DNA of 40,814 bases, from the NCBI GenBank assembly GCA_020629135.1, contig JAHDDX010000017.1, forward strand, positions 1 through 40,814, read 5' to 3'. The position numbers and the translations under genes were made by a program. The notes beneath the pieces were generated by a model. That model searched no databases, was not told where the DNA came from, and worked only from the letters and a program-made list of their open reading frames with translations. How positions within the stretch are numbered: position 1 is the first letter of the stretch; every line of letters begins with the position of its first letter. This DNA comes from Hellea sp. Lineage in GTDB: Bacteria; Pseudomonadota; Alphaproteobacteria; Caulobacterales; Maricaulaceae. This document shows positions 1 to 40,814 of this stretch, piece by piece.

Positions 1-92
1 ACGAAACGCGCAATAGGCGATTTGCAAGAAAATCGCATCAAAATCAGCAAAATCCGTCGAAACCGACCTCAAATGATCGTCGTTCGAAAGGA

Positions 93-908
93 ATGCGCCA
101 GCATAAGCATGTAAATGCCCCGAAAAAACCGAATCTACGTGGCGAGACCCCCAACTCCAGGGGACGCGGTCGTGAAGGCGGGGCGGGCTGGATCTGGGGC
201 ACCCACGCGGTTGAGGCGGCCCTGGCCAATCCACGCCGAACCATTCATCAAATTCGCGTCACAGAACGCGCTCTCGCCCGGCTGACCTTGCCCGAACGCA
301 GCCCGGCGCCAACCATTGTTCAACCCGACATACTTGACCGGGATTTTGGCCCCGGCCATCAGGGCCTTGCGATCAAAGCCGCCCCTCTTGAATGGCCGGA
401 TTTGCACACCCTCATGGCCGATAGTCCCGAAGACGCCCTTATCTTAGTACTCGATCAAATTACGGATCCGCATAATGTCGGCGCCATGCTGCGCCTGTGC
501 TCGGCCTTTGGTATTACGGCGCTTGTCATGCAGACCCGGCATGCCCCACCGATCGCCGGAGCGACAGCGAAGGTCGCAGTAGGCTGCGCCGAGACCATAC
601 CGGTTTGTCTGGTGACCAATATCGCCAACACTTTGCAAAAATTCCAATCCGAGAATTGGCGCGTGACAGGTCTGGCCGGTGAAACCGAGCTCGGTCTGGC
701 TCAGGCCGTTTCCGGCGGCGGACGCCAGGTTATCGTTATGGGGGCCGAAGGGCCGGGCCTAAGACCGCGAGTTCGATCCTGCTGTGATCAGCTTGCCCGT
801 ATTCCGATGCAGTCCGCCCCTGTTCCGGGGCAAGCCGAAAGCCTGAACGTCGCGACCGCCGCCGCGATTGCACTTTATGAAGTCCGCCGCGGCGCTGACA
901 AAGGATAA
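93..908 (+). CDS. rlmB: TrmH/SpoU-family rRNA 2'-O-methyltransferase (RlmB-like)
   Basis: Probable 23S rRNA (guanosine-2'-O)-methyltransferase using S-adenosylmethionine. The three SpoU motifs are visible: motif 1 around residues 121-134 (DQITDPHNVGAMLR), motif 2 around 216-223 (MGAEGPGL) and motif 3 around 250-259 (SLNVATAAAI). Together they form the trefoil-knot SAM site. An N-terminal RNA-binding substrate domain starts near residue 33 (IWGTHAVEAAL). The start is uncertain. The AAAGGA before ATG 93 sits too close to serve it, and the same frame stays open, without a stop, to the first bases of the window. The gene may therefore begin upstream with a longer Arg/Lys-rich tail. The next gene follows after 3 bases. 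RlmB is the best match in the family, but related TrmH-type tRNA methyltransferases cannot be fully excluded. Confidence 0.85.
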   Translation: MRQHKHVNAPKKPNLRGETPNSRGRGREGGAGWIWGTHAVEAALANPRRTIHQIRVTERALARLTLPERSPAPTIVQPDILDRDFGPGHQGLAIKAAPLEWPDLHTLMADSPEDALILVLDQITDPHNVGAMLRLCSAFGITALVMQTRHAPPIAGATAKVAVGCAETIPVCLVTNIANTLQKFQSENWRVTGLAGETELGLAQAVSGGGRQVIVMGAEGPGLRPRVRSCCDQLARIPMQSAPVPGQAESLNVATAAAIALYEVRRGADKG

Positions 909-911
909 TTT

Positions 912-1763
912 ATGGCGAAATATGAATTCAGAGACGCCGTCGCCGTTGTTACTGGGGCCGGCTCCGGCATAGGACGGGCTTTGGCACTCGGTCTGGCAGC
1001 GCGCGGCGCACATCTGGCGTTGTCAGATATTGATGCTAACGGTCTGCGCGAAACCCAGAAAATGCTCGAAGCGTTTGACATTAAAAACCGGATCGACGTT
1101 TTGGATGTATCGCAAAAGGATGCCATGTTTGCGTATGCGCAAATGATCAAGGACCATTTTGGACAGGTCAATCTGGTGTTTAATAATGCAGGCTACGCTT
1201 TAAACGGAGAATTTGAACGCACCGGGCTTGAAGATTTTGAACGACAAATGGATGTCAATTTCTGGGGCGTCGCCTATGGCACCAAAGCCTTTCTACCCAT
1301 ATTACAAGATGCAGATTGGGGCCATATCACTAATATCTCATCCCTTTTTGGCCTGATCGCAGCCCCCGGCAATAGCGCCTATAATGCGTCGAAATTTGCG
1401 GTTCGCGGCATGACTGAATGCTTGCGGATTGAGCTTAAACAGGCCCAAAGCACGGTCAGTTGCACATCCGTCCACCCGGGCGGCGTCAAAACCAATGTGG
1501 TGCGCAATGCGGTATCCGGGCGCGGTAATAGCTTTACCGGGGGGCGGACCAAAGATGAAATGGTGCAAAACTTTGATAAGCTCGCCCGGACAACGCCCGA
1601 AAAAGCCGCTGAAATCATTTTGCGCGGCACGGAACGGGATAAGATGCGGGTTCTGGTCGGCATGGACTGTGCCATTATTGATAAGATTCAACGCCTGCTC
1701 CCGACCGGTTATTTTGCGATTATGACACGGGTCTTTGGTTATGGAAAAGGATTTGTCGAATGA
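912..1763 (+). CDS. Short-chain dehydrogenase/reductase (SDR)
   Basis: Classical SDR of 283 residues. It has the NAD(P)-binding TGAGSGIG at 14-21, the NNAG motif at 91-94, a catalytic Ser near 143-144 and the YNASK motif (Tyr157, Lys161). An Asp at the end of the second strand (SDID, about 38-41) favours NAD(H) over NADP(H) by the usual family rule, which is an inference. The substrate is unknown. AAGGAT lies just before the ATG. The stop overlaps the start of the following DUF1295 gene by 4 bases (ATGA), so the two are almost certainly co-transcribed. That pairing hints at lipid or steroid-like redox chemistry, without proof. Confidence 0.9.
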   Translation: MAKYEFRDAVAVVTGAGSGIGRALALGLAARGAHLALSDIDANGLRETQKMLEAFDIKNRIDVLDVSQKDAMFAYAQMIKDHFGQVNLVFNNAGYALNGEFERTGLEDFERQMDVNFWGVAYGTKAFLPILQDADWGHITNISSLFGLIAAPGNSAYNASKFAVRGMTECLRIELKQAQSTVSCTSVHPGGVKTNVVRNAVSGRGNSFTGGRTKDEMVQNFDKLARTTPEKAAEIILRGTERDKMRVLVGMDCAIIDKIQRLLPTGYFAIMTRVFGYGKGFVE

Positions 1764-2641
1764 GCGCTATATGGATGAACCTGATCGCGAGCACGATAGC
1801 GCTTCTAGCCTGTTTGATCCCGCTCTGGCTTATCTCGCTTAGGATCAAAAACGCCAGCATAATTGATATTTTCTGGGGTTTTGGATTTGTTGTCGTGGCT
1901 GCGGCCTGCCTCATTCTCGCCCCTGCCAAAACAACCTATATATGGCTGCTTGCTGCCCTTCCCATAATCTGGGGGCTACGGCTTACGTTTTATCTGGCCA
2001 AGCGCAATCTCGGCCATGGTGAGGATAAACGCTACGTGGCCATGCAAAAACGCGCCGAGAAGAAAGGCATGCCGGAAATGGCTTGGCGACGGCGCGCCTT
2101 TTTCACCATCTATCTTGGCCAGGGCCTGCTTATTCTGATCGTCTCAGCTCCGGTCTGGGTCGGGATTGCAAATGCTTTGGAATGGACTGAAGTCGTTTGC
2201 GTCACGACGCCCTGCGATTTCCCCCCGGAAGTCAACGAAATTGCCAAAATCGGCCCCTTAGCCATTGGAGGTGCCCTGCTCTGGCTGATTGGGTTTTTGT
2301 TCGAAGCTATTGGTGACGCGCAACTCGCCGCATTCCTTAAAACCAACAAAGACTATGACGGCCCCTTGGAGGACAAGCCGGTCATGAATAAGGGCCTGTG
2401 GAAATTTACGCGCCATCCCAATTATTTCGGCAATGCCTGCATGTGGTGGGGCATTTGGCTTGTGGCCTGTCAGGCACCGTGGGGCTGGACAACAATTTTT
2501 GCCCCGATTGTAATGACAATTTTATTGGTTCGGGTTTCAGGCAAAGCTTTGCTTGAGCGGCAAATGAAAAAACGTCCGGCCTATGTGGATTACATAAACC
2601 GAACGTCAGGGTTTTTTCCATGGTTTCCGAAGAAACCCTAA
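1760..2641 (+). CDS. DUF1295 integral membrane protein (steroid 5-alpha-reductase-like/ICMT fold)
   Basis: A 293-residue membrane protein with about six to seven hydrophobic helices. The C-terminal part carries the DUF1295 signature: GFLFEAIGDAQ around the fifth helix, then GLWKFTRHPNYFG followed by a Trp-rich helix. The RHPNYFG motif is shared with the isoprenylcysteine methyltransferase and steroid reductase fold, where it helps bind NADPH or SAM. The real substrate of bacterial DUF1295 proteins is not established. It starts inside the stop of the upstream SDR (ATGA overlap), so the two probably act in one pathway. It is convergent with the next gene, with only two bases between the stops. 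Confidence 0.85.
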   Translation: MSAIWMNLIASTIALLACLIPLWLISLRIKNASIIDIFWGFGFVVVAAACLILAPAKTTYIWLLAALPIIWGLRLTFYLAKRNLGHGEDKRYVAMQKRAEKKGMPEMAWRRRAFFTIYLGQGLLILIVSAPVWVGIANALEWTEVVCVTTPCDFPPEVNEIAKIGPLAIGGALLWLIGFLFEAIGDAQLAAFLKTNKDYDGPLEDKPVMNKGLWKFTRHPNYFGNACMWWGIWLVACQAPWGWTTIFAPIVMTILLVRVSGKALLERQMKKRPAYVDYINRTSGFFPWFPKKP

Positions 2642-2643
2642 TA

Positions 2644-3312
2644 TTATTTGATATTAATTGAGGTAAAAAGCGACTTATTCTTATCGACTTTCTTCGGATC
2701 GCCATAAACATCGACTTCGCCGACACCGGAAGCCGAAATATCGGCATACTCAGTGGCATAGACGGACATTTCACCAACGCCTGAAAGATGCACATCTGCA
2801 TCTTCACATTTCAGTTTTTCCGCGTCGAGTTCACCGACGCCGGACACATGGGCTTCGAGGCGGCCGCATCGGCCTTCGATTTCAACCTCGGCGACGCCTG
2901 AAACGTGTAGCTCAAACCTGTCTGAATCAACGCCCTTAATATCACCACTGGCAACGCCGGAGACATGGACATCGGTCAAAGCCGGTAGCGTGATCGTGGC
3001 TTCAATGCCGTCGCGATGGCCTCTTAGGCGTTTCTTTTTCTTGCTGCCTAGGCGCAGCGTCCCGTCGTCATTTTCAACTTTGATCCGGTTCATTTCATAG
3101 GCCGGGCCTGACAATTTGATCGAATAAGACTTACCGACCTGAATATCGACATCATAAACCCCGGAAACAGAAACCGAATCGAAGTCTTCAAAATCATAGG
3201 TTTCCGTGACGGGTGTTTCGTCCCGATCTTCATCTTCATCAGGATGCGCATTCGCGGCGATCGGCAGAACTAAAAGGGATGAGGCCAAAAGGGCCATTGT
3301 GATTCTTTTCAT
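2644..3312 (-). CDS. Exported DUF2807 (GIN-domain) protein
   Basis: The start chosen is the ATG at 3312, because GGAGAGAG lies just upstream and the protein then begins with a clean signal peptide (MKRITMALLASSLLVLPIAANA). The frame stays open 28 codons further upstream. The mature part opens with an acidic stretch (DEDEDRDE). A DUF2807/GIN domain follows, in which short SGV(G/A) repeats recur about every 15-20 residues (HVSGVA, HVSGVG, HLSGVG, ASGVG), as expected of a right-handed beta-helix. A single KKKKRLRG basic patch sits near the middle. It is predicted to be periplasmic or surface-exposed, and the family has no firmly established activity. The gene is preceded by a cluster of inverted repeats (see separate entry), so it may be specifically regulated. 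Confidence 0.85.
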   Translation of the reverse strand: MKRITMALLASSLLVLPIAANAHPDEDEDRDETPVTETYDFEDFDSVSVSGVYDVDIQVGKSYSIKLSGPAYEMNRIKVENDDGTLRLGSKKKKRLRGHRDGIEATITLPALTDVHVSGVASGDIKGVDSDRFELHVSGVAEVEIEGRCGRLEAHVSGVGELDAEKLKCEDADVHLSGVGEMSVYATEYADISASGVGEVDVYGDPKKVDKNKSLFTSINIK

Positions 3313-3326
3313 AACTCTCTCCAAAA

Positions 3327-3406
3327 TTATTGTTTTTCGATAAACATAATTATTTACCGAGTCAACAGAATTATTGAAAAACAATAAATACGACAAGTGT
3401 CGTATT
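3327..3406 (-). promoter_or_regulatory. Cluster of inverted repeats upstream of the DUF2807 gene
   Basis: Two AT-rich imperfect palindromes with an AAAAA centre lie at 3327-3342 (read on - as TATCGAAAAACAATAA) and 3371-3387 (read on + as TTATTGAAAAACAATAA). Together they give a 12-base exact inverted repeat (3327-3338 with 3376-3387). Directly beside the second is a palindrome with 9-base arms, AATACGACA/TGTCGTATT, and a 2-base centre (3387-3406). All lie 15-94 bases upstream of the start codon, where operators sit. The binding protein is unknown. Confidence 0.5.
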
Positions 3407-3596
3407 AAACAAAGCCCCTCACATATTCAAATGAAACTTTGGATAGGATTGAGTTTAATTCTTAAGCTCGACCAAAAAAGAGATTGTCATTTTAATGGCT
3501 AGAGACCTCGACCAGAACAAACCCATTACTGATGCCCAACATATTCCCCATGACGCCCGCCACAAAGGGCGGGTTTGAACTTATAAGCTTTGACGC

Positions 3597-5924
3597 CTAG
3601 GCATCCTCGGTCGGTTTGGGGGCAGGTAATCCTTTGCCGCCTTTACGGCCTTCGATTTTAAGCTGGTCGGGCTTGAGGATTTTAAAGGTCAGCTTGTCGT
3701 TTTTCTTATCGACACCGACCTTAACCAGACCGCCATTTTTGAGCTTGCCAAACAGGATCTCATCCGCAAGCGGCTTTTTGATATGTTCCTGTATGGTGCG
3801 CGATAACGGCCGCGCGCCATATTTCTTGTCATAGCCCTTGGCTGCCAGCCATTTATTGGCCCCTTTGGACAATTCAAACATGATCTTGCGCTCAGAGAGT
3901 TGAGCCTCAAGCTGGATAACAAATTTGTCGACAATCCGGCCGATTGTATCCTGCTCCAGCGGGGTAAAGTGAATGGTCGCATCAAGACGATTACGGAATT
4001 CCGGCGTAAACATGCGTTTGATCGCTTCGCCCGCCTCGTCTTCTTTGAGGCCCCGGCCAAAGCCGATTTCAGCCTTTTGCGCATCCGCCGCACCGGCATT
4101 GGTCGTCATAATAATAATGACATTACGGAAATCAATTGTACGCCCATTCGTGTCGGTCAACGTGCCATTATCCATGACTTGCAACAGGATATTATAAATA
4201 TCCGGATGAGCTTTTTCGATTTCGTCCAAAAGCAGAATGGAATGCGGGTTTTGATTGACCTGATCGGTCAGCAAGCCGCCCTGATCATAGCCGACATAAC
4301 CGGGAGGCGCACCAATCAGGCGCGACACCGTATGGCGCTCCATATATTCAGACATATCAAACCTCAGCAATTCCAGACCCTGGGTTAAGGCAAGCTGTCT
4401 GGCTACCTCGGTTTTACCAACACCCGTTGGCCCGGCAAAGAGATAAGCCCCAATCGGCTTGTTTGGTTCACGCAGTCCCGCACGGGCCAGTTTGACCGCG
4501 CTCGCCACCTGTTCAATCGCCTCATCCTGCCCAAACACCATACGTTTCAGATCAAGCTCAAGCGATTTGAGGGCTTTCGCGTCATCCCGGGACAAAGACT
4601 TCGGCGGTATTCGCGCAATCTTGGCGATGACAAATTCGATTTCTTTGACGCCAATGGTTTTCTTGCGCTTGCCTTCGGGCTTGAGACGTTCCCGCGCCCC
4701 GGCTTCGTCAATCACATCAATCGCCTTATCCGGCAATTTCCGGTCGGTCACATGGCGCACGGCCAGTCGGACCGCCGTTTCAATGGCTTCATCCGTATAT
4801 TTAACCTTATGAAACTCTTCAAAATACGACCGTAGTCCCATCAGGATTTTTTCAGCGTCTTCCGGCGACGGCTCAGACACATCCACTTTGAGGAAACGCC
4901 GAGACAAGGCCCGGTCTTTTTCAAAGTGCTGGCGGTATTCTTTATAAGTAGTTGACCCCATACAGCGCAGTTTGCCGCTTTGCAGGGCCGGCTTAAGCAG
5001 GTTGGACGCGTCCATCGCCCCACCAGATGTGGCGCCGGCACCGATAATGGTGTGGATCTCGTCAATAAAGAGGATTGCGCCTTCGGTTTCTTGTAACTGG
5101 GTCATCACGGCTTTCAGGCGTTCTTCGAAATCACCGCGATAACGGGTCCCTGCGAGCAGCGCGCCCATATCGAGGGCGAAGATGGTCGCGTCAGCCAGGA
5201 CTTCAGGCACTTCCTCATTGATGATGCGCCGGGCAATTCCTTCGGCGATAGCGGTCTTACCGACACCCGGATCACCCACCAGGAGCGGATTATTTTTACG
5301 ACGGCGCGAAAGCACCATAATGCAACGCTCGACCTCCTCATCACGGCCGATCAGCGGGTCAATATCGCCGTCCCGCCCCTTTTGATTCAGATTGACACAA
5401 TAGGCGTCGAGCGGATCCTGTTTGGCCTGCCCTTCAGCCGTTTCCTCTTCCGTGCCTTTGACTGGGCGGGAAACGGATTGCTCTCCATTTTTCGCAATGC
5501 CGTGCGAAATGAAATTCACTGCATCATATCGGGTCATGTCCCGTTCCTGCAGGAAGTAAACCGCATGGCTTTCGCGCTCTGCAAACAAGGCTACCAGCGC
5601 ATTAGCGCCTGTGACTTCTTCTCGCCCAGAGGACTGAACATGAATCACGGCACGCTGAATAACCCGGTGAAACCCGGCGGTCGGACGACTTTCTTCAAAA
5701 TCCTCGACAACCAGGCTTTCCAGGTCATCATCCAGATATTGCGTGACGTCCGTACGCAGGCTGTCAATGTCGACATCACAGGCCCGGATCACCGCGGCCG
5801 CATCACTATCGTCAAGAAGCGCCAGCAGCAAATGCTCCAGCGTAGCAAGTTCATGCTTGCGTTCACTCGCATAGGTCAAGGCGCGGTGAATCGTTTCTTC
5901 AAGAACCGGTGAAAATGAGGCCAT
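3597..5924 (-). CDS. clpA: ATP-dependent Clp protease ATP-binding subunit ClpA
   Basis: AAA+ unfoldase that feeds substrates, including N-end-rule substrates delivered by ClpS, to the ClpP peptidase. Its 775 residues are typical of ClpA. The N-terminal Clp repeat domain spans about 1-145. The first AAA module has Walker A GDPGVGKT (217-224) and a Walker B with FIDEIHT. The second has Walker A GPTGVGKT near residue 504 and a C-terminal D2 small domain. There is no ClpB-type coiled-coil middle domain, which separates it from ClpB at 31.9-34.5 kb. The ATG has a good AAGGAAG ribosome site. It lies 38 bases downstream of clpS on the same strand, the usual clpS-clpA operon. Confidence 0.97.
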
Positions 5925-5962
5925 AAATTTCTTCCTTTCGAAGGACCTATGTGGGTGTGCGC

Positions 5963-6334
5963 TTAAACCTTTTCAAGCGTGCACTGCAATGGATGCTGAT
6001 TTCGTTTGGCCGCATCCAGAACCTGAGCCACCTTGGTTTCAGCGACCTCAAATGTGAATATCCCGCAAGTCCCGATCCCGGTCTGGTGAACATTAAGCAT
6101 GATCCGCGTCGCCTCTTCCGGGCTTTTCTTAAAAATACCGATCAAAATCGAAACGACAAACTCCATTGGCGTATAGTCGTCATTCATCAGTAACACCCTG
6201 TACATTGAGGGTTTTTTGGTTTTGGGGCGGGTCTTGGTCGCCACACCGCGTTCGGTATCGCTCTCGCCGTCTGCCGGGTCTTCTCCGGCCATAAAAATGG
6301 GAAACAAATCACTCATTGCGCCCAAGTTAGGCAT
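5963..6334 (-). CDS. clpS: Clp protease adaptor ClpS
   Basis: Adaptor that binds the N-domain of ClpA and delivers proteins with destabilising N-terminal residues. The core starts near residue 45 with [17 protein letters not shown], the diagnostic ClpS segment; the Asn-Asp-Asp contacts the N-degron. It continues with the conserved [16 protein letters not shown] stretch and ends near the expected C-terminus. At 123 residues it has a longer disordered, charged N-terminal tail than E. coli ClpS, which is usual in alphaproteobacteria. The start could also be the in-frame ATG at 6316 (MSDLF) or the one at 6289 (MAGED); none has a strong ribosome site. It is upstream of clpA in the same operon. Confidence 0.95.
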
Positions 6335-6368
6335 TTACGAGCCCTGTGAAAAGGGGCCATGCGCAGAA

Positions 6369-7400
6369 TTAATCTGAATTCTGTAAACAGAAGCGTTCCC
6401 CGCGCCGGGCGATATTAAATCCTTCGCTTTCAACAAATCGTGATTGCTCTGATTTCGGGTCTCGAATGGGATTGGTGTGATTGATGTGGATGAAGTGGAC
6501 TTTATCTTTCAATGCATCATTCCCGATCGATTTAACCAGGGCCATTGTCTCCGTCACCCTGGGATGAGGAATCTGGCTCATATCTCGACCTGGCAGTTCA
6601 TTATCATCATAAAAAGTGGCGTCAACAAAGGCGTAGTCGACAAAACCCATCAGCCCCTTGATCAAAGGATCAGTTTGGTCACCAAATACCCAGCTATCTT
6701 CGCCAACCGAATTCCAACTTTCCCAATCATCAATATCCGGAATGAAAAGCACAGACTTACTATTCCCACCAATCAGATAACCGACCGTTTCCGAATATTC
6801 ATCCCGGTGCGGCACCTGTAATGGCATTACTGTAAGTGACGTTACCTGCTCGTCATTCCCGCTAAGACTCAGGCTGAAGGCCGGGTGCTCCAATTCTATA
6901 TTCCCAAGCTCCACCAATTGGCTCCAAGGGCCATTGGTTTCCAGATATTCCGCCATACGAGGCATGGCATAAACGGGCACACCTTTTGCCCCCATGGATT
7001 CCCGCCCCAAAAACATCAGCCCGGCATAGTGACCAATATGGGCGTGGGTCAGAAACACCCCGTCAAGATAGGGACCTTCCCCGTCCGGCGGCAGGATCTG
7101 ATCCATGATCTGCATTTGCGCGCGGATATCCGGGGTTGCCTCGAAGAGATATCGCTTATTGTTTTCGTGATCGAGCAGCCCAAGTGACGTCGCGTAAAGC
7201 CGCTGCGATGGATCGCTCCAGGCTGGATCACCCGGATTGCCGATCTGGGGCGCGCCCGCATCTTGACCTATTCCCAATATAACCAATTCAATAGAGCAGC
7301 TCTTCTCAGCATTATTGTAAGTCGATTGGGATGCGTCAGACCCGCAAGCGGTTATCATTGCCGTTGCAACCAAAGCGGTTAAAAATCGAGCCATATGCAC
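6369..7400 (-). CDS. PqqB-like metallo-beta-lactamase-fold lipoprotein
   Basis: A 343-residue MBL-fold protein resembling coenzyme PQQ biosynthesis protein B, starting with a lipoprotein signal (ATAMITAC, Cys19). The fold opens with IELVILGIGQDAGAPQ, where PqqB-type proteins have a similar Gly/Asp/Gly/Pro segment. The metal motif reads THAHIGH (His119, His121, His124), so the usual Asp of HxHxDH is replaced by Gly. Later histidines (VPHRDEYSE; IHINHTNP) and an Asp pair (FIPDIDDW) could complete a metal site. No pqqA/C/D/E genes are nearby, and a lipid anchor is unlike true PqqB, so PQQ synthesis is not implied. An alternative start is the ATG at 7394. clpS begins 34 bases after its stop. Confidence 0.8.
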   Translation of the reverse strand: MHMARFLTALVATAMITACGSDASQSTYNNAEKSCSIELVILGIGQDAGAPQIGNPGDPAWSDPSQRLYATSLGLLDHENNKRYLFEATPDIRAQMQIMDQILPPDGEGPYLDGVFLTHAHIGHYAGLMFLGRESMGAKGVPVYAMPRMAEYLETNGPWSQLVELGNIELEHPAFSLSLSGNDEQVTSLTVMPLQVPHRDEYSETVGYLIGGNSKSVLFIPDIDDWESWNSVGEDSWVFGDQTDPLIKGLMGFVDYAFVDATFYDDNELPGRDMSQIPHPRVTETMALVKSIGNDALKDKVHFIHINHTNPIRDPKSEQSRFVESEGFNIARRGERFCLQNSD

Positions 7401-7523
7401 ACCTATTCCTCTGATGATGAGAGCTTTTCGGACTTATTTACCTTATACTGCAATTTCTTAATTTGCATTAACCATTGCGTAACCGAATGCCGATTTAAAC
7501 GCGTCCAGGAGTGTATTGATCTG

Positions 7524-8741
7524 ATGCGACCTCTTTTGGTGTTCATTTTATCGTTTTTGTTTCTGACGGCACAAAGTTTTGCCGATCAGCCTAAGCGCTA
7601 TGCCTCGATTGTTGTGGATGCTGACAGCCTCGAAATTATCCATGCGCGCCAGATCGACGGCCAGAGGTTTCCCGCGTCGCTGACCAAGGTCATGACGCTT
7701 TTTCTGACCTTTGATGCCTTAAATGCCGGGACATTGAAGATCGACGAAAAACTGACGGTCTCGGCCAATGCCGCGCGGACCGAACCCGTAAAACTCGGCC
7801 TTCGTAAGGGGCAAACCCTCAGTGTGAACGATGCCATTCAATCTCTGACGGTACGCAGTTCCAATGATGTCGCAGTTGTTTTAGCTGAGCGATTGGGCGG
7901 GACCGAAGCCAACTTTACCGAAATGATGAATTCCAAAGCCCGTGAACTGGGTATGATCAAAACGGTCTTTAAAACGCCCCATGGCCTGCCACACCCGGAA
8001 CAAACGACAACAGCTCGGGATATGGCCAAACTCGCCTCATCCATCTTGAGACATCACAGACGCTATTACCACTATTTCGGTCAGGAAAATTTCACTTGGA
8101 ACGGCCGGACCCGCAAGAACACCAATTCGCTTTTGCATTGGCTGGCCGGGGTCGACGGATTTAAAACCGGCTATACGCGGGATTCCGGCTATAATCTGAT
8201 TATCTCCGCGGAACGCGATGGACGTCGTCTGATTGCCGTTGTCCTGGGCGGGGCGTCTGGCAAATCCCGTGATAAGCATATGCAGGATCTGGTCGAACGC
8301 GGATTTGACGCCTTGGGCGTTACCCCTGTGACCTCGAAACCGCCGGTCATTGTCGCAAAAGCTCCGGTCACTAAACCCGTCAAAACCCAATCCGCAAGCG
8401 TTACCGAAGCGGTCCGTCTTCGTGGGCGCAATAATCGCCCACTAACCGTGATGAGCCAGCCTTCCGAAATCAAGATCGCTGAACGCTCCAAAGACCGGGC
8501 CTGGAGCATTCAAGTTGGAATTTTCTCAAATGAACGTGCGGCCCGAGAGCAGTTATCGGCCTTGGCGCAAATGCCGGATTACGGCCTGGCGCCACAAACC
8601 GCACAGGTTCTGCCATTAAACCGCGGCGACCGGACCCTGCACCGCGCCCGTTTCAGTGGCCTTAGCGCCGTTCAAGCCAGTGCTGCCTGTAAAAGGCTAG
8701 AAAATCTGGCGGGTGGCTGTCTGGTTATTGCCCCCGGTTAA
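7524..8741 (+). CDS. D-alanyl-D-alanine carboxypeptidase with C-terminal SPOR domain
   Basis: Periplasmic penicillin-binding protein of the DacA/DacF (S11) family that trims the terminal D-Ala of peptidoglycan stem peptides. The start at ATG 7524 is chosen because AGGAG lies 12 bases upstream and a signal peptide follows directly (residues 1-20, cut before DQPKRY). An open frame runs back to 7395 but is probably not translated. Active-site motifs are SLTK (Ser52, Lys55), SSN (112-114) and KTG (214-216). A Pro/Lys/Val-rich linker leads to a SPOR domain (about 328-405), which in other proteins binds denuded glycan at the division site. This suggests septal action. It is divergent from the PqqB-like gene. 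Confidence 0.93.
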   Translation: MRPLLVFILSFLFLTAQSFADQPKRYASIVVDADSLEIIHARQIDGQRFPASLTKVMTLFLTFDALNAGTLKIDEKLTVSANAARTEPVKLGLRKGQTLSVNDAIQSLTVRSSNDVAVVLAERLGGTEANFTEMMNSKARELGMIKTVFKTPHGLPHPEQTTTARDMAKLASSILRHHRRYYHYFGQENFTWNGRTRKNTNSLLHWLAGVDGFKTGYTRDSGYNLIISAERDGRRLIAVVLGGASGKSRDKHMQDLVERGFDALGVTPVTSKPPVIVAKAPVTKPVKTQSASVTEAVRLRGRNNRPLTVMSQPSEIKIAERSKDRAWSIQVGIFSNERAAREQLSALAQMPDYGLAPQTAQVLPLNRGDRTLHRARFSGLSAVQASAACKRLENLAGGCLVIAPG

Positions 8742-8782
8742 ATTATTGAATACGATATCCGCCAAACAATCTGCGGACCCGT

Positions 8783-9634
8783 ATGACTGACCCTATCACT
8801 GTTCGAAAACAATTGGATCTGCGTGGACAGATTTGGGAATGGCGCGGCCTAGGCCAGACTATAGCTTATGTGCCGACAATGGGAGCCTTGCATGAAGGCC
8901 ATCTTTCTCTGGTACGATTGGCAAAACAAAAAGCTGATAAGGTGGTCGTGAGCATTTTCGTTAATCCAACCCAGTTTGCACCCGGTGAAGATTTTGAAAG
9001 CTACCCCAGAACGGAGGATGCTGACGTGAAAAAGCTGGCCTCGGTTGGATGCGATCTGGTCTACATTCCCCGAAAAGGCAGCATGTATAACGCCCACCAC
9101 GCCACTAAGATTAATGTTGGCGGCGTGGCAGACGGACTTGAAACTGATCACCGGCCCACCTTTTTTGACGGCGTCGCATTGGTCGTCACTAAGCTGTTAA
9201 ACCGGGTCGCGCCAGACTATGCGATTTTCGGCGAAAAAGATTATCAGCAACTCGCCACGATCCGGCGACTGGTCGCTGATCTGGATATGCCTATTCAAAT
9301 CATCGGCGCCCCCATTGCCCGTGATAATCACGGCCTGGCCTTGTCGTCCCGCAATGAGTATTTTGATGACCAAGGATTGGCCATTGCCCGAAAGCTCAAC
9401 CTGATCATGGCTGAATGCAGTCAACAAATTCGCTCCGGAAAGGATATAGGCGAGGCCGTGTCACAGGCGACGTCGGCGTTAATCGATGCGGGCTTTTCTG
9501 AGGTTGATTATGTTAGCCTTGCGGACCCTGAAACGCTCGAAATTATAACCTCAGGACAATATTCCAAGCCATTACGATTGCTGATTGCGGCCCATTGTAA
9601 AGGCGTAAGACTGATCGACAATTGTGCCGTCTAG
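8783..9634 (+). CDS. panC: Pantothenate synthetase (pantoate-beta-alanine ligase)
   Basis: Joins pantoate and beta-alanine with ATP, the last step of vitamin B5 synthesis, in the cytoplasm. Length is 283 residues, as usual. Visible motifs are PTMGALHEGH (31-40, ATP-binding HIGH-like), FVNPTQF, FGEKDYQQL and the KMSKS-equivalent SSRN. The pantoate-binding segment reads HRPTFFDGV where the family usually has RPxHFxGV, so one His is replaced by Phe. The rest is canonical. It is preceded by dacF-like, and its stop (TAG) directly abuts the stop of the convergent DUF1272 gene, with no base between them. No panB or panD is in the window. Confidence 0.96.
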   Translation: MTDPITVRKQLDLRGQIWEWRGLGQTIAYVPTMGALHEGHLSLVRLAKQKADKVVVSIFVNPTQFAPGEDFESYPRTEDADVKKLASVGCDLVYIPRKGSMYNAHHATKINVGGVADGLETDHRPTFFDGVALVVTKLLNRVAPDYAIFGEKDYQQLATIRRLVADLDMPIQIIGAPIARDNHGLALSSRNEYFDDQGLAIARKLNLIMAECSQQIRSGKDIGEAVSQATSALIDAGFSEVDYVSLADPETLEIITSGQYSKPLRLLIAAHCKGVRLIDNCAV

Positions 9635-9943
9635 CTAACGGTCTTCAGGGGATATATTTTTGATTTTACTCAAAAATTTCTCAACCTCCCCCCGATCTTT
9701 CGACGAATGAACCCGAATTTCAGACGCCGGCTGATGCGACAGAGAAAGACCTGGTCGCCAGGCCGTTTTTGGCCTTATAGGTCGAGGCGCAAAACCCCCG
9801 CCACAATTCGGGCATACATTTGAAAGCACATCTACACAGTCGCAACAAAAAGTGCACTCATAGGTGCAAATCATGGCATCAGTTGAAGACGGCGGCAGAT
9901 CTTTGTCGCAATATTCGCAATTCGGCCTAAGCTCCAATACCAT
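9635..9943 (-). CDS. DUF1272 zinc-ribbon-like protein with extended C-terminus
   Basis: Small Cys-rich protein. Residues about 1-55 match DUF1272: it begins with LELRPNCEYC, contains an IC-TYECTFC cluster and the CPNCGGG end, giving four Cys pairs likely to bind zinc. DUF1272 proteins are often about 60-80 residues. This one has a basic or polar tail of about 45 residues (AWRPGLSLSH to the end) of unknown role. The start is taken as the ATG at 9943, whose A is shared with the upstream stop (TGATG); an overlapping GTG at 9946 is also possible. It is translationally coupled to the GNAT gene. Function unknown. Confidence 0.8.
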   Translation of the reverse strand: MVLELRPNCEYCDKDLPPSSTDAMICTYECTFCCDCVDVLSNVCPNCGGGFAPRPIRPKTAWRPGLSLSHQPASEIRVHSSKDRGEVEKFLSKIKNISPEDR

Positions 9944-10476
9944 CACTCGTCCTTAAATATTTTGACCATGGTACAAAGCGGCACGGGCACGGAGCCATGC
10001 GGATCATCCCACTCCGATTCCACGAAATATCCGCATTTAAGATAAAACGGCTTACCGGCCATGGTCGCAGCCATTTCCAGCGCCTTAAAGCCTTCTTTTC
10101 TAGCTGCAAGCTCTGCGGCCTCAATAATCATTCGTCCAATACCTTTTTTGGTATGATCTGGGTGAGTATACATCGCCCTGATACGGGCTCGGTCGGTTGC
10201 AGGATTAAGCAGGGAATTGTCGCGATCCGCCGAATGATCACCGCCATGCAAGGTTGCCCGCCTCGACCACCCGCCACATCCGACTAAGACGTCGTCTTCC
10301 CAGACCGCAAAATAGGTCTGATCTTCGATCAATTGGGTATCAAGCCCCATGCCCGCAAAAGAGGCCTCAATCTGAGCCTCCGTGAGATAGCCTTTTTGTA
10401 GTTCAACAATGGATAAATCCATCAATTTCTTGATCTTATCGGCATCGACCATCTGGGCATTTTGAAGGGATAGCAT
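9943..10476 (-). CDS. GNAT-family N-acetyltransferase
   Basis: A 177-residue acetyl-CoA-dependent N-acetyltransferase. The acetyl-CoA-binding segment is clear: AMYTHPDHTKKGIGRMIIEAAE (strand beta4, then the Gly-rich Q/RxxGxG/A-type loop KKGIGR). The following AARKEGFKALEMAATMAGKPFYLKCGYF is motif B, with the usual FYxxxGF-like end. The substrate is unknown. No clear ribosome site precedes the ATG at 10476; an in-frame ATG at 10452 (MVDAD) is an alternative. It lies directly upstream of, and overlaps, the DUF1272 gene, so the pair is probably transcribed together. Confidence 0.88.
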   Translation of the reverse strand: MLSLQNAQMVDADKIKKLMDLSIVELQKGYLTEAQIEASFAGMGLDTQLIEDQTYFAVWEDDVLVGCGGWSRRATLHGGDHSADRDNSLLNPATDRARIRAMYTHPDHTKKGIGRMIIEAAELAARKEGFKALEMAATMAGKPFYLKCGYFVESEWDDPHGSVPVPLCTMVKIFKDE

Positions 10477-10641
10477 TAGGTGGGCTACTTGTTTTTATAT
10501 ACAAAAAGTTAAATTCATCGCGTCTTTGTGACATAATTACCACATTGCCAAATAAATTGAACCCAGAATTCCATTAGTTCTTGTTATTAAGCCGTTTTTT
10601 TCGCTTATTGCAGCATCTTTAACAAACCATAGAGAGTTTCC

Positions 10642-13419
10642 ATGAAAAGTATTCACTTTCGCACTGGATTAGCTGTCACAACTTCGTTGACATTGATGGC
10701 TGGTCTGATGAGCGCGCCTGCCTATGCGCAGTCGAGCGATAGTCCCGTTGTAGAGGACGAAATCATCACGGTTGGTACACGCCGTAATGCAAGATCGGCT
10801 AAAGACGTTGTCGCACCAGTTGATGTAATTTCATCCAGCGAACTTTTAAACCAAGCGCCAAATGACATTGCTGATGCGCTACGTATTTCAGTTCCATCAT
10901 ATAACGTTAACACGCAGCCTATCTCTGATGCGGGTACAATTGTTCGCCCTGCGAACTTGCGTGGTTTGTCGCCCGATAATACTTTGGTGCTCTTAAACGG
11001 TAAGCGCCGTCATCGTGCATCTGTCATCTCATTCCTGGGTGGTGGTATTGCCGATGGTGCACACGGTCCAGACATCTCAGTCTTCCCGGCTCTGGCTTTG
11101 AAAAACGTTCAGGTCCTGCGTGACGGTGCGTCTTCACAATATGGTTCTGATGCGATCGCTGGTGTGATCAACTTTGAACTGAAGGATTCTGCTGAAGGCG
11201 GCATGATTGAAGCTCGCTATGGTCAAACTTATGAAGGCGACGGTGAAAACTATCGCATTTCAGGAAATATTGGCCTGCCAATTGGCGACAAAGGTTTTGT
11301 CAACCTGACAGCCGAATATGGCGAAGTGCGTGACACTAATCGATCAATCGCCCGTGACGACGCAGCTGCATTGGTCGCTGCCGGGAATGCAGCCGTTATC
11401 GATCAGTCCGTCAACACCCTGACAACAGACGTTAACTCTGTTCAAATCTGGGGACAGCCGAATGTCAATGATGACATTAAATTCTTTGTCAACAGCGCGA
11501 TCGAACTTTCAGACAACGCTGAACTTTACGCCTTTGGTAACTACGCCGAACGCCAGGTTGAAGGCGGCTTCTTCTTCCGGAACCCGACCAATCGTGGCGG
11601 CGTATTCGCTGGACCAACTGTTGATCCTTTGACAGGGCAACCAGATGCTAACGGTGTTCCATCTGTTCGTGTCGGTAACCTGGCTGGCGTTGATCCGCTT
11701 GCCTGTCCGGCTGGTATCCCGCTGACAGGAACAAACGGCCTGATCCCAGATGCCACTATTCTGGCTCAAGTGACAGCTGACGCGAATTGTTTCTCATTCA
11801 TCGAAATGTTACCAGGTGGCTTCGTACCACGCTTTGGTGGCGATAATGAAGACATGGCTATTGTTGCTGGTGTTCGCGGTGAACTCGACATTGGTAACGG
11901 TCTTGGATATGACATCAGCGGTACCTATGGTAATAACCGGACTGATTTCTTCATTAACAACACTCTGAACGCCTCGCTCGGTCCTGATACACCACGGGAT
12001 TTCTTCCCAGGTGCTTATGAGCAAACAGATACAAACTTTAACGTAGACTTGAACTACGGCATTCCAATTGACGGATGGGCCTCAGACCTGACCGTTGCAG
12101 CCGGGTTCGAATACCGCGAAGAAGAGTTTTCCATCACACAAGGTGACCCGGCTTCATTTGCAATCGGACCGCTTTCAGCTCCGACTGTCGGCTTCCCGAC
12201 AGGACAAGGCTTCTCGTCAAGCTCAAATGGATTTGGTGGATTTGTTCCAGCTTCAGCTGGCGATTACACTCAGGACAACATCGCGTTTTATGGTGAACTT
12301 GAAGGCGACGTTTCCGACTCCTTTACTTTCCAGGCCGCTTTGCGTTGGGAAGACTACAGCTCCTTTGGCGATACACTGGATTGGAAAATCGGTGGTAAGT
12401 ATGACGTCAGTGATAATTTCACAATCCGGTCAACATACTCAACTGGTTTCCACGCGCCTACCGCAGGCCAGGCTAATGTAATCAACATTACAACAGCCTT
12501 TGTTGGCGGCGTTCTGGCTGACGTGGGTACGATCCCGATCACAACAGGTGCGGGTCAATTCATTAACCAGCAGCGTATCGATCGTGGCGAAGCACCTTTT
12601 GAGCTTGGCCCTGAAGAAAGTAAAAACTTCACAGCCGGTTTCGCGACCAGCCTCGGCAACATCAATCTAACTGTTGATTATTTCAACATTACGCTTGATG
12701 GACGAATTGCTACGACCAGTAACCTGGATTTCCAAGGTGAACTGCGGAGCTTTGCGGCCGACAACAATGTTGACGTGACAGCACTAACTTCCACAAGTGA
12801 AATCATTAATGCATTGAACGGCACAGCTGGATTTAATTCCTCTGACTTTGCTGGTTCTGAAGATTTGGCGTCATTTGTCGTCTTCACTAACAACTTCGAC
12901 ACCAAAACACAGGGTATCGATTTAGTTGCGACAATGCCAATTGACTTAGGACAAGGCAGCAGCTCAATCTCAGCAGCCGCTAACTGGACGGACACAGAAG
13001 TGACCAATCCAGGGCGTTTTGTCGATATCGGTGCACTTAGAACTCGCTCACTTGAAGAAAACATTCCTTCATGGAAAGGCAATGTGACCTTCAATCACGA
13101 GCAAGGAAATTGGCGCGGACTATTGCGTGCAAACTTCCACTCCGATTATTTCGAAGATCACTTGGGAACCAATGGCTTCCCGATTGAACTCGGCGGAGAG
13201 GTCAATTTTGACGCGGAAATCACCTACTCCTTTATGGATGGTGCTGAAATCGCTGTCGGCGCAGCCAACATTCTGGATAACTATCCAGATGAGCTGGCCA
13301 ATATTCCACTCGGCGGATTTAGTTCGGTTGGCGCTGTTGCTGGTCCGGCATACCCGTCAACTGCTCCATTCGGATTTAACGGTGGACAGTGGTATGTCCG
13401 CGCTCGCTACGCATTCTAA
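10642..13419 (+). CDS. TonB-dependent outer-membrane receptor
   Basis: A 925-residue outer-membrane active transporter powered by TonB/ExbB/ExbD. It has a signal peptide (MKSIHFRTGL... cut after AYAQ, about residue 30), a TonB-box-like segment (DEIITVGTR), a plug domain (about 50-180; VLLNGKRRHRAS, VQVLRDGASSQYGSDAIAGVINF) and a 22-strand-type barrel ending in Phe (YVRARYAF), as the BAM machine requires. The substrate cannot be read from the sequence; no neighbouring uptake genes help. The codon choice differs from the neighbours (many ACA, GCT, CGT), which fits high expression. It stands alone between a 165-base upstream region with no repeat or box I recognise and a strong terminator. Confidence 0.93.
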   Translation: MKSIHFRTGLAVTTSLTLMAGLMSAPAYAQSSDSPVVEDEIITVGTRRNARSAKDVVAPVDVISSSELLNQAPNDIADALRISVPSYNVNTQPISDAGTIVRPANLRGLSPDNTLVLLNGKRRHRASVISFLGGGIADGAHGPDISVFPALALKNVQVLRDGASSQYGSDAIAGVINFELKDSAEGGMIEARYGQTYEGDGENYRISGNIGLPIGDKGFVNLTAEYGEVRDTNRSIARDDAAALVAAGNAAVIDQSVNTLTTDVNSVQIWGQPNVNDDIKFFVNSAIELSDNAELYAFGNYAERQVEGGFFFRNPTNRGGVFAGPTVDPLTGQPDANGVPSVRVGNLAGVDPLACPAGIPLTGTNGLIPDATILAQVTADANCFSFIEMLPGGFVPRFGGDNEDMAIVAGVRGELDIGNGLGYDISGTYGNNRTDFFINNTLNASLGPDTPRDFFPGAYEQTDTNFNVDLNYGIPIDGWASDLTVAAGFEYREEEFSITQGDPASFAIGPLSAPTVGFPTGQGFSSSSNGFGGFVPASAGDYTQDNIAFYGELEGDVSDSFTFQAALRWEDYSSFGDTLDWKIGGKYDVSDNFTIRSTYSTGFHAPTAGQANVINITTAFVGGVLADVGTIPITTGAGQFINQQRIDRGEAPFELGPEESKNFTAGFATSLGNINLTVDYFNITLDGRIATTSNLDFQGELRSFAADNNVDVTALTSTSEIINALNGTAGFNSSDFAGSEDLASFVVFTNNFDTKTQGIDLVATMPIDLGQGSSSISAAANWTDTEVTNPGRFVDIGALRTRSLEENIPSWKGNVTFNHEQGNWRGLLRANFHSDYFEDHLGTNGFPIELGGEVNFDAEITYSFMDGAEIAVGAANILDNYPDELANIPLGGFSSVGAVAGPAYPSTAPFGFNGGQWYVRARYAF

Positions 13420-13442
13420 AGCCTAGCATTCATAATAAAAAG

Positions 13443-13470
13443 AAACCCCGCTCAATGAGCGGGGTTTTTT
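13443..13470 (+). terminator. Rho-independent terminator after the TonB receptor (bidirectional)
   Basis: An 11-base perfect stem AAACCCCGCTC/GAGCGGGGTTT with an AAT loop, followed by TTT on +. On the - strand a T-rich run (TTTCTTTTTATT) follows the same hairpin, so it can also end the convergent thiolase transcript. Confidence 0.92.
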
Positions 13471-13492
13471 GTTGCTTGATTTTAGGTTGTTA

Positions 13493-14677
13493 TCAGGGAC
13501 GTTCCAAACAAACCGCTGTGGCTTCTCCGCCGCCAATACAAAGCGACGCAACACCTTTTTTTGCGTCCCGGCTTTCCATCGCAGCAATCAGCGTTGTCAT
13601 GATCCGGGCGCCAGACGCCCCAATAGGATGGCCCAGGACGCAGGCACCACCATTCACATTGACCTTGTCATGATCCAGTCCCATTTCCTGCATGGCGATC
13701 ATGGGCACAACTGCAAAAGCTTCATTGATTTCCCAAAGATCGACGTCTTCCGCCTTCCATCCAGCCTTATTCAATGCCTTATTCATGGCTGTCACTGGTG
13801 CGGTTGTAAAATAGGCCGGCTCATGGGCATGGGCCGCGTGGGATACAATTTCCGCTAATATCTTGTGACCACCTTTTTCGGCTTCAGATCTGCGCATCAT
13901 AACAAGTGCCGCTGCGCCGTCATTAATGGAACTGGCATTGGCCGCTGTTACAGTTCCGTCTTTTGAAAAAACCGGGCGTAAAGCTGGAATTTTATCGGGT
14001 CGCGCATTAGCGGGGCCTTCATCAGCCTCAACGACGATATCGCCTTTGCGATTGGGTACGGTTACAGATGTGATTTCACGGTCAAAGTCGCCGTTTTCCT
14101 GCGCGGCCTGGGCCCGTCGTACGGATTCAATCGCATAGGCATCCTGAGCTTCACGCGTGAATTGATACTCGCTGGCGATCATATCGGCAAAAACGCCCAT
14201 CGCCCCGCCTTCATATGCATCTGTAAGGCCGTCAAACATCATGCTGTCGACAACCTCCGCATTGCCCATGCGCATGCCACCACGCGCCTTAGGCAGCAAA
14301 TAGGGCGCATTTGTCATACTCTCCATGCCACCGGCAACGGCCACGTCAACTGATCCAGCCTTGATCGCATCGTGAACCTGTATAGCGGCCTGCATGCCCG
14401 AGCCGCACATCTTGTTGATGGTCGTTGCTTCGCAGTGTTTAGATAATCCTGCGCCAAGAGCGGCTTGGCGTGCTGGCGCCTGACCTTGTCCAGCAGGCAA
14501 TACGCATCCCATCACAGTCTGTTCAACTTTTGAACCATCTATGCCCGCCTCTTCAATGGCCGCTTTGATCGCAGCGGCCCCCAATTGAGGCGCGCCAAGC
14601 GCGGTGAATGCGCCTTGAAAAGCGCCCATAGGGGTTCGGGCCATGCCCACAATAACGACAGGGTCAGAATTTGACAT
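13493..14677 (-). CDS. Thiolase (acetyl-CoA C-acetyltransferase type)
   Basis: A 394-residue biosynthetic-type thiolase that condenses or cleaves acyl-CoA (2 acetyl-CoA to acetoacetyl-CoA). The nucleophilic Cys is at residue 91 in NKMCGSGMQA, with the following AGGMESMTNAPYLL. The NEAFA, GHPIGASGAR and CIGGGEA motifs supply the catalytic His and second Cys. The length and motifs fit the PhaA/AtoB class rather than FadA. No beta-oxidation or PHB genes are next to it, so its pathway stays open. A GAGG site precedes the ATG. It is convergent with the TonB receptor gene and lies downstream of mnmA on the same strand, about 105 bases after the mnmA stop-to-start region on the minus strand. Confidence 0.93.
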   Translation of the reverse strand: MSNSDPVVIVGMARTPMGAFQGAFTALGAPQLGAAAIKAAIEEAGIDGSKVEQTVMGCVLPAGQGQAPARQAALGAGLSKHCEATTINKMCGSGMQAAIQVHDAIKAGSVDVAVAGGMESMTNAPYLLPKARGGMRMGNAEVVDSMMFDGLTDAYEGGAMGVFADMIASEYQFTREAQDAYAIESVRRAQAAQENGDFDREITSVTVPNRKGDIVVEADEGPANARPDKIPALRPVFSKDGTVTAANASSINDGAAALVMMRRSEAEKGGHKILAEIVSHAAHAHEPAYFTTAPVTAMNKALNKAGWKAEDVDLWEINEAFAVVPMIAMQEMGLDHDKVNVNGGACVLGHPIGASGARIMTTLIAAMESRDAKKGVASLCIGGGEATAVCLERP

Positions 14678-14783
14678 ATTTTACCTCATTTTCGAAATTT
14701 GGCCTTACATATAGAGCCTGACACGAAATTCAATCCGTGAAAATTTCCAAAGAGCGCAAAATTTTGCGGCCGCTGCAAACAAC

Positions 14784-15965
14784 TTATTCGGTACGGGTAA
14801 TCCACCCACCACCCAGAACACGGGCCTGATCTGCATCCTGTTGATAAAAAACACAGGCCTGACCTGGCGAAATACCTTCCTCCGGATCGACGAGTTCGAT
14901 CCAGACAGCCTGATCTTGCCAATGTAAGATCGCAGGTTCCGGCGGACGGGTCGAACGAACTTTAACGCCGATTTTTTTACCCTCAAGATCTGGGCCATAG
15001 GGCGTGTCCCCGATCCAGTTAATATCGGTGAGAAAAATTTTCGAACGCGCTAAAGCTTCGCGAGGCCCAATAATGACCTGCTTGCTGTCCGCATCAATGC
15101 GAACCACATAAAGCGGATCCAAACCGCTCCCATCCTTAAGGCCCAATCCGCGTCTTTGCCCAATTGTGTAATACATAATGCCGCGGTGCTGCCCTAATAC
15201 GCGTCCATCAATATGAACCATATCACCTGGATCAGAGGCGTCAGGACGTAGTTTTTCAATGACATCCGTATATTTACCTGTCGGGACAAAACAGATATCC
15301 TGGCTGTCTGGCTTGGCCGCAACGTTTAAACCCATCTCAACCGCAAGCTTTCGGGTTTCAGATTTGTCCAAATGACCGAGTGGAAAGCGCAGAAAATCAA
15401 GCTGCTCACGAGTCGTCGCGAACAAAAAATAACTTTGATCTTTGCCATAGTCATGCGCCCTATGGAGTTCAGGACCATTGGGCCCTTCTATGCGTTTAAT
15501 ATAATGACCTGTCGCCATACAATCCGCGCCCAGGTCACGAGCCACCTGCAAAAGGTCTTTAAACTTTACGGTCTGATTGCATCTTACGCATGGGATTGGC
15601 GTCGCCCCCTGCAGGTAAGTATCTGCGAAGTCGTCGATCACACTTTCTTTAAATCGACTCTCATAATCCAAAACATAATGAGGAAAATCCATCATTTCGG
15701 CGACCCGGCGGGCGTCATAAATATCCTGTCCGGCGCAACAGGCTTTTTCTTTCTTGATCGCTTCGCCATGATCATAAAGCTGGAGCGTCACACCGATGAC
15801 GTCATAGCCTTCGCGCGCCAACATGGCGGCACATACGGAACTGTCCACGCCGCCAGACATGGCGACGACGACCCGCGTATCGGCAACAGGTTTATTAAAC
15901 CCGAGAGAATTTATATTTTTTTCTGCCAAAGCTAATTTTCCAGTAGTTGATTTTACAAAAACCAA
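14784..15965 (-). CDS. mnmA: tRNA-specific 2-thiouridylase MnmA
   Basis: Thiolates U34 of tRNA-Lys, -Glu and -Gln in the cytoplasm, with sulphur relayed through a Cys persulphide. Motifs: PP-loop SGGVDSS (37-43), the CCAGQD stretch, a first catalytic Cys in [12 protein letters not shown], the GHY motif, and a second Cys in [15 protein letters not shown]-terminal beta-barrel domain follows. The start is unusual: no ATG exists before the PP-loop in this frame. The candidates are TTG at 15965 and TTG at 15929, the latter with GGA about 9 bases upstream; the second would give the shorter N-terminus more typical of the family. It is divergent from sciP. Confidence 0.95.
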
Positions 15966-16067
15966 TCCATTTTTAAAGAAATTCCGTTAACGTTCTCGCC
16001 CATATAGGAAGAGCTTTGTATCAAGTCGAGACGTGTATTTTCGAATAGTGGGAAAATTCCTGTAATA

Positions 16068-16072
16068 GAATC
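16068..16072. promoter_or_regulatory. GANTC (CcrM-type) methylation site upstream of sciP
   Basis: GAATC in the mnmA-sciP intergenic region, about 160 bases before the sciP start. In Caulobacter, CcrM methylates the A of GANTC, and the methylation state tunes cell-cycle promoters. Whether this organism encodes CcrM cannot be seen here. Confidence 0.4.
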
Positions 16073-16089
16073 AATAACTTATTTTCCAC

Positions 16090-16117
16090 GTAAACCTTTA
16101 TTAACGATAAACTAACC
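16090..16117 (+). promoter_or_regulatory. Near-consensus CtrA boxes upstream of sciP (two overlapping)
   Basis: GTAA-N7-TTAAC at 16090-16105 and TTAA-N7-CTAAC at 16101-16116 each differ from TTAA-N7-TTAAC by one base and share the central TTAAC. They lie about 60 bases upstream of the perfect box at 16166. Confidence 0.45.
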
Positions 16118-16165
16118 GCGTTAACCTTCGTAAACTATTGTTTTTATTCACTTTTTTGACGCCAA

Positions 16166-16181
16166 TTAAATTCTTTTTAAC
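16166..16181 (+). promoter_or_regulatory. Perfect CtrA box in the sciP promoter
   Basis: TTAA-ATTCTTT-TTAAC matches the CtrA consensus TTAA-N7-TTAAC at every fixed base. A TATAAA at 16192-16197 is placed so that the box overlaps the -35 region, the arrangement of CtrA-activated promoters in Caulobacter. The ATG of sciP is 51 bases further on. Confidence 0.75.
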
Positions 16182-16232
16182 ACCCTTACAATATAAACCC
16201 AATTCTAGAATTAAATATAAGGCGCAGCAAAG

Positions 16233-16505
16233 ATGTCTAACCCGAAGGTTAAAAGAGAGAATATGGTGATTGGTCCAGAGGGAACGCCTCTGACCTTGGC
16301 GGATTTACCAAAGCCGGACACAGTCCGCTGGGTTATCCGGCGGAAAGCCGAAGTCGTCGCTGCTGTTCGTGGCGGATTGCTGACTTTAGAGTCGGCTTGT
16401 GATCGTTATGGATTGACCGGTGAAGAATTCATGGCTTGGCAACGCGCAATCGAATCCCACGGCATTGCGGGTCTCAGAACGACCCGAATTCAAAAATACC
16501 GATAA
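16233..16505 (+). CDS. sciP: SciP, small CtrA-inhibitory protein (DUF1153)
   Basis: A 90-residue DUF1153 protein. In Caulobacter, SciP binds CtrA and/or its promoters in G1 cells and blocks activation of CtrA target genes. The whole length matches: the conserved IGPEGTPLTLADLPKP (13-28), the RWVIRRKAEVVAAVRGGLL helix (32-50), then the HTH-like LESACDRYGLTGEEFMAWQ (52-70) and a basic tail (LRTTRIQKYR). The start is preceded by AAGGCGCAGCAAAG. The promoter holds a perfect CtrA box, so a CtrA-to-SciP negative-feedback loop is likely conserved. ctrA lies only 3.3 kb downstream. Confidence 0.93.
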   Translation: MSNPKVKRENMVIGPEGTPLTLADLPKPDTVRWVIRRKAEVVAAVRGGLLTLESACDRYGLTGEEFMAWQRAIESHGIAGLRTTRIQKYR

Positions 16506-16532
16506 ACGGATACGAATTTTATGCATCGAAAT

Positions 16533-16555
16533 GGCCGGATTTCCGGCCTTTTTTT
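16533..16555 (+). terminator. Rho-independent terminator after sciP
   Basis: GGCCGG-ATTT-CCGGCC hairpin followed by seven T, starting 27 bases after the sciP stop. It separates sciP from the ParA-like gene. Confidence 0.88.
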
Positions 16556-16683
16556 ATGTCCCAATCTGGCCAGTTACCACCAGTTAACTATATGATTAAA
16601 AACACTTTTTTAGCGCTTTAACTTAGCTCAAACTTAAGACCTCTCATCTATACCTTCCTCATACCCCAATAAGAGGGTTATCG

Positions 16684-17376
16684 GTGAAAGGTAAGAGCAT
16701 GATGCCCATTCAAGGCATTCGTCCCGCACGTAAATTAGTGTCAATTTTCTCGGCTAACGAAAACCTGGCTGAAGACCAACTGACATTGGCTTTGGCTAAA
16801 ACCGCTGCGGCGCGCGGTGAAACCGTGTTAATGCTGGATTGCAAAAACGGTGAGCTCATGGATCACGCTGGCATCGTCTACAATAAAACTCTGGCCGATG
16901 TGATTTACAATGACGCCGAAATCGGCGACGTGAAATATGTAACGGCCAATGAACATTTTACAGCTGCAGCTGCCGGCGACCTCCCTCTAGAGTCTGTTCT
17001 TGGCAGCCTGGCCGCTTTGTCTTTGGAATATGACTGGGTTTTTGTGGGTGTGCCTTCAGGATGCACGCCAGAACACGTCCGATTGGCCGGGGCCTCAGAT
17101 GTCAACCTGCTGGCTTTTGATAGCGAAAGCGACCGGTTTATGCGGGCTTACTGGATGATTGACGCTGTTAGGCGGCACTATCCAAATTATGATCCGCAAC
17201 TAGTATCCTTTGGCAATCCGCTTGATGCTGTATCCGCATCAACCATGCTCAACGATACCATCAATGAGTTCTTAGGCGCACCGCCGCCCTATGTGGGCCA
17301 CGGTGTGTCTAATGTAATGGCCCGAGCTGTTCTTAGAATGATTAATGAAACCGGTCCGCAGATCCGCGTCGCCTGA
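16684..17376 (+). CDS. ParA/MinD-like protein lacking the Walker A motif
   Basis: A 230-residue protein with the overall order of a deviant-Walker ParA/MinD/FlhG ATPase. There is a first strand (LVSIFSANENL, about 18-28), a helix, then TVLMLDCKNGEL (about 48-59, where MinD-like proteins have VLLIDxDxxxxxL), YDWVFVGVPSG (about 116-126, replacing DxxxxDxPpG) and an AGASDVNLLAF strand. At the place of KGGxGKT it reads SANENLAEDQL, with no Gly-rich loop or signature Lys, so ATP binding of the usual kind is unlikely. The GTG start has an AGAGGG site 6 bases upstream; ATG 16699 is an alternative. Its position between sciP and ctrA/fliJ suggests a link to polarity or flagellar control, which is an inference. 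Confidence 0.7.
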   Translation: MKGKSMMPIQGIRPARKLVSIFSANENLAEDQLTLALAKTAAARGETVLMLDCKNGELMDHAGIVYNKTLADVIYNDAEIGDVKYVTANEHFTAAAAGDLPLESVLGSLAALSLEYDWVFVGVPSGCTPEHVRLAGASDVNLLAFDSESDRFMRAYWMIDAVRRHYPNYDPQLVSFGNPLDAVSASTMLNDTINEFLGAPPPYVGHGVSNVMARAVLRMINETGPQIRVA

Positions 17377-17470
17377 CCTCTAAGCTATTATTTTTAAAAA
17401 TATGCGGCAACAAGCGCAGGAAATTTGCCTGCCCGCCGTTTAGGGTTATAAGTTCATTAAGGAGACTCTT

Positions 17471-18073
17471 ATGGCCCGCATGACCAATAGTCTGGCTATC
17501 ATATCCGTTTCGGCATTTTTGACGCTAGGCGTAGCCTTTGCTGATCCCGCCGCGGACACCAATCAGGATGGAAAAATCAGTAAGACTGAGTTTATCAACG
17601 CCGCCAATATTCGCTTCATCGAAACCGATATTAATGGTGATAATTTTATCACGAAAGAAGAGCGTAAAGCCCATAAAGAAGGCAAACGAGCAAAACGGGA
17701 AAGCGGACGTTTTGATCGTCTGGACGCTAATAATGACGGTGTGATTACCCGAAACGAATTTGAAGCCCATAGTGCAGACCGCGCTCAAATGCGCGAAGCA
17801 CGACGGGACATCAACCAAGACGGAAACGTCGATCAATTCGACAAAGAGGCCCGCCGCGAAAAAATGCGTGAAATGCGCAAACAGCGTGGGGATCGCCAAA
17901 CAGGCGACCGCCGTCGAATGAACCCTGATGCCGATGGTGACGGTTTCGTCTCTCGCGCCGAACACGATGCTGCAGTTGAAAAAATGTTCGAACGCCTGGA
18001 CGTAAATGGCGATGGATATCTTGAGAAAGGTGAAGGCAAACGCCGACATAAGCGCCGACGGTTCAGACGTTAG
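17471..18073 (+). CDS. Exported protein with six EF-hand loops
   Basis: A 200-residue protein with a signal peptide (1-24, cut after VAFA) and six 12-residue EF-hand loops at about 29-40, 53-64, 85-96, 113-124, 153-164 and 177-188. Five end in the canonical Glu. The fourth (DINQDGNVDQFD) ends in Asp, which usually lowers Ca2+ affinity or shifts it toward Mg2+. Between loops the chain is very rich in Arg and Lys, and it ends in a basic run (KRRHKRRRFRR). AAGGAG lies 7 bases before the ATG. An ECF sigma gene begins 4 bases after its stop, and an anti-sigma gene overlaps that, so this protein may be the periplasmic Ca2+-binding input of that pair. That role is inferred only. Confidence 0.85.
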   Translation: MARMTNSLAIISVSAFLTLGVAFADPAADTNQDGKISKTEFINAANIRFIETDINGDNFITKEERKAHKEGKRAKRESGRFDRLDANNDGVITRNEFEAHSADRAQMREARRDINQDGNVDQFDKEARREKMREMRKQRGDRQTGDRRRMNPDADGDGFVSRAEHDAAVEKMFERLDVNGDGYLEKGEGKRRHKRRRFRR

Positions 18074-18077
18074 ATCC

Positions 18078-18674
18078 ATGAACTTGGTCACTCATAATGC
18101 TGCGTCTGGGCGAGATCCGGACGCAGATTTAATCAAAGCTATCTCGCAAGGTGATAAAACGGCTTTCTCACAACTGATGGATCGGCATTTGTCTCATATT
18201 GTGGCCTTGGCGGCACATATGCTGGGAGACCGCTTTGCGGCCGAAGATGTTGCCCAAACCGTTTTCCTGAAAACGTGGCAAATGATACCTCGCTGGAAAA
18301 CCGGAAATGCCAAATTGATTACATGGATGCGTAAAGTGGCAACAAACCAATGCCTGGATATTTTGCGATCCAAACGCGAAGTATATTCTGACAGTCTCCC
18401 AGATTCCGAGGACCAAAGCCCTTCTGCCATTGATTATCTGGAAATCAGAGATCGATCTTTGCTGGTTCGTGAGGCGATGCAATCCTTACCGGATCGTCAA
18501 AGGGCTGCTATTTCACTTTCATATTTCCAACATGTTTCGCAAAAAGAGGGTTCCGTAATATTGGCAATTTCCGAAAGCGCCTATGAATCGCTTCTGGTTC
18601 GTGCCAGAAAGTCATTGCGCGCTACGTTGTCTCAAAACCCGAACACGTTGTTAGCTACAGGAGTCGGATTATGA
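18078..18674 (+). CDS. RNA polymerase sigma factor, ECF family
   Basis: A 198-residue ECF-type sigma factor with only regions 2 and 4. Region 2 runs about residues 32-105 and includes FAAEDVAQTVFLKTW (core binding and -10 recognition) and WMRKVATNQCLDILRSKR. Region 4 is about 130-185 and includes LPDRQRAAISLSYFQHVSQKEGSV and the recognition helix SESAYESLLVRARKSLR. ATG 18078 is chosen because it lies 4 bases after the EF-hand stop; an open frame runs upstream to 18006 but overlaps that gene. It is co-transcribed with the EF-hand gene and overlaps the anti-sigma gene by 4 bases. Target promoters are unknown. Confidence 0.92.
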   Translation: MNLVTHNAASGRDPDADLIKAISQGDKTAFSQLMDRHLSHIVALAAHMLGDRFAAEDVAQTVFLKTWQMIPRWKTGNAKLITWMRKVATNQCLDILRSKREVYSDSLPDSEDQSPSAIDYLEIRDRSLLVREAMQSLPDRQRAAISLSYFQHVSQKEGSVILAISESAYESLLVRARKSLRATLSQNPNTLLATGVGL

Positions 18675-19123
18675 CTATGCAGGAATTTACGCGTCTGATT
18701 GAAATATACGGTGCAAATCCCGACCGATGGCCATTGGATATCTGCATAGATGCGCAGAAATTCATGGAAACTCATCCCAAAGAGTCCCGAAAGTTGATCG
18801 AGCAGGAGTCCAAATTGGACAAAATACTCGATGAAGCTCATATCCAAGCCGATGTCGAATTATTGCAACGTCGGATTTTAAAGCAAGTTGATGCTTTTCC
18901 TCAAGAACAGCCAATCATCAAAAAGTCACCAGGCTGGATGGCTGTCGCAGCAATGCTCGTCACGGCTTTCACTGTGGGCGTTATTGGTGGACGTTCGTTA
19001 CCGAATACGGTCCCGGCAACTGAGCCCGCATCAGAAGAATTCCTGACTGTTGAATTTGAAACAGCTGCTGATGATCTGGGTCTATCTGATATTTACGCCT
19101 GGGTTGAAGGCGAAGACTTATAA
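18671..19123 (+). CDS. Membrane anti-sigma factor (putative)
   Basis: A 150-residue protein with a cytoplasmic N-terminal half (about 1-86), one membrane helix (about 87-109, GWMAVAAMLVTAFTVGVIGG) and a short acidic periplasmic tail of about 40 residues (EEFLTVEFE to GEDL). The N-terminus has the YGANPDRWP segment and an Ala/Glu-rich helix seen in alphaproteobacterial anti-sigma factors. I see no HxxxCxxC zinc motif, so it is not of the ZAS class. It starts within the sigma gene's stop (ATGA), with AGGAG 8 bases upstream, which gives the stoichiometric coupling usual for sigma/anti-sigma pairs. The acidic periplasmic tail could meet the basic EF-hand protein; that is a guess from charge alone. 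Confidence 0.78.
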   Translation: MTMQEFTRLIEIYGANPDRWPLDICIDAQKFMETHPKESRKLIEQESKLDKILDEAHIQADVELLQRRILKQVDAFPQEQPIIKKSPGWMAVAAMLVTAFTVGVIGGRSLPNTVPATEPASEEFLTVEFETAADDLGLSDIYAWVEGEDL

Positions 19124-19150
19124 AAAAAACGGGCCTATTTGGCCCGTCCT
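19122..19150. terminator. Bidirectional terminator between anti-sigma gene and fliJ
   Basis: ACGGGCC-TATTT-GGCCCGT stem-loop (19129-19147) flanked by an A8 run on the left (U-run for the - strand) and CCTTTAATT on the right. It ends the convergent anti-sigma and fliJ transcripts; the - direction looks stronger. Confidence 0.85.
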
Positions 19151-19170
19151 TTAATTCATTTGATTAGCGA

Positions 19171-19542
19171 TTAAGCTTGTTTGCGATAAGCACTTTCAGC
19201 TTTAGACGCGAGACGTCTAGCCCGGACCCGCTCAAAACTATCCAAAGCATCCAGCGCCGTGCGCAATTCACCCGCCAGATCAAGATGCTGGCTCATAATA
19301 TCATCTAAAGACGAACGAAGATTGGTTTTGCGCTTTATCACCGACTGAGCATATGACCCATAAGAGACATAGCCGTCCTTTTGCGCGTCAGCCTCAATTT
19401 CTTCTTCGGGGACACTTTCGACAAGTTTCCTGATTTGACGCTCAAGATCTTCCCGTGTCGCTTCCAATACTGCGATGCGTTTTTGTAAATCTTCGATCGC
19501 AAAACGCGTTTGGCGGATATTCCGCTCCATTGCTTGATTCAT
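19171..19542 (-). CDS. fliJ: FliJ-like flagellar export coiled-coil protein
   Basis: About 123 residues, almost entirely helical with heptad-like hydrophobics: IRQTRFAIEDLQKRIAVLE, then LERQIRKLVES, and a long C-terminal helix. This is as in FliJ, the stalk-like helper of the FliI ATPase in the flagellar type III export apparatus. Sequence identity in FliJ is always low, so the call rests on length, coiled coil and position beside ctrA, where alphaproteobacteria often have fliJ. The ATG at 19542 is preferred because AGGTG lies 6 bases upstream; a GTG at 19551 is also in frame. No fliI is in the window. It is divergent from ctrA and shares its regulatory region. Confidence 0.72.
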   Translation of the reverse strand: MNQAMERNIRQTRFAIEDLQKRIAVLEATREDLERQIRKLVESVPEEEIEADAQKDGYVSYGSYAQSVIKRKTNLRSSLDDIMSQHLDLAGELRTALDALDSFERVRARRLASKAESAYRKQA

Positions 19543-19688
19543 TTGTTTCACCTAAACCCACTTATTATTATGGCTTTTCACCGTTAGGGCACACTAACTG
19601 AACATAATTACGGTCTAGTAAACGTGGACAAATTAATTTCAATTCGTCTCAAATTACGACGAATTTATTAAAAAAACCGATTTTATCG

Positions 19689-19711
19689 TTAACACTTGAT
19701 TTACGGGATTC
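19689..19711 (+). promoter_or_regulatory. CtrA-box-like site and GANTC in the ctrA/fliJ intergenic region
   Basis: TTAA-CACTTGA-TTTAC (19689-19704) differs from TTAA-N7-TTAAC by one base, and a GATTC (GANTC) follows at 19707-19711. Another GATTC lies at 19761-19765, just before the ribosome site. In Caulobacter, ctrA P1 is controlled by GANTC methylation and by CtrA itself, so the arrangement suggests conserved control. Confidence 0.6.
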
Positions 19712-19782
19712 ACGTAAGCCAAGAATTAAGTTAACCATATTCCTGATAAATAGGGATAGTGATTCGCCTGGGAGGGTCTGAT

Positions 19783-20478
19783 ATGCGCGTTCTTCTAATT
19801 GAAGATGACAGTGCAACTGCGCAAGGCATCGAATTAATGCTGAAAACCGAAGGTTTTAACGTCTATACGACGGATCTCGGGGAAGAAGGCGTCGATTTGG
19901 GCAAATTATACGACTATGACATTATTCTATTGGACCTTAATCTCCCGGACATGCCGGGCTTTGATGTCTTAAAGACCCTCAGAATGGCCAAGATCAATAC
20001 ACCGATCTTCATATTATCAGGTACGTCAGATATTGATTCAAAAGTTCGCGGCCTTGGGACAGGCGCTGATGATTATATGACCAAGCCCTTCCACAAAGAT
20101 GAGCTTATCGCCCGTATTCACGCCGTTGTTCGCCGTTCCAAAGGTCATTCACAATCCGTCATCACGACAGGCGATATTAAAGTGAATCTGGATGCCAAGA
20201 CGGTTGAAGTTGGCGATCACCGCGTCCACTTGACTGGTAAAGAGTACCAAATGCTCGAATTACTGTCCCTTCGGAAGGGAACGACCCTTACAAAGGAAAT
20301 GTTCTTAAATCACCTTTATGGCGGTATGGACGAGCCTGAACTCAAGATTATTGACGTCTTTATCTGTAAGCTTCGCAAAAAATTGGCGTCGGCTACAGGC
20401 GGCGACCACTATATCGAAACTGTTTGGGGACGCGGATATGTCCTTCGCGATCCTTCCAAGGACCGATTAAGCGCCTAA
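19783..20478 (+). CDS. ctrA: Cell-cycle response regulator CtrA
   Basis: OmpR/PhoB-type regulator, 231 residues, the same length as Caulobacter CtrA. It silences the replication origin and controls division, flagellar and pilus genes. The receiver domain (1-120) has the acidic pair Glu7/Asp8/Asp9, phospho-acceptor Asp51 in [11 protein letters not shown], and the TKPF lysine. The winged-helix domain (about 125-225) contains [21 protein letters not shown] and the recognition segment [17 protein letters not shown], near-identical to known CtrA. ATG 19783 has GGGAGGG upstream; a GTG at 19759 is in frame but would add 8 unusual residues. The C-terminus ends in Ser-Ala, while Caulobacter CtrA ends in Ala-Ala, which ClpXP needs. 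Confidence 0.97.
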
Positions 20479-20500
20479 GCTTAGATAAACCTAATCGAAT

Positions 20501-21436
20501 TCAACCCCGGTTTACCGGGGTTTTTCTTTGCGGTTCATAAGGGATAGGCGCGACAGTCGGACGGACAATACGATTTTCCGCATCGGCTTGTATTTCGTCT
20601 TCAGTCGCCTTTTTCGGCTTCATAAAGACACCCTTCAGATTTGCCTGTTCTTCAAATCCGTAACTCAGCTTCGGCGTCTCGTCATCTGTGCCTAAGATCA
20701 GACAGCCGCCAGCGACAACAATCGATGATAAACCCCGCATGACCCGGACCTGGGCCGCAGATGAATAATCAGACAATCCATTTCGGAAAATAACCACATG
20801 AAATTGGCCAAGTTCGCCCAGGTTTGAAAGTAAGTGATGTTCTTTAAACGTCACCATATTTCTAAGCTCTTGCTTAACCACCCAGTCTTCGCCGTGGCGG
20901 TCAAAATAGGAAATGAGATCACGGATCGGTAAACCACGCTGAACTTCGAAGTGGGTATATTGACCGCGCCCTGCCCGGTCCAGAGCCGGTGATGGATAAT
21001 CAATGCCTGTGACGTCAAACCTGGTATTTGGATAGATCTGGCGCAGCTTGTTTAATTGAATAGCAAAGGAATATGGCTCTTGGCCGCTGCTGCACCCAAA
21101 CGATAAAATGCGCAAAGTTTCGCCGGGAAAATCACCAAGCAGTTTGGGGTAAATTGTTTCTGCAAATTGCCGAATGGCTAAAGGATCTGGATTAAAATGG
21201 GTATCCCGCTCGAGAAGCGCCGATACGACTTTGATGGCGAGGCGAGATTGGCCTCGACTAAATAGCTCGTCAATCAATGTATTGAGGTCTTCAAAACCTT
21301 CTTTTCGGGCTAATGTCGCCAGACGGGTTTCAATTAAAAATGGGTGATTGGCCCCCAGATTAATGCCAACCAACTCTAATGTCAGGCGTTTGAGCGCTTC
21401 ATAATAGCTTGGGCGCAGGCTAAGGACCCGGCTCAT
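20501..21436 (-). CDS. CheR-like methyltransferase, divergent
   Basis: A 311-residue protein of the CheR family (SAM-dependent methylation of chemoreceptor glutamates). It has an N-terminal helical domain (about 10-75), a SAM-binding motif at about 112-123 (SFGCSSGQEPYS, compared with the usual AGCSTGEEPYS) and a FDVTGIDYPSPAL strand. Two hallmarks are altered. The NETxFFR segment reads LERDTHFNPDP (75-85). The CRNVLIYF motif reads FRNGLSDY (217-224). Activity may be kept or lost. It overlaps the upstream CheY-like gene by 4 bases. The C-terminal 45 residues (KPKKATEDE to the end) are charged and unrelated to CheR. No chemoreceptor is nearby. Confidence 0.85.
   Translation of the reverse strand: MSRVLSLRPSYYEALKRLTLELVGINLGANHPFLIETRLATLARKEGFEDLNTLIDELFSRGQSRLAIKVVSALLERDTHFNPDPLAIRQFAETIYPKLLGDFPGETLRILSFGCSSGQEPYSFAIQLNKLRQIYPNTRFDVTGIDYPSPALDRAGRGQYTHFEVQRGLPIRDLISYFDRHGEDWVVKQELRNMVTFKEHHLLSNLGELGQFHVVIFRNGLSDYSSAAQVRVMRGLSSIVVAGGCLILGTDDETPKLSYGFEEQANLKGVFMKPKKATEDEIQADAENRIVRPTVAPIPYEPQRKTPVNRG
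20503..20527 (+). terminator. ctrA terminator, embedded in the cheR 3' end
   Basis: AACCCCGGT-TT-ACCGGGGTT hairpin followed by TTTC on +, 24 bases after the ctrA stop. The same bases, read on -, encode the last five residues and stop of the CheR-like protein (PVNRG, then TGA). Confidence 0.85.
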
Positions 21437-21801
21437 GACAGTAGTCCGGCCTGAAAAAACTTGCTGCTGATAATGTCGCTGTCAAACGGCTTCATAACAT
21501 ATTCATTGGCGCCGGCTTCAATCGCTTCGACAATTTTGCTCACATCACGCTCAGCCGTGCAAAATACAACAACGGGCTGTTCGCCACCGGGTGTTTGACG
21601 CAATGTCTTTAAAAAGGTCAAACCATCCATAACCGGCATATTCCAATCCAAAAGGATCGCATCTGGCATTCGGCTATAACATTTTTCAATGGCCTGTTGT
21701 CCATTCTCCGCTTCTTGGGACTCGAATTTAAGGTCTTGCAATATACGGCCCGCCACACGACGGATCATTTTTGAGTCATCCACAATCAGACAGGTTTTCA
21801 T
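21433..21801 (-). CDS. CheY-like single-domain response regulator
   Basis: A 122-residue receiver domain with nothing attached. It has the acidic pair Asp8/Asp9, phospho-acceptor Asp52 in LLDWNMPVMDG, switch Thr82 (FCTAE) and Lys104 (MKPFD), so it should be phosphorylatable. An Ala-Gly-Leu-Leu-Ser C-terminus replaces the usual last helix end. It overlaps both neighbours by 4 bases (ATGA), making a tightly coupled CheA-like/CheY/CheR unit. As the CheA-like partner appears to lack kinase motifs, phosphate probably comes from another kinase or from ChpT, which is encoded next door; that route is inferred. Confidence 0.92.
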   Translation of the reverse strand: MKTCLIVDDSKMIRRVAGRILQDLKFESQEAENGQQAIEKCYSRMPDAILLDWNMPVMDGLTFLKTLRQTPGGEQPVVVFCTAERDVSKIVEAIEAGANEYVMKPFDSDIISSKFFQAGLLS

Positions 21802-22739
21802 GCGGTTTCCTTCCGCTGATCGATAGTCTCAGTTAAATCAGGTCTAACTTTACCAGAGCCAGCAACACGTAGGGGCAAATCCGCAAGCGCTATGCTGACT
21901 GATTGTTTTTCGTTACTTAATCCGGTTTTCATCCCCATACCCACCAGTTGGACGACCGCATGCGAAGCAAACAACATTTTTGACGGGGATTTGCCCGTTG
22001 TCGTCACTAAGACATGAAAGACATCGCCTTCGACCTGCGCGGTAAACGAAATATGTGCGGATCGGCTTCTGCCTTTTTGACGCCGAATTTCTGGGGTTTC
22101 GATACTGTTCGAGACCAGATGATTGCCGATTTCAGCCATCGCGCGCACGACGACTTTTAAATATTCTTGGCTGAGCGCAATCGCTCCCGCAGATAAAGAC
22201 ACACTCACCGTCTTGTCTTGCTGGCGCGCAGTCCTCAAAATTTCATCCGTAATGAGCGGCATCTCTCCTTCTAGGGGTAATAAGTTTTGTTTTGAGGTGT
22301 CGGTCTTTGGCACCTTAAAATTCGTCAATGCCTGAAGGGCGTTTCGTTCAGCGCCAGGCCTGGCTAGATCCATTACGGATCGCAGGGTCGCGGCAGCAAT
22401 TTCAAAAGCCGCCCTTTCATCTGGAACGGATAAAGGTTCGACCCGGGTCATTAGTTCATTTTCAACTTGTTCCAAGCCAGATTTGTATTGAGACACCAGT
22501 TTATTCAATGCCAACAGGTTACCACCACGTTGTGCTGCGGGGCGCTCAAAGCGAAAATCATCGCTGACCAAACGGGTGACACGACCGATAGCGCGCGCCT
22601 GCATTTGGGAAGCTTTCTCATCAATTTGGTCCAGGGCGCGGATCGCGTCGTCACCGTCAAGCTTGCCATCAATCAAGGCAGCAACACTTTCATCACACAG
22701 ATCAACAAAGGCACGTGCGGCAATTAAATCGTCACCCAT
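21798..22739 (-). CDS. CheA-like protein with degenerate kinase domain (pseudokinase candidate)
   Basis: A 313-residue protein. Residues about 160-290 align by eye with the ATPase part of CheA: PLITDEILRTARQQDKTV, then HLVSNSIETPEIRRQKGR (about 207-224), where CheA has a HLxRNxxDHGIExPExR motif. The Asn (211) is kept but DHG is missing. The next block reads VLVTTTGKSPSK where CheA has DDGxGID, so the ATP-lid Gly/Asp motif is gone. The N-terminal 100 residues are helical, and I see no His in a phosphotransfer motif. It therefore looks like a CheA relative that cannot act as a kinase. It is the first gene of the CheY/CheR operon, with AGAGGA before the ATG. Confidence 0.7.
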   Translation of the reverse strand: MGDDLIAARAFVDLCDESVAALIDGKLDGDDAIRALDQIDEKASQMQARAIGRVTRLVSDDFRFERPAAQRGGNLLALNKLVSQYKSGLEQVENELMTRVEPLSVPDERAAFEIAAATLRSVMDLARPGAERNALQALTNFKVPKTDTSKQNLLPLEGEMPLITDEILRTARQQDKTVSVSLSAGAIALSQEYLKVVVRAMAEIGNHLVSNSIETPEIRRQKGRSRSAHISFTAQVEGDVFHVLVTTTGKSPSKMLFASHAVVQLVGMGMKTGLSNEKQSVSIALADLPLRVAGSGKVRPDLTETIDQRKETA

Positions 22740-22768
22740 AATGTCCTCTGTTTCGCCTAAATTTCCAC

Positions 22769-22829
22769 GAATCGCCTTGCAATCCGCCCTACGGGAAATC
22801 CTGACGGTAAAACGTTAAAAGGACCTAAA
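22769..22829 (-). promoter_or_regulatory. CtrA-box-like site plus GANTC upstream of the CheA-like operon
   Basis: On the - strand TTTA-GGTCCTT-TTAAC (+ 22814-22829) is one base from TTAA-N7-TTAAC. A GATTC (GANTC, 22769-22773) lies between it and the start codon at 22739. Confidence 0.5.
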
Positions 22830-22864
22830 ATTTGGGGTAAAAAACGCCTTAAATTTCTGAATGA

Positions 22865-23536
22865 CTAAGCGGCATCCTGAGCTTTATCTTTGGGAAGAAA
22901 AACGGAAAAGGTAACCGTGTCTTCGTCAACATTCGTATCAATCCGACCTTTAAGTTCGCGGACCATCATGCCCGCGTAAAAAGGCTGTATAGAGCGGCCA
23001 TCAAAGCCGTCTTCAGGGGCCTTGCCTGACAGCGTCCGAGTTACCATAGGGTCTAGCTTGGCTTTTTGACCATTTGCCTTAACTTCGATGAGTTCCGCAT
23101 CACCTGTCCGGGTAATGCTAGCGGTTACAGTCCCACCACGCGGAATAGAATAACAGCTAATCATTATCAGGTTGAGCAAAAGCCGCGCAGGTGTTTTATC
23201 CAATCCCTCGACCAATGTGTCCCATTTGACTGAAACTTTACCCTCCGCATACATACCGCCAGCCAAAGTTCGGAGCTGATCAAGACCAATAAACCCGGGG
23301 GCAGACGTGCCGGCCCCAAAAGCCAGCCTTAAAAACTGCAATTTCGCCGAGGCTTGTTTGGCTGATAATCGCACTAGATCCATGGCGTCAGGATGCATAT
23401 CGGCGTTATCCGGATCGTCCAAAACCTCTATTGCGGTTCCGAGGGCCCCTATGGGCGAAATCAAATCATGACAAATACGCGCGCACATAAGTGCGGAAAG
23501 ATCGCCGGGCGTTAGTTTTTGAGGATTTTCAGACAT
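22865..23536 (-). CDS. chpT: Histidine phosphotransferase ChpT
   Basis: About 223 residues. ChpT shuttles phosphate from the hybrid kinase CckA to CtrA and CpdR. It resembles a histidine kinase core without ATPase activity: the dimerisation helix carries ALMCARICHDLISPIGAL with phospho-accepting His23, followed by a degenerate ATPase-like domain (about 100-215; LLLNLIMISCYSIPRGG, where kinases have the N-box) and a short acidic C-terminal segment. ATG 23536 is taken; a GTG 12 bases upstream (23548) is in frame, and neither has a clear ribosome site. A GAATC and a CtrA-box-like site lie upstream. It follows the CheA-like operon's promoter on the same strand but is separate from it. Confidence 0.93.
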   Translation of the reverse strand: MSENPQKLTPGDLSALMCARICHDLISPIGALGTAIEVLDDPDNADMHPDAMDLVRLSAKQASAKLQFLRLAFGAGTSAPGFIGLDQLRTLAGGMYAEGKVSVKWDTLVEGLDKTPARLLLNLIMISCYSIPRGGTVTASITRTGDAELIEVKANGQKAKLDPMVTRTLSGKAPEDGFDGRSIQPFYAGMMVRELKGRIDTNVDEDTVTFSVFLPKDKAQDAA

Positions 23537-23553
23537 AGGAACTCGCACTTATA

Positions 23554-23598
23554 GAATCACTTGGACATGCTTGATCAGAACCCTAAACGATAAATTAA
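23554..23598 (-). promoter_or_regulatory. CtrA-box-like site and GANTC upstream of chpT
   Basis: GANTC (GAATC on +, 23554-23558) and, read on -, TTAA-TTTATCG-TTTA (+ 23584-23598), one base from TTAA-N7-TTAA. Both sit 18-62 bases before the chpT start. Confidence 0.42.
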
Positions 23599-23614
23599 GG
23601 AATTGAAGATCAGG

Positions 23615-23642
23615 CACAAAAAAACCGGGGCAAGCCCGGTTT
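23615..23642 (-). terminator. Rho-independent terminator of the ydbH-ynbE-ydbL operon
   Basis: AAACCGGG-GCAAG-CCCGGTTT stem (23622-23642); on the - strand it is followed by a run of seven or more T. It lies just after the YdbL-like stop and before the chpT promoter. Confidence 0.9.
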
Positions 23643-23664
23643 CGATCAGGGAATTTGCGAATAT

Positions 23665-24051
23665 TTATTTTACCGTCGTCCAAGCCCCCGACGCCATCAT
23701 AACTTTTTCACCAGGCCGCGCTTTCGCGATTTGTTTTTCGCCGGTTAAAGCCGCAACGACTTCGACTTGAACATTTTGTTGTCGGGCTAATCGCGTATAA
23801 ACGGATTTGCGACCAATATTGATCTCGTTCATCGCGTTCACAATTTCAGCGCCAGCACGCGAATCGACAACGGCAAGATATCCCGCCGGCGTTTCACCGA
23901 TCACACCGCTTTTTTTGGCCTGATCAACTACCAGCTTGGCATTGGAAGCCTGTGCAATAGCAGGGCTCGACAATGTGGAAAATCCCACAAATCCGGCGCC
24001 TGCGGCCAAAACAGCCGAAAACAGACTTAAAACAATTGATTTTACACGCAT
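23665..24051 (-). CDS. ydbL: YdbL-like periplasmic protein (DUF1318)
   Basis: A 128-residue exported protein: signal peptide about 1-34 (cut after IAQA), then a DUF1318 domain with VVDQAKKSGVIGETPAGYLAVVDSR, VNAMNEINIGRKSVYTRLA and EKVMMASGAWTTVK. In E. coli, YdbL is a periplasmic partner of the YdbH-YnbE bridge that keeps the YnbE oligomers in check. The three genes occur here in the same order (ydbH, ynbE, ydbL). It is separated from ynbE by 10 bases, so translation is coupled or nearly so. Confidence 0.9.
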   Translation of the reverse strand: MRVKSIVLSLFSAVLAAGAGFVGFSTLSSPAIAQASNAKLVVDQAKKSGVIGETPAGYLAVVDSRAGAEIVNAMNEINIGRKSVYTRLARQQNVQVEVVAALTGEKQIAKARPGEKVMMASGAWTTVK

Positions 24052-24061
24052 GTTCTCGCTC

Positions 24062-24247
24062 CTAAAACAAATCCGGGTTTTCAGTGATCAGGTCTTCGAC
24101 TTCTTTGTCGAGCCTAACCCTTACCTCTTGATCAATTTTAACGTTTAAATTGATCTCGATCGGTTTGTCCGGCGCTTTGATTTGCACACATCCGGTTAAA
24201 AAAGACGATGCCAAAATTCCGGTCACAATCCCGTATTTCATAGCCAT
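24062..24247 (-). CDS. ynbE: YnbE-like outer-membrane lipoprotein
   Basis: A 61-residue lipoprotein: signal with lipobox LTGC (Cys20), then the YnbE signature KAPDKPIEINLNVKIDQEVRVRLDKEVEDL. In E. coli, YnbE forms oligomers that complete the bridge from the inner-membrane protein YdbH to the outer membrane. The start may also be the second Met (24241). It follows the YdbH-like gene on the same strand and precedes ydbL. Confidence 0.92.
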   Translation of the reverse strand: MAMKYGIVTGILASSFLTGCVQIKAPDKPIEINLNVKIDQEVRVRLDKEVEDLITENPDLF

Positions 24248-24318
24248 TCCTTACTCGTTTTCATCTGAACTTGGCATTAATGGCCTGTTGGGACAAGTAC
24301 AGACTCCGGCTTCCTTTG

Positions 24319-27300
24319 TCACGGCTGCAACGCAGTTCCTTCATTTTCCAGATCCTGCCTGATTTTTCCCAGTATTTCAGGACCAATGCGAAAACTACGC
24401 ACAATGTTTAAGAGCTCACCGGTCATTGTCACATTAAACTTAAATTGCGAACCATATAAAACATTGGGATTTGATCCCAGGAATTCGGCCTTTAACGTGA
24501 TTTCACCGTCAAGCGGGCCATCCATTAGCAGTTCCAGGCGTTCATAGCGAAAATCCTTTAAAGCTTCGAATGCCATTTCCGCGTGCTGACTTTGTGCCGC
24601 TGCCGCGTCCGTTTGCGGTGAAACATATTGAATAACACCGCCATCCGCGACTTCTAGTCGACCCCCGGCGACTTCAACATTAATCCCGGAAATCACAATC
24701 GGAAGCTCACCATTGACCCGACCTGTCGCTTTCAAACTGTCATTGCCAAACTGATTGAAAAACTCACCCAAAGACACGTTTTCGACCCGCAATATCATGC
24801 GGTTTTCATCGGCCAGGTAACGCCATTGCGACGGCGCGAGGGAGATATATCCATCCCCCAGCGGCCAGCGCGCAGCGCTGATATCGACACCGTCAGAGAC
24901 CATTTCAAAAGTGACTTCGCCTTGTTTTAATGGAAAGCCCGGGTCAAAACTTTCCATCGTCAAAGATTGCGATCCATCTGATTTTAAAGGAAAAAATGAT
25001 GAAAAACCCAAATCCGCATTCACGCCGCTCATCGGGCCAGGCAAGGTTCCGAGCGATATGTCCATAAGTTGAGCCCGACCTGAAGATTGCAAGGGTTGAT
25101 CGGCTCCAAAACTCAAATCTATTTGGGCCGACACCTTACCGTCAACATCCGCGACTTTACCTCTTAGAGCACTTATGAAGGCCTGAGGTTGAAGGCCTCC
25201 GGGTTTAAAGGGCAGATCAATAATGTCGACCTTGGCAGTCCCTGCCCCGTCCTTAAATCCATAGTCTACATATATTGGGGTATTTTCAGCGTCTTCTAGA
25301 TATGTAGTCGCTTTTCCATTCCATTGATTGCCGTGATAGATCACATCACCCGTCATGGGGAGTTCGGGAAGCTCGGCCGCCAGAAATTTGATCCAGCCAT
25401 TCTGATATTCGACCCATATTTTTTCCGGTGAACCAGATGCCTGCACGGCCAGCCCACGGGCGTTGACAAGCTCAGTTTTCACATTCGCCTTAGGACTGGT
25501 CAATTCAAACTCGACTGGCGTCCCGGGCTGTAAAACCGCGTCAAGTTCAAATTGCTCCGTATTCATCTCCGTTCCCGGACTCGGCATATTATCAGAGGTC
25601 ATTTGCGTGGAGCCGCCTTTAAAATTCCACAGCTGTTCGCTGGATCTGATCCTTGCATCCACAAAGCCGTCATCAATTATCAGGTGCATGGATTGCGATC
25701 CGTCTATTCGGGACAAATCCGTGGAAATTGCTGTCAAATCTGTCGCAAGACGGCCGGTTTTATTGGGAAAACGAGTGTAAAAATATTGGTCCGCCGGTAC
25801 ATTGAAAATGACATTTTTCGCGTACCAATCCGTCACCGTATCAAATCGATCAATTTTAATGGGATGATTTTTGTAACTGGCAAACTTAATCTTCATATTG
25901 TCAACAAAGCTTACATCCAATTGCCCGCGGGCGATCAGACCCGTCGCGAAACCTCCGGGAATATCACCGTCATAATCTACGGCCCCGCGCATGGTCAGCT
26001 GTCGTCGGTCTCTATTGACGTACTCGACCTTTACGGCAAAGGGCGCCAACCGAACTTTACGCCCGGCCTCGTTGCGCCCATACCAGGTTTGCGGGCTTTT
26101 GATCCGACTGGAAAAGGCTGTGACTTTTTCAAAATCTCGACCCGTATCACTTATCATTTCCAATTCGACCTGTTCCATTTTGACAGACTTCGGATAGTTA
26201 AAAGCCGCATCAAATTTGAGGAAAAGCGTCCGGTTTTTCCGGTCAAAGGCATAATCGGGATCATCTCCCCGTGACATCAATTCGACCTGACCTTTTTCAG
26301 ACGTCCAGATCAGCGGGGCGCTAAAAAAGACATCGGTTCGGGTCTGAGTTTTACTAATTTGTCCGGCCCCGCTGATATCCCCTTTGGTCAATAGCTGATC
26401 CATCCCCTGACTGATGTCTGACGAGAAATGCTCGGCAATCGGCGTTTGGGAAAGAGATTTCTGTAAGGTCAAAGCATTGGCCAAACGTTGGCGGCGCGCG
26501 GGGTCCGTCATGACAACGTCCCTGATATCCGCCGTCCAGTCTCCGGACATTTCAATGGTTTGACCCGGCTTTCGGGGTAGAGTGACCTTACCAGACCACA
26601 TAGCCGATCCATTGCCAGTTGTTACAAGACGAATATCGGTCTTATCAAAGGTAGCCGAAGCCCGTCCGTCAATTTGGACCTGATCCGGGGAAATGTCTGC
26701 AACACCCTGAGCTTTGAGAGATGTGTTGGATCCTGAAAAATCCTTATATTTCCATTCATCCAGGTGTAATTCCGCCTCGAATTGATCAACCCCTTCCATG
26801 CGCCTGAATTGCAACGGCCCCGAAATTCGTCCTTCAAAATCGCCATAAGTCACCGTTGATGTCTCTAAATTGGCGTCAACATTGAAGTTGTCTAGGGCTT
26901 CAATCTTTGCGTCGACTTGGCCCGAAACCTGACCATAGGGACTGCCCAAATCAAATGTGCCGTTTTGAATAAACAATCCTTTTGGTGGGATCTCTATCAG
27001 GGCGCGATCCGGGGCGGATTGGTCAGCTGGCGGCATCCACGGGGCAACAGGTCGACCTTTTTCATCCAGAGTCAGATAAATTTCAGGCGCTAACAATTCG
27101 ATCTTGATAAAGCGTCCTTCCAACGCCTCTCGCCAGTCATATTCGGCTTTTAAATTTCGAACTGACAGGACCGGACCATCGACATCTGAGACATTGATAT
27201 TTTGGATATCCGCATGGGTCCGCGTCATCGATCGAATATCAAGTTCAGCAACCAGACCGCGCTCGGCGAGATTTTCAATCACGGCATTTTCGATCAATTG

Positions 27301-27444
27301 GTATCGCTGGCTCCAAATCCATCCCGCAACCACTATTCCAAGCAATATTACAAGGGCCAGAACGACACCAAACACCCTCATCGCCCGGCGCCAAAATGGC
27401 CGGGGTGGCTCTGGTTCTGAAATTTTACCGGCGCTTGACGACAT
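24319..27444 (-). CDS. ydbH: YdbH-like AsmA-family intermembrane lipid-transport protein
   Basis: A 1041-residue protein with a short basic N-terminus, one membrane anchor (about 22-47, VFGVVLALVILLGIVVAGWIW) and a long beta-rich periplasmic region. The C-terminal ~200 residues carry the YdbH-type end: RVENVSLGEFFNQFGNDSLKATGRVNGELPIVI, then ISGINVEVAGGRLEVADGGVIQYVSP and FRYERLELLMDGPLDGEITLKAEFLG. YdbH, TamB and YhdP are the redundant AsmA-like bridges that move phospholipid to the outer membrane in E. coli. It is followed by ynbE and ydbL, its known partners. It is divergent from the M23 peptidase gene. Confidence 0.92.
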   Translation of the reverse strand: MSSSAGKISEPEPPRPFWRRAMRVFGVVLALVILLGIVVAGWIWSQRYQLIENAVIENLAERGLVAELDIRSMTRTHADIQNINVSDVDGPVLSVRNLKAEYDWREALEGRFIKIELLAPEIYLTLDEKGRPVAPWMPPADQSAPDRALIEIPPKGLFIQNGTFDLGSPYGQVSGQVDAKIEALDNFNVDANLETSTVTYGDFEGRISGPLQFRRMEGVDQFEAELHLDEWKYKDFSGSNTSLKAQGVADISPDQVQIDGRASATFDKTDIRLVTTGNGSAMWSGKVTLPRKPGQTIEMSGDWTADIRDVVMTDPARRQRLANALTLQKSLSQTPIAEHFSSDISQGMDQLLTKGDISGAGQISKTQTRTDVFFSAPLIWTSEKGQVELMSRGDDPDYAFDRKNRTLFLKFDAAFNYPKSVKMEQVELEMISDTGRDFEKVTAFSSRIKSPQTWYGRNEAGRKVRLAPFAVKVEYVNRDRRQLTMRGAVDYDGDIPGGFATGLIARGQLDVSFVDNMKIKFASYKNHPIKIDRFDTVTDWYAKNVIFNVPADQYFYTRFPNKTGRLATDLTAISTDLSRIDGSQSMHLIIDDGFVDARIRSSEQLWNFKGGSTQMTSDNMPSPGTEMNTEQFELDAVLQPGTPVEFELTSPKANVKTELVNARGLAVQASGSPEKIWVEYQNGWIKFLAAELPELPMTGDVIYHGNQWNGKATTYLEDAENTPIYVDYGFKDGAGTAKVDIIDLPFKPGGLQPQAFISALRGKVADVDGKVSAQIDLSFGADQPLQSSGRAQLMDISLGTLPGPMSGVNADLGFSSFFPLKSDGSQSLTMESFDPGFPLKQGEVTFEMVSDGVDISAARWPLGDGYISLAPSQWRYLADENRMILRVENVSLGEFFNQFGNDSLKATGRVNGELPIVISGINVEVAGGRLEVADGGVIQYVSPQTDAAAAQSQHAEMAFEALKDFRYERLELLMDGPLDGEITLKAEFLGSNPNVLYGSQFKFNVTMTGELLNIVRSFRIGPEILGKIRQDLENEGTALQP

Positions 27445-27593
27445 TTTAATTTGCGAAACCTGTTCGAATTTGTTTTAAGCGTGCCATACTAAAAGGGGAA
27501 AGTGAAAACTTCATCATGTCGTTAACCAATCATAAGGTATAATGACGGCATTTAGACATCGCATTTGAAACATCAATCTGGGAAGTATCTGCT

Positions 27594-29009
27594 TTGAAAA
27601 ACACGCCGGATCTATCCAAGCTTTCTGCGGCCATGTCTCCCCTTAAAACGGCATTGGGTTTACGGCTGGAGGCCTTTTTGAAAATGAATAATACGCGGAT
27701 TTACCACGATCGTCGGTTCCGGTTCCTGGGCGTTTGTGCGGTCGCCACGGTCGCATTGTTTTTTGCATTGCCGGACCAACAAAGTGCCGAGGCTAATGCG
27801 GAAATCGCCGAAGAGCTCAACAAACCTCAATTTGATCTGACACGTCATGATCTTTATCTCGAAAATGACGCCATCGGGGAAACCGCCGTCCTGACCCTCG
27901 CTTCCGGCGACAGTCTGGGGCCGCTCTTACAAAAGAACGGTATAGAGCCAAATGAGGCCTATGAAATCACTCAGGCTTTTTCGGATGTCTATGATCCAAG
28001 GCGGCTTAAAGTCGGTCAGTCATTCAATCTATATTTTAATGGTGAAGAACTCCAACACCTGACCTTCAAACCCAATGTCGAACGCACGGTTCATTTAACC
28101 CGGTCTAGCGATAATAGTTTCACAACGCGCGATGTGAACGCCGAGTTTAAGATGGAAACCATGTCGGTCAGCTCTCAGATCGAAAATAGTCTTTATCTGG
28201 ACGCGCAAAGTTTTGGCGCACCGGACAAGGTCATCCAGCAATTCGCCAATATTTATGAGTATTCCGTCGACTTCCAACGGGATATTCAACCCGGTGATGC
28301 GTTTGAAATGTTTTTTGAAGTCGCCCGCGACAAGCACGGCAATATCGTCAAGGCCGGGGACCTATTATTCACCAGCTTTTCTCCGCGCAGTAAAACCTCG
28401 GAATATTATCTGTTTACGGATGAAAAGGGTCGGGAAAATTTCTACGACAAAGACGGCAAAACCGCCAAGCGTAAACTTCGCGCCACGCCCATAAATGGGG
28501 CTCGTTTGTCGTCAAGCTATGGCAAACGCCGTCATCCGATTTTAGGCTACCGTAAAATGCATGCAGGCGTCGATTTCGCAGCCCGGACCGGCACGCCGAT
28601 TATGGCAGCCGGAACCGGCACCGTAGAATTTGCCGGACGCAATGGCGGTTATGGAAATTATGTCCGTATCCGCCACTCCGACGGCTATAAAACGGCCTAT
28701 GCGCATATGTCCAAATTCGCCCGCGGAATTCGTAAAGGCAAACATGTCAGTCAGGACCAGGTCATTGGCTATGTCGGCTCAACGGGCCGCTCAACGGGTC
28801 CGCACTTGCATTATGAAGTCCATCATCATGGCAAGAAAATCAATCCACGGCGCCTTGCGCAACTCTCGGGTAAGCCGCTTAAGAAAGAGGCCATGCCGGC
28901 ATTTGAACAGCGTCGCAATGAAATTGACGCTTTACGGACTGCCACTCCACCGGCCCCAAAACCGGTAGAGCTTACCGCCGAATTTGTATCTGACGCCAAA
29001 GTTGACTAA
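27594..29009 (+). CDS. M23-family peptidoglycan endopeptidase (MepM/LytM-like)
   Basis: Envelope metallopeptidase, 471 residues from the TTG at 27594 (GGGAAG 8 bases upstream), or 441 residues from the ATG at 27684 (GGAGG 11 bases upstream). The second places the membrane anchor (VCAVATVALFFALP, about 47-60 in the long form) close to the N-terminus. A LysM-like/opacity-type region (about 95-165; LASGDSLGPLLQKNGIEPNEAY) precedes the LytM domain: His323 and Asp327 in MHAGVDFAA, His404/His406 in GPHLHYEVHHHG. The zinc set is complete, so it should be an active DD-endopeptidase that cuts peptidoglycan cross-links. It is divergent from ydbH. Confidence 0.92.
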   Translation: MKNTPDLSKLSAAMSPLKTALGLRLEAFLKMNNTRIYHDRRFRFLGVCAVATVALFFALPDQQSAEANAEIAEELNKPQFDLTRHDLYLENDAIGETAVLTLASGDSLGPLLQKNGIEPNEAYEITQAFSDVYDPRRLKVGQSFNLYFNGEELQHLTFKPNVERTVHLTRSSDNSFTTRDVNAEFKMETMSVSSQIENSLYLDAQSFGAPDKVIQQFANIYEYSVDFQRDIQPGDAFEMFFEVARDKHGNIVKAGDLLFTSFSPRSKTSEYYLFTDEKGRENFYDKDGKTAKRKLRATPINGARLSSSYGKRRHPILGYRKMHAGVDFAARTGTPIMAAGTGTVEFAGRNGGYGNYVRIRHSDGYKTAYAHMSKFARGIRKGKHVSQDQVIGYVGSTGRSTGPHLHYEVHHHGKKINPRRLAQLSGKPLKKEAMPAFEQRRNEIDALRTATPPAPKPVELTAEFVSDAKVD

Positions 29010-29072
29010 GATAATATCGTCCCCATTTAGGTATGGTATCTATTTTAATTCAATTCAAGGCGGAGGCGCATT

Positions 29073-29654
29073 GTGGATCTGATCAAGTTTTTCACCTCTT
29101 TCGATAAATTAATGAAAGAGAAGCTGGTAAAGGCTTTTTACTGGCTGGCTTTGGTAGTCATTATTTTGGCGTTTGCCGAACACATGTTAGACGCCATTGG
29201 TTTAAAACCGCTTGGTGCAATTCCAGAATTTATTGGCTTCTTTGCTTCCTTTTTACTCGCAATAGTGGGCCTGCGATTGGCCGCTGAAATGGCCATTGCC
29301 CTGTTCCGGATAAATGACAATTTATCTCCGGATGGCGGCAAATCGGAAACCGCCTATATCGATCCTCTTGAAGAAGCCCGCCGCGCAGCTGAAGAGGCTG
29401 CCAAGCGCGCCCGCGAAGCCACCTCCAATGTTGTCAGCCGGACCAAAGCGGCCGCCGAAACCACTGGCGAGTCGCTTTCAGACACCGTCGAAGATGTTAG
29501 CGATGCCGTCAGCGACGCCGCAGAAAGCGTCAAAGAAACCGCCAAGAAAACGGCCACAAAAGCCAAATCAACGGCCAAGAAGACGACATCCTCTACAAAA
29601 TTGAAAAAGGATGGCACACCGCGTAAAAAACCGGGACCAAAGCCTAAATCATGA
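29073..29654 (+). CDS. DUF4282 membrane protein with a Lys/Ala-rich, histone-like tail
   Basis: A 193-residue protein. The first ~85 residues contain the DUF4282 pattern: FFTSFDKLMKEKLVKAFYWLALVVIILAF (first membrane helix) and FFASFLLAIVGLRLAAEMAIALFRI (second). The rest is a soluble tail, first an Ala/Glu/Arg helix (EEARRAAEEAAKRAREA), then repeated SDAVSDAAES and KETAKKTATKAKSTAKK segments. It ends in GTPRKKPGPKPKS, which resembles AT-hook or histone-H1-like DNA-binding tails. The GTG start has GGCGGAGG upstream. The combination is unusual: an inner-membrane anchor with a possible nucleic-acid-binding arm. The next gene overlaps by 4 bases (ATGA). Confidence 0.75.
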   Translation: MDLIKFFTSFDKLMKEKLVKAFYWLALVVIILAFAEHMLDAIGLKPLGAIPEFIGFFASFLLAIVGLRLAAEMAIALFRINDNLSPDGGKSETAYIDPLEEARRAAEEAAKRAREATSNVVSRTKAAAETTGESLSDTVEDVSDAVSDAAESVKETAKKTATKAKSTAKKTTSSTKLKKDGTPRKKPGPKPKS

Positions 29655-30148
29655 TAAAATATATTACGGCCGCAATCAGCGGCCTTTTTTTCGCGGCCTG
29701 TCAGGGAACAACCCTACCCATCTCTCCCGATGATTCATTGCAGGCCATTCTTGCCGATTATGACAGCTTCGAAGCCTGCCTGATTTCAGGTGCACCGATA
29801 ATGGAAAGCTATCCCCGTCAGTGCGCGTTTAACGGCAAAACCTATGTCGAGGATATCAGCACCGGCAAGACAGGTGATACCAAGCGAATATTATTTGAAA
29901 TCGGTCCCGAAATCGTTCGGTGTCATGGCGCATTTGAGCAAGACTGCCTGATCGTTAATCAAGAACTGTTTTATGACAGCATTGACGAATTTACGCATAA
30001 ACCCGGTGTGACCACCATTGCCGAGATTGAGCGGACCCAATATTGCGATCCAGACGAGTTTAACTCCTGTCCGCAGGATGTCGGCATTTACCGTTACCGG
30101 CTTTTGGGCATCCTATCTGAAACGCCGACGCCAGGGTCTGATTTATAG
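29651..30148 (+). CDS. Small lipoprotein, DUF4377-like
   Basis: A 165-residue exported lipoprotein (lipobox FFAACQG, Cys17). The second half reads RCHGAFEQDCLIVNQELFYDSIDEFTHKPG and TTIAEIERTQYCD, close to the DUF4377 pattern (C...G..xxCL.V......FYD.I..F....G). There are several Cys residues in pairs, likely disulphides. Function unknown. It is translationally coupled to the DUF4282 gene. Its last bases overlap the end of the convergent lipoprotein gene by 6 bases. Confidence 0.65.
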   Translation: MIKYITAAISGLFFAACQGTTLPISPDDSLQAILADYDSFEACLISGAPIMESYPRQCAFNGKTYVEDISTGKTGDTKRILFEIGPEIVRCHGAFEQDCLIVNQELFYDSIDEFTHKPGVTTIAEIERTQYCDPDEFNSCPQDVGIYRYRLLGILSETPTPGSDL

Positions 30149-30829
30149 TCGATAGGTTAAGTCATAGATTTGAGCCAGTGTCGCTGCGGAAAACGCGGAC
30201 CAACGATCCGTTTCCAATTCTCGATCGGCCACGTCTTCTGACACTCTGAGTTTCGATTGCAGGGCCGCGTAGCGGCTCGAATTGTCATCTTCATCACAAT
30301 CCGACACTTTCAACATGACAGAAACAACTACTTCGTGATTATGATCGGCCGTGGTCAAGAAATATTGACCAAACACCAGGCTCCCAAGCGGGTCGAAACC
30401 CTGATCTATGAGCCATTCGGGGTCGGGCTCGCCTTTGATATCATCGGCGCCCAACGTCATGCAGATTTCACCGTTAGATCGAAACCCTGTCTTAGGCCAA
30501 TCAGAAACCGGTAAATTATCGTAGTTAGAGGCGCCGGACCCGTCTTCAACAGTTTCCGCGTGAACCATGATGGCTGAGGCTTCATTGATAAAGGCGGCGC
30601 GGGACACGCGAAATGGCGTCTCATTGAAAAAATCCATTCGTGTATCTGGGCCACTTACCTTAAACTGATCATTCGATGAAAACGTCATTTTCAATGGCGT
30701 TTTTGTCTGGATAGTGTGTTGGCTGACGGCGAGTAAATTCTGATTATCCGCCAGAACCATTTTCGCCGGTCGTGTGTTATTACAGGCGGCCAGACAAAGC
30801 AGGCCGCCCAGGATCGCAAATTTGCGCAT
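30143..30829 (-). CDS. Putative lipoprotein of unknown function
   Basis: A 228-residue protein with a lipoprotein signal (ILGGLLCLAACNN, Cys16). I do not recognise a family. The region after the anchor is mostly beta-strand-like, with one Cys-containing segment (GEICMTLGADD) and a later DCDEDDNSSR acidic patch that could bind Ca2+, although it is not an EF-hand. Nothing nearby on this strand suggests an operon: the next upstream gene ends or starts about 85 bases away. It is convergent with, and overlaps by 6 bases, the DUF4377-like gene. Confidence 0.6.
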   Translation of the reverse strand: MRKFAILGGLLCLAACNNTRPAKMVLADNQNLLAVSQHTIQTKTPLKMTFSSNDQFKVSGPDTRMDFFNETPFRVSRAAFINEASAIMVHAETVEDGSGASNYDNLPVSDWPKTGFRSNGEICMTLGADDIKGEPDPEWLIDQGFDPLGSLVFGQYFLTTADHNHEVVVSVMLKVSDCDEDDNSSRYAALQSKLRVSEDVADRELETDRWSAFSAATLAQIYDLTYRL

Positions 30830-30913
30830 CGTCTCTCTCCCGTTACAAACGCTTCAAATCGCGTATTGTACTTCTAAGACGTCACCAGTTCGGGATTTGG
30901 ATGCAATTATTTT

Positions 30914-31840
30914 TCAGGCCTGATTTCGCCTGATAAATCGATTTAGGGTTTGCAGATATGATTTGTCATTTCCGGTTGTAAATTCACCTTTATCTGAAAC
31001 GTCATCGAGATTTCGAACGGCCTCTTCGGTCAGCGATAAAAACCGCGAACTGTCGGTCGGCGACAATTCAATATCGTCAGAGCGAAACTCGGTAAAAACA
31101 TCGTCCAGGGACGATGACCCGCTCTGCGCTTTTGCGAGTTGGTAAAGAAGCGGGTTCACAACTTGAATAGTGTTGGCAGCCTTGAATTGTTTTAACACGT
31201 CTTTTTCCGCCTTTTTAATACGGCGTGAAAGATCAAGATTTGTAACCGTATCGCTGGCCAGTTTTAGGCCATATTTAGAAACGATTAATCCAACAGATGG
31301 CAACACCGCATTGACAGCGACCGCTGCGCCAGCAAGCGGATTGATCATTGCAACCAAGCCGCCTATCGCCAGAACGCCTTTGAACGCTTTGTCGTCTACT
31401 TTATCGATTTCGTCGATCAGGCCGCTCAAACTATTGGTAAAGAAATTGTCAGGCACCTTGTCCGTTTCAACATTGTCTCTGGCCTCAGCGACAATAAGTT
31501 CGCGCAACATAGGCAAGGCATCCTCGGTCGGCAGGTGCAAGATACGCTGTTTAGGCAGGTCATTGATAGGCGGGACGCCGGTGGGCAAAGCCCGCATGAC
31601 GTAGAGCGAATATTGCTGATCACGGCTTGAATCTGGAATGAGAAAATAATGTTTCTCATCCATCTTTTCATGATCATATATTTCGGACGTTGCTGTCGAT
31701 CCAAAAAATGGTACGCCTTGCAAAGTCGAAGATACTAATCCGACACCGCTATCCAACATACCGCTCACAACGGAAAATAAGTTATCTCCCAGCTCGAGCG
31801 CTGAGCTAATGCCAGGTATTTTTGTCAGGATTTTTTTCAA
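30914..31840 (-). CDS. Unknown protein with a hydrophobic central segment, downstream of clpB
   Basis: About 308 residues from the TTG at 31840, which has AGAGGG and AGG upstream; an open frame reaches 31891, directly behind the clpB stop, but with no ribosome site. I do not recognise a family. Features seen are an N-terminal amphipathic region (SALELGDNLFSVVSGMLDSGVGLVS), a soluble part containing LFIPDSS-like and Lys/Arg-rich stretches, then a strongly hydrophobic stretch (about 178-215 in the long form: GVLAIGGLVAMINPLAGAAVAVNAVLPSVG), and a polar C-terminus with many Ser/Asp. It may be a membrane protein. Its position suggests co-transcription with clpB and a link to protein-stress response, without proof. 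Confidence 0.6.
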   Translation of the reverse strand: MKKILTKIPGISSALELGDNLFSVVSGMLDSGVGLVSSTLQGVPFFGSTATSEIYDHEKMDEKHYFLIPDSSRDQQYSLYVMRALPTGVPPINDLPKQRILHLPTEDALPMLRELIVAEARDNVETDKVPDNFFTNSLSGLIDEIDKVDDKAFKGVLAIGGLVAMINPLAGAAVAVNAVLPSVGLIVSKYGLKLASDTVTNLDLSRRIKKAEKDVLKQFKAANTIQVVNPLLYQLAKAQSGSSSLDDVFTEFRSDDIELSPTDSSRFLSLTEEAVRNLDDVSDKGEFTTGNDKSYLQTLNRFIRRNQA

Positions 31841-31893
31841 TGTCCTATGCCCTCTCCCCCTCAAAGTGACGAGCCATGGCTGAAAAATCAATA

Positions 31894-34470
31894 CTATTTC
31901 GCGGACAAAACAATCTTTCGATCTTTCACATCGACATTCACTGTCTGGCCATCATGCAACTCACCCGCCAGAACCATACGGGCCAATCCGTCTTGAACCT
32001 GCTTTTGGATAACGCGTTTTAAGGGACGGGCTCCAAAGGACGGATCATATCCTTGTTCACCCAGCCAGCTACGAGCAGCATCCGTCAGTTCGACGTTGAC
32101 TTGACGATCCTTGAGCCAGTTCTGCAAACGGGTCATTTGGATATCAACAATTGCGCCCATATGCTCCGGCTTCAGCCGTTCGAAGAGAAGAATTTCGTCG
32201 AGGCGGTTCAAAAATTCCGGGCGGAAATAAGCGTTGACTTCAGCCATAACTCCGACCCGGGCCGCATTGACATTGTCGCCATCGCTCAGATTAAGCAAAT
32301 GCTGTGACCCGATATTGGAGGTCATGATGATGAGCGTATTACGAAAATCCACGGTTCGGCCTTGCCCATCCGTCAAACGTCCATCATCCAGGACCTGCAA
32401 GAGCACATTAAACACATCTGGATGAGCTTTTTCGATCTCATCAAAAAGAACCACTTGATAGGGTCGACGGCGAACCGCTTCGGTCAAAGCTCCGCCTTCA
32501 TCATAACCGACATAACCAGGCGGGGCCCCAATCATGCGCGATACGGAATGCTTTTCCATATACTCGCTCATATCCATTCGCGTGATGGCCGCATCATCAT
32601 CAAACAGGAAGCCGGCCAGAGCCTTGGTTAATTCGGTCTTGCCCACACCGGTAGGCCCCAAGAACATAAATGACCCAATCGGACGGGCGGGATCTTTGAG
32701 GCCTGCCCGTGCGCGACGCACCGCGTCAGACACTGCGCGGATGGCTTCAGACTGTCCAATGACGCGCTGTCCTAAGACGCCTTCCATAGCTAATAATTTT
32801 TCCCGCTCGCCTTCCAGCATTTTTTCAACCGGAACACCGGTCCAACGCGACACAACCGATGCGATGGCCTCGGCTGTCACCGTTTCCGCGGCCAGGGCCG
32901 CATTCCCGTCTTCACTCTCTTCGAGCGCGTCCATGCGGGTTTCCAGTTCGGGAATATCTTCATGTTGGAGCTTACCCGCTACGGCATAGTCGCCGCGTCG
33001 AATGGCATCTTCGAGATTGAACCGGGCTTGATCCAAGTGCTCCTTGATTTCAGTCGCACTGGCGAGTTTGGATTTCTCGGCTTCCCAAGTTGCGCTTAAC
33101 TCTGCGCTTTGGCTTTCCAACTCACCAATTTCCGCCTGCCGTTTTTTGAGCCGGTCTTTAGAAGCCTTATCCTTTTCCTTTTTTAAAGCTTCAACCTCGA
33201 TCTTGAGTTGCACCAAACGGCGGTCGATTTCGTCGAGTTCTTCAGGCTTACTATCTACCTGCATGCGCAGGCGTGACGCCGCCTCGTCCATCAAATCGAT
33301 CGCTTTGTCCGGCAAAAACCGGTCCGTGATATATCGATGGGAAAGCTGCGCGGCGGAAACGATGGCTCCGTCCGAAATTCGAATGCCGTGATGAACTTCA
33401 TATTTTTCCTTCAAACCCCGCAGGATTGATACTGTGTCTTCAACACTGGGCTCTGTGATAAACACGGTTAGAAATCGCCGGGCCAAAGCGGCATCTTTTT
33501 CCAGATGTTTGCGATATTCATCCAGGGTCGTCGCCCCGACACAATGTAATTCACCACGGGCCAAAGCGGGCTTTAACAGGTTCGCCGCATCCATCGCGCC
33601 ATCGGTTTTGCCAGCGCCGACCAATGTGTGGATTTCGTCAATAAACAGGATGATCTCGCCGTCTGCGCTTTCTATCTCCTTGAGAACGGCTTTCAGTCGT
33701 TCTTCAAATTCACCGCGATATTTGGCGCCTGCAATCAGCGCGCCCATATCCAGGGCAAGAAGGCGCTTATTGCGTATACTTTCAGGGACATCACCGGACA
33801 CAATCCGATTGGCGAGCCCTTCCGCAATCGCGGTCTTACCAACCCCGGGTTCACCAATCAAAAGGGGATTGTTCTTGGAGCGCCGTGACAAAACCTGCAT
33901 CGCCCGGCGTATTTCCTCATCACGACCAATCACGGGATCGAGCTTGCCCGCGCGCGCCGCTTCTGTCAGATCCCGCGCATATTTGGACAGAGCCTCATAT
34001 TGGTCTTCGGCAGATTCAGACATTACCGGACCATCATTACGAACAGATTTTATAGCCTCCGTCAGGGCTGTGTCAGAAACATTGGCCGCTGAGAGAACAG
34101 CTTTCAGGTCTTTATCAGCATTAAGGACAGTCGCCAGAAGCAATCGTTCAACGGTTACAAACGCATCGCCCGCCGTTTTAGCGGCCTTTTCCGCTTTGGC
34201 AAAAGTTTTGGCGGCAGCCGCGCTAAGCCCCATCTGGCCAGAGCCCTGAACCGACGGAATTTTTCCCAAAACGGCGTCGAGCTCCGATTGTAATACCCCT
34301 ATATTTGCCGAAGACATCTGCAGTAACTTGCGTGGCAGACCGCCATCTTCTTGCATCAATCCCGCCATAAGATGTAAGGACGTAATCTGCTGATGATCCC
34401 GCGTCAGGGCTTCATTTTGAGCGGCCTGAATGACATTTCGACCACGTTGTGTATAGGCTTGAATATCCAT
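31894..34470 (-). CDS. clpB: Chaperone ClpB
   Basis: Hsp100 disaggregase that works with DnaK. It has 858 residues from ATG 34470 (AAGGAA upstream); an open frame begins at 34512 but lacks support. It has an N-terminal Clp domain (about 1-145), AAA1 with GEPGVGKT, the long coiled-coil middle domain (about 395-535: [26 protein letters not shown]...), AAA2 with GPTGVGKT, and the C-terminal domain. The middle domain separates it from ClpA at 3.6-5.9 kb. There is a possible RpoH promoter upstream. An unknown gene follows on the same strand. Confidence 0.97.
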
Positions 34471-34514
34471 TTTAAATTCCTTGGCCTGTGCCAAATGCGT
34501 TCCATTTCCCAAAG

Positions 34515-34542
34515 AAATAGGAATAAATTCCCTGAATTCAAC
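34515..34542 (-). promoter_or_regulatory. Putative heat-shock (RpoH) promoter of clpB
   Basis: On the - strand GTTG-N17-CCTATTT matches the alphaproteobacterial RpoH consensus CTTG-N17-CYTATNT except for the first base. It ends about 45 bases upstream of the clpB start, a plausible place for transcription to begin. Confidence 0.5.
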
Positions 34543-34664
34543 ATTTCTCGGGTCATTTCGGGGAATAATTCAACCGTTGACGCGTAGAAACGCGGCGCTT
34601 TCATCTATAGTGTAGTCTCAGGCGAAAATAACAAACGAACAATCGTCAAATTTGGAGAGGCATT

Positions 34665-36713
34665 ATGCGGGCGCTTATAACCATAGCCCTGATAGCGGCC
34701 ATCGGGGTATTTGGTTTCATTTATTTCGGTGACATGGATTCACCTGTTAAGGTCAACCCGACGACGAATTCAAATCAGTCCCCAACCACAACTTCCGGCT
34801 CGGACGCGAACCAAACCGGCACTCGGCAATCAACGTCCCAAAAGCCCTTATCGCTGGTTGAGCAACTCAGTCTTTTAAATGGCTACTCCGAGGACGAAAA
34901 ATGGGTCGAAAGTGCAAATTTGGTCGACCAGATACTGGCGAAAGGCTTCGCAGATACACCGCTTCAAGACACAGATATCAGTGATCTGAAAACCGATTTT
35001 GCCGAAATTTACCATGCAGCGGGTCGAACGCCTGACGCGATCACAATTATGGAAGGTGTCATGGAGCAGGACCGGAGCTCAATCGAACAGTTAGATCCTC
35101 ACACCTTAGAACCCGACGACCCTGAAAATTATGAGAGATACTCATTTATTCGCCAACACCGCGCCGACCGAGCTCAAAAACTAGGGGATTGGTATTTCGA
35201 AACCGGCGCTTTTGAAAAAGCCTATGACAGCTACTTCATGGCCCAACTTGACCGCGAATCCCAGACGATCGATTTTGGCTCCTTTCCAGATAAAAAATAT
35301 CTGATTGATCAACGGATTGAAGCGGCCCGCAATGGCAATATGAAGTATAGTGTTTATTGCCTGTTAAGAGACGAATATAGCAGCGTTGACTGGGAAAGAG
35401 CGCAGGAAAAACCTCTCCAATTTTGGGGTGAAAGCGAGTTTGATAGATGCCCACAGGCTTCTCATTCCTACTCGGCGGATGAATTCTCTGAGCCCAACTT
35501 CGAGACCGTCAAAATCTTTTACGGCACGAGTCGCAATCATACCGGCAAGCGGAATGTAGAAAAAACATTTGGCGGCGATCGTGCATCATTGACGACCGGA
35601 TCCATCGAGATGACTGTCCCGCTGGATAGGGAAATTGGAACGATTCAAATTCCGGGTCTTCTGAGCTTTGGCGGCGCTAAAGACGGTGTTCATATCGTCC
35701 TCACCCGGATCAATCCTTCCAATTCAAATAATGCCTTTCGGGCCGAACTAGGAAACTGGGTCGATGAAAATCCGGCCCCTAAAAAGGAAGCCTTTATCTA
35801 TGTCCACGGACATGCCGTTTCCTTCGCCAATGCCGCGCGCCGGGCCGCGCAACTTTCCGTTGACCTGGATATGCGCCATGGCGGCATGTTCTATTCCTGG
35901 CCCGCAGGCTCTAACGCTTTACGCTATTTCAAAAGCCAGGAAAATGTCGATCACGCTGCCGCAGAATTGCAAAAATATTTAAAAGAAGTGTCCGCAGTCA
36001 ATAATATTGATGAGCTCCATATCATCGCCCACTCCATGGGCAATGATGTCTTGTCCAAGGCATTGGGCGATCTTGAGCTTGAGGGTTACACGGCAGAGAA
36101 TAGACCTTTTGGGCAAATCATCTGGGCCTCTCCGGATGTTGATGCCTCGGATTTTTCCAGACGCATCGCCGCTTTTAAATCCCGTCAAATTGCGGACGGC
36201 ATGACCCTTTACGCGTCTAGCAAAGACAAAGCGCTTAGCGTGTCTAAATGGATCTGGGATAATTTTCCTCGCGCTGGTCAAGCCCCACCAGTTACAGAAG
36301 TCGCCAGGATTATCGAAACCGTTGACACGAGCGATATTGACCGCAACCCGTCTGATATTCTGGCTCATGGCGATTATGCGAGCGCCGCAATCGATGATAT
36401 GCGCGCCGTCATCTGGTTAAGTCTTGTTCCTGGAAAACGTTGTTCCCTGACAAAGAAAACCATTGATGGGGTGGATTATTGGACGGCGTCTAAAAAGACG
36501 GCCAATTGCGATAAACCGACATTCCGGAGCGCCGTCTCAATTGCTCGTAATCGCCTATATCCGGATCTGCAAACTCAATCCAGGCCGGTCATTTTTTCCG
36601 CCCCGTTAAATCCTATTGGGAATAGTTTTGCCGCGGACCCCATAGAACCAGTTGGGCCCGTTCGCAGCGACGCCGAAGTTCTGGCAGATCAGTTATTGGA
36701 TACAGGGAATTAA
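34665..36713 (+). CDS. DUF900 alpha/beta hydrolase with N-terminal TPR-like region
   Basis: A 682-residue protein with one N-terminal membrane/signal segment (about 3-20), a Ser/Thr/Gln-rich linker, and a helical TPR-like region (about 75-230) with repeats such as DFAEIYHAAGRTPDAITIMEG and GDWYFETGAFEKAYDSYFMA. The DUF900 hydrolase core spans about 275-560: VKIFYGTSR, YVHGHAVSF (381-387 region), MFYSWPAG, and the nucleophile elbow AHSMG with Ser457. The candidate acid and His lie further on (WASPDVDASDF; ILAHGDY). The substrate is unknown; DUF900 proteins are esterase-like. A GGAGAGG site precedes the ATG. The RoxA-like cytochrome gene follows 15 bases after its stop. Confidence 0.85.
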   Translation: MRALITIALIAAIGVFGFIYFGDMDSPVKVNPTTNSNQSPTTTSGSDANQTGTRQSTSQKPLSLVEQLSLLNGYSEDEKWVESANLVDQILAKGFADTPLQDTDISDLKTDFAEIYHAAGRTPDAITIMEGVMEQDRSSIEQLDPHTLEPDDPENYERYSFIRQHRADRAQKLGDWYFETGAFEKAYDSYFMAQLDRESQTIDFGSFPDKKYLIDQRIEAARNGNMKYSVYCLLRDEYSSVDWERAQEKPLQFWGESEFDRCPQASHSYSADEFSEPNFETVKIFYGTSRNHTGKRNVEKTFGGDRASLTTGSIEMTVPLDREIGTIQIPGLLSFGGAKDGVHIVLTRINPSNSNNAFRAELGNWVDENPAPKKEAFIYVHGHAVSFANAARRAAQLSVDLDMRHGGMFYSWPAGSNALRYFKSQENVDHAAAELQKYLKEVSAVNNIDELHIIAHSMGNDVLSKALGDLELEGYTAENRPFGQIIWASPDVDASDFSRRIAAFKSRQIADGMTLYASSKDKALSVSKWIWDNFPRAGQAPPVTEVARIIETVDTSDIDRNPSDILAHGDYASAAIDDMRAVIWLSLVPGKRCSLTKKTIDGVDYWTASKKTANCDKPTFRSAVSIARNRLYPDLQTQSRPVIFSAPLNPIGNSFAADPIEPVGPVRSDAEVLADQLLDTGN

Positions 36714-36728
36714 TTAGGGGCGGTCCTC

Positions 36729-38705
36729 ATGCGTTGGATATTTGGAAAGATCAGTAAGCTATTCGGGTTTATTTTCGCGGACCTGCCGCGCAGCATTTTC
36801 TTTATTCTCGCCTTGCCAATTATCTTTGCCTTATTCCTCGGCGTTATTTTTTCGACGGACCTACTCGATCCATTTCTATATAATGAGAAAAAGGACAAAG
36901 ACACGACACCACCACCGCATCAGCCAGAAATTGTTCATCTGGATCAAGGATGGCAAGAGGGCTATCGGCAAAAATTTTATTATACGCCGCAAGGGTCGCA
37001 TATCATTCCCCTGGCGGTCGCGCTGGCCCTGGAAGGCGCGGACTCAAATCAGTTATTGTTTGGTGAAAACGGCCTTGCGACTTCCAAATATGGATATGTG
37101 CCCTATCCGGCAACCAAGGGTCTAAACCCCAAAGATCCAGAAGGCCCCAACCCGCTCGGCCTGCCCGTTGGATTTTCAATGGACTATAATCGTCAAGGAG
37201 ATCTGATGCTGGGTATGACCTGTGCCGCCTGTCATACCTCCAATATTAAAATAGGTAACGCCGTGATACGGGTCGATGGGGGAATCGCCCATTCTGATTT
37301 TATGGGCTTTATGCAGGCCATGGATGAAGGGATTGAACAAACCCTTGAAGTCCCGGAAAAATTTGCCCGGTTCGCCGCGCGTATGGGTGCAAAAAGCCGC
37401 GAGGAACAGCAAGCCGTTCGCGATGGCCTTGAAATCGTATCTGCCGATCGGCAGGCTTGGCAGAGGCGCAATGCGACCGAATATGATCACGGTCCGACAC
37501 GCGTGGATGCCTTCACAATCATTTTCAATCAGGTCGTCGCCCGCGATATTGGCATGGATACCAAGGGTGAGCATGGCAATGTGCTGACGCCGCGCGCACC
37601 GGTGAGCTATCCGGTCCTGTGGGACACGCCCTTTATGGGCCGGGTGCAATGGAGCGGTGGATCAAATAATAAAAAACCGGGCGATTCTTTGGGACGAAAT
37701 TTTGGTCAGACCCTGGGAGTCTTTGGCCATGCAGAGGTCACGACGCAGAACACCCTGCCCGGTTTTTGCTCGTCGGTACGCCGTAAGGAAATTGATCTCT
37801 ATAATTTCTGGCTCAAATCCCTGCTCTCTCCCCAATGGGAAGACCCCGCACTCGAAGATTTGCTTCCGGCCATAGATGTAGATGCCGCCGCACGAGGACG
37901 GGATATTTTTCATGGGGTCGGGCGCGAACATGGCTGCGTGTCTTGCCACGGCAACCAACCGGATGATTGGCGAGAACGCTCTTTCGAGGACAAAAAGGTC
38001 TGCGATGCTCCAATGAAAATGGTGCCCTTGGATAAGGTCAAAACCGATCCCACCATGATCGAAGTCAGCATCACCAAAGGCGCGAAAACCGGCCCGCTCG
38101 CCGGGACGCCGTCCAAGCTCAATAATGGCGTACCGCTCAAGGCCGAAGAAGATTATATGACTGTGCTCGGCGAAGTCATAGCCGGCAGTATTGTTGGATC
38201 ATTTTTATCGGTCACCTGCGACGGCTCTGTCGGCATGTCGACCTTGATCGAAACGGCAAGCGGTCTGGGCAAAATCAGTAAATCCCAACATAAATTTGAC
38301 AAGCGTGTCGGCGGCGGTTTTTCAACCGAAGAAGCCAAACTCAAAATGGAATGTGAAGGGGCTGATCTTTATCGCTACCGCACCTATAAAGCCCGGGCTC
38401 TAAACGGCGTTTGGGCCTCAGCGCCCTATCTTCACAATGGGTCCGTACCGACCCTTTATGATGTACTCTTACCCCCAGCAGATCGGGAGACAGGATGCCA
38501 GTATGAGGAATGCCGTCCTGATCGGTTCTTTGTTGGCTCTCAGACCTATGACCCGGAAAAGGTCGGCTTTGATGCGTCTGGAAGAACCGGCGGGGAGGTT
38601 TTCGATACGACGATCAAAGGCAATTGGAACACCGGCCATGAATTTGGCACCAGCCTGTCCAAGCCAGAGAAACTTGACCTGATTGAGTATTTAAAAACAC
38701 TATAG
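36729..38705 (+). CDS. RoxA-like di-haem cytochrome c (MauG/CCP superfamily)
   Basis: A 658-residue protein with a single N-terminal membrane segment (about 23-45) and two c-type haem motifs, CAACH (165-169) and CVSCH (403-407). The spacing and the C-terminal signature RALNGVWASAPYLHNGSVPTLYDVLLP (about 550-580), followed by HEFGTSLSKPEKLDLIEYLKTL at the end, are those of the di-haem cytochrome c peroxidase/RoxA rubber-oxygenase group. RoxA cleaves poly(cis-1,4-isoprene); many relatives have unknown substrates, so I give no enzyme name. It is periplasmic or membrane-anchored. It probably forms an operon with the DUF900 hydrolase. Confidence 0.88.
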   Translation: MRWIFGKISKLFGFIFADLPRSIFFILALPIIFALFLGVIFSTDLLDPFLYNEKKDKDTTPPPHQPEIVHLDQGWQEGYRQKFYYTPQGSHIIPLAVALALEGADSNQLLFGENGLATSKYGYVPYPATKGLNPKDPEGPNPLGLPVGFSMDYNRQGDLMLGMTCAACHTSNIKIGNAVIRVDGGIAHSDFMGFMQAMDEGIEQTLEVPEKFARFAARMGAKSREEQQAVRDGLEIVSADRQAWQRRNATEYDHGPTRVDAFTIIFNQVVARDIGMDTKGEHGNVLTPRAPVSYPVLWDTPFMGRVQWSGGSNNKKPGDSLGRNFGQTLGVFGHAEVTTQNTLPGFCSSVRRKEIDLYNFWLKSLLSPQWEDPALEDLLPAIDVDAAARGRDIFHGVGREHGCVSCHGNQPDDWRERSFEDKKVCDAPMKMVPLDKVKTDPTMIEVSITKGAKTGPLAGTPSKLNNGVPLKAEEDYMTVLGEVIAGSIVGSFLSVTCDGSVGMSTLIETASGLGKISKSQHKFDKRVGGGFSTEEAKLKMECEGADLYRYRTYKARALNGVWASAPYLHNGSVPTLYDVLLPPADRETGCQYEECRPDRFFVGSQTYDPEKVGFDASGRTGGEVFDTTIKGNWNTGHEFGTSLSKPEKLDLIEYLKTL

Positions 38706-38754
38706 TGATGTCAAAGATGTTCAGCTTTGGCCATGCCTTAAGCCGTGAGCTTTT

Positions 38755-39411
38755 TCACCCGCCTAATATCCCCTCATAGGACACGCTTTCGGTGATGTCT
38801 TTGCGCATGGCCTCAACGAGACGATCTTCGTCCCGCGCCTCAAGCGCCTGCAAGATATCCGGGTGGAAATCCTGGCCGGGTTTGGCGGCCTGGATCGCGG
38901 CGGCCCGCAAGACGGGACCAAGTTGCATCCAGATGCTTTCAATCATCGGCATGACGATTTGCTCGGGATTGGTCATATAAAGCGTGGCGTGAAACTTTTG
39001 GTTGGCGATCACGACTTTATCATGTTCCGTGCCGCTGACGGCGCGGTTCGCTTCTTCATCCAATTGGCGCAAGGCCTCGATCTTCTTGGCATTCATATAA
39101 GGCAATGCGCGAATGGCGGCAAAGGTCTCAAGCGACACTCGGGTTTCAATTAACTCCTGCAACCGGACGGGTGTAAATTCCGGGATCATGATCCGCCGAT
39201 TTTCCAGCATGACCATGGCCCGCTCCGCACATAAGCGGCGCAAGGCTTCGCGAATAGGGGTGGGGCTCATATCAAGTGCCGTGGCAATACCGCGAATAGT
39301 CAGCGACTGTCCGACCTTAAACGCGCCGATCATCGCCCCCTGTCGCAGACTGTTATAGGCTGTCTCCTGCGAGGTTCGCCCTTCAACAATTGGAATGTTT
39401 AAATCACCCAT
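38755..39411 (-). CDS. GntR/FadR-family transcriptional regulator
   Basis: A 218-residue regulator. The N-terminal winged helix-turn-helix (about 12-75) includes SLRQGAMIGAFKVGQSLTIRGIATALDMSPTPIREALRRL, the GntR signature, and a following ENRRIMIPEFTP wing. The rest is an all-helical FCD ligand domain (about 80-210) with Arg/His/Asn residues in NQKFHATLYMTN that could coordinate a metal or carboxylate ligand, as in FadR-type proteins. It is divergent from a glutamine-synthetase-family gene, with operator-like repeats in between, so it probably represses that gene or operon in response to an amine or amino-acid metabolite. Confidence 0.9.
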   Translation of the reverse strand: MGDLNIPIVEGRTSQETAYNSLRQGAMIGAFKVGQSLTIRGIATALDMSPTPIREALRRLCAERAMVMLENRRIMIPEFTPVRLQELIETRVSLETFAAIRALPYMNAKKIEALRQLDEEANRAVSGTEHDKVVIANQKFHATLYMTNPEQIVMPMIESIWMQLGPVLRAAAIQAAKPGQDFHPDILQALEARDEDRLVEAMRKDITESVSYEGILGG

Positions 39412-39440
39412 AAGCTATGCATAGGATGGGCGCAAAATTA

Positions 39441-39522
39441 TATCAACCCTTGGAAAATATTATCAGTTCTTGGAAATAGTGATAACAATTTATTTGTATC
39501 ACATTAACAATATTGTTATCAC
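39441..39522 (-). promoter_or_regulatory. Operator-like repeats between the FadR regulator and the glutamine synthetase gene
   Basis: Two tandem 20-base direct repeats (39441-39460, 39461-39480) share TATCA-N3-CTTGGAAA. Next come an 11-base exact inverted repeat GTGATAACAAT/ATTGTTATCAC (39479-39489 with 39512-39522) and, inside it, a perfect 14-base palindrome TAACAATATTGTTA (39505-39518). Confidence 0.55.
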
Positions 39523-39599
39523 ATATTGCAATTAGAGATCGGCATTTGCGCTCTTCATTGCGATGCAACATAGTGTTAGACAATGCCAAGCGAGGACCT

Positions 39600-40814
39600 A
39601 TGGCAGACTTAGACAATTTTCCAGACCTGCAAAATCTGCGTGTTGGCATATGGGATATGAACGGCGTTCTGCGCGGCAAATTATTGCCACGTAAAATGGC
39701 GGCGAAAGCCTTTAAAAGCGAGGTGAAACTTCCGGTCTCGGCTCTGGGCGTCGACATTTGGGGACGGGACGTGGTCAGTAGTGGCTATGTCATGGAGACC
39801 GGAGACAATGATGGAATTTGCCATCCGACCGAACGCGGCCTGCTGCCGCTAAGCTGGACCGAGGGCCAGTCGGCCATTCTCCCCGTCTGGATGTTTGACG
39901 AAAACGGTGATCCCGGCCCGTCCGATCCCAGACAATGTCTGGCCAAAGTGCTAAAGGAATTTGATAAGATCGGTCTGACCCCCGTCTGCGCAACCGAGCT
40001 CGAATTTTATCTTTTTGATCTGGAGGCCGCGACCCTGCGCGCACCGGCCTCTCTCGGCGGCGCCAAGACCGTCCCGGCCAATGCCATGTATGCCATATCC
40101 GATATTGATATTCTCGAAGATTTCCTGCGGGATGTCTATGCGGCCTGCGAAGCCATGGACATTCCAGCCGATGCGGCGATTTCGGAAAATGGCTGCGGCC
40201 AGGTCGAGATCAATTTTTATCATAGCCCCGATGCGCTCAAAGCCGCAGATGATACATTGCTGTTTAAATATATTGTGCGCTCGATCGCGCGCAAAAACGG
40301 ATTTGGTGCCACCTTTATGGCCAAACCCTATGGCGAAGAATCCGGCAGCGGCATGCATGTCCATTTCAGCCTGATCAATGCCGATGGCGATAATATTTTT
40401 GATGACGGCACCGACGCCGGATCAGACCAGCTTCGTCAGGCGCTCGCCGGATTAATGGCGACCATGACCGATACGATGCTGGTTTATGCGCCGCATTTAA
40501 ATTCCTATCGACGGGTCCGCCCCGGCACCCATGCGCCGGTCAATATTGGCTGGGGCTATGACAACCGGACGACGCCGCTTCGTATCCCCTCTGGCCCCAA
40601 TGCCGCCCGCCGGATTGAACACCGGGTCGCGGGCGCCGATGCCAATCCTTATCTGGTCCTGACGGCCATTTTGGGCGGGGCCTTGATGGGCCTTCAAAAC
40701 AAAATGGACGCGGCCCCGGCCATTGAGGGCAATGCCTATGATCAGGACCTGCCGCAAATCCCGACCCAGTGGATGGACGCGATCACAGCCTTTGAGCACA
40801 GCGAAAACACCGGC
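39600..40814 (+). CDS. Glutamine-synthetase-family ligase, 3' end beyond the window
   Basis: 405 residues are visible and the frame stays open at the window edge, so the gene is partial. ATG 39600 has GAGGA 5 bases upstream. The fold's ATP/metal motifs are present: ELEFYLFD, GCGQVEINFYH, GSGMHVHFSL, then NSYRRVRPGTHAPVNIGWGYDNR and RIEHRVAGADANPYL. These match the non-GlnA group that includes gamma-glutamylputrescine synthetase (PuuA) and GlnT-like proteins, which lack the adenylylation loop at the C-terminus. A polyamine or amine substrate is likely from family and from the divergent FadR regulator, but is not proven. Confidence 0.85.
   Translation, partial: MADLDNFPDLQNLRVGIWDMNGVLRGKLLPRKMAAKAFKSEVKLPVSALGVDIWGRDVVSSGYVMETGDNDGICHPTERGLLPLSWTEGQSAILPVWMFDENGDPGPSDPRQCLAKVLKEFDKIGLTPVCATELEFYLFDLEAATLRAPASLGGAKTVPANAMYAISDIDILEDFLRDVYAACEAMDIPADAAISENGCGQVEINFYHSPDALKAADDTLLFKYIVRSIARKNGFGATFMAKPYGEESGSGMHVHFSLINADGDNIFDDGTDAGSDQLRQALAGLMATMTDTMLVYAPHLNSYRRVRPGTHAPVNIGWGYDNRTTPLRIPSGPNAARRIEHRVAGADANPYLVLTAILGGALMGLQNKMDAAPAIEGNAYDQDLPQIPTQWMDAITAFEHSENTG

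Follow-up and report, generated by a model that had tools for sequence, protein, structure and literature searches.

A reduced, probably CtrA-controlled chemotaxis operon beside chpT in Hellea and related genera

The locus and its genes

The window (the whole 40,814-nucleotide stretch of Hellea sp. DNA that was analyzed) contains, in transcription order, chpT, a degenerate cheA that we call X, cheY and a cheR-like gene, with ctrA convergent to them (Table 1). The open reading frames of the three che-like genes overlap by four bases (ATGA) at 21798-21801 (X/cheY) and 21433-21436 (cheY/cheR), as the first-pass annotation of this DNA had described. The range it gave for the three-gene set, 21433-23598, has to be corrected: it contains chpT, X and cheY, and cheR lies outside. 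Its placement of chpT beside the set was right, the gene lying directly before X; it has a GTG start and encodes the phosphorylatable histidine motif CHDLISP. The FliJ-like product is 42-49% identical to the fliI-adjacent FliJ of eight full-operon loci in the same family (L081-L087 and L090).

Table 1. Coordinates of genes, domains and sites at the chpT locus of the window
Feature	Position	Strand	Size and basis
chpT, histidine phosphotransferase	22865-23548	-	227 aa; NF046025 226.9 bits, above cut-off; PF10090 E 2.8e-27
X, pseudo-CheA	21798-22739	-	313 aa
cheY, single-domain receiver, all phosphorylation residues	21433-21801	-	122 aa; PF00072 E 5.4e-29
cheR-like, probably pseudo-methyltransferase	20501-21436	-	311 aa; PF01739 103.5 bits, E 1.3e-29
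ctrA, next gene, convergent with cheR	19759-20478	+	NF045991, 426.8 bits
FliJ-like coiled-coil gene, remnant of ancestral fliI-fliJ pair	19171-19551	-	identity to FliJ
CtrA-type box TTTAGGTCCTTTTAAC, between chpT and X	22814-22829	-	sequence footprint
GANTC (CcrM-type) site, weak support	22769-22773	-	sequence match
X residues 2-99, Hpt/P1-like four-helix bundle without conserved His	22443-22736	-	AlphaFold, Foldseek
X residues 153-289, CheA-P4-like GHKL fold without DHG, DDGxG, GVGM	21873-22283	-	Foldseek, motif columns

X matches no Pfam family above threshold, PF10090 (the ChpT C-terminal domain) and PF01584 (CheW-like P5) included; the NCBIfam model CheA_Halo matches residues 170-248 weakly (E 5.7e-5). 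The first-pass annotation had described a protein with a CheA-like core, no DHG or lid and no phosphotransfer histidine, and each part of this description holds. In the window, HLVSNSIETPEIRR is retained, while DHG and DDGxG are missing. No conserved His column was found across 51 X proteins; His reaches at least 20% at column 18 (11/51) and column 229 (31/51, in the P4-like part) alone. The N-box Asn survives in 8 of the 51, the window's X included, and the remaining ATP motifs (DHG, DDGxG and GVGM) are gone. All 25 chpT-linked CheAs compared have the P1 His, Asn, DHG and GVGM.

The whole AlphaFold model of X resembles CheA: its top 30 Foldseek hits are without exception structures of CheA or of the chemotaxis core unit (lowest E 7.6e-9), and the P4 fold is present, with 4xiv and 1i59 as top matches (E about 1e-8). 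The structure prediction of X, a check proposed with the first-pass annotation, gave a CheA-P4 fold with neither an intact ATP site nor a conserved Hpt His. When X was aligned with CheA as a single pair in hhalign, the N-box stretch was matched (probability 84.8, E 6.5e-6). Residues 2-99 are modeled as a four-helix bundle (pLDDT 93.1), for which Hpt or CheA-P1 structures make up 8 of the 10 top Foldseek matches; no match has an E below 0.14, and unrelated helical bundles come next. Since hhalign found no sequence match between this domain and CheA P1, the reading is drawn wholly from structure; these weak matches suggest an Hpt-like bundle without a conserved His. X also occupies the orthologous slot in the order chpT-cheA-cheY, and we conclude from sequence and gene order that it is a CheA by descent, shrunken and with its ATP site not intact. 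When PDB chains were searched with the X sequence, the only matches were to a designed (de novo) TIM barrel, with E 5.5e-7, and to a coiled-coil, with E 0.51; both are presumed to be compositional chance. Viral contigs searched with P0001 yielded no relative.

CheY and CheR are usually accounted for by chemotaxis. The window's CheY has D8, D9, D52, T82, Y101 and K104, and so, as first annotated, a complete set of phosphorylation residues. In the 50 loci of its clade, the equivalents D12, D57 and K109 are invariant, T87 is present in 49 and D13 in 38; D13 is replaced by Asn in 8, same-genus relatives among them. Mean pairwise identity is 0.69, and the clade-fixed differences are few, mostly conservative and without any pointer to ChpT. 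The CheR-like protein had been said to have altered hallmarks. Its PF01739 match is retained, and the SAM-site residue that we take to be Arg98 in Salmonella numbering is Pro in the window. This Arg is kept in 6 and lost in 44 of the 50 clade members; it is present in 24/24 full-operon and 18/19 minimal loci, and the clade's cheR product is probably a pseudo-methyltransferase. These residue counts cover 24 full, 50 X and 19 minimal loci; other loci (L089, L105, L109, L110, L112, L115, L116, L171, L173, L174, L177, L178, L180, L182, L183, L191 and L195-L197) were left out as divergent, incomplete or lacking a chpT match, or were simply not taken.

Conservation, regulation and descent

The genes X, cheY and cheR occur together at every one of the clade's 50 named loci, although in L136 and L143 the contig stops within X. 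With chpT on 47 of them, at most about 260 bp from X in 46 (3.2 kb separates the two in L156), the neighborhood search suggested by the first-pass annotation comes out in favor of a conserved set beside chpT. The X/cheY overlap of four bases recurs in 42 of the 50 relatives' loci as called, and ctrA lies downstream of cheR in 11, within the DNA examined, a linkage that is ancestral. The 50 loci with X come from 79 that were picked by CheR similarity, so this ratio gives no frequency of X. A CHD-type His motif was found by pattern in 45 of 47 clade ChpTs; the other two have AHDLISP, and His-Asp is kept in all 47. Median dN/dS values, taken over pairs with dS <2.5 only, a filter that leaves between 6 and 11 of the 20 pairs for each gene and 10 in the case of X, are 0.063 for ChpT, 0.057 for CheY, 0.100 for CheR and 0.175 for X, and are rough because most dS values exceed 1. 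With all values below 1, chpT, X, cheY and cheR are, by these rough figures, under purifying selection.

The region between chpT and X contains the CtrA-box-like site noted earlier, and this site is conserved far above chance: 44 of 44 clade intergenic regions have a match to TTAA-N7-TTAA with at most one mismatch, and shuffled sequences would give 7.0. The exact form occurs in 0 of the 44, the left half-site being degenerate. A pattern fitted to the box sites matches 44 of 45 loci vs 39 of 1760 random windows; it was derived from the same sites that it scores, and the test fixed beforehand is the shuffle count. The GANTC reported upstream is also there, with an enrichment among relatives that is weak (26/44 regions vs 17.1 expected). 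The shuffle counts cover 44 and the fitted pattern 45 of the 50 X loci, owing to length limits and missing chpT. The GGCAC block that follows the box was considered as a sigma54-like element, a reading dropped because column counts gave no conserved GC at -12. From the box, CtrA probably controls the X-cheY-cheR operon.

The ancestral alphaproteobacterial order, starting with the cell-cycle gene chpT, is chpT-cheA-cheW-cheY-cheB-cheR facing ctrA, followed by fliI-fliJ, and the full operon persists in sister genera of the window's family (L081-L088 and L090). At the level of sequence, with gene order across 40 chosen loci among the grounds for descent, it is shown that cheW and cheB were lost from the locus, CheA became X and the CheR active site decayed once, in the Hellea/Robiginitomaculum/Litorimonas/Algimonas clade, a lineage of stalked, marine bacteria. 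The clade is monophyletic in the tree (48/48; support 0.94 with ChpT only), which was built from 48 X (window included), 22 full and 13 minimal loci, the chpT-less X loci L136, L143 and L144 being left out. A second reduced form, chpT-cheY-cheR without any CheA, is found in Caulobacter-type genomes. In the class more widely, the matches listed cover 143 genomes, of which 62 have CheA no more than 6 kb away from chpT. Forty further chpT regions of the class have CheA in 11, cheY alone in 2, cheR alone in 2 and no adjacent che gene in 21; retention of che genes beside chpT is thus no rule.

Genomic context and interpretation

The gene content around the locus was compared in 43 family genomes for which the state of the chpT locus is known: 22 with X, 17 with a chpT-adjacent CheA, one (G006) with CheA elsewhere, which makes 18 CheA-bearing genomes, and 3 with chpT-cheY-cheR. 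Several of these assignments come from hit coordinates alone, and other family genomes drawn were left out. MCP and CheW were matched in 1/22 X genomes each and PF02154-type FliM in 0/22, and each in 18/18 CheA-bearing genomes; since the clade represents a single evolutionary event, the MCP/FliM association counts as one independent case (n=1). The window's genome (85% complete) agrees with the earlier remark that CheW, CheB and receptor are missing: none is at the locus and none was matched elsewhere in it. It likewise gave no match to PF00015 (methyl-accepting receptors, the CheR substrate) or PF02154 (FliM, the CheY target), and neither chemoreceptor nor flagellar motor genes turned up. Full-length CheA is unseen in 21 of 22 X genomes, since a CheW-domain match is absent there; therefore a phosphorylatable CheY must have another donor.

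FlhA of a different, Fla1-like flagellum occurs in 10 of the 22 X genomes (0/4 in the window's genus), and in G384 it is clustered with MotA, flagellin, FlbT and FlaF. We therefore rejected a blanket 'flagellum-less' label for the clade and replaced it by 'no PF02154-type FliM'. A 316-aa protein with a weak FliMN_C match at L200 indicates that a FliM-like protein may be too divergent for PF02154.

We put the probability at roughly 0.55 that X-cheY-cheR, a chemotaxis operon in reduced form, has been kept for some function outside classical chemotaxis. It has been retained without the surrounding chemotaxis pathway and is probably controlled by CtrA. The failure to find chemoreceptor or flagellar motor genes in the 85%-complete genome of the window suggests that the set has been repurposed, possibly for cell-cycle control. 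The first-pass annotation had proposed an input to the CtrA network, and of this the link itself is partly supported, by the conserved CtrA-type box between chpT and X (44/44); its proposals of ChpT as a possible donor of CheY and of X as a scaffold or decoy are hypotheses.

A mechanism can be outlined in steps of decreasing confidence. CtrA would control the operon, which we infer with most confidence. CheY would receive its phosphoryl group from a source that is not CheA; the simplest candidate is the neighbor-encoded ChpT, with a further histidine kinase or a small phosphodonor as alternatives. X, with CheA-like folds and lost chemistry, and CheR may then bind CheY or ChpT as partners. Least confidently, the output would be feedback, through protein-protein contacts, that acts on the CckA-ChpT-CtrA relay; a canonical FliM, for which no match was obtained, would not be its target. 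We tentatively propose that the pseudo-CheA, a ChpT-charged CheY and the pseudo-CheR make up a feedback arm, induced by CtrA, that acts on this relay, and that Caulobacter CC3471/CC3472 are the same arm without the pseudokinase. Under this proposal, the host bacteria would no longer have chemoreceptors, and those of the window's genus would have no flagellum either.

Other explanations have to be weighed against this repurposing. The chpT-adjacent position is ancestral, so adjacency alone proves no functional link, and the set could serve some kinase that has no relation to CtrA, as its phosphate sink or partner switch (for instance in pilus, holdfast or exopolysaccharide control). The 20 single-domain receivers of C. 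crescentus have varied roles (PMC5964349), which favors such a reading; however, chpT adjacency (46/47) and the CtrA-type box have been kept although cheW and cheB are gone and ctrA adjoins in 11 of 50, and we regard it as unlikely. A CheY that still acts on a flagellum, Fla1-like in some members, after being charged by a non-CheA kinase would fit the FlhA-bearing genomes and the G384 cluster. It is a somewhat less likely reading, as nine X genomes that are >90% complete (G051, G032, G019, G055, G037, G058, G012, G028 and G005) keep the set with both FlhA and FliM unmatched, as does the window's genome (85%).

The locus may also be a vestige, the decaying leftovers of a lost chemotaxis operon with no present function. 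Measured against the ancestral operon, X and CheR have clearly decayed, as has the locus by losing cheW and cheB; X also evolves fast, with a mean pairwise identity of 0.26, and other lineages have dispensed with che genes beside chpT. Nevertheless, the genes are open, ordered and mostly overlapping throughout the named loci, dN/dS stays far under 1 in each of the four (with dS close to saturation), the CheY phosphosite is intact in 50/50 and the upstream box is conserved, which makes simple decay improbable. Finally, X might itself be an active phosphotransferase or kinase, a ChpT paralogue or Spo0B-type protein, since a helical bundle with a GHKL-like domain is superficially ChpT-like. With no PF10090 match, no conserved His, few N-box Asn, the other ATP motifs absent and CheA P4 as the closest fold, we consider this very improbable.

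On the preferred reading of a module kept for another job, a phosphorylatable CheY, a dead CheA and a decayed CheR persist beside chpT under a conserved CtrA-type box. With receptors, CheW and any other CheA unfound in 21 of 22 X genomes, canonical FliM in all 22 and FlhA in the window's genus, the clade is a natural experiment in which the role of chpT-linked CheY/CheR is separated from motility, and the unexplained chpT-cheY-cheR arrangement of Caulobacter, a model organism, becomes directly testable. It also presents, within a single bacterial family, the conversion of a histidine kinase to a pseudokinase; one locus is occupied by the intact form in some members and by the collapsed form in others.

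Comparison with known systems

A literature search, mostly outside subscription papers, found no published description of X or function of chpT-linked CheY/CheR. X shares its place between chpT and cheY and a P4-type fold with the chpT-linked CheAs, but these have about 900 aa rather than 313, and X lacks the conserved P1 His, DHG, G1, G2, lid and CheW-like P5, with the N-box Asn in 8/51.

Close parallels are Caulobacter (CCNA_03584, CC3471, CC3472) and Phenylobacterium (PHZ_c0297, PHZ_c0298), in which Table 7 of PMC2529317 has chpT-linked cheY and cheR with cheA, cheW and cheB absent at the locus; the chpT tag CCNA_03584 is from a table in PMC7200025. The same arrangement is seen in MAG loci of both genera (L187 and L181, respectively). 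Unlike the clade, they have no X, the minimal group keeps CheR Arg98 in 18/19, and Caulobacter has flagella plus other che genes. The orthologous Caulobacter cheY is CC3471; a strain from which it and all 11 further cheY genes had been deleted was viable and able to swim (PMC7534056), which makes it unlikely that CC3471 is essential to the cell cycle there. CCNA_03585 is an RtrC target (PMC9648850). Where PMC7534056, PMC9648850 and PMC2529317 mention the CC3471/CC3472 pair, they give it no function of its own.

A precedent is the Rhodobacter sphaeroides protein Osp, a CtrA-activated single-domain receiver that inhibits CckA (PMC9430884); it is similar in its tie to CckA/ChpT/CtrA and in the CtrA box upstream. 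However, as described there, Osp is monocistronic and without the Mg-binding acidic pair and Lys, whereas the clade CheY keeps all of these and is operonic with X and CheR. An Osp-type CckA inhibitor is non-phosphorylatable, with its Mg-binding acids lost, and the window's CheY is not of this type. DivL, a pseudo-histidine kinase that the same paper names within the CtrA network, belongs to another family than X but resembles it as an idea: a non-canonical, kinase-derived protein that acts with a receiver.

Gene order and the descent of X

The three genes cheY, cheR and the one for X, a degenerate 313-aa CheA-like protein encoded between chpT and cheY, most likely form a repurposed module. The order in the window is chpT > X > cheY > cheR < ctrA > fliJ-like (see table). 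The first-pass annotation is borne out in that overlaps here are by ATGA, PLITDEILRTARQ and HLVSNSIETPEIRR are present in X, DHG and the DDGxG lid region are absent, and no phosphotransfer His is obvious. Elsewhere in the window (17471-19123, plus strand), consecutive genes are predicted to encode an EF-hand-like protein, a sigma factor of ECF type and a small membrane protein, which may make up a calcium-linked sigma/anti-sigma set.

Features of the chpT-ctrA region
Feature	Position	Strand	Remark
chpT	22865-23548	-
X	21798-22739	-
cheY	21433-21801	-
cheR	20501-21436	-
ctrA	19759-20478		convergent with the minus-strand che genes
FliJ-like gene	19171-19551	-	adjoins ctrA

A profile search of genome contigs with the CheR alignment gave 79 named loci. 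X-cheY-cheR was present in all of the top 50 (CheR at least 43% identical), held by Hellea, Robiginitomaculum, Litorimonas, Algimonas and other Caulobacterales/Alphaproteobacteria. ChpT is present on 47/50 of these loci; in 46 its distance to X is no more than about 260 bp, and in the remaining one (L156) chpT and X are 3.2 kb apart. The X-bearing loci form one clade on the ChpT tree (48/48, support 0.94), and on the ChpT+CheY tree too.

Run against 241 genomes of the class, the profile of X matched true CheAs, whose open frames mostly span about 650-1200 aa. Among the ChpT matches listed, a CheA match lay no more than 6 kb from chpT in 62/143 genomes, a count that excludes the window's own genome. 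Forty further chpT regions without a nearby match to this profile held CheA (11), cheY and cheR only (4), cheY only (2), cheR only (2) or no che gene (21). In other alphaproteobacteria, L218 and L220 have cheR without cheY beside chpT, and L213 and L223 cheY without cheR; thus, the two are not always kept together.

Across 40 chosen loci, the ancestral order is chpT > cheA > cheW > cheY > cheB > cheR, facing ctrA, then fliI > fliJ. It is seen, for example, in L113, L114 and L117, and also in L081-L085, L087 and L090, all from the window's own family; most of it is missing in L089, L109, L110 and L112. Comparison with the window therefore indicates that the locus lost cheW, cheB and fliI and that CheA turned into X. 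That X is a CheA by descent is near certain. In Caulobacteraceae-like genomes, and in some others, the order is chpT > cheY > cheR without CheA; in the topology of the ChpT+CheY tree, taken there without support values, this form occupies several distinct positions.

In an AlphaFold model of X from 48 sequences (pLDDT 88.3), residues 2-99 make up a four-helix bundle and residues 153-289 a GHKL-type domain, in addition to a helical hairpin; the best 30 PDB matches of the whole model are all CheA or chemotaxis core-unit structures. For the N-domain modeled alone (pLDDT 93.1), 8 of the best 10 matches are Hpt/CheA-P1, with TM about 0.5-0.75 to the query, E-values of at least 0.14 and unrelated helical bundles lower in the list; no sequence link between this domain and CheA P1 was found. 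All 25 of 25 chpT-linked CheAs carry the P1 His, the N-box Asn, DHG and GVGM. Among 51 X proteins, 8 keep the N-box Asn; DHG and GVGM have disappeared, and there is no conserved His. By its predicted structure, X is a dead CheA.

Residue conservation and selection

CheY Asp57, Asp12, Lys109 and Tyr106 are present in 50/50 clade members and in 24/24 full operons (chpT-cheA-cheW-cheY-cheB-cheR); the CheA-less loci keep the first three in 19/19 and Tyr106 in 17/19. Asp13, which is Asp in the window, is kept in 38/50 of the clade and replaced by Asn in 8. The CheR Arg98 equivalent is found in 24/24 full operons, 18/19 CheA-less loci and 6/50 of the clade, and the CRN Asn in 24/24, 16/19 and 21/50, respectively. 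Judged by residues, CheY is intact and CheR is not.

Mean pairwise identity within the clade is 0.69 for CheY, 0.52 for CheR and 0.26 for X. Median dN/dS for close pairs, with dS mostly >1, is 0.063 for ChpT (11 pairs), 0.057 for CheY (8), 0.100 for CheR (6) and 0.175 for X (10), so that all four genes come out as constrained, with X the least so. The case that the module is retained under selection is strong, and the sequence facts on it are solid.

Chemotaxis and motor genes elsewhere in the genomes

We surveyed 43 genomes of the family (22 with X, 18 CheA-bearing, 3 with chpT-cheY-cheR); several assemblies are incomplete, the window's being 85%. MCP, CheW, CheB, FlhA and FliM (PF02154) are each found in 18/18 CheA-bearing genomes. 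The X genomes have MCP in 1/22, CheW in 1/22, CheB in 5/22, FlhA in 10/22 and FliM in 0/22, and the chpT-cheY-cheR genomes have FlhA and FliM in 3/3 and MCP, CheW and CheB in 0/3. Because the X genomes share a single X ancestor, the contrast counts as one event, not 22. No full CheA was seen in 21/22 X genomes (no PF01584 match, some assemblies being incomplete), since a PF01584 search detects CheA's own CheW-type domains. The single X genome with MCP and CheW (G025) has a separate chemosensory cluster, the only one of its kind among the 22, with a 771-aa CheA, CheW, CheB and MCP (contig C3 near 245073-250563). Four of the five CheB matches are domains within 1376-1467-aa open frames (G005, G016, G020 and G058, which gave no further CheB match), probably CheB/CheR-kinase fusions.

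The ten FlhAs of X genomes score lower (691-756 versus 845-868 bits). In one X-bearing genome, FlhA lies in a second, Fla1-like flagellar cluster (L200, G384:C1:1004000-1023900) with FlbT, FlaF, DUF1217, flagellin and MotA; PF02154 FliM was not found there, and a 316-aa protein has a weak FliMN_C match. Neither FliM nor FlhA was found in the window's genus (4/4 genomes). The FliJ-like gene is kept beside ctrA in the clade (57-70% identity in 11 named loci), although fliI is gone from the locus and neither FlhA nor FliM was found in the genus. A broader sample of the order had PF02154 in 94/150 genomes; thus, FliM absence is not confined to the X clade. G211 and G301, both FliM-negative and from another family, have chpT-cheY-cheR (L104 and L105). 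Convergent flagellum loss together with chemotaxis gene loss is described for Caulobacteraceae in the accessible text of PMC12700997, in which no mention of the present clade was found.

A predicted CtrA link and comparison with known systems

The consensus TTAA-N7-TTAA was set before testing, with expectations taken from shuffles. Sites with at most one mismatch occur in 44/44 clade chpT-X gaps (7.0 expected), and exact sites in 0/44. The pattern TT[T/A/G][A/G]-N7-TTAAC, derived from the same sites on which it is counted, occurs in 44/45 clade gaps versus 39/1760 random windows of matching size. By base counts, the half-sites are strong and are followed directly by an A/T-rich stretch; some ten bases beyond lies a weaker GGCA block. 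A looser pattern is found in 5/22 full loci (control 4/1100) and 4/18 CheA-less loci (control 4/900). An excerpt of PMC9430884 quotes the CtrA site as TAA-N7-TTAA. The box fits a predicted CtrA-controlled promoter, and the CtrA link of the module is suggestive. The window's sole exact TTAA-N7-TTAA (0.86 expected by chance) is at 16166-16181 (plus strand), between genes starting at 15965 (minus) and 16684 (plus).

In the repurposed module, expression would be driven by CtrA, and CheY may receive its phosphoryl group from a donor other than CheA, for which ChpT is the nearest candidate. Both X and CheR would act as binding partners, and we infer an output via protein contact, not on canonical FliM.

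In Caulobacter, the corresponding cheY and cheR are CC3471 and CC3472, with Phenylobacterium orthologues PHZ_c0297 and PHZ_c0298 (PMC2529317, Table 7); the cheY tag CCNA_03585 (PMC9648850, in part) is next in number to chpT, CCNA_03584 (PMC7200025, in part). A strain lacking every one of the 12 cheY genes, CC3471 included, is viable and swims (PMC7534056, excerpt), which counts against a vital role there. In Rhodospirillum rubrum, CtrA-relay genes are associated with flagellar genes, with chemotaxis genes in the same clusters (available text of PMC12363192). Osp, a single-domain receiver of Rhodobacter sphaeroides that inhibits CckA, shows that a CheY-like protein can serve as an input to the CtrA relay; since Osp, unlike the window CheY, is non-phosphorylatable and unlinked, the window CheY is not an Osp.
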